DNA of 32,562 bases from Synechococcales cyanobacterium CRU_2_2 (lineage in GTDB: Bacteria > Cyanobacteriota > Cyanobacteriia > PCC-9006 > JAAUQQ01). The DNA lies in the NCBI GenBank assembly GCA_012034805.1, contig JAAUOP010000046.1, positions 1 through 32,562 of the forward strand, read 5' to 3'. The notes beneath the pieces are model-generated. The model had not been told where the DNA came from, made no database searches, and saw nothing but the letters and a program-made list of their open reading frames with translations. A program made the position numbers and the translations under genes. Below, piece by piece: positions 1-32,562 of this stretch; position 1 is the first letter of the stretch, and each line of letters begins with the position of its first letter.

Positions 1-54
1 TAATACATCCTAACTACTTGAATTTACAATTGCTGGCCTGCTTAGCCTCACGCT

Positions 55-120
55 TGAAACTGTTGTTGTAATCTGAAACTGTTGTTGTGATCTAAAACTG
101 TTGTTGTGATTTGAAACTGT
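55..120. repeat. Short tandem repeat, 19-bp period (TGAAACTGTTGTTGTgATC), about 3.5 copies
   Basis: Read directly: units at 55-73, 74-92, 93-111 and a partial unit at 112-120. Confidence 0.85.
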
Positions 121-264
121 CGTGCTTGAACATTCATTCCTGCCCTGGTGTCTCTAGCCGATGAATACGCATCTGGGCTGTCACCTTAGTTGCCCTTCAA
201 GATCCCATCCCAGCGAATGCAGTCCCAAGCCCGATGCCCTTTCGCAGGTTTACAGCCGTGTTTA

Positions 265-575
265 TCACGCTTCACAATGGATGCAAGCATCCTTTTGCAG
301 CACCTCGTAGGCACAAATTCCCTCTCTCATCGACCGCGTCAAACCGTTGAGGACACTGGGGGAGCACCCCACGTGCTGCTCTAGATTCATCCCCGCAAGA
401 AATTCACTCAGGGCTTGGCTTCCCACGCTCTGCTTGAGCCCAAAGCCGAGGGGCCCGTGCATCGATTCCACAGGATTCGGGTCGAAAATGGCAACTGGCT
501 TGCGTATGAAGTCTTCCAGTGCCGTCTTTCTTAATTCATTCTTCTGGTTAATCTTCTCATTAAACTTTCCGCGAA
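265..575 (-). pseudogene. Putative transposase-like protein remnant, no intact start
   Basis: The minus frame of the 265..471 ORF stays open upstream without ATG, reading ..GKFNEKINQKNELRKTALEDFIRKPVAIFDPNPVESMHGPLGFGLKQSVGSQALSEFLAGMNLEQHVGCSP.., which is protein-like. The family assignment is by impression only. Confidence 0.3.
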
Positions 576-670
576 GCCTGGTTTAATCCTGGCCAACACT
601 CGATATGCTTTGGGTAGAAATGATGACCTGCTCCGAGTCTCCTCCTACCCTTTGCCGGTATTTTTTAGCT

Positions 671-1452
671 ATGCTTCCATCCCCACCGTCCCAGCTCCAG
701 TCAGCTTTTGAAGAAATTCGACTGCTCGGGACTCGGTTTCATAAGCTGCGAGTGGAAGAGCTCATTGGCTACATCGTGGCAGCGGGACAACAAGAGCGCA
801 AAACCATTGTTGCCAACGTTAATGTCCACGCCATGAACTTTGCCCAGGGGTTGCCTTGGTATCAAACCTTTATCAACCAAGCGGATTTAGTCTTTTGCGA
901 TGGATTCGGCGTTGTCTTGGGGGCACAGTTGTGCGGCTGCCAAATCGGCTCTAGCCACCGGATGACTTGCCCAGACTACATCGAAGATTTGGCGAAGGCC
1001 TGTGAGCGGGGCGGGGTTTCGCTGTTTTTGCTGGCGGGGAAGCCGGGGGTGAGCGAGGCGGCGATCGCCAAACTGCGGGCGATCGCCCCCAATCTCCGCA
1101 TCGCAGGCCACCACGGCTTTTTCGAAAAACAGGTCCCGAAAACAATGCTCTGATCACCCAGGTCAATCAATTTAAACCTGACGTTCTTTACATCGGCTTT
1201 GGTATGCCACTCCAGGAACGCTGGATCGCCGACAACCTAGACCAGCTGGACGCTCGTGTCTTTCTACCCCTAGGAGCCTGCCTCGATTTTTACACAGGCA
1301 ATATCTACAGAGGGCCCCGCTGGATGACCGACCGAGGGCTGGAATGGCTCAGCCGACTGTTCACAGAACCCCAGCGGTTGTGGAACCGATATTTAGTGGG
1401 CAATACGGTATTTTTGGTGCGGATCCTGGTCGCGCGGTTGCGTTCGAACTGA
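671..1452 (+). CDS. WecG/TagA/CpsF family glycosyltransferase, interrupted by a frameshift near 1132
   Basis: Frame 2 gives ..TIVANVNVHAMNFAQ..DGFGVV..HHGFFEKQ and frame 1 continues GPENNALITQVNQFKPDVLYIGFGMPLQERWI..; together they make a full-length family protein. Confidence 0.85.
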
Positions 1453-1508
1453 CCCCAACGCACCGACCGTCATGCGTCCTCAATCGCCCCAATCATCAAT
1501 TAATTGCC

Positions 1509-2517
1509 TCAATAGCCCCCATCTTCATACTCGGGCTGCTTTTCAGGCAAACTCTTGGGCATTTCAAGCTTTTTGGGTGCTGGCTGCTGAGCATCCTCCC
1601 AAACATCACCCGCGACGCTGCCCGCCGCATCGCGGGGGGCGACGCGACCCACTGTCGGTCGGGTCGCTACTGCTGTAGTCGTTAGACCGGGTCGAAACAT
1701 CCGTCCACTCGTCCGGTTCTGCTTCTAGATAGCGGCGCTTGGGTTCCTCGCGGGGCTGCTCGCGGGGGATTGCTTCGGGCTCTCGCTCCCAGGTATCCTC
1801 ATCCCAAGCGGGGTCATTGCGAGTGGGCTGGCCATAATTTTTCTGGCCATAGTTTTGCTGGCCATAATTTTGCTGAGGCTGGGAAGACGGGGTGGGCAAA
1901 CCACTGGGAAGCTGGTTTTCTGCCGGAATGGTCGGGAGTACGTAGGCATCGTCGTCCTTTTCCCAGGGCGGCGAACCAATGCCCAGGCGCTCTAAAAAGC
2001 CCACAGAAAGTTGCTGAAGCCGGTCTTCTGATCCTTCAAACACAATGATGCGATCGGGGCCACTACTGACAATTTCGTCGATGGGAAGCTCGTAGGTGCT
2101 AATCACGCCTTCGGGGACAAAGGCTAGGCCAATGGAGGCGATTACCAATGACTGCAGCGTACCGCTTTCAATGTTGAACTGGAACCCACGCACGCGCCCG
2201 AGGGGCTGACCGGATTCGGTGATGACTTCGCTGTTGATCAGGGCGCTGTAGGGGCGCAGATCCACGTCTTCGATCGCGTCATCAGAATCCACCAAAACCA
2301 CGTCGCCCACTTGGCAGATTTTGGCAAGGTACATGTAGCGGGGGACACCGGGGACGACTTTGGAGAGAATATTGTCGCGTAGGCCCAAGGCCACAACCTC
2401 GCGGCGATCGACATCGACCAAAATTTCAGCGACTACGCCCAACCTGCGTCCAGTATCGCGGGTGATGACTTGGGTTCCCATCAGTTCGGAACGTTGCCAA
2501 AGCTGTTCAGATGCCAT
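1509..2517 (-). CDS. PRC-barrel domain protein with C-terminal frameshift at a G6/C6 run
   Basis: MASEQLWQRSELMGTQVITRDTGRRLGVVAEILVDVDRREVVALGLRD.. with two PRC-like repeats. An alternative frame supplies the tail GDVWEDAQQPAPKKLEMPKSLPEKQPEYEDGGY. Confidence 0.8.
1831..1875 (-). repeat. 15-bp in-frame tandem repeat encoding (Q)NYGQ x3 in the PRC-barrel protein linker
   Basis: gccataatttttctg / gccatagttttgctg / gccataattttgctg read directly. Confidence 0.85.
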
Positions 2518-2614
2518 TCGTCGCGCTCTACTCCCAAATGCGGTTACTTCACTCTACGCTACTCGCTTCTATTATGAGGTACGTTTAACCGGATACGGTA
2601 AGGGTGAATCAACG

Positions 2615-2842
2615 TCAGAGGGATTCGAACAGAGCCATGAAGCCGCTCAAGGCCATGCAGGCATCGACAAACTCCTCGGCGTCGCTAACGTCTTCGAGTT
2701 TGTACTCCATGATGCGACGCTGGTCGCCTTTCATTTTGCGAGTGATGCCGGGTTCGCCGGCATAGCGATCGGCGATCGCCTTAAACGCCACAGAATGCTC
2801 TGTCCAAGCCTCTGCGGAGCAATGGATTAACACACGCCACAT
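2615..2842 (-). CDS. Conserved-looking hypothetical protein, 75 aa
   Basis: Intact ORF, MWRVLIHCSAEAWTEHSVAFKAIADRYAGEPGITRKMKGDQRRIMEYKLEDVSDAEEFVDACMALSGFMALFESL, with no better competing ORF. Confidence 0.6.
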   Translation of the reverse strand: MWRVLIHCSAEAWTEHSVAFKAIADRYAGEPGITRKMKGDQRRIMEYKLEDVSDAEEFVDACMALSGFMALFESL

Positions 2843-2936
2843 ACCCCAGCCTCATGTAAGATTACAGTCAATTCAACGGCCAATTTGGGGCCATCACACG
2901 CTTTCGCTGACCCTGGCGATCGGTGGAACGTTTTGG

Positions 2937-3040
2937 GGTGTTGCTGATTGCGGGAATGTTTGCCGTAGAGACGAACCGCTGTTCGTCTAGCTTCTGCAAC
3001 GCTTCGATTGCCAGGTTCAGACTAAATATTCAGCAACACC
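2937..3040. mobile_element. MITE-like element with 11-bp perfect terminal inverted repeats
   Basis: GGTGTTGCTGA (2937-2947) and TCAGCAACACC (3030-3040) are exact reverse complements. There is no ORF inside. The left end resembles the sequence at 26079-26116. Confidence 0.5.
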
Positions 3041-3072
3041 GTTTTTTGAGGCCAGTTTTTGAGCCCAAACCG

Positions 3073-4662
3073 CTACGACAAGGCCGAAACCTTCAAATTC
3101 GCAGGTTTTGTAAGACTGCCCACTAATTTGATCCGACTACCATTGGCGTCCAAGTGCCGCAGAATCTTGTACAACGTTTCGACTTGCTCCGTTGCACCCA
3201 GTTGTTCAGCCAACTCAGTAACGGTTAACCCGCTGCTAGAACCCTGCACGAGGACGACAGCCCTTTGCTGAAGCTCTAGCACTGCCGCAGCGGCCTTTTT
3301 CCCGGCTTCGACCCCTGGCTGGTGGTAGGCATTGACGTTCACCAGGGACGCATAGAGGCCCACTGCCCGTTCGTAGAGCGCAATCAACGCCCCGACCGTG
3401 CGGCCATTCACCTGGGGAATAGTGACGGTGATCGAATCTCGACCATTTTCGTAGAGTGCTTGGCGGGTGCCCTGGAGAAGCCCTGCCAGAAAATCACCGC
3501 TGGTGGCACCGGGCTCTACCTCTATCGACGGCCCCTGGCGATCTTCCAAGACTTCAATTAAGGTTGCAAAGAAGTTTGGCACGCCCTCCCGCAGCTGTTG
3601 CACGTAGGCATGCTGGTCAGTCGAGCCCTTGTTGCCATAAACGGCAATGCCCTGATAAACCTTGTTGCCATCTAGGTCTGCTTCCTTGCCCAAGGATTCC
3701 ATCACCAGCTGCTGAAGATAGCGACTAAATAATAGCAAGCTGTCTTTGTAGGGCAAGACCACCATATCCTTTTCGCCCTTGCCGTTGCCGGCGTAGTACC
3801 AGGACAATGCCAGCAGCGCTGCTGGATTCGTTCTCAAATCCGCCACCCGCGTCGCGTCGTCCATTTCCTTCGCGCCCGCCAGCATCCCGTCGATGTCGAT
3901 ACCCAGCAATGAAGCCGAAAGCAAGCCCACCGCCGACAACTCCGAGGTGCGACCCCCGACCCAGTCTTCCATGGGGAAGGAGGCCAGCCAGTTTTCTGAT
4001 TGAGCAACATTGTCCAGTTTGCTGCCGCTACCAGTGACCGCACAGGCGTGCTGGGCAAAGCTAAGGCCGCGATCGCCATAGGCCCGCTGCACTTCTACCA
4101 TGCCGTTGCGAGCCTCGGGTGTACCGCCGGATTTGGAAATCACGATCGCCAAGGTGGTGGAGAGGCGATCGCCTAGTTGCGCCAGCACCCGATCGATCCC
4201 TGCTGGATCGGTATTGTCAATAAAATGAATCGCCAGCGGCGCATCGATCGGTGTCAAAGCCTCCGAGACAAACTGCGGCCCCAGAGCCGAGCCGCCGATG
4301 CCGACGGACAAAATGTCGGTAAACCACGATCCCGACGCGGGACGCACCGCACCGCTATGGATTTTCTGGGTGAAGTCCTTGATTTGGGTGAGGGTGTCGA
4401 TGATGCTCGCTTTGATCGCTGGCGTCGGTGCAAGGTCGGGGTTTCGCAACCAGTAATGTCCAACCATGCGGTTTTCGTCGGGATTGGCGATCGCCCCCCC
4501 CTCCAGTGCTGCCATCGCCTCAAAGGCTTGCGCAAACCTCGGTGCTAGTCGGGTAACAAAGGCATCGTCAAAGCCCATGCGGCTGACATCCAAATACAGC
4601 CCGAGACCTTCGTGATAGTAGAGCCAGTCCTGGTAACGTTGCCAAAGGGCCGCTGCATTCAT
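3073..4662 (-). CDS. pgi: Glucose-6-phosphate isomerase
   Basis: 529 aa; [48 protein letters not shown]. Confidence 0.97.
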
Positions 4663-4961
4663 AGGAGGATCAACCGGTAGTATGGGAATAAATATCTATC
4701 GAAGGATTGGGGGCCTTCGCATTAAGACCCTATCACCAGCCTAGCCCAGCCTGAGTGGGGCGGCGCGGGAGTTGCGACAAAATCTTCTCCGTAGGGCCCC
4801 GAGGCCACGACAGCATGGACGTAGCCTAGCTTTCATCGGCTTAAATTTTTGTAAGAGAACCTCTCAGAATTGTCGGATTGGGTGCGCGTTGCCTAGGTCG
4901 TCTTTGGGGCGTTGATGCGCCTGATTGGTACAATGGCAGCATAATCGGTGCCAAATCTAGA

Positions 4962-5324
4962 ATGAAGCTGACTATCTCGATTGATGGTGATCCTGCGGCG
5001 ATCGAAGGCGTCCTCGCCCGCATCCACGAACATTTGCGCGGCGGCGAGGCAGTCAATTTCAGGTCAGCCATTCAGCCCGAGAGCAACATGGGCGTCGAGG
5101 GGTTTATCGAAATGAAGTCTGCCACAGATGAGCTGGCCGCCTGGAAAGCGGGGCTAGAACTGCTTCAGGAAGGGCAGCAGGTACTCAAACTGCGGGGACA
5201 AGCTCTCACCGACTGGCTTAAAAAGAAAATCAAGGCCATGGAGATCCCCGAGGCCCAAATGCTACCCATTTTTGCCCAGCTTTATACGATGGTGAAGGAA
5301 GCCGAAGAAAAAAGTCTGCGGTGA
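4962..5324 (+). CDS. Hypothetical protein
   Basis: ORF from ATG 4962: MKLTISIDGDPAAIEGVLARIHEHLRGGEAVNF.. Confidence 0.65.
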   Translation: MKLTISIDGDPAAIEGVLARIHEHLRGGEAVNFRSAIQPESNMGVEGFIEMKSATDELAAWKAGLELLQEGQQVLKLRGQALTDWLKKKIKAMEIPEAQMLPIFAQLYTMVKEAEEKSLR

Positions 5325-5407
5325 GCCCTTTGTTTTACCGGTGTTTCCCTGGATTTTCCCGGTGTTCTATCAGTATTTTCCCAGTCTGGGTCACTTCCTT
5401 GCCAACT

Positions 5408-6076
5408 ATGCTTCTAGAACTCAGCCGCATCGAAATTTCTCCCGGCCAGCACCTGCGGCTCCACGATGTCAGCTGGGAAGAATTTGAGCGGATTTTGGTG
5501 GATCTGGGCGACCATCGTGCCACCCGTCTCGCCTACGACCAAGGACTTCTGGAAATCACGATGCCCCTACCAGAACACGAAGATGCCAAGGAAATCATCG
5601 GTTATTTGATTAAAGCGCTCCTGGAAGAACTCGACATCGACTTTCGTAGCCTCGGCTCTACCACCTTTAAACAAACCGGTACCCGAGGTATCGAACCCGA
5701 CCAATGTTTTTACATTCAACATGAAGCCGTGATCCGAGGCAAAAACCGCATCGACCTCACCACCGACCCGCCCCCAGACCTGGCCCTAGAAATTGACCTC
5801 ACGTCCCGGAGTTATCCTAGTCTCTACCAAGCCATCGGCGTTCCGGAGCTTTGGCAATTTTCCCAAGGTGCCATGGAAATCAAAGTTTTGCGCGGGCAGC
5901 AATACGTTTGTGTGGAAGAAAGCCCCAACTTCCCTGGGCTGCCGTTGAAAACTGCGATCGCCCAACACCTACAGATGAGTAAAATCCTGGGACGCAACCC
6001 AGCGCTGCGAGCTTTTCGAGCATGGGTGCACCGCCATGCGCTTGCCACCGGGTCAGATTCCCTGCCCAGTATCTAG
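5408..6076 (+). CDS. Uma2 family (DUF820) endonuclease-like protein
   Basis: [61 protein letters not shown]. Confidence 0.92.
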
Positions 6077-6142
6077 CTGCTTTTGACGGCGGGGGTGGTG
6101 ACGAACGGCCCCAAGGCGTATATTGGTTTAGGAAGACACCCT

Positions 6143-6227
<85 letters not shown>

Positions 6228-6314
6228 TTTGAATCTGGCCCAATTGATTGTTCTGGCCCCTCTAACCTGGTCCATCTAGCGTTTCTTTTGAACTTCTTCT
6301 GAGCCCTGCATCCC

Positions 6315-7184
6315 GTGAAAATCGCCACCTGGAATGTCAACTCCGTGCGATCGCGCCTGGAGCACGTCAAAGCTTGGCTGCAAGCTAACCCGGTGGATGC
6401 CCTCTGCCTCCAAGAAACCAAAGTCCAAGACGCCGACTTTCCGCTGGAGGCGTTTGAGCAACTCGGCTATCACTGCGCAATTTCGGGCCAAAAGTCCTAC
6501 AACGGTGTGGCGATCGTCACAAAGACGCCGTTGACCCAGATTGGTATTGGCTTTGGGGCGATCCTGGGTGGCTTAGGAGAACCAGCGGGCGGCACCGAGG
6601 CGATCGGCGACCTCGACGACCAAAAGCGTGTTCTCAGCGGTGTGCTCGAGGGTGTCCGGCTGGTGAATCTATACGTTCCTAACGGTTCAGCCATGGGCAG
6701 CGACAAATACGCTTACAAACTGCGCTGGCTGGCGCTGCTGGAAACCTACCTCCGAACCTTGCTCGCCACCGAAACAGACATCCTCGTTTGCGGCGACTTC
6801 AATATCGCCCTAGAAGACCAGGACATTTACAAAGAACCTGGCGACAAAAGCATTGCCACTCACATCATGTCAACCCCCGCCGAGCGGCAGGCCCTCCGGC
6901 AGCATGTGCTGGACTTGGGTTTTGCCGATGCCTTTCGGCGATTCACGCCCGAGGGCAAGCAGTTTAGCTGGTGGGATTACCGAACGGCGGCATTCCAGCG
7001 GAACTTGGGTTGGCGCATTGACCATCATTACTTGAGCCCGAGTTTGTGCGATCGCGCCCTCAGCTGCACCATCGACCCCAGCCCCCGCAAACTCGAAAAA
7101 CCCAGTGACCACGCCCCGGTGATCGTCGAATTGTCTTCCGAGAAAAGGCTGAACAAGTCACGTCCCCATTCAGCCAATTGTTAA
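6315..7184 (+). CDS. xth: Exodeoxyribonuclease III (GTG start)
   Basis: MKIATWNVNSVRSRLEHVKAWL..LCLQETKVQD..VCGDFNIALEDQDIY..GWRIDHHYLSP..SDHAPVIVEL. Confidence 0.96.
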   Translation: MKIATWNVNSVRSRLEHVKAWLQANPVDALCLQETKVQDADFPLEAFEQLGYHCAISGQKSYNGVAIVTKTPLTQIGIGFGAILGGLGEPAGGTEAIGDLDDQKRVLSGVLEGVRLVNLYVPNGSAMGSDKYAYKLRWLALLETYLRTLLATETDILVCGDFNIALEDQDIYKEPGDKSIATHIMSTPAERQALRQHVLDLGFADAFRRFTPEGKQFSWWDYRTAAFQRNLGWRIDHHYLSPSLCDRALSCTIDPSPRKLEKPSDHAPVIVELSSEKRLNKSRPHSANC

Positions 7185-7390
7185 TAAAACTTTTAGCAGT
7201 TTAAAAAAACAAAATAATGTCGTATCTTTTCAAGGATATGCCTCTTGAATGTTGTCTGGGATACAAAATCTCAGAAATTCCCCTGCGCTGTTACTATCGC
7301 AGGCATCTGGCTTTGCCTGATCTTCGCGATCTTTTGCCGAGCTAGGTCAGGATTACGGCATGTTTTCCTTAAATTGTGGAGTGTTGGACA

Positions 7391-7936
7391 ATGAAACGGT
7401 TTACTTCAGTTTTTGCACTGGGCCTTGCTTCAACTCTCGCCTTGAGCGCTTGTGGTGCTAAGGATGCGGTTTCTGATGCGGGCGGTGCTGCGGTGAATAC
7501 AGCGGGCGAAGTTGCGGGTAGCGCGACCGATGCTGCAGGCAACACCGTCGAAGCTGCAGGTGATGCAGCGAGCAAGACCGTTGATGCTGCAGGTAGCGCG
7601 GCTTCGGGTGCCAAGGATGCCGTCGCAGGCGCAGCGGGCGGTGCGGTGGATGGTGTGATGGCGCTCAAAGATGGCGTTACCGACATAACCGGCTCCGTTA
7701 CCTCGACGCTGGATGCCGTGAAGTCTGGCGACTTTGTCGCTGCCAAGGAGTCCTTCTCGAAGGTTGAATCTTCTTGGGGCACTCTCAAGGCGATGGTTCC
7801 CAGTGATGCGGCGACGGGCATTCAAGAGAAAATCACTGAAGTCAGCACGAGCTTGGGCGCTGAGACCCCCGATGCAACTGCGATTACCTCTTCCCTTGAA
7901 GGTTTGACTGGTTTGCTGGGCGGCCTGGGTCAATAG
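7391..7936 (+). CDS. Ala/Gly-rich repetitive lipoprotein
   Basis: Signal peptide with lipobox MKRFTSVFALGLASTLALSAC followed by GAKDAVSDAGGAAVNTAGEVAGSATDAAGNTVEAAGDAASKTVDAAGSAASGAKDAV heptad-like repeats. Confidence 0.8.
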   Translation: MKRFTSVFALGLASTLALSACGAKDAVSDAGGAAVNTAGEVAGSATDAAGNTVEAAGDAASKTVDAAGSAASGAKDAVAGAAGGAVDGVMALKDGVTDITGSVTSTLDAVKSGDFVAAKESFSKVESSWGTLKAMVPSDAATGIQEKITEVSTSLGAETPDATAITSSLEGLTGLLGGLGQ

Positions 7937-7946
7937 AGTACGGGTT

Positions 7947-7977
7947 CAGGCGATCGCGTACAAACCGCGATCGCCTG
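7947..7977. terminator. 12-bp inverted repeat with 7-nt loop built from two HIP1 sites; terminator-like hairpin
   Basis: CAGGCGATCGCG-tacaaac-CGCGATCGCCTG, beginning 11 nt after the lipoprotein stop; no U-run. Confidence 0.5.
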
Positions 7978-8061
7978 GACAATCGCCTGAACATTGGACG
8001 CGGGAGCGGCAATCGCTGGATGTGAATTAGGATAGGAGTCTCGCTTTAGCAGAGGTGCCCC

Positions 8062-8670
8062 ATGACGGTGCTTTCGCTTCCGCTCATGCTTGATGTCAAC
8101 GCGGTGCAGCTCAGCGATGAGCAGTTTTATCAGCTCTGCGTCACCAATCCCGACATGCGCGTCGAGCGCTCCGCTAAAGGAGTTTTGATTGTTATGCCTC
8201 CAGTGGGTGGAGAAAGTGGGTCTCAAGAGGCAGACTTGATTACTGATCTGAATATTTGGAACCGTAAGACTCAGTTGGGTAAGGTCTTCAGTCCTTCGAC
8301 AATTTTTCGATTACCGAATGGGGCCAGTCGCTCGCCCGATGCTGCCTGGGTGGAGCAGTCACACTGGGAGGCACTTACACCGGAGCAGCGAATGGAGTTT
8401 CCGCCGATTGCCCCAGATTTTGTGGTTGAGCTGCGATTGGCTTCGCCAAGCTCCGAAGGATTGTGGACAGATAGCTTGAAGCTGCTGCAAGCGAAGATGC
8501 AGGAGTACATAGACAGCGGTGTGCGGCTGGGTTGGATGTTTAATCCCCAGGAGCAGGCGGTGGAGATTTACCGTTTGGGACAAGAGATGAAAGCTGTTGC
8601 ATTGCCAACGCTATTAAACGGCGAAGCGGTATTACCTGGATTTGAATTGCAAATCCCCAAATTTGCGTAG
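8062..8670 (+). CDS. Uma2 family (DUF820) endonuclease-like protein
   Basis: LTVLSLPLMLDVNAVQLSDEQFYQLCVTNPDMRVERSAKGVLIVMPPVGGESG..SPDAAWVEQSHWEALTPEQ..DFVVELRL. Confidence 0.93.
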   Translation: MTVLSLPLMLDVNAVQLSDEQFYQLCVTNPDMRVERSAKGVLIVMPPVGGESGSQEADLITDLNIWNRKTQLGKVFSPSTIFRLPNGASRSPDAAWVEQSHWEALTPEQRMEFPPIAPDFVVELRLASPSSEGLWTDSLKLLQAKMQEYIDSGVRLGWMFNPQEQAVEIYRLGQEMKAVALPTLLNGEAVLPGFELQIPKFA

Positions 8671-8726
8671 GTTGGCGTTGGGGAGTGAGCAGAATTTTGT
8701 GTGAATTCCAAAAAATCAACGAAAAG

Positions 8727-9434
8727 TCAAGATTTACGGAGACAATCCGAGACGTTCGGATTGAGGCTGGGGGCGATCGCCAGACCATCAGACGCAGCTA
8801 GGCGCGACCTGTGCGACCCCCAAGTTTTCAACACACAGATCGCTTCGGCCCCATCTTCTGGCACCGCATAGAGCGAAAAGACCCGCGACAGGGCATATTG
8901 TCGTACGCCTCCCCGCATGATTTTCAGAAAGAGAACGTCATCACCGTTCGTTAACATTCCAAAAATAGGTATTGCTGACGCGGGTGCAGCCATCAGGTAG
9001 GCCAAGGCTTGGGGAAGGGCTGAGCGCGCTGATATTGTGGTCTCTTTGGATCCCAGGACGAGTACCCAGAGGCCATTGTGGATGATGAGTACATCAATTC
9101 GACCCCGCAGAACCTCCTCTCCATCATCGACCGTCAGCTCTACAGCGGCTTCAGCTTTGAGCCGAAAGGGAGGATCGTAAAATCCAGCGATTTTCAGCAA
9201 GGGTGAGGCAGCGAGCAGCGTTACGGCTCCTTCTAGTAGATCTCCTTGGCTGCGCTGATAGTCCAGCCGATTCCACATTACTTCTACCGCAGATTGCTGG
9301 GCTTGGCTGAGGGAGGGTAGGTCATTGTGCCATTCAGGGAAGAATTCGGGGTCGAGGGAGCGGCTGAGACCGAATCGGGATTCGACATCCGCTAGGCTTC
9401 GAATGGCTTCTGTGACCGCGACGACTTTGGCCAT
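8727..9434 (-). CDS. Type I restriction endonuclease subunit R-like (HsdR_N-like) protein
   Basis: GFYDPPFRLKAEAAVELTVDDGEEVLRGRIDVLIIHNGLWVLVLGSKETTISARSALPQALAYLMA resembles a nuclease core. Confidence 0.65.
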   Translation of the reverse strand: MAKVVAVTEAIRSLADVESRFGLSRSLDPEFFPEWHNDLPSLSQAQQSAVEVMWNRLDYQRSQGDLLEGAVTLLAASPLLKIAGFYDPPFRLKAEAAVELTVDDGEEVLRGRIDVLIIHNGLWVLVLGSKETTISARSALPQALAYLMAAPASAIPIFGMLTNGDDVLFLKIMRGGVRQYALSRVFSLYAVPEDGAEAICVLKTWGSHRSRLAASDGLAIAPSLNPNVSDCLRKS

Positions 9435-9520
9435 GGCTGGAGGGCGTTTGGAGGTGTTTCTTCGCTTATCTTATTCGCTTGTTTTAAGGGTTTGGGTGGG
9501 TGACCGGGGTCGCAAAGGCT

Positions 9521-9900
9521 GGACGAACAGCGGTTCGTCCCTACAAACGCAAACGAGCTGTTGGCGGAGGGCGAAAAGCAACATTACGCACGCCTCAAGA
9601 AAAGTTGTTCTACATCCTGTTGTACTGCAAATGCTATCCCACCTTTGATTTGCTAAGTATCCTGTTTGACTTTGAGCGTTCCTGCGCTTGGGATTGGGTG
9701 CACGGACTGTTGCCGGTTTTGGAGCAAACGTTAGGCTACAAACAAGCGTTGCCGGAGCGCAAGCTGCGAAGCATGGAGGAATTTCTCGAGCGCTTTCCAG
9801 ATGTGCAAGAGGTGATTGTCGATGGGACAGAGAGACCGGTGCAGCAACGTCAGAAAAGCTCAGACCAACAGAAGCAGCTTTACTCTGGAAAGAAGAAAGC
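9521..9900 (+). pseudogene. IS5-like transposase fragment, truncated at both ends
   Basis: KRKRAVGGGRKATLRTPQEKLFYILLYCKCYPTFDLLSILFDFERSCAWDWVHGLLPVLEQTLGYKQALPERKLRSMEEFLERFPDVQEVIVDGTERPVQ..YSGKKK; the rest of the catalytic domain is absent. Confidence 0.85.
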
Positions 9901-10041
9901 TGAAAGCTGTAGGGTTGTGGAACTTCTATCTGGATGCAGCATAACCTGGAGGAAGATCAGAAAACTTCGTCCTTAAAATTAGCTTATTTCCCAACAAGTC
10001 TAATGGATCCGCACCCAACAGCCCAACCCCAAGCGCCCAGC

Positions 10042-11043
10042 CTAGCCGCCGATTTGCGACATCGTGCGGCTATAGTGGCCCGTGCCCGTGCCCGAATCTC
10101 GGCCCTTGTAGTTAATCTCGGGTTTTAGGCACAACAAATCTCGAACTCGATCGCGCAAAACAGGTGTTGAGACACCCTCACGCAGCGCTGTTTTCAAATC
10201 AATCTGCCCATGCTCATTCAGCAAACAGGGCCGCAGCCAACCATCCGCCGACAGCCGCATGCGATTGCAGCGATCGCAAAAACACTCCGACATCTGGCTA
10301 ATAAACCCCAAGGTCCCCAGCGCCCCCGGAATTTGAAACACATCCGCAGGGCCATTGCCCACCACCTGCCCTGGGGTGAGGCCCCAGCGATCGCGAATGC
10401 TTTGCCGAATTTCTGCCGAAGGTAGCCAGCCGCGATCGCCAAACAAATCACCATTGCCGATCGGCATAAATTCAATAAACCGCACATGCCAAGATCGCTC
10501 TAGAGTCAGCGCAGCCAAATCTAAGACTTCATGATCATTCACCCCTGGAATTACCACCACATTGAGTTTGAGTGGATCGAATCCAACTTGATGGGCAGCC
10601 TGAATCCCAGCCCAGACCTGTTGCCAGCGCGTTTTGCCAATTCGTTGAGTTGTTCCTCCAACGATATTGCCAAAGGTACGTTCATCTAAAGAATCAAGAC
10701 TGATATTGACCCGTTTTAGCCCCGCATCATATAAATCCTGGGCGAGATCGGCCAGCAAAAAGGCATTGGTACTCAGGGATAAATCTTGAGTCTGGGGTAA
10801 CTGATTGATGTGTTCCACCAACTCTACAACACTAGGACGTAGCAGCGGTTCGCCGCCGGTCAAGCGAAACCGGGTAAAGCCATTGGGAATCAAAACCTCT
10901 TTCAGTAGTGTCAGCAACTCTGAGTTTGTGAGCAAATCTTGCTGCAAAATGTAGTCGAGTTTCGCACCTTCGGGCATGCAATAGAGGCACTGAAAATTGC
11001 AGCGATCGACCAAACTAATCCGCAGATAATCAACAACATTCAT
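10042..11043 (-). CDS. moaA: GTP 3',8-cyclase (molybdenum cofactor biosynthesis protein A)
   Basis: [30 protein letters not shown].. radical-SAM Cx3CxxC plus C-terminal [23 protein letters not shown]; ends RTMSQIGG. Confidence 0.97.
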
Positions 11044-11046
11044 AAT

Positions 11047-11166
11047 AGACCCCTTGCAAAAATGGAAACCCTCACCCTAAATTCCTCTCCCACCGGAGGA
11101 GAGGGATTTTGAAGTTGCTCCCCTTCTCCCATTTTGGGAGTAAGGGGCTGGGGGACGAGGGGGCTG
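11047..11166 (+). repeat. Dispersed GC-rich hairpin repeat, copy 1
   Basis: Shares GCTCCCCTTCTCCCATTTTGGGAGTAAGGGGCTGGGGGAyGAGGGGGCTG with 16370-16470. Confidence 0.85.
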
Positions 11167-11206
11167 GCTGTCTCTATTGTCATGCAAGCGATCTAAGGCC
11201 CAAGCG

Positions 11207-12517
11207 CTACTGCGGTAACCGAGGTAGCTCTAGGACGTCTTTATTGAGATGAAGCGGCTTTTTGTGTTTTTCGAGCGGTTTGCGATCGAGTGTTTGCTCA
11301 AGGGTGTGCTCCGGTTGAGGCTGGTCAGTGGCCGCCACAAAGGGTTCTGGCGTGGGAGCCAAAATCAGTTCTAGCAAGGCTGGAGGAAGCGCTGGGGCCT
11401 GGGCGGCGGCTTCTGGGTCGGCGGCTTCTGAGCTATATCGCTCCAGCCAATCGCGGATGTTTTGGAGCTGGTGTTGGTAGGCCAGCGATCGCCGCCGCCA
11501 CTCTTGCACCTCTGCCTCGGTTTGCCGCAGCAGTCCGGCTTGGTCTGCGATCGTCGTCTGGTAGGCGATGTGCTCGTCGGATTGGGCCTGCTGCTGTTGC
11601 CCATCCCGCTGTTTGCGCAACTCGGACTCTTGACGCAGTTGGCTCAGGCCCGATTGCTGACGCAGGCCCTGGAGAATTTGTTTTTCAAGGGACTCGATCG
11701 TTCGATGGGCTGTGGCCAAATCCCGTTGGAGCGCCGTGATCACCGTGGTTTGTGATTCTGTCAGACGCCGCTGTTGGTCGAGGGATTGCTGACGCTCATC
11801 GAGTTCGGCCTGGAGGGCTTGTCGGTGCGATCGCCGCTGATTCAATTGCGCTTGCAGCTCGAGGACATTGGTTTGGGCCGCCTGTCGCTGCCCGTTCAGA
11901 CTAATCGCCCAGGTGCGCGCCGCCAGCGCTTGGGCCTCTAGCTCGGCCAAACGTTCCTCAGTCTGGGCCAGGGAATGGGTCAGGGCTTCAATCTTTTTGT
12001 CTGTAAACAATTGCCGAGTTTTTTGGGACTGCTGCTCGCGATCGCGCCGACTCTGAAATAGCCTCAATTGCTGTTCCTGGGCCTCGATCAAAGCCTCCAA
12101 TTCGGTCAAGAGCTGCTCTGGTAGGCGCTCCTGTTGGGCAAGGTTGCGGGCTTGGGTTTGCGATTGGAGCAACACCTGGGCCTGGAGGTCAGCAAGATTG
12201 GCCTGCTGGGTCTGGCAATAGGCCTCCACCTGTTGATAGAAGCCATCGACACCGACCCGGACGCCTATAGCCATCGACTCCGGAGCATCGGCAGTAGCAT
12301 CGGCGACAGGCTCCATCAAGCTGCAATGAGATCCCCCATCCTCGACAGTTCGCTGACAGAGCTGACGCAATGAATCCAATTCTGCCCTAAACCGCTCAAG
12401 AACGTGTTCTAACGATTCATCCACAAAAGGTTGCACGTGACGAACGGGAGTGGTTCCCTGATATTCCATTCCCAAACTAGCACGGAGTCTAAGCGTTCGG
12501 CGCTGGGGATGTATCAA
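11207..12517 (-). CDS. Coiled-coil hypothetical protein (start may be internal, MEYQGTTPVRH..)
   Basis: 436 aa rich in Q/L/E/R heptad patterns. Confidence 0.7.
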   Translation of the reverse strand: MIHPQRRTLRLRASLGMEYQGTTPVRHVQPFVDESLEHVLERFRAELDSLRQLCQRTVEDGGSHCSLMEPVADATADAPESMAIGVRVGVDGFYQQVEAYCQTQQANLADLQAQVLLQSQTQARNLAQQERLPEQLLTELEALIEAQEQQLRLFQSRRDREQQSQKTRQLFTDKKIEALTHSLAQTEERLAELEAQALAARTWAISLNGQRQAAQTNVLELQAQLNQRRSHRQALQAELDERQQSLDQQRRLTESQTTVITALQRDLATAHRTIESLEKQILQGLRQQSGLSQLRQESELRKQRDGQQQQAQSDEHIAYQTTIADQAGLLRQTEAEVQEWRRRSLAYQHQLQNIRDWLERYSSEAADPEAAAQAPALPPALLELILAPTPEPFVAATDQPQPEHTLEQTLDRKPLEKHKKPLHLNKDVLELPRLPQ

Positions 12518-12752
12518 AAGTTTTCTCTTCTAGACCCCAACGATGCTCTAGCTGAATCTGGCTTTGTTCGCAGCTTTCCTCCAAACGGCGCTGCAAAGAC
12601 ATGACTTTGCGCAGGGTGATCACCATTTCGTGGGCGAGCTGTCGCTGCTCGGGATGCCCGGAGATGGCACGTAATGTTTGTTGCTCTAGAATCTGCAGTG
12701 GAACTTCGTAGTGGACGGTGGACGGAATGGGGATCAAACTCACAGCTTTCAA
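12489..12752 (-). CDS. Hypothetical protein, 87 aa, overlapping or abutting the coiled-coil gene
   Basis: Intact ORF MKAVSLIPIPSTVHYEVPLQILEQQTLRAISGHPEQRQLAHEMVITLRKVMSLQRRLEES.. Confidence 0.6.
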   Translation of the reverse strand: MKAVSLIPIPSTVHYEVPLQILEQQTLRAISGHPEQRQLAHEMVITLRKVMSLQRRLEESCEQSQIQLEHRWGLEEKTFDTSPAPNA

Positions 12753-12851
12753 AACCTCAGTGCAAATTGCTGGACTTAAGCATCTCGCTCAACGGACGAA
12801 AGTGCGGTACGGGATGACTGGCTGGGGGTGACTGGGTCTATCGCTGCCAGA

Positions 12852-13751
12852 CTAAAAAGACATTAGCTGGGCGAGGGCTTGGCCTGGATCCGGTTGCCGA
12901 ATCAGGGACTCACCCACCAAGACGGCGGCAGCTCCGGCCTGGGCGACGCGCCGGAGATCGTCGGGCTCATGCATGCCCGACTCGCTGACCACGAGGATAT
13001 CTTGCAGGCGATCGCCAAATGCTTGCAGCAATTCACACGTAGTCTCCAAGCGGGTCTCGAACGTGGTCAGATCTCGGTTGTTAATCCCGACCAAACGCAC
13101 GCCCTCTAGCGCCAGCACCCGCTCGAGTTCCGGGGCAGAATGCACCTCAATCAAAGCATTCATTCCCAGGGAGTGGGTGATCTTGAGGAAATATTGCAAA
13201 TCTTGATCCGAGAGTACGGCGGCAATCAGCAACACCGCATCGGCTCCACAAGTGCGGGCTAAATAGATTTGATAGGGATAAAGCACAAAGTCCTTGCACA
13301 GTAGCGGCAGGTCAACCGCCTCGCGAACGCGGGAGAGGTTGTCAAAGCTGCCCTGGAAGAATTTTTGATCCGTGAGCACCGAGAGGCAGGCGGCTCCGTT
13401 TTGGGCGTAGGCCTGGGCGATCGCCACCGGGTCAAAGTCTTCCCGGAAAACGCCCCGGCTAGGGGAAGCTTTTTTGATTTCGGCAATTACGCTGGGGGAA
13501 CTCGCCGCTGATGACCCAGGCTTCTGGCGGACCTTGAGTCCAGCCAAAAAGTCTAGGGGGGCAGGGGCGGACTGAATCCGGCCTTGCAAAACCTGCAGCG
13601 AGGTTTTGTCGCGCATTACCGAGACTTCGGTGTCCTTGTGCCAAATAATCTCTTCCAGAATGTTATCGGGCTCGGCGTCGGCCATGCAGGTCTTATAACT
13701 CATCTGCGCCACCCGAATCTCGGGATTGGGGGGGCGGCGACGGATTTGCAT
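12852..13751 (-). CDS. trpC: Indole-3-glycerol phosphate synthase
   Basis: [105 protein letters not shown]. Confidence 0.97.
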
Positions 13752-15205
13752 CAGTGACCGGCTCCTGCGCCAGCGGCGCGCTTAAAGGCTTCGTCCAAAA
13801 CTTCGGACAGGGTTGGATGGGTATGAACCGAGAAGGCCAATTCGGTCACGGGAACCTTTTGGCTCATAGCATTGGCGGCTTCTTGGATCAAGTCGGCGGC
13901 ATGGAGGCCAAAAATATGCGCGCCCAGGATCTCGCCGGTGTCCGGACGGAAGATGAGCTTGGCAATGCCATCGGTTTCCCCTTCGGCGATCGCCTTCGCA
14001 TTCCCCTTGAAATAAGTCCGCACTGACTTGACCTCAAAACCTTCTGCCTTGCCCTGGGCCTGGGCGTCGGGCTCGGTCATGCCCACAAAGCTCACCTCCG
14101 GGTGGGTAAAGGCCGCCGCCGGAATCGTGCTGTAGTCCAAGCTGCGGGGCCGTCCGCAGATCGTTTCCACCACGGCCATTCCCTGGGCCGAAGCGGTGTG
14201 GGCCAACATCAACTTGCCCGTCGCGTCACCGATCGCCCAAAGATGCGGCACGGTTTCACCATTGGCTTGAACCACACCCAAATGGTCGTTCACTGGCACA
14301 AAACCGCGCTTGCCGAGATCCACGCCGAGGGCCTCTAGGCCCATATTTTTGGCGACGGGAATACGGCCCGTGGCAATGAGACAAGCATCGACTTCTAACA
14401 CTTCGATCACTTGCTGGGTCTTGGCATCGGTCAACTCAATGCGCACGGGCGATCCCGGCGTGATTTTGGTCGCGAAGACGCCTTTGTAGGTTTCGATATC
14501 GCGGGGGGTGAGCAAAGTGCGTTCGGCGAGTTTGGCAATATCAGGGTCAAATCCCGGCATCAGCTTATCGAGGGCTTCGATCATCGTGATCTCGCAGCCC
14601 AGGGCCGAATACACGTCGGCAAACTCAAGGCCGATGTAGCCACTGCCAATAATCGCAACCCAGTCCGGCAGGCTCTCTAACCGAACCGCATCGTCGCTGG
14701 TAAACACGGTTTTGCCGTCTACCTCGGCCCCTGGCGGCACAAAGGGAATCGATCCTGGGGCCAGCAAAATTTCCTTGGCTGTGACGAAACGCTCTCCCGC
14801 CTCAGTTTGCCTATCCGGCTTGATGCCAACCTTCTGGATATCGGCCACGCGCCCCCAGCCGTGAATTACCTCCACGCCCAGACGCTTGAGACTGCCGATT
14901 AGCCCTTCTCGCTGCTGGGTCACCACCGCGTTGGCATGGTCGGCGATCGCCTGTCGATCAAATTGCACCTCCCCCACCTGAATCCCCAGAGCCTGAAGAT
15001 GCTTGGCATCACGCAGCTCACGCACCTTCCCTGAGGCCGCCAACAGCGCCTTAGAGGGGATACAACCGCGATTCACACAGGTACCGCCCATCTCCGCTGC
15101 TTCGACAATGGCGGTTTTGAGGCCACAGCTCACAGCGTGGAGGGCCGCGCCATGGCCGCCCACGCCCGCGCCAATTATCACCAGATCGTAATCAAATTGA
15201 CTCAC
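13751..15205 (-). CDS. lpdA: Dihydrolipoyl dehydrogenase
   Basis: [44 protein letters not shown].. GGTCVNxGCIPSK redox motif; [14 protein letters not shown]-terminus; TGATG overlap with trpC. Confidence 0.97.
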
Positions 15206-15291
15206 AGTTGACTCCCAGCGGAAATTCCCAAGACAGAAAGATTAAATTCAAAGATTGAATTCTAAAGATTAAATTCTAGCGAACAAACGGT

Positions 15292-16121
15292 TCAGGATTT
15301 GTCGCTCACCCAATCCTCACCCGACCCGCCCCCCCGCTGCCGCTGGGCCTCATAAAGAATCACCGCCAGGGAAATCGCCACATTCAGGGATTCGACCGCG
15401 CGCGCCAGGGGAATTTTGATCGAAGCGGTGGCGATCGCCGCAATCTCCTCCGACAACCCAGCGCCCTCGTTGCCCAACACAATCAAACTCGGCTGACGCC
15501 AATCCATCGCCCAGTGGGTTTGGGTGGCAGTGGGCAGCGTCGCCACAATTTGAACGCCCTGGCCCTGGGCGGCCCGCAGCGTCTCGCCGAGGTTGGGGGC
15601 GATCGCCATCGGCAGCCGAAACCACTGGCCCGCAGAAGCGCGCAACACCTTGGGATGATCAAAAGAAACACTATCTTCGCTCAGCCAAAACCCATCGGCC
15701 CCCGCCGCCGCCGCCGTGCGAATCATCGTACCGAGGTTGCCGGGATCTTGTAGCGTTTCGACGGCCACTCCCAACCGGCAGGGCAACGCCGCAAGGCGGG
15801 GGGGCTGCCGAGATGCAGTGGCAATAATGCCATCGGGGGCCTGGGTGGTGGCGATCACCTCTAGCACCGTCTCACTCACCGCGACCAGCGCTGGGCTAGG
15901 GGGGCGATCGCCGCCGCCAGCTGCGGGTGCCGAATCTGCCAACTGGGCGTGTAACAGACCACATCCAACGAAAAACCCGCACGTAATGCCTCGTCTAACA
16001 GGTGGGTTCCCTCGAGCAACAGTTGCCCAGCCAGACGACGGCCTCGGCGATCGTGCAACAACCGCAGCTGCTTGACCAATGGATTACGCCGACTGGTTAA
16101 AATCTCTAACTCGGCGACCAT
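15292..16121 (-). CDS. TrmH/SpoU family RNA 2'-O-methyltransferase, interrupted by a frameshift near 15879-15904
   Basis: N-terminal ORF MVAELEILTSRRNPLVKQLRLLHDRRGRRLAGQLLLEGTHLLDEAL.. plus C-terminal ORF VSETVLEVIATTQAPDGIIAT..LQDPGNLGTMIRTAAAAGADG..LGNEGAGLSEEI..VESLNVAISLAVILYEAQRQR. Confidence 0.88.
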
Positions 16122-16174
16122 TTAGCTCGGCGACCATTTGGCTCAACGACTATTCTGCCTAGGCAATTTTGGAA

Positions 16175-16258
16175 TGCGGAACCCGGGACTTGAACCCGGA
16201 AGTCTGTGAGGACACTAGTACCTGAAACTAGCGCGTCTACCAATTCCGCCAGTCCCGC
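16175..16258 (-). tRNA. tRNA-Leu (anticodon CAG)
   Basis: Reverse complement GCGGGACTGGCGGAATTGGTAGACGCGCTAGTTTCAGGTACTAGTGTCCTCACAGACTTCCGGGTTCAAGTCCCGGGTTCCGCA. Confidence 0.96.
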
Positions 16259-16369
16259 ATATTTTGTTTTGACTTTACCCGACGCTTTTAGCGCCTTTCC
16301 AATCTTTCAGCAGTTGTGAGCATTCGTCAATATAATTTTCCAATTATTTTTATCATCGTCAATACAGTT

Positions 16370-16470
16370 AGACCTCTTGCACAAACCCTCACCCACCGGG
16401 GGTGAGGGACTTTAAATCCGGCTCCCCTTCTCCCATTTTGGGAGTAAGGGGCTGGGGGATGAGGGGGCTG
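16370..16470 (+). repeat. Dispersed GC-rich hairpin repeat, copy 2
   Basis: Same core as 11047-11166; starts AGACCTCTTGCA (copy 1 AGACCCCTTGCA). Confidence 0.85.
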
Positions 16471-16787
16471 TTTTTTTCGTGAAAGAAGCCCTCAGCATAC
16501 CAATCCAGCCTTGCCGCAACCCCAGCTCAAATGGCTCACAAACCGATTAAAAGTAGCCTACAGAACTCTATTTCCTCAAAAACGAAGGCTAGAGTGGTTG
16601 AACGCCCTCGGGACTTTGCCTCGGCAGCAAACTTTTCCAGAGTTTGCATCGGGTTTCTACCAAAACACATCATTTTAGGCTGTATGATTTCAGCCAAAGA
16701 TGTGTTGTCGCTTCAAGAATCTACTGGGACTCCCGTAGGATTCGGCCCGGACTCTGATAGCTCAACACTCGTTCCCACTGCTGATTT

Positions 16788-16793
16788 AGGAGG
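16788..16793 (+). promoter_or_regulatory. Perfect Shine-Dalgarno AGGAGG upstream of murA
   Basis: AGGAGG 8 nt before ATT at 16802 in the murA frame. Confidence 0.55.
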
Positions 16794-16801
16794 ATAGGAT
16801 C

Positions 16802-18126
16802 ATTACTGTAGCTGTTAAGACGCCTTCTCAGGCCGTTGTCAAGGAAGATCGCTCCGCCCTTGAAATTTTGGGAGGCTGCTCCCTTCAAGGCGAGGTCACC
16901 ATCAGTGGTGCGAAGAATTCGGCTCTAGTCATTATGGCCGGAACGCTCCTGTCCGCCGATGATTGCCGCATTACCAATGTCCCGAAGCTCGCGGATATTG
17001 GCAACATGGCCGAGATTCTCAAGGCGCTCGGTGTCAATCTCAAGCACGAGGGCCACGTCTTAGAAATTAACGCCAGCGGCATTGGCCATTCCGAGGCTCC
17101 CTACGAACTCGTGAGCCGATTACGGGCCAGCTTTTTTGCCATTGGTCCACTGCTCTCTCGCCTCGGAGAAGTCAAAATTCCCTTGCCAGGAGGCTGCGCC
17201 ATCGGTGCGCGTCCGGTGGAGTTGCACGTGCGCGGTCTTCAGGCCATGGGGGCGACTGTCCAAATTGAGCATGGAATTGTCAAGGCTGCGGTCCAGGGCC
17301 GCAGTCGGCGTCTTAAGGGTGCCAAAATTTACCTCGACTGCCCAAGTGTCGGCGCGACGGAGACGCTAATGATGGCGGCGACGTTGGCAGATGGCGAAAC
17401 GATTATCGAGAATGCGGCCCAGGAGCCAGAAGTGGTGGATTTGGCCAACTTCTGCTGCGCCATGGGGGCCAAAATAACCGGCGCAGGCACCAATACGATT
17501 GTCATTCAGGGTGTAGAGAAGTTGCACGGTGCCCAGTGGCGGATTATTCCCGATCGCATTGAGGCGGGTACGTTTTGGTGGCAGGTGCCATTACCCGTTC
17601 TGAGCTCAGTTTGCGTTCCGTGGTGCCAGAGCATATGACAGCGGTGCTGGCCAAACTGACAGCGGTGGGATGCCGAATTGTTAGGGAGGGGGATTCTGGA
17701 TTGCGAATTTTTCCGGGTGATACCTACAAGGCAACCGACCTCAAAACCATGCCATTTCCGGGCTTTCCCACGGATATGCAAGCGCAGTTTATGGCCTTGC
17801 TCACCCTGGCCGAGGGCAATAGCATCATTACGGAAATGATGTTTGAGAACCGTTTGCAGCATGTGGCGGAGCTGCAGCGTATGGGAGCGAATATCAAGAC
17901 CAAGGGCAACATGGCGATCGTTGGTGGGATGCCCTTTTTGTCGGGGGCACCGGTGATGGCAACGGATTTGCGGGCTTCGGCGGCGTTGGTGCTAGCGGGG
18001 CTGGCGGCCCAAGGCAAGACAACGGTGCAACAGCTGCGCCACCTGGATCGGGGCTATGAGCAGCTGGATGAGAAGTTGCGTGGTCTGGGGGCCAAAATCG
18101 AACGGATTGAGATGTTGGACAGCTAG
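16802..18126 (+). CDS. murA: UDP-N-acetylglucosamine 1-carboxyvinyltransferase; frameshift at the TTTT run 17573-17576; start codon ambiguous
   Basis: [54 protein letters not shown].. then a new frame [66 protein letters not shown].. Confidence 0.95.
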
Positions 18127-18158
18127 AGGGATCTGCCGAAGCTGAATCGGTGAGCTGT

Positions 18159-19097
18159 TCAGGAAAAAAGGGAGCGTTTGGGGGATGCCCAGGTGCTCCC
18201 TTTCTCGGCGGGGCTTTTGCGAGGCCGCCGGCCTTTAGTCTTGGATGATGGCGATCGCCGATCCTTCGAAGTCGCCACATACGTCCCCTTAGCGTATTGG
18301 TCTAGATGATGGAAAATCGCAAAGGGTGAAGTGGTACGACAGCTAAAAAACTCCACCGCAGCAGTGCCGTCGGGATTGGTCTTGACTTTGGAGGCGAAGC
18401 TTTTGGGACGCGTGTTCTTCCAGCGCCAGTTGACCTGAGCTGGCACCGTCTCAATCAGCTGATGTTGTCCCCACTGGCGGTCTTTGCCGACTGCGCCAAA
18501 CGCCTGAATCTCTCGGCACAAAATCGAAGCGACGATGTAGGACATGGGAGAGCGATCGCCCTCCAGCGCCAACATCGTATGGCTGAGCGAACCCTCGGGA
18601 AACGGCGGGTAATGCCACTCGGCATCTTCGGACAGTGCCGATTCTAAAAACTCCGTTGTGCTGCTTGCTTCTGGCACGGCGCAGATGTGGCCCACCCCCC
18701 CGCCGTCTGGCGTGCGCAGCAAATAGGGCACCAGTCGCAACCCCGGCTTGACCCGCAGTCCCTTGAGCTGCAACAGCGCGGCACCAGGGTTCACCGAGCT
18801 CACAAACCAACGCCCGTCTGCATTCGGATCTGCCTCACAGGTCGAGGCAGGGGCAGGCACCCGAAAGATATTCCCCAAATCTCCCAGGGTCATCGGCGCA
18901 GCCATAACCGGCACCTTTTGATATTCGACACAGGGCGAGTTCTCCATCTGGGGCACCGCTAGGGCCGTGCGAATATGCTGCTGAATTTGTTTCAGGGAGG
19001 TCAGCGGAACTTTTTGCGTGGCCATGGGGTCAGTCGGGCTCTGGGGGTGGACGCTGTCCATCAGTATGCCCCAACGGAATATAACCCACTCCATCAA
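18159..19097 (-). CDS. Hypothetical protein (probable start M at about 19061)
   Basis: Long intact ORF without a stronger competing frame; no family recognised. Confidence 0.6.
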   Translation of the reverse strand: MMEWVIFRWGILMDSVHPQSPTDPMATQKVPLTSLKQIQQHIRTALAVPQMENSPCVEYQKVPVMAAPMTLGDLGNIFRVPAPASTCEADPNADGRWFVSSVNPGAALLQLKGLRVKPGLRLVPYLLRTPDGGGVGHICAVPEASSTTEFLESALSEDAEWHYPPFPEGSLSHTMLALEGDRSPMSYIVASILCREIQAFGAVGKDRQWGQHQLIETVPAQVNWRWKNTRPKSFASKVKTNPDGTAAVEFFSCRTTSPFAIFHHLDQYAKGTYVATSKDRRSPSSKTKGRRPRKSPAEKGSTWASPKRSLFS

Positions 19098-19208
19098 TTT
19101 GCGTCAGGGCTGCGTCAGGCTCGCTTTGGGTCGCCGAGACTTTTTCGCTGGGGAAGGATTGCTGGGAATTCTGGCTGGAGACTATAATCCCAGTATTGCA
19201 AAGCTCTT

Positions 19209-19526
19209 TTGATTAATTCATCCATGACTAACCCAGTCCTCCAATCTTTCTACATTGGACGCGCCCTTGCAGAAGGAGTCAAAGAGCAGGTTGAGAAAAC
19301 GGTGGCCAATGCCCTGAGCGAAGTGGGTAAGTTTGATGCCGAGCAGCGCGAGCGGCTCCGTGTTTTTTCTGAGCAGGTGATGGCTCGGGCACAGCAAGAA
19401 GGAGGGAGCCCGACCGTCACTTCCTCCTCTTCCGCCGATGATCTTCAAGAAAGTATTGACGATCTGCGGGCCGAGGTGGCGTTGCTGCGCTCCAAGCTCC
19501 AAGAGTATCGTAACCAGCAGTCTTAA
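19209..19526 (+). CDS. Conserved cyanobacterial hypothetical, possibly a DUF6825-like protein
   Basis: MTNPVLQSFYIGRALAEGVKEQVEKTVANALSEVGKFDAEQRERLRVFSEQVMARA.. Confidence 0.65.
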   Translation: MINSSMTNPVLQSFYIGRALAEGVKEQVEKTVANALSEVGKFDAEQRERLRVFSEQVMARAQQEGGSPTVTSSSSADDLQESIDDLRAEVALLRSKLQEYRNQQS

Positions 19527-19568
19527 TTTTGTTCGGTTACACTTGCTGAGCCCGCCTATTTTGCTGCA

Positions 19569-21309
19569 ATGAGTTCCGGCGTTTCCGAGCGTTATCTCAA
19601 TCCGGTCACCCCCCGACACGGCCGTCTGATCCGGTTGAAGCGGGCAAGGCGAGTTCCTATCGTTGGAATCGTGGTGATTATTCTCCCCGGCGTCGCTTCG
19701 TCGAAATCTGGGGGTTTGTTTTGCTGCTGATGGGACGGCTTTGGCGAGATGGCAAAGACTGGTCCTATGTGGGTGGCGTGACCGAGGCAAAGAAGACGGC
19801 TCGACGACGGGCGATCGCCATCTGGCTCCGAGAATCCTTCCTGAACCTAGGGCCAACCTTTATCAAAGTCGGGCAACTGTTCTCCACCCGAGCAGACCTG
19901 TTTCCAGCGGAATACGTCGAAGAGCTCTCCAAGCTTCAAGATCGCGTTCCGGCCTTCCCGTTCTCGGATGTGAGGCAGATTATCCAAGCTGATCTGGGCA
20001 AGGACTTGCAGGCGCTGTTTCGGCAGATGGATCCGACGCCCATTGCCGCTGCCAGTCTCGGTCAGGTGCACAAGGCCCAGCTCCACTCTGGCGAAGAGGT
20101 CGCAGTCAAGATTCAGCGCAATGGCCTCCGGCGGCTGTTTGAAATTGACATCAAAATTTTGCGCGGCATTACCCAATACTTTCAGCAACATCCGCGCTGG
20201 GGCAAAGGCCGAGACTGGATCGGCATTTACGAAGAATGTAGCCGTATTCTCTGGGAGGAGATTGACTACCTGAACGAAGGCCGCAATGCGGATGGCTTTC
20301 GGCGTAATTTTCGTGACCATGCCTGGGTGAAGGTGCCTCGGGTGTACTGGCGTTACTCCTCGCCTCGGGTTTTGACCCTGGAATATTTGCCGGGGATTAA
20401 GATTAGCCACTACGAAGCGCTAGAAGCCGCCGGACTCGATCGTAAGTTGCTCGCTCGCCAGGGCGCTGAAGCCTACCTGCGCCAAATCCTTAACTACGGC
20501 CTGTTCCACGCCGATCCCCACCCCGGCAACCTGGCCGTAAGCCCCGATGGGGCGCTGATTTTCTACGACTTTGGCATGATGGGGCGCATTCGCCTTGATG
20601 TTCGCGAAAAGCTGCTGGGAACCTTTTTTGGCGTGGCCCAAAAAGATGCAGGCCAGGTGGTCAACTCCCTGATCGAGCTGGGGGCACTGGTGCCGACGGG
20701 AGACATGGGGCCGGTGCGGCGATCGATCCAGTACATGCTGGACAATTTTATGGACAAGCCGTTTGAGAACCAATCGGTGGATGCCATCGGCGACGATCTC
20801 TACGAAATTGCCTATGGTCAGCCCTTTCGCTTTCCGGCAACCTTTACCTTTGTCATGCGAGCTTTTTCAACCCTGGAAGGGGTTGGCAAAGGACTCGATC
20901 CCGAGTTTAACTTTATGGAAGTGGCCAAACCTTTTGCGCTTGACATTATGACCAACGGAAATTCGACCAGTTCAGGATTCCTTGACGAGTTGGGGCGTCA
21001 GGCAGCCCAGGTGGGTACCACGGCCTTCGGTCTGCCTCGTCGCATTGAGGATACGCTCGACAAACTCGATCAGGGTGATTTGCGGGTGCGGGTGCGATCG
21101 CTCGAAAGCGATCGCTCATGCGTCGTCTGGGCAGCATTCAAATGGGAACCAGCTATGCCGTTCTCCTCGGTGCATTCACGGTCTCGGCTTCAATTTTGCT
21201 GGTCTATGATAAGCTGCCTTTTGCAGTGCTTTTATTGTTAGCAGCGTTGGTGGTCGGTATAGCCTTTGTCCGGCTCATGCTGCGTCTGAATCGTATGGAC
21301 CGTCTGTAG
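19569..21309 (+). CDS. ABC1/UbiB family atypical kinase, two frameshifts (19609-19614 and about 21113-21117)
   Basis: Frame 3 MSSGVSERYLNPVTP, then frame 2 PTRPSDPVEAGKASSYRWNRGDYSPRRRFVEIWGFVLLLMGR..LGPTFIKVGQLFSTRADLFPAEY..AAASLGQVHKAQL..GLFHADPHPGNL.., then frame 1 MRRLGSIQMGTSYAVLLGAFTVSASILLVYDKLPF.. Confidence 0.92.
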
Positions 21310-21340
21310 GCGTCTGGAATCTAGAGAGGATCGCTGGCTG

Positions 21341-22297
21341 ATGAAGCTGTTTTTTGATGGTGCAACTGATACCGGGCTTGTCCGTTCGGCAAATCAGGAT
21401 GCCTATTACCTTGATCCTGAGGGTCGATTTTTTATCGTGGCGGATGGAATGGGAGGCCACGCGGGCGGTGAAGAGGCGAGCCGTTTGGCGACGGATGCGA
21501 TTCGAGTCCACCTAGAGTCTCGCTGGCTCAGCGCTGACAGTTCGGCAGAACTGCTGAAGGCCGCGCTGCTCAAAGCTAATGGTGCCATTATTCAGGATCA
21601 ACTGAATCATCCTCAGCGTTCCGATATGGGAACCACAGCCGTGACAGTGATTTTCCGATCGGCTCAATCTGAAAGCGCTGAGCGAGCCAGCGCTGAATCA
21701 GCAAGTACCGAACCTGAAAGTACCGAACCTGAAAGTACCGAACCTGAAAGTACTCAACCTGAAAGTATCGAACCTAAGGATATTGAACTCAAAAATACTG
21801 AACCCGAGAGTGCCAAAGCTGAAAGTACTAAACCCAAAAACGCTCTGACGCAAACCGCAGCCCCCCCTAAACCTCCCCTCGAGCCCTGGTGTGCCCACGT
21901 GGGTGACTCTCGTCTGTACCGGCTGCGAGGGGCAACGCTAGAGCAAATTACGGAAGACCACACCTGGGTGAATAAGGCGAGCAAACTGGGGGTGATTACC
22001 GTGGATCAGGTCAAAACCCATCCCTGGCGGCATGTGCTGTCCCAATGCTTGGGGCGTCCTGACCTCAATGAAATCAGCGTTCAGCCGATCGAATTTCGCT
22101 TAGGCGATCGCCTGCTCATGTGTAGCGATGGTCTCACAGAGGAAGTCTCGGATCACCTGATTGCCGAACTGCTCAAGACCACCCGAGCCTGCGAGAAAGT
22201 CACGCTGAAGCTGATTGACTCGGCCAAAGACAACGGTGGCCGTGACAATATCACCGTGATTGTGATTGCAACGGATTTGCAAGAGCCAGAGGCTTAG
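21341..22297 (+). CDS. PP2C-family serine/threonine phosphatase with a repetitive insert
   Basis: DGATDTGLVRSANQDAYYLD..FIVADGMGGHAGGEEAS..DMGTTAVTVIF..WCAHVGDSRLYRLR..LLMCSDGLTEEV..DNGGRDNITVIVI. Confidence 0.95.
   Translation: MKLFFDGATDTGLVRSANQDAYYLDPEGRFFIVADGMGGHAGGEEASRLATDAIRVHLESRWLSADSSAELLKAALLKANGAIIQDQLNHPQRSDMGTTAVTVIFRSAQSESAERASAESASTEPESTEPESTEPESTQPESIEPKDIELKNTEPESAKAESTKPKNALTQTAAPPKPPLEPWCAHVGDSRLYRLRGATLEQITEDHTWVNKASKLGVITVDQVKTHPWRHVLSQCLGRPDLNEISVQPIEFRLGDRLLMCSDGLTEEVSDHLIAELLKTTRACEKVTLKLIDSAKDNGGRDNITVIVIATDLQEPEA
21704..21838 (+). repeat. Nine-unit 15-bp tandem repeat (AGTACCGAACCTGAA), encoding STEPE-type pentapeptides
   Basis: Units read directly; the first three are identical and later units are degenerate. 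Confidence 0.9.
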
Positions 22298-22397
22298 ATT
22301 TGGGGCGTTAGATCTGGGCTCATTCCTCTGATCGGTTGGGGTTAGCGTCTAACATGAACAAAGGGGTTTGAATGAGGACGCGGACAGGGAGTTTACC

Positions 22398-23372
22398 ATG
22401 CGCATTGCTGACAACATTACCCAGCTGATTGGCCAAACACCGCTTGTACGGCTGAGCCGCATTCCCGCTGCAGAAAACTGTGTTGCCCAGATTGTGGTCA
22501 AGCTCGAGAGTATGAATCCTTCGGCATCCGTCAAAGATCGCATTGGCATCAATATGATCGAACAGGCGGAGCGCGAAGGGCTGATTACGCCGGGTAAGAC
22601 TACGCTGGTGGAGCCGACGTCGGGCAATACGGGCATTGCGCTGGCCATGGCAGCGGCGGCGAAGGGGTATCGGTTGATTTTGACCATGCCGGATACGATG
22701 AGCGCTGAGCGGCGAGCAATGCTGCAGGCCTACGGTGCAGAGCTAGAGCTGACTTCCGGCAGTGCGGGTATGGCGGGCTGTATCCAGCGAGCCCAGGCCA
22801 TTGTCGAAAGCCACAACGATGCCTACATGCTGCAACAGTTTCAAAATCCGGCGAATCCCCAAATTCATCGGGAGACGACGGCGGAGGAAATTTGGCAGGA
22901 TACGGATGGCCAGGTGGACTTTTTAGTGGCAGGGGTGGGGACTGGGGGAACCATTACCGGGGTGACAGAGGTGCTGAAGGCGCGGAAGCCTGGGTTTCGA
23001 GCGATCGCCGTCGAGCCCACCAACAGTCCCGTCCTCTCGGGAGGCCGCCCCGGCTCCCACAAGATCCAGGGGATTGGCGCGGGCTTTATCCCGGCGGTGT
23101 TGCGGACGGAGTTGATTGACGAAGTGATGACAGTGAGCGATGAGGAGGCGATCGCCTACGGTCGTCGGCTAGCTCGCGAGGAGGGGTTGCTCTCTGGCAT
23201 TTCGACGGGGGCGGCGCTCTGTGCTGCGATTCGAGTTGGGCAGCGACCCGAAAATCGAGACAAGCTGATCGTTGTGATTCAGCCGAGTTTTGGCGAGCGC
23301 TATCTGAGTACGCCGCTGTTCCAAGAGCCGGGAATGGCACTGCCGGAGGCGATGCGAAGCTCCTCCTCCTAG
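22398..23372 (+). CDS. cysK: Cysteine synthase A
   Basis: [80 protein letters not shown]. Confidence 0.96.
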
Positions 23373-23473
23373 GGGCTGGTGGGGCTCGAAGGGCTGCGGG
23401 GCTAGGCTATCGTTTCGGCGAAGGTGGGGACAAACAGCAGTTCGCCTAGGCAAAATTTCTGAGGGGAACGGGA

Positions 23474-23785
23474 ATGGAGCATTATTATTTGTTGCGATCG
23501 CGTCAAAATGGCGATTACGTTGCAGCCCGCATGGCAGCCCAACCGCAGGAAGAAAAAAGGCTGGATGAGCGAGAGCAACGCTATCTGCTGCTGTTTCGGG
23601 CAGACCATGAAGCCTTTCTGTATCTTAATACCCATGCAGGGGATGTGAGCAAGCACTTTGCGGTGGAAATGAGTTCCCTCAGACAAATTAAACTCACGCT
23701 GGAGCGTTTAGGCTTTACAGGCGTCGGTTTTGTTTCCGATGCGTTGCTCCCCCAGGTTGATTTTATGGAGAGCCGATTGTTGTAG
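23474..23785 (+). CDS. Hypothetical protein, 103 aa
   Basis: Intact ORF MEHYYLLRSRQNGDYVAARMAAQPQEEKRLDEREQRYLLLFRADHEAFLYLNTHAGDVSKHFAVEMSS.. Confidence 0.65.
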   Translation: MEHYYLLRSRQNGDYVAARMAAQPQEEKRLDEREQRYLLLFRADHEAFLYLNTHAGDVSKHFAVEMSSLRQIKLTLERLGFTGVGFVSDALLPQVDFMESRLL

Positions 23786-23883
23786 CGCCGGTTGTAGCGC
23801 CGGAGGATGAGTGTTCAATCGAAGCATTAGCGGTGTGTTGATTAGTTTTGGTTTTGTGAATTCCTATCTCTGTTTTTGAACCT

Positions 23884-24672
23884 ATGTCTGCACCCGAGCC
23901 TAGTCAATCCCAGCCGTTTGAATTCCAACTGCCTGAATCGCAAGTGCCTGAATCCCCAGGGCTTGAGCCTGACCTGGCGATCGCCCAAACTTCCTCTCCT
24001 CCCATTTCCCTCCAGCAGCAGCATCTTCCCAGCTGGCGCTTTTGGCTGCCGTTGCTGTTGCAACTGGGCATCATTTTGCCAGTACCTCTGCGCAATGCCT
24101 ACGTCGCAGTTGCAGGTGAAACGATTGTGCTCGAAACCCTAGCCATCGATCCTTACGATATCTTTCGAGGCTATTCCCAAACCCTAGCCTATAAGATTTC
24201 TGACTCCGATACCTTTGAAAAATTGCCGGGATACGAAATCGTCGAACGGCTGGAAAATCAGCTTGGGGACGATCCTGCAGAGCTGGATGCAGCCAATCGC
24301 CCCAACGTTCTCAAAACCGAAACATTCTACGTGCTGCTAGCCGCGCCCAAAGCTGATCTCAACGCTAATACTCCAAATTCCCAAACTCAGACCTCGCCAC
24401 CCGTGTGGCAGCCGGTCGGCATTGTACGCGATCGCCCTCCCACGCTACCTGCGGGGCAAATTGCCCTCCGAGCCAGTAGCAACGGCAACGCCATTCTCTA
24501 CAATCTAGAACGCTACTACATGCCTGAAGATCGGCGAGATCAGATCAATCAGACCGTGCAGGAACTCCAGAGCCGCGAGATTGGCGAGGTGAAGGTGGAA
24601 GCCAAGGTCGATCGCTTTGGTAAGGCCATTCCAGTGAGTTTGTGGCTGGGCGATCGCCAATACCAGTTTTAG
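23884..24672 (+). CDS. GDYXXLXY domain membrane protein
   Basis: TM segment FWLPLLLQLGIILPVPL followed by DPYDIFRGYSQTLAYKIS and YYMPEDRRDQINQTV. Confidence 0.8.
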   Translation: MSAPEPSQSQPFEFQLPESQVPESPGLEPDLAIAQTSSPPISLQQQHLPSWRFWLPLLLQLGIILPVPLRNAYVAVAGETIVLETLAIDPYDIFRGYSQTLAYKISDSDTFEKLPGYEIVERLENQLGDDPAELDAANRPNVLKTETFYVLLAAPKADLNANTPNSQTQTSPPVWQPVGIVRDRPPTLPAGQIALRASSNGNAILYNLERYYMPEDRRDQINQTVQELQSREIGEVKVEAKVDRFGKAIPVSLWLGDRQYQF

Positions 24673-24813
24673 CACCGCAGCCGTTCACCTCACATCGAAG
24701 CCCAGGCTCCCATCCTGCAACCTTGCAGCGCCAGGATAGGCAGCGCTAGGATAGGCAAAGGATGGCCCACCCAACCATTCTGTTACCCACCCTCATCCTG
24801 CCTGTGCTCGCCG

Positions 24814-26034
24814 ATGGATCTCGCCGAAAGTCTGAGCATGGCGGTCAAAACCCTGACCGCGAACAAACTCCGCAGCACCCTAACCATGCTCGGCATTATC
24901 ATTGGCAATGCCTCGGTGATCTCGATGATTGGTGTCGGCCAAGGAGCCCAGCGGTTGGCGTCGGAGCAGTTTGAATCCCTGGGGCCAAATGTGTTGTTCA
25001 TTGTGCCAGGGACGCGGGAAGCTCGACGCACCACGTTTGATATCCCCAAGACCCTAGTGCTCGACGATGCTGAGGCGATCGCCCAGCAAGTGCCTTCGAT
25101 TGAGGCCGTCGCCCCCCAGATCTCCAGCCAATACCTGATTAGCTATCGCGGCAACAACGCCTCTAGCACCACCATTGGTGCAACACCCTCCTTTTTGGTG
25201 GTGCGTAGCTTTGTGGTCGAGAAGGGGCGATTTATCACCGACGATGACCTCAAGCGCACCACCCGAGTTGCCGCCCTGGGTGCCGAGCTGGCCCAAAAGC
25301 TCTTTGGCAATGAAGACCCCCTCGGGAAGCAGGTGCGGGTACGCAATGTTTCCTTCGAAGTGGTGGGGATCATGAAGGAAAAGGGCTCGTTTTTGGGACA
25401 AAACCAGGATGATGCGATCTATTTACCCCTGACCACAATGGCCAACCAACTGATTGGCCGCACCTCGCCCTACGGCACCGAAGTCTCATTTATTGCGGTA
25501 TCCGCCAAGAACGAAGGCAGTATTAACGCCGCCAAATTTCAAACGGAAAACCTGCTGCGACTGCGCCATAACATCACCGATCAAGGGGATGACTTTGCGG
25601 TGGATACCCAGAAGGATATTTTGTCCCTTGTGGGCACGATTACGGGGGCGCTGACCTTGATGCTGGCGGCGATCGCCGCCATTTCCCTCCTCGTCGGCGG
25701 CATCGGCATCATGAATATCATGCTGGTCTCCGTATCCGAGCGCACCCAAGAAATTGGCCTGCGCAAGGCGATCGGTGCAACCCGACAGGACATTTTGGTT
25801 CAGTTCATCATCGAAGCGGTGATTCTCTCAGCAGCGGGCGGTGCCCTGGGCACGGCGCTGGGCGTAAGCGGCGTGCTGCTCGTCGGTGCCTTCTCGCCTC
25901 TCAAGGCGACGGTCTCTCCAGCCGCGATTATCATGGCGGTGAGCGTTTCCGGCGGCATCGGCCTGGGGTTTGGCGTGTTACCCGCGCGTCAGGCGGCCAA
26001 GCTCGATCCGATTGTGGCCCTGCGCAGTATCTAA
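24814..26034 (+). CDS. MacB/FtsX-type ABC transporter permease
   Basis: MDLAESLSMAVKTLTANKLRSTLTMLGIIIGNASVISMIGVGQGA..GGIGIMNIMLVSVSERTQEIGLRKAIGATRQDIL..LPARQAAKLDPIVALRS. Confidence 0.95.
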   Translation: MDLAESLSMAVKTLTANKLRSTLTMLGIIIGNASVISMIGVGQGAQRLASEQFESLGPNVLFIVPGTREARRTTFDIPKTLVLDDAEAIAQQVPSIEAVAPQISSQYLISYRGNNASSTTIGATPSFLVVRSFVVEKGRFITDDDLKRTTRVAALGAELAQKLFGNEDPLGKQVRVRNVSFEVVGIMKEKGSFLGQNQDDAIYLPLTTMANQLIGRTSPYGTEVSFIAVSAKNEGSINAAKFQTENLLRLRHNITDQGDDFAVDTQKDILSLVGTITGALTLMLAAIAAISLLVGGIGIMNIMLVSVSERTQEIGLRKAIGATRQDILVQFIIEAVILSAAGGALGTALGVSGVLLVGAFSPLKATVSPAAIIMAVSVSGGIGLGFGVLPARQAAKLDPIVALRSI

Positions 26035-26132
26035 TGGTATTTGGGTCAACGCACCCTTTAGCTCAATAGATGCGGTGGCGTTGCTGACTTATGGGATGTT
26101 TGCCGTAGTGTCATAGGGCTTCTGATGCAGGG

Positions 26133-26169
26133 GATGGGTTTGCCACACCGAAGGTGATGTAAACCCATC
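26133..26169. other. Intergenic structured hairpin (9-bp stem, symmetric 4x4 internal loop, 4-bp stem, GAA triloop)
   Basis: GATGGGTTT-gcca-CACC-gaa-GGTG-atgt-AAACCCATC. Confidence 0.6.
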
Positions 26170-26276
26170 TAAAGCTTGATCCTTTTCGTGGTTTCATCAC
26201 TTCTTTTAGGGTAAGCCTCACTCGTGCTTTTTGGAGTCTTCCGAGATGATGAATAGGTCGAAGGGAGATACACCAA

Positions 26277-26543
26277 ATGAAGTCCTTACTCCAGCCTCTG
26301 TACGCAGTATATCGCGCCATTTTGAAGCATCCCAAATATCGTTGGATTGCGATCGCCGCCAGTTTTTTCTATCTTGTAAGTCCAGTAGACTTCATAACAG
26401 ATTTTATGCCGATTATCGGCTGGATTGATGATGGCATGGTTGCCACATTGTTAGTGACTGAAATTTCGCAGATTCTGCTGGAGAAGCGCAAGCAGCGCCA
26501 GGAAACGACCGCTCCTGAAGACGCAGAAATTATTGCCATTTGA
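26277..26543 (+). CDS. YkvA/DUF1232 family protein
   Basis: YRWIAIAASFFYLVSPVDFITDFMPIIGWIDDGMVATLLVTEI. Confidence 0.9.
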   Translation: MKSLLQPLYAVYRAILKHPKYRWIAIAASFFYLVSPVDFITDFMPIIGWIDDGMVATLLVTEISQILLEKRKQRQETTAPEDAEIIAI

Positions 26544-26579
26544 TTTGAAGAAATTAAGCCAAGAGCATAATCCAGGAGC

Positions 26580-27350
26580 ATGAACATGAACCCCAATAAT
26601 GTCGAGAGCAATACCGAGACCATCACCGTCTCAGCTGAAACCGTAGAAGCAGAGCCGAGTCCCTCGGTAAAGGCCCAGATTGCAGATCACGTTGACCAAG
26701 CCAAGGCCGAAGGTCAGGCACGAGTCCAGCGCATCCAAGATATCTTGAGGACAGCTTTTGCAGATACATTGTCTGAGCTGAAGGGAGGATCTCGTCAAGT
26801 CTGGAACATTTCCAAAGACTCGATCGCCACAGTGCTTAAAATTGAAACATCTGAACTCAAACAGCCTGAAATCAAGACACCTAAAACTGAAATTCCGGTC
26901 GTAGATGCGAGCGTTGATGTCGGTGTTCATGCAGACCCAAATATCGAAACCCAGGTTGTCGATCCGTTTTGGCAAACGGTCTTGAATTCGATCAAGACCA
27001 AGGCCCAGGTTTATCTCAAGCAAGAGTATGGGCGTCTGCCCGATCGCCTCAGCCCACTCCAAGAGAAGGCCGCCCGCTGGGATAGGGAATTGGGCAAGAA
27101 GTATGGCGATCGCTACACTTCCACCAAACGAACCAGCCAAAACGTCGCTAAGCAAGTCTTTGCCAAGGCTGCCGACTGGTATCGCAACGCAACGCAAAAC
27201 AGCGAAACGCCCCAATCCACCCCCCTGGATCGTCGGCAGATCGAAATTGAGCTCGTGGCCACGGATGCGGGAGAAAAGTTGGCCCAGAAGGAAAATCAGA
27301 TCAAACAGCAGCTCAAGGAGACCGTGAAGTCTGTGCTAAAGGTTCGCTGA
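26580..27350 (+). CDS. Hypothetical protein
   Basis: 256 aa intact ORF; QIADHVDQAKAEGQARVQRIQDILRTAFADTLSELKGGSRQVWNISKDSIATVL.. Confidence 0.7.
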   Translation: MNMNPNNVESNTETITVSAETVEAEPSPSVKAQIADHVDQAKAEGQARVQRIQDILRTAFADTLSELKGGSRQVWNISKDSIATVLKIETSELKQPEIKTPKTEIPVVDASVDVGVHADPNIETQVVDPFWQTVLNSIKTKAQVYLKQEYGRLPDRLSPLQEKAARWDRELGKKYGDRYTSTKRTSQNVAKQVFAKAADWYRNATQNSETPQSTPLDRRQIEIELVATDAGEKLAQKENQIKQQLKETVKSVLKVR

Positions 27351-27372
27351 GCTACAAAGCTCAGGCCACTGC

Positions 27373-28440
27373 TCAGGCAGCTTTGAGATCGCGACGACGA
27401 CGCCCGACAAATCCAACCAGGGCCAAGAAACTTGCGATCGCTCCCCCCGCTTCCGGTACCGCCTGGGGCGGCTGAGGTTGGCTGGCCTCCAAGGCCAACA
27501 GGGCCTGAGCCGCGATAATTTGATGGCCCTTGGTTGTCGGATGTAAATCATCCCAGAACAGCGAGGTTTCACCACAGGCCGCCAGGGTTGCCGGATCGGA
27601 GATGGTGTTGTCTGCAAGTTGAGCTAACGTAAAACAGGGCACATCGGCTTGGGTAAAGCCAAAAGCCCCAGGGTTCTGTTGAACTTGAGTAAAAACGGTG
27701 GCGACATCAAAGGGAACAACCTGAATGTCGCGGTGGGCGAGCTCAAATTGATTCAGCACCGTCGTCAGCCCCTGGTTATGGGCTGCGGTCAGAGCACTTA
27801 GGGCATCTGGCGCAATGGCTTGGCCCAGGGGTATGTTGCCGAGGTCGGGTAAATTGGCCACGAGGAAATTGCGCGCACCGCTGGCATACAGGTCGTTCAA
27901 AGCATTGCTGATATTCGTCAAGGGAATCTGCGGATTGGTTTGGCCGCCACCGAGATAATCATTCGCCCCGGCCCAATAGATGTAGAGCGCATCCTCTGTT
28001 GCACTCGGCCCAGCGGCATTGATAAAGCTTTGATAGGCCCCTAACTCGGTGGCGACACCGGGCAGCGCAGGGCTTCCGGCGGGCTTGAGCGGGTTGTCAT
28101 CGTTGGAATTGGTGTCGTCGGTGTTGGCTCCGGCGATCGCAAAGTTAATTCCCTGACTCGCCGACAGTGGATTCGCCTGAGCCGCCAAAATCCGCGCGGG
28201 CGAGAGGCCTAACTCATCGGCCAAGTACTCAACCCAAACGGGGCCATTGCTCGTACGACCGTCTACGTAGGGCGGGGGTGGGAATGTTCCTGCCGAAAGA
28301 TCAAACAAGTTGCCGGGGTCCGAAAGGCTGTCCCCAAACACGTAGAGGCGATCGAAATTCAGTGAAGCGGCTTCGCTGGGCAAGGCGGGGACGAGCAGCA
28401 GAACCGTCAAGCCAGTCAAAAGGGCAGGGGCTGATTTCAT
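27373..28440 (-). CDS. SGNH/GDSL hydrolase with PEP-CTERM-like sorting tail
   Basis: Signal peptide; YVFGDSLSDPGN; YIYWAGANDYL; LFWDDLHPTTKGHQIIA; C-terminal VPEAGGAIASFLALVGFVGRRRR. Confidence 0.93.
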   Translation of the reverse strand: MKSAPALLTGLTVLLLVPALPSEAASLNFDRLYVFGDSLSDPGNLFDLSAGTFPPPPYVDGRTSNGPVWVEYLADELGLSPARILAAQANPLSASQGINFAIAGANTDDTNSNDDNPLKPAGSPALPGVATELGAYQSFINAAGPSATEDALYIYWAGANDYLGGGQTNPQIPLTNISNALNDLYASGARNFLVANLPDLGNIPLGQAIAPDALSALTAAHNQGLTTVLNQFELAHRDIQVVPFDVATVFTQVQQNPGAFGFTQADVPCFTLAQLADNTISDPATLAACGETSLFWDDLHPTTKGHQIIAAQALLALEASQPQPPQAVPEAGGAIASFLALVGFVGRRRRDLKAA

Positions 28441-28782
28441 GGGGAAGAACCTGCGGGGGCAGGCGAGAAAAGGGGGCGTTCAGACATGCGGGATATGCGG
28501 GACATACGAGTCTTGGCCGATTCAACACGGCAGGGAAATTCATCCGATTCTAATGAAAGTCTGGGGGGTGCGTCGAGGATGTTTGTGTTAAGTTCTTTGT
28601 CTCCCAAGGCAAGCAGCATTGGCGGCTGAATAATTTTCACCATTGGGAATCATGACGTAGGCATCGGATTCACCGGGATTGCAGCGATCGCGGGTCACCA
28701 CCCAGTTTGGATTAAGCCACTTCAAGTCAGCAATATCGGTTTGGAAATAGTCGCGATCGGCCTGGCAGGAATTGGCTGGGAG

Positions 28783-29073
28783 CTAGGGCTTAATCAGCTT
28801 GATGATCTCCTTAAGGGCAATCACCATCCATAACAGGCAGCTAATCGTCAGTGCTGTAATGCCATCCCAATCCAGCAGCTCCTCTAGGGCTTGGTAATGA
28901 ACGGAAACATTCATCAGCACTTTGAGCAAGGCAACAACGCCTGCCAGTGAGAACCCGGCAGTGAGAATAATTTTTTCGTCTGTCAGCCCTGTCGCTCGAC
29001 GTTGCTGATGAGCAAAGGCAGAGACCACAACAACTGCAAGGAACCAGAAAAACCAGTAAAGACGGGGAGACAA
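28783..29073 (-). CDS. Small multi-pass membrane protein (96 aa) at the end of the CHAT gene string
   Basis: Hydrophobic segments LYWFFWFLAVVVVSAFA, LTAGFSLAGVVALLKVLM, ITALTISCLLWMVIAL; starts 11 nt after the protein A stop. Confidence 0.65.
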   Translation of the reverse strand: MSPRLYWFFWFLAVVVVSAFAHQQRRATGLTDEKIILTAGFSLAGVVALLKVLMNVSVHYQALEELLDWDGITALTISCLLWMVIALKEIIKLIKP

Positions 29074-29084
29074 GACGCGATGAC

Positions 29085-29801
29085 CTAAGGGTTACGATTG
29101 GAGTGAGTTGTTTTAGGCGCAACATAGAAGCCCGCCCAGCAGCCGACGATCGCGCCCAGCAACGCGCCCAGGAGTTGACTTACGCCACCCCCAAAGAGTT
29201 GGACAACAGCGCCGCCTAAAAAGGCTCCACCGGCGGCCATGATGGCGATGCGATCGAAGTTTTCCCAAGCAGATGCTTTGGCGGAGCCACGCTGCCGCTG
29301 CGCCAAACGATGCACATCTTGTTGCCTGGAATCAAGGCTCGGCTCGGCTTCCAGATGCGTGCTGTCGCTGGGGCTGGGTTGGGGGACGACGATGGGCTGA
29401 GGCACAACCGCTTGTGGCGCGTTCTGTTCGGGACTGTTTCCGTTAGATTGCATCGAGCTAGATTGCGTCGAGCGGTTGGCTTCGCCAAGCGCCGAAGGGT
29501 TGCCGATCTGCGGGGCGTCTAAGGTCTTTTCGGGGGCTCTTTCGAGGCCTACTTCGGGGGCGTATAGGCGCTTGTTGCGATCGCCTGACTCACGCCGCAG
29601 CATGTTCCGCGCGGTGCGATAGCAGGCCTGAAGCTGGGGGTGCGTTTGGGCGATCGCGCTCAATTCCCCAGCTTGACTTTCTAAATCATTTTCCAAGGCC
29701 CAAATATCCCCAGGCAGCTCAACGTTTTCTTCGCGGCAGATTTCGAGGGCGATCGCAAAGGCCTCAACGGCGAGTTGTTCGAGGGGGGTAAGGGATGACA
29801 T
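29085..29801 (-). CDS. Protein A: shared N-terminal domain plus linker plus glycine-zipper transmembrane C-terminus
   Basis: MSSLTPLEQLAVEAFAIALEICREENVELPGDIWALENDLESQAGELSAIAQTHPQLQACYRTARNMLRRESGD.. and C-terminal IAIMAAGGAFLGGAVVQLFGGGVSQLLGALLGAIVGCWAGFYV. Confidence 0.85.
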   Translation of the reverse strand: MSSLTPLEQLAVEAFAIALEICREENVELPGDIWALENDLESQAGELSAIAQTHPQLQACYRTARNMLRRESGDRNKRLYAPEVGLERAPEKTLDAPQIGNPSALGEANRSTQSSSMQSNGNSPEQNAPQAVVPQPIVVPQPSPSDSTHLEAEPSLDSRQQDVHRLAQRQRGSAKASAWENFDRIAIMAAGGAFLGGAVVQLFGGGVSQLLGALLGAIVGCWAGFYVAPKTTHSNRNP

Positions 29802-29804
29802 GGT

Positions 29805-29867
29805 TTAGGCTCCGAATCCCGTGAACATGAACCAACATTTAGATTGCGTTTCTATTTTCATCATCAT
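29805..29867 (-). pseudogene. Residual C-terminal tail of a second CHAT gene (or 20-aa leader ORF) directly upstream of protein A
   Basis: Encodes MMMKIETQSKCWFMFTGFGA* then ACC ATG TCA TCC; the intact CHAT gene ends WAAFTLAGLGT* then ACC ATG TCA TCC. Confidence 0.6.
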
Positions 29868-29889
29868 AAGGCTCACCGCTTAACACGAA

Positions 29890-30321
29890 TCATCCAGGTG
29901 AAACCACGAGGGGAGCAACTTCCGCACCGAGCCGGAGAAAGTCTTTGGCGTTGAGCGTCAGCAGTCGGCTCGCCCCGGCCTTGAGGGCGGCTTGGGCGAT
30001 GAGGGCATCAAAGACAATGCCCCCCGTCAACTGAAGATTCACAAGACGATGAATGGCAGCCTCGTAATCTTGGGGCTCCAAAACAATCTTTTCTAGGATT
30101 TGAAGGTTACCGAGGAGTGCGTTGACCTCCCTGGGCTGGAGTTTGGGTATTCGGGGAAGACGAGTGAGCACAGAGTAAAGCTCGGCCAGAGTGTGCGTTG
30201 AGACAAAACCCAGGGTGGTGGCGTTGTGCACTTTTTCTAGCCAGCTCAGGCAAAAGATGTGTTGGGGATGATCTTCAAGGAGCGCAGCAACTAGGGTAGA
30301 AGTATCAAAGAGTGTTCTCAT
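29890..30321 (-). CDS. PIN-domain (VapC-like) ribonuclease
   Basis: MRTLFDTSTLVAALLEDHPQHIFCLSWLEKVHN..FVSTHTLAELYSVLTRLP..LQLTGGIVFDALIAQAALKAGASRLLTLNAKDFLRL. Confidence 0.93.
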   Translation of the reverse strand: MRTLFDTSTLVAALLEDHPQHIFCLSWLEKVHNATTLGFVSTHTLAELYSVLTRLPRIPKLQPREVNALLGNLQILEKIVLEPQDYEAAIHRLVNLQLTGGIVFDALIAQAALKAGASRLLTLNAKDFLRLGAEVAPLVVSPG

Positions 30322-30779
30322 GATTCAGCGATACCCAGCCCCATTAGGGTATTTAAGCGGCTGTCGCGATCGCCTTGCACGAGATGATCCCAGTCGGCAT
30401 TGGCCTGATGAACTGCTCTCACGACCCAGAATGCGCCAACCCGTTTCAGGTTGCGCAGGTCTCCTTCTGAGGGGTTTGTCGGGGTTTGGGTCTGGACGAT
30501 TGGGGCTGGGACGGTTTGCCTGGGGGCTGCATCGCTCCGGGGTAGGAACCTGTCACCGTCGCCCGAAGCTCGTCTCAACACGTTTCTGGCATTGCGATAA
30601 AACGCGTTGAACTGGGGGTGTGTTTGGGCGATCGCACCCAATTCCCCCACATGCTGCTCTAAGTTATTTTTCAACACCCTGATTTCCTCGGGCAGCTCAA
30701 TGCCTTCCTCGTGACACGTGTCTAGGGCTGCTGCGAAGGCGTTCAAAGCGAGTTGTTCGAGCGGACTAAGGGATGACAT
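30318..30779 (-). CDS. Protein B: shared N-terminal domain protein between CHAT and PIN genes
   Basis: MSSLSPLEQLALNAFAAALDTCHEEGIELPEEIRVLKNNLEQHVGELGAIAQTHPQFNAFYRNARNVLRRASGD..; ATGA overlap with the PIN gene; 3 nt after the CHAT stop. Confidence 0.85.
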   Translation of the reverse strand: MSSLSPLEQLALNAFAAALDTCHEEGIELPEEIRVLKNNLEQHVGELGAIAQTHPQFNAFYRNARNVLRRASGDGDRFLPRSDAAPRQTVPAPIVQTQTPTNPSEGDLRNLKRVGAFWVVRAVHQANADWDHLVQGDRDSRLNTLMGLGIAES

Positions 30780-30782
30780 GGT

Positions 30783-32562
30783 TTAGGTTCCGAGCCCCGC
30801 GAGCGTAAACGCGGCCCAGTAATAGGGGTGATCGTAACGGATCCGTGCTGGCTCCATTGTATCAAGGTCGTCCCGTTCCTCCGTCAGGAATTCCCGCACA
30901 TTTGCCGGTACATCGAGGCTGAGCCAGCGATCGTAGCGGGTTTTGAGTTGGGCCACGGTGAGGGTCCGCAGGGTTTGGCGGCTGTGGTGCAGGGCTGCGA
31001 TCGGCCCGAGATCAAGCTGGTCATAGAATTCAGCCATAAAGACCATGCTGGCCGCAGATTCCACGGTCCAGAGCGTACTGAGGACGTGGGGAATGCCTTG
31101 GGCCAGGAAGGCACTGGTGAGGCCGACGTATTCGGCGGTGATGGTTTGGTTGCCAGTCAGGGCGCTTTCGCAGCTGGCCAGGGTGACGAGGCTGTAGGTG
31201 TTCAGCGAAATTTGGCGCAGGTCTTGGACGGTGAGGGTGTCGTGACCTTTGAGGGCAAGGGCGGATTGTTTGGGGTCGTCGAAGTTGTAGCCAGCGTGGC
31301 CGTTGAAGTGGAGGATTTGGTGGGGTTGCCCGAGGACTTCGCTGACGTGGGCGGCTGTGGCTTCGGGAGCAGGAATCGTTTTAACGGTATGGGTGGTGCT
31401 GAGGAGCTGGTTGATCAGGTGGGTTTCGGCCTCGGCGTGGTACAGCGCACCCAAACCATCGTGGTCGGGCGCACTAATCGTCAAAGCCATCCGTAGGGAC
31501 GAACCGCCATTCGTTTGGCTCTTGGTTTGACCCAGGCCCGACGGGCGCAGGGTTTGGCCAAGCCGAATGCTGGGCAGAACGGTGGTTTGGTATTCGGGAA
31601 AAGCGTGGTGGAGCGGCAAGCGATGCAAGTCACGGTGGGGGACGAGGGTGAGATGGGTGATTTCGGCGGGAAGGCGGGCTTTGAGCGCGTCGAGTTGGAG
31701 GATTTGGGCGAGGCGGTTGAGTTTGTTCGGGAGCTCAGCGTACCAGACCGATTTTTTCGGGTTGCTGGTTTGGGTTTTGCTTTTGCTTTTGTCGATGTGG
31801 GCTACGTAGTTTTGGTTCCAGGTTTGGAGCCAGCCTTCGAGTTCGGTGATTTGTTTGAGGGCGGTTTGGGTGTCGGGGGCATGGAGGATTTGGAGGTCGA
31901 TATCTCTTTCGGCTCCGGCCCCGGCGGGCGAGGGAAGCAGGAGGAAGGTGGTGAGGGCGTTGGGGCTTTGGTGCCAGTAGAGGATGGCTTGGTGGGGTTG
32001 GAGTTGGAGTTGGGGGGCGTTGGTTTGGGCGTTGGTTTGGGCTTCGGCCAGGAGCCAGGTTATGAGGGCGTTTTTGTCGGTTTCGGCGGTTTCGAGGGCG
32101 GCTAGGTTTTTGCCTTGGCGAATGAGGAGATCGACGGTGAGTTGGTTGAAGTTGGGCAGGGTGCGGGCTAGGCGGTTGCGCTGGTCTTCGGTTGTGGCGG
32201 CATCTAGAATTCGAGCACGCAGGGCGGTGCCTTGGCGCAGGAGGGCGAAGATGGGTTCGTCGTGGGGGAGGCCGAGGGCGAGGTGGGTGGTGATCAGGCT
32301 TTGGAGGCTTTTTAGCTCGTCTTGGAGGTGGCCTGTTGCTCGGAAAATTTGGCTGGCCTGATCGTAAGCATCGCGGGCGGCGCGCCAGTAGGGGCGGGGG
32401 CTGGCTTGAAGGTTGGCGTGGTTCCAGTGGGCGTTGCCGAGTTGGTGTTGCAAGAAGGCGTGGCCGTAGGTGGGGGCGGGGCATTGGTGCAGTCCTTCTT
32501 GGAGGCTGGCGAGTTGGCCGGGGTAGCCGCGTTGGTTTAGGTGAGGATTTTTGAAGCGGAGG
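30783..32562 (-). CDS. TPR/CHAT domain (caspase-like) protease, N-terminus beyond window edge
   Basis: Catalytic-type motifs ILHFNGHAGYN (His) and YSLVTLASCESALTG (Cys); SAFLAQGIPHVLSTLWTV; PYYWAAFTLAGLG. The frame stays open to 32562 (..LRFKNPHLNQRGYPGQLASLQEGLHQC..), so the listed 32453 start is an artefact. Confidence 0.93.
   Translation of the reverse strand, partial: LRFKNPHLNQRGYPGQLASLQEGLHQCPAPTYGHAFLQHQLGNAHWNHANLQASPRPYWRAARDAYDQASQIFRATGHLQDELKSLQSLITTHLALGLPHDEPIFALLRQGTALRARILDAATTEDQRNRLARTLPNFNQLTVDLLIRQGKNLAALETAETDKNALITWLLAEAQTNAQTNAPQLQLQPHQAILYWHQSPNALTTFLLLPSPAGAGAERDIDLQILHAPDTQTALKQITELEGWLQTWNQNYVAHIDKSKSKTQTSNPKKSVWYAELPNKLNRLAQILQLDALKARLPAEITHLTLVPHRDLHRLPLHHAFPEYQTTVLPSIRLGQTLRPSGLGQTKSQTNGGSSLRMALTISAPDHDGLGALYHAEAETHLINQLLSTTHTVKTIPAPEATAAHVSEVLGQPHQILHFNGHAGYNFDDPKQSALALKGHDTLTVQDLRQISLNTYSLVTLASCESALTGNQTITAEYVGLTSAFLAQGIPHVLSTLWTVESAASMVFMAEFYDQLDLGPIAALHHSRQTLRTLTVAQLKTRYDRWLSLDVPANVREFLTEERDDLDTMEPARIRYDHPYYWAAFTLAGLGT

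Follow-up and report, generated by a model that had tools for sequence, protein, structure and literature searches.

A cyanobacterial CHAT protease gene linked to exchangeable cassettes of adaptor-tagged candidate toxins and membrane proteins

The CHAT locus and its genes

The window analyzed here is a whole contig of 32,562 nucleotides from Synechococcales cyanobacterium CRU_2_2 (JAAUOP010000046.1). It carries an operon of five minus-strand ORFs in the order CHAT, B, PIN, A and a small TM gene (Table 1). The CHAT gene runs open to the contig end, and its 5' end is missing. Reading of the sequence gave a distance of 3 nt from the CHAT stop to the ATG of B, an ATGA overlap at the B/PIN junction, and gaps of 88 nt between PIN and A and 11 nt between A and the TM gene; together with the ORF check, this bears out the five same-strand genes and the junctions described in the initial annotation. 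The domain that it had proposed to be common to the N-termini of A and B was also found, with about 77 residues at 64% identity. It had not mentioned that a CHAT 3'-end vestige immediately precedes A, nor that the remains of a third type of effector directly follow the TM gene, at 28591-28782.

Table 1. Features of the CHAT locus in the window.
Feature	Coordinates	Strand	Basis
CHAT protease, C-terminal 592 aa	30783..32561	-	Pfam PF12770 E 1.3e-39; dyad; 67% identity to L035 CHAT
B, adaptor N-domain and VapB-like antitoxin tail (putative)	30318..30779	-	N-domain profile; C-terminus compared with antitoxin tails of standalone VapC relatives
B adaptor N-domain, aa 1-77	30549..30779	-	64% identity to A
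B putative toxin-binding antitoxin tail, aa 111-148	30336..30449	-	18-tail profile; blastp against L164 tail
VapC-like PIN toxin (predicted)	29890..30321	-	Pfam PIN E 3.9e-14; ATGA overlap with B
CHAT 3'-end vestige, CWFMFTGFGA-stop	29805..29837	-	24/36 identity to CHAT 3' end
A, adaptor N-domain and glycine-zipper two-helix membrane segment	29085..29801	-	C-terminus similar to T3 cassettes, E 6.8e-10
A adaptor N-domain, four predicted helices, then DRNKR	29562..29801	-	AlphaFold2; motif conservation
A W-x(3)-DRI and glycine-zipper segment, aa 172-221	29139..29288	-	T3 C-domain profile
Small membrane protein, T3 cassette gene 2, TTG start	28783..29073	-	T3 partner-gene profile, E 8e-10
T2 adaptor C-domain remnant, own start codon absent, LPANSCQADRDYFQ...DAYVMIPNGENY	28591..28782	-	T2 C-domain profile

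The CHAT domain occupies aa 281-589 of the 592-aa fragment and has the His-Cys dyad of a CHAT peptidase, with the His in NGHA and the Cys in SCES. Across the aligned linked CHAT proteins the His is present in 55/55 and the Cys in 54/55. The related CHAT protein of locus L035 is a TPR-CHAT protein of 1728 aa. No gasdermin match was found among the five genes of the window, and a caspase-gasdermin pair is not seen there. The locus resembles the type III-E system Craspase (Csx29 and Csx30), in which a TPR-CHAT protease cleaves one dedicated partner, Csx30, and triggers a downstream response (PMC11106740, PMC10028731). However, the curated Csx29 model scored the window CHAT at 45.8 bits, under its cut-off of 300, and neither gRAMP/Cas7-11 nor a CRISPR array was seen by reading among the longer ORFs of loci L035, L037 and L038, the window contig itself ending inside CHAT. 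The partners in window-type modules are instead adaptor-tagged toxins or membrane proteins.

Adaptor domain and effector cassettes

The adaptor is predicted to be a four-helix domain of about 75 aa. In an AlphaFold2 model of the A N-domain built with three sequences, helices span residues 6-24, 31-38, 41-52 and 55-71 (pLDDT about 78-90 for the block of residues 1-70). Pfam returned nothing above cut-off for the adaptor, the TM partner or a 450-aa partner, NCBIfam nothing for those of the three that were tested, and PADLOC weak or TPR matches only. A PDB fold search with the A model gave nothing significant (best E 0.45), and a PDB sequence search with the adaptor profile gave only chance matches to coiled-coil or helical proteins (best E 0.0044). 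Four-helix bundles of this size give weak matches to many folds. The adaptor resembles the EAD systems (Kaur and others 2020, 2021), in which a short helical tag accompanies varied effectors in multicellular bacteria, including cyanobacteria (PMC7159879 and PMC8195603). However, none of the 11 adaptors scanned matched a Pfam EAD model above cut-off, EAD11 reaching E 0.13 on the L043 adaptor, and CHAT linked to antitoxin fusions was not found in the available text of those two papers. Immediately after helix 4, position 75 is basic in 60/84 adaptors and position 77 in 62/85, and this stretch, [ED]-R-x-[KR], is the most likely candidate for a cleavage site. B lacks the R-x-K form and reads GDGDRFLP, so the candidate site may not apply to it.

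Behind the adaptor domain come varied C-termini and partner genes, which encode membrane proteins (the commonest) or toxins of the PIN, YoeB, RelE-like and HNH types. The PIN protein of the window has relatives at 45-59% identity elsewhere in the class, and it scored 41.1 bits against NCBIfam Mtu_PIN_fam, under the cut-off of 73.6. Its gene has the VapBC layout, with a small candidate antitoxin gene directly upstream and overlapping it, and its standalone relatives are arranged alike. A profile of 18 antitoxin tails matched aa 111-148 of B weakly, at 10.3 bits over the full 38-column model; none of 20,000 shuffles scored higher (best 10.0). Among the 18 tails, blastp matched the B tail to that of L164, which lies beside the closest PIN relative (E 6e-4). 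The N-terminal DNA-binding/dimerization domain of VapBC antitoxins is not present in B, which has no such Pfam match and carries the adaptor N-domain in its place. The C-terminal 40 or so residues of B are similar to the toxin-binding part of antitoxins that belong to this PIN family, and we therefore read B, with moderate confidence, as a probable adaptor-antitoxin chimera for the VapC-like PIN. B had been described as an adaptor beside a PIN RNase; the adaptor stands, but B does not appear to be a mere adaptor. The antitoxin-like tail was absent from that description.

Other loci carry comparable fusions. In L159, beside CHAT, the adaptor is joined to a Phd/YefM antitoxin (E 1.7e-10) and followed by a YoeB toxin (E 9e-32); the adaptor has an HNH partner in L133 and a PIN partner in L109. 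Over the C-terminal 46 aa, the RelE-like cassettes of L092, L085 and L102 share 50-74% identity with the tails of standalone antitoxins that have an unrelated AbrB-like stretch at their N-terminus. To judge from these comparisons, the adaptor clearly substitutes for the antitoxin's own N-terminus in the RelE-like and Phd/YoeB families, and it may do so, less clearly, in B of the window.

The commonest cassette is T1 (57 of 91), and its partner is a membrane protein and not a toxin, so toxin release cannot be the sole output. The T3 profiles matched the glycine-zipper TM segment of A and the small TM protein as the initial annotation had described them, and the C-terminus of A resembles the T3 cassettes of L043, L046, L142 and L151. 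In other loci, such a cassette, consisting of an A-type gene and a small membrane protein gene, lies directly behind CHAT.

Linkage to CHAT and displacement of cassettes

A three-sequence adaptor alignment searched against genome contigs gave one relative, and whole-genome profile searches were required. They yielded 85 CHAT-type adaptor genes from cyanobacteria, chosen solely on adaptor score. A same-strand CHAT gene lies upstream of the adaptor within 30 nt in 50 of the 85 and at 31-300 nt in 11 more, a total of 61. With only 20 CHAT matches across the 5.3 Mb of the genome from which the window comes, chance adjacency is negligible. The linkage is recurrent and occurs in many cyanobacterial families; the grouping proposed from the window alone is a real one, and the homologues of A and B are indeed associated with CHAT genes. 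Within one order, 121 of 293 genomes carry the adaptor, a count that includes a diverged group of standalone proteins of about 130 aa with the ending NPLKRxxGRG. None of the 6 members examined for linkage (0/6) had an upstream CHAT gene, and this branch was not considered further. None of the other five genomes in the order to which the window belongs has the module. So far, a CHAT module with interchangeable effectors is known from cyanobacteria alone, the sole group searched in depth, and no published description of the CHAT-adaptor cassette module was found in the literature searched. No CHAT gene was detected upstream of four of the five RelE-like cassettes or of the HNH cassette, one of these lying at a contig edge. 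This suggests action in trans or CHAT-independent roles of the adaptor.

Polymorphic toxin systems have a conserved upstream part, a variable C-terminus with a partner gene, and displaced orphan cassettes downstream. The window-type modules likewise combine a constant part, an exchangeable C-terminus and partner, and downstream remnants, but their constant part is a tag adjoining a protease gene, and no delivery machinery was noticed. The window CHAT is the sister of the L035 CHAT (99) within a T2 clade (100), yet its cassettes are B-PIN, T3 and a T2 remnant. The T2 C-domain profile (L035, L036, L039 and L083) matched that remnant at E 3.4e-24, its single match in the whole window. The vestige before A was equaled in none of 100,000 shuffles and ends 3 nt before the A start codon, the same spacing as between CHAT and B; L162 has a longer CHAT tail analogous to it. 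The T2 remnant and the vestige show that cassettes were displaced, in the manner of polymorphic toxins. The N-domain of A is T2-like, with 63% identity to L039 and about 21% to T3 adaptors. A and B are two cassettes of different origin, and the third is a remnant. A and B as a matched heteromeric pair was dropped because the C-terminus of A and its TM partner are part of a cassette that in other loci follows CHAT on its own. In the history that we propose, a T2 adaptor would be ancestral, a T3 cassette would then have split it, and B-PIN would have been placed beside CHAT, arriving via the conserved junction of CHAT end and adaptor start.

A possible protease-controlled effector system

We consider it probable, from the gene arrangement and sequence comparisons, that the TPR-CHAT protein acts on the N-domain tag, most likely by cutting it, and frees interchangeable toxin or membrane effectors that cause arrest or death. 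The large TPR-CHAT protein would be the sensor-protease, and the four-helix N-domain the tag that couples effectors to it. After the tag would come either a membrane segment, a membrane-protein partner or both, as in A and the TM gene, or the toxin-neutralizing part of an antitoxin whose cognate toxin is encoded by the following gene, as in B and the VapC-like PIN. Upon a presumed trigger, activated CHAT would most likely cut just behind the N-domain, at [ED]-R-x-[KR]. The cut would inactivate the antitoxin and free the RNase, or free the membrane effector, and effector release would lead to growth arrest or cell death. A comparable case is the MaOC1 orthocaspase of Microcystis aeruginosa PCC 7806, a cyanobacterial caspase-homologue cysteine protease whose gene is followed by a type II toxin-antitoxin (TA) pair (ParE/ParD-like); it cleaves the adjacent antitoxin so that the toxin is no longer blocked (PMC7935541). 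That juxtaposition is described as apparently unique among Microcystis strains, in contrast to the window module, whose family recurs and includes toxins of many types. The protein is called an orthocaspase, the word CHAT is absent from the paper, and no shared adaptor domain was found in the available text. Further precedents for a CHAT protein cutting a partner are HetF of Anabaena, reported to cleave PatU3 (PMC12288457), and the TPR-CHAT protease of Craspase with Csx30.

The N-domain could instead dock effectors on an activated TPR-CHAT platform without being cut, clustering activating them and CHAT having other substrates. A short helical domain on many effectors, with orphan copies away from CHAT, fits the EAD principle (PMC7159879 and PMC8195603). 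However, the antitoxin fusions are better explained by antitoxin destruction than by clustering, the basic motif is conserved at the start of an exposed linker, and the catalytic dyad is retained throughout; we regard recruitment without cleavage as unlikely. By reading, complete TA-like modules were seen between CHAT and adaptor in several loci, of the HNH type in L140 and with opposite-strand RelE- and MazF-like genes in L135, L144 and L154. Such insertions would be expected if TA modules frequently inserted at the junction and B-PIN were a locus-stabilizing addiction module, functionally independent of the protease. In the inserted modules, however, the antitoxins still have the N-termini native to them. 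The adaptor fusions, by contrast, are intact in-frame genes that recur across VapC, RelE-like, YoeB and HNH types, which makes this hitch-hiking improbable.

A role in developmental or stress signaling is suggested by HetF, a CHAT protein of Anabaena that works in cell division and heterocyst differentiation and reportedly cleaves the regulatory protein PatU3 (PMC12288457); toxin cassettes are unreported for it in the available text. By this analogy, CHAT, adaptor and membrane protein would control division or the envelope, the toxin cassettes being side-products of decaying loci. Most modules do have a membrane partner (T1), and the flanking genes of the loci read do not have the look of a defense island, those of L035 being housekeeping genes. 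However, the patchy distribution and effector turnover resemble a conflict system; we give this explanation very little weight.

Cleavage of the tag by CHAT remains our preferred reading. It is directly testable, because a candidate substrate, the position where it may be cut and the output to be expected are all encoded beside the protease gene, and substrates are known for few of the many cyanobacterial CHAT proteases. More tentatively, at somewhat below even chances, the modules may represent a widespread cyanobacterial class of caspase-licensed TA systems, with one TPR-CHAT protease, one degron-like tag and an exchangeable pool of effectors (RNases, HNH nuclease and membrane proteins) recombining at the junction. 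If so, the sensor would switch its killing mechanism by cassette exchange in the style of polymorphic toxins. Swapping antitoxin DNA-binding domains for a common tag would place toxins under a dedicated protease in contrast to the general proteases Lon and Clp, and bacterial caspase-like proteases, TA modules and cassette exchange would join in a single system.

Linkage of the adaptor family to CHAT genes

The window represents contig G000:C151 in full, and five minus-strand genes occupy its last 3.8 kb. The layout proposed in the initial annotation (CHAT, B, PIN, A and a small TM protein) and its junctions all matched the ORFs and junctions read in the sequence. The CHAT and PIN assignments are secure (Pfam, E 1.3e-39 and 3.9e-14, respectively), and A, B and the small TM protein matched no Pfam family above the cut-off. 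The contig ends within the CHAT gene, so the N-terminus of the CHAT protein is missing. A and B are 64% identical over 77 shared N-terminal residues, referred to here as the adaptor.

An adaptor profile was seeded with the A and B domains plus a single relative and was then broadened stepwise. It matched 121 of the 293 genomes in the order of genome G314, a figure that includes a diverged standalone group. The surroundings of ~80 of the best matches, selected on adaptor score regardless of neighbouring genes, were retrieved. The full set comprises 91 adaptor genes, six from the standalone group and 85 others. A CHAT gene lies on the same strand within 30 nt upstream of 50 of these 85, most commonly with a 4-nt overlap. 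It lies 31-300 nt upstream in 11 and 301-1200 nt upstream in 12; no CHAT gene was found upstream of the remaining 12, four of which are near a contig end, or of the standalone-group genes (0/6). Since the window's genome has only 20 CHAT matches, the association cannot be due to chance. The CHAT linkage expected under the earlier proposal is thus borne out: adaptor homologues chosen by adaptor score mostly have CHAT closely upstream (61/85 within 300 nt).

The diverged standalone relatives (~130 aa; L011, L014-L019, L021-L030, L032, L033, L108, L113, L119, L123, L126, L130) combine the adaptor N-domain with a DPVQAA motif and end in a conserved NPLKRxxGRG-like sequence. They show no CHAT linkage, and their gene surroundings are often alike.

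The linked CHAT domains retain the catalytic His in 55/55 and Cys in 54/55. Those CHAT proteins that are complete are large and contain TPR-like repeats (L035, 1728 aa; L037, 1017 aa; L038, 1009 aa; L159, 922 aa); the L035 protein has TPR matches in PADLOC, and its gene is flanked, by reading, by housekeeping genes. The CHAT frame is interrupted at L135 and L142, where ~1.3 kb separates the body from the C-terminal tail, possibly an insertion in the protease gene.

Cassette types and their displacement

Across loci, the adaptor C-terminus and the downstream gene co-vary, and we grouped these cassettes into six types, T1 by profile and the remainder by reading (Table).

Table. Cassette types and sequence features
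Feature	Location or loci	Strand	Description
PP2C-like protein	Window 21341-22297	+	318 aa, phosphatase-like by sequence; internal imperfect ESTEPESTEP repeat run
GDSL-esterase-like protein	Window 27373-28440	-	C-terminal end resembles PEP-CTERM sorting signal; directly downstream of T2 remnant
T2 C-domain remnant	Window 28591-28782	-	E 3.4e-24; directly after TM-gene stop codon
T1	57 genes		Short adaptor; 420-530-aa protein, one or two predicted membrane helices
T2	L035, L036, L039, L083		~75-aa C-domain; 170-185-aa TM protein
T3	Window A, L043, L046, L142, L151		Glycine-zipper membrane segment; ~100-aa TM protein
T4	L087, L112, L150		230-aa adaptor; 225-aa TM protein
T5	L085, L092, L098, L099, L102		RelE-like toxin, named by eye; L092 toxin, no significant Pfam match
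T6	L094, L109, L110		~200-aa PIN protein (E 1.6e-6 for L109)
HNH	L133		Adaptor with HNH protein (E 1.4e-11)
Double locus	L159 3174-8856		CHAT gene with adaptor-antitoxin/toxin pair on each side

In L159, an adaptor-Phd/YoeB pair lies upstream of CHAT (Phd/YefM, E 1.7e-10; YoeB, E 9e-32); downstream, a second adaptor shows a partial HicB-like/DUF7387 match, and the gene after it is PIN-like by eye and has no Pfam match.

In the window, profiles of T3 and of its partner gene pick up the C-terminus of A (E 6.8e-10) and the small TM protein (E 8e-10), while the A N-domain is T2-like, with 63% identity to L039 versus 21-22% to L043 and L046. The T2 remnant is the only hit of the T2 C-domain profile in the window. 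Just ahead of A is a vestigial CHAT 3' end (24/36 bases identical; 0/100000 shuffles as good), separated from the A start codon by 3 nt, as CHAT is from B. A tree built from 55 CHAT domains pairs the window with L035 as its sister (SH-aLRT 99) inside a T2 clade (100), and despite this placement the window has no intact T2 cassette. The likely order is that T2 came first, T3 then split it, and B-PIN arrived last, beside CHAT. A similar displacement is seen in L162 (L045), where the end of another frame is followed by a bodiless CHAT tail (E 4e-9), then by an adaptor and finally by a gene of 141 aa. Over the whole tree, cassette type tends to follow CHAT clade (8 changes versus a shuffled mean of 13.9); cassette exchange therefore occurs, and is not rampant. 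By reading, the gap between CHAT and adaptor holds TA-like or Rpn-like genes on either strand in L135, L140, L144, L154 and L139, and insertions seem to be common at this junction.

Adaptor-antitoxin chimeras

Antitoxins preceding standalone relatives of the L092 toxin consist of an AbrB-like N-terminus and a ~46-aa tail. The tails of the L092, L085 and L102 adaptor proteins are 50-74% identical to these tails; therefore, the N-terminus was exchanged, whereas the tail, presumed to bind the toxin, was retained. The L159 Phd fusion is independent of this exchange. Relatives of the window PIN (45-59% identity) are preceded by short antitoxins that mostly reach or overlap the PIN start and have differing N-termini and a common tail. 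The C-terminal residues of B scored 10.3 bits over the full length of a profile of 18 such tails, above all 20000 shuffles though barely above the best (10.0), and matched the tail beside the closest PIN relative with E 6e-4 among 18. With moderate confidence, B is thus a putative antitoxin chimera, and its position adds support. Adaptor-antitoxin/toxin pairs with no nearby CHAT gene occur at L098, L085, L099 and L133. L098 lies in genome G251, where an adaptor at another locus (L149) is linked to CHAT, which suggests action in trans.

A proposed role for the adaptor as a protease tag

Structure prediction from a three-sequence alignment gives the adaptor N-domain four helices, with a block pLDDT of 78-90 for residues 1-70. 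The one conserved polar feature is a basic stretch immediately after this domain, with a basic residue at position 75 in 60/84 and at 77 in 62/85, often as ERNKG; B has a variant form. A second short motif, I-L-x-A-x-D-S-V-x-x-A-K, follows the basic one in T1, T5, T6 and the standalone group (e.g., L094, L102, L106) and may belong to the adaptor itself.

Cyanobacteria are known to have caspase-like proteases with a basic preference; one of them, MaOC1, cleaves the product of a neighbouring antitoxin gene (PMC7935541). Cleavage of PatU3 has been reported for HetF, a CHAT protein (PMC12288457). Csx30 is cleaved by the TPR-CHAT protease of Craspase (PMC11106740, PMC10028731). Based on the conserved basic feature and these precedents, we propose that an activated CHAT protein would bind the adaptor tag and then cut behind it.

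In the open-licence papers searched, CHAT-linked adaptor-antitoxin cassettes are not described, and an earlier account may exist elsewhere. CHAT protease, type II toxins, cassette exchange and tag domains are all of known kinds; their combination looks new.

Follow-up and report, generated by a model that had tools for sequence, protein, structure and literature searches.

The stretch of DNA analysed here (hereafter the window) comprises 32,562 nt, positions 1-32,562 of contig JAAUOP010000046.1 from Synechococcales cyanobacterium CRU_2_2 (GCA_012034805.1). It contains a cluster of minus-strand genes in which a CHAT protease gene is followed by the gene for protein B, a PIN/VapC-type toxin gene, the gene for protein A and the gene for a small membrane protein (Table 1). 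A preliminary description of this DNA had placed A and B at the positions listed, and both are real ORFs there. The gene for B begins directly behind the CHAT stop codon, and the PIN gene lies between A and B, an arrangement that bears on how the A/B pair is to be interpreted. The CHAT protein, whose N-terminal part lies beyond the contig end, has both the catalytic His (HFNGH) and the catalytic Cys (ASCES), and its closest solved relatives are Csx29/TPR-CHAT proteins. The window also carries, on the minus strand, a GDSL lipase gene with a PEP-CTERM-like sorting signal at its end (27373-28440).

Table 1. Features of the CHAT locus in the window
Feature	Position	Strand	Remarks
CHAT protease gene	30783..32561	-	5′ end beyond contig end; Pfam CHAT 1.3e-39
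Protein B, 153 aa	30318..30779	-	DOM, linker and VapB-type antitoxin tail (putative)
DOM of B, residues 1-78	30546..30779	-	Predicted helices 6-25, 31-37, 40-53, 55-71
Toxin-binding (antitoxin) tail of B, residues 101-148 (putative)	30336..30479	-	Profile match to PIN-clade antitoxin tails
PIN/VapC-type toxin gene	29890..30321	-	4-nt overlap with B; Pfam PIN 3.9e-14
Protein A, 238 aa	29085..29801	-	DOM, long linker and glycine-rich membrane hairpin (putative)
DOM of A, residues 1-78	29568..29801	-	Final motif GDRNKR
Two hydrophobic segments of A, residues 185-203 and 210-228	29118..29249	-	Glycine-zipper-like; hydropathy
96-aa partner of A, three predicted TM segments	28783..29073	-	Hydropathy
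Direct repeat copy 1 (A side)	29565..29832	.	Domain and ~30 nt upstream resembling CHAT 3′ end
Direct repeat copy 2 (B side)	30543..30810	.	Domain and true CHAT 3′ end

We use DOM as a label for the N-terminal segment common to A and B. The hand count given in the preliminary description, 49 identities among the first 74 residues, proved exact, and BLASTP aligned the two proteins over residues 1-99 only (89.7 bits, E = 2e-27); together, these values rule out chance similarity. The two proteins had also been called unrelated past the domain, and indeed the similarity ends at approximately residues 95-99, with the C-terminal regions scoring no better than shuffled sequence. Within the domain, the genes match at 58, 62 and 38 of 74 first, second and third codon positions, respectively, indicating that the protein was conserved while silent sites drifted. 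At the DNA level the domain is a 268-nt direct repeat (71 %) that extends ~30 nt beyond each ATG on the 5′ side; beside B, these extra nucleotides are the end of the CHAT gene, and beside A they are a trace of it. These limits suggest that a segment reaching from the 3′ end of the CHAT gene across DOM was duplicated and that the copies came to bear different payloads. The CHAT remnant upstream of A is weakly visible in the DNA repeat and did not reach significance with a protein profile. Two adjacent DOM copies occur in the window and at one other locus, L062; the L062 pair is 92 % identical, while A and B share 63 %, as do A and L063.

DOM spans about 75 residues, is non-enzymatic and lies at the N-terminus in almost all members. 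It had been described as mostly helical and of no recognised family, and both statements held: AlphaFold2, with 45 window and locus sequences as input, predicted four helices (Table 1), and DOM returned no significant match in Pfam, NCBIfam or PADLOC. Searches of A, B and 45 members of the DOM alignment against Pfam-A likewise gave no significant match, and a PDB profile search with DOM produced only weak matches, to coiled-coil and designed helical proteins. The AlphaFold2 model is of moderate quality (pLDDT 76, pTM 0.62), with low confidence after residue 78, and a Foldseek comparison of this model with the PDB found no solved relative below E = 1. A Death-like fold was rejected on the lack of such a match, to the extent that a moderate-quality model permits, and the idea of a phage or plasmid domain was rejected as searches of plasmid, phage and viral-contig sequences returned no DOM match. 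The outcomes named in the preliminary description as contrary to its reading, an unrelated known domain or invariant C-termini, were not encountered. We conclude that DOM is a small, previously unnamed helical module of cyanobacteria.

At E ≤ 0.05, a profile built from three sequences gave matches, many of them weak, in 62 of the 390 cyanobacterial genomes searched; with one built from 14 sequences, 70 of 389 genomes had a match at E ≤ 0.01. Matches to residues 31-65 only, in proteins of 460-520 aa, look like helical chance matches and were discarded. A first scan of the genome contigs with DOM alone had returned no matches, probably because the domain is too divergent for exact patterns; the route through CHAT succeeded.

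The protease previously noticed beside A and B turned out to be a constant neighbour of DOM proteins, a link found from both directions. Among the DOM loci that had no part in building the profile (L067-L105), 20 have a CHAT gene as their immediate 5′ neighbour in the same orientation, and four that lack an intact CHAT (L070, L078, L082, L090) still show the decayed 3′ end of one at this position. Conversely, 79 cyanobacterial CHAT loci were drawn with a CHAT alignment and without reference to DOM, and a DOM gene was present at 59 of them. This gene had the orientation of the CHAT gene in every case and was, with few exceptions, its immediate 3′ neighbour. The proportion holds for this CHAT subfamily and not for all CHATs, since the alignment was built from DOM-linked CHATs. 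The His and Cys columns are invariant in an alignment of 14 DOM-linked CHATs. Looking for DOM on the CHAT partner itself, as had been proposed, revealed a natural fusion at L064 (852-3440), where TPR-like repeats, CHAT and a C-terminal DOM are combined in one 862-aa protein. No such copy was found on the other CHATs examined, which end at the CHAT domain, and contact between DOM and CHAT therefore cannot be simple like-with-like. The genes examined beside CHAT included no Cas7-11 (gRAMP), Csx30 or other Cas genes. A second CHAT type of ~1260-1320 aa, mostly without a DOM gene, was also seen (e.g. L145, L147 and L178, among L116-L194).

As the preliminary description anticipated, the C-termini are variable: DOM relatives bear many different ones, with no fewer than five classes of payload, of which the window holds two. 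The profile matches can be grouped as follows. In group 1, DOM precedes an antitoxin-like tail and a toxin gene follows (B in the window), and in group 2 it precedes a glycine-zipper hairpin, followed by a gene for a transmembrane (TM) protein of ~95 aa (A in the window). Group 3 proteins carry a winged-helix-like region (MarR_2 match 1.2e-5, below cut-off) and are followed by a TM protein of ~235 aa; group 4 consists of short DOM proteins followed by a ~470-aa protein with hydrophobic C-terminal segments; and in group 5 DOM is joined to a further C-terminal domain, the next gene encoding a ~180-aa TM protein. Group 6 comprises stand-alone DOM proteins of ~130 aa without CHAT, and group 7 is the C-terminal DOM of the L064 TPR-CHAT protein. 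The TM descriptions of groups outside the window were read off the sequences by eye.

The ~470-aa partner (L123, 6320-7741; relatives include L038, L039, L047, L077, L084 and L119) starts with (I)YPTxDLFLYDL..GLG, has hydrophobic C-terminal segments, usually lies right behind a short DOM gene and has no Pfam match. The orphan ~130-aa proteins (L037, L040-L046, L048-L061) are conserved in cyanobacteria, most of them with the tail SNPLKRLFGRG, and none was found to have a CHAT neighbour. A second short motif further along, ILxAxDxVxAAK, is common to the orphans and to most CHAT-linked members, which supports their common descent.

The PIN protein encoded behind B has the acidic residues D6, E47, D105 and D127, and it matches NCBIfam TIGR00028 below the cut-off (2e-10). 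In other cyanobacteria, most relatives of this PIN protein (39-53 % identical) are immediately preceded by an ~80-115-aa antitoxin, and these antitoxins present several different-looking N-termini and one tail, GILVxET...DINALIxExREERI. A direct search with the tail of B alone found nothing significant, and the route via the PIN relatives was needed: a tail profile made from 20 of their antitoxins matched B residues 101-148 co-linearly at 11.9 bits, a modest score, which none of 5000 shuffled tails reached (best 7.1 bits). Since the tail fits the PIN-clade antitoxin profile and the PIN gene follows, overlapping, B is in all appearance a DOM-antitoxin for the adjoining PIN gene. It has no N-terminal DNA-binding domain of the VapB type; DOM is in that place.

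The same replacement is clearer at L062, where YafQ and RelE genes come after the two DOM genes. The last 42 residues of the second DOM protein are 58-79 % identical to the best-matching stand-alone antitoxin tails, found across cyanobacteria and mostly beside RelE genes, and DOM here apparently stands in place of the N-terminus of a RelE antitoxin. At L118 and L141 a DOM-STAS-like protein is encoded before a PIN gene (Pfam; the L118 PIN match is below cut-off), L183 being a near-identical copy of L141 with the same order and L118 having a similar stand-alone STAS-like ORF nearby. A ParE-like gene is present at the DOM locus L070. Judged by sequence, the proteins to which DOM is fused include no fewer than three kinds of antitoxins or antitoxin-like proteins. 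At L157 (5415-6574), beside CHAT, a DOM gene is followed by a HEPN gene, a further toxin-like partner.

The tail of A matched Pfam glycine-zipper models weakly, below cut-off, and the same type of tail occurs at L080-L083, L099 and L160. TM partners of ~95 aa lie 3′ of DOM-glycine-zipper genes at L080-L083, L092, L099, L160 and L180. A is accordingly described here as DOM with a putative glycine-zipper membrane hairpin, paired with the predicted three-TM protein of 96 aa, and the pair recurs.

Just past the domain, an Arg-x-Lys motif was detected in most CHAT-type members. R-x-K/R falls within 24 residues of the invariant Tyr in 79 of the 100 CHAT-type (non-orphan) DOM proteins (approximately 23 expected from shuffled tails), and in 73 of these the distance to that Tyr is 13, 14 or 16 residues; a stricter pattern gives 71/100 against 5.6 expected, counts that overstate the number of independent observations because the sequences are not phylogenetically independent and include near-duplicates such as L068/L189. 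The motif sits right after the last predicted helix, where model confidence drops. It was absent from all 22 orphan DOMs and present in only 6 of the 15 proteins with winged-helix-like payloads, most of which have no adjacent CHAT; in B, it is shifted and imperfect (SGDGDRFLP). The motif could be a cut site, but it could also be a docking site or just the end of the fold.

The DOM family, its link with CHAT, the diversity of payloads and the antitoxin tail of B, all read from sequence, argue strongly for DOM being an adaptor to which payloads are attached. We further consider it fairly probable that DOM ties swappable payloads to TPR-CHAT and that CHAT, once triggered, cuts near R-x-K and releases a toxin or membrane effector, leading to arrest or death; for the cutting of DOM proteins by CHAT taken by itself, which is proposed by analogy, the chances appear about even. 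In this mechanism, we infer that DOM binds physically to the TPR-CHAT protease encoded directly upstream and thereby links the payloads to it. The VapB antitoxin tail of B would keep the adjoining PIN toxin inactive, and the glycine-zipper hairpin of A would act together with the 96-aa membrane protein. On sensing a threat, TPR-CHAT would cut the DOM proteins at or near Arg-x-Lys, parting payload from adaptor, so that the antitoxin portion of B would fail and the PIN toxin act, while the membrane hairpin of A would be freed; growth arrest or cell death would be the outcome. This suggests that the protease governs when toxins and membrane effectors are released. Cutting at the linker is proposed by analogy with Csx29, a TPR-CHAT protein that cleaves its inhibitor Csx30 within a flexible loop (PMC10028731), and orthocaspases cleave after positively charged residues (PMC6426788). 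A more specific version, a CHAT-controlled toxin-antitoxin system in which the adaptor replaces antitoxin N-termini (VapB, RelE-type, STAS-like) and the R-x-K cut is a suicide switch for swappable cargo, is put forward tentatively, at slightly below an even chance.

Rather less likely, DOM would serve docking or assembly only, bringing payloads to TPR-CHAT, and activation would come from conformational change or from Lon/Clp and not from cutting by CHAT. Such a role fits a small helical terminal domain common to neighbouring proteins, in line with the EAD (effector-associated domain) principle (PMC7159879), as well as the DOM-CHAT fusion at L064 and the lack of a clean R-x-K in B; against it speak the constant distance at which R-x-K recurs in proteins with unrelated payloads, its absence from CHAT-less orphans and the invariant His/Cys dyad of DOM-linked CHATs. 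An improbable reading is that CHAT itself is the killer and that DOM proteins are regulators that silence it, the attached antitoxin or membrane part stabilising or localising the complex. One DOM gene directly behind CHAT at most loci is what an inhibitor-protease pair would look like, yet the payloads are accompanied by membrane proteins or by toxin genes that are complete, for which a pure inhibitor would have no use, and DOM families without CHAT exist. It is highly improbable that the toxin-antitoxin link is incidental, DOM having recombined onto antitoxins in place of their DNA-binding part with no functional tie to CHAT, for although DOM was copied by segmental duplication in the window and some DOM-toxin loci have no CHAT (L069, L070), the remains of a CHAT 3′ end are still seen at L070, and fusions to antitoxins are found repeatedly beside CHAT, with toxins of different families (window, L062, L118, L141, L183 and L157).

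The preferred reading, a DOM adaptor that hands payloads to a cutting CHAT, would have DOM and CHAT work like an EAD system or Craspase. EADs are small, non-enzymatic, mostly helical terminal domains, copies of which are found on different effectors of the same operon (PMC7159879, PMC8195603). The preliminary description had likened DOM to such a domain, and the likeness stands as regards small size, terminal position, several payloads and adjacent copies; it fails as regards a copy on the CHAT core, which only L064 has, and DOM is not classed as an EAD because such a copy is not general. In EAD systems, as in those with DOM, proteases are common and cyanobacteria are frequent hosts (Kaur et al. 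2020, PMC7159879; 2021, PMC8195603). In contrast to EADs, DOM has no Pfam-A model match (Pfam-A may not hold all 12 EADs), the core component of its system (TPR-CHAT) normally has no copy, and its payloads include antitoxins of toxin-antitoxin pairs. In its main text, the 2020 EAD paper (PMC7159879) makes no use of the word 'CHAT'. Csx29, which acts with Csx30 and CASP-sigma in type III-E CRISPR (PMC10028731), belongs to the same broad TPR-CHAT family as the CHAT of the window; its substrate is Csx30, whereas the candidate substrates in the DOM system are antitoxins or membrane proteins with DOM.

Type II toxin-antitoxin systems (VapBC, RelBE, DinJ-YafQ) resemble the loci described here in their antitoxin-then-toxin order, overlapping genes, toxin-binding tail and PIN/RelE/YafQ toxins, but here DOM replaces the N-terminal domain of the antitoxin and the pair lies directly behind CHAT. 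HetF cleaves the inhibitor PatU3. It is a cyanobacterial CHAT protein that has TPR and TM regions and is a putative protease, in these respects like the CHAT considered here, but differs in its role in the cell division and heterocyst development of heterocystous cyanobacteria (PMC8406250). The EACC1-caspase system is reminiscent of the present one in being a protease module of two genes in which a glycine-rich TM segment and variable fusion domains occur (PMC7159879); there, the variable domains are on the caspase, whereas in the DOM system they are on the adaptor protein. A Pfam search found no EACC1 match in A or B.

No description of a link between CHAT and antitoxins was found in the literature searched, which leaves out many subscription papers. 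CHAT proteases abound in cyanobacteria, and substrates are known for few of them. DOM yields defined candidate substrates for CHAT together with a candidate cut site, and a search rule, namely DOM 3′ of CHAT. If the proposed mechanism is true, it would join caspase-like bacterial immunity to the toxin-antitoxin field via a single mechanism, removal of a dedicated antitoxin by an equally dedicated protease, and would show, for these loci, what frees toxins from antitoxins under attack, a question of long standing. The present analysis adds to the preliminary description the probable identity of B as a PIN antitoxin, the reading of A as a hairpin paired with the 96-aa ORF, and the Arg-x-Lys motif.

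Finally, compared with L116, L117 (5431-5616) appears to be a deletion derivative in which the start of a DOM gene is joined to the end of a toxin gene.
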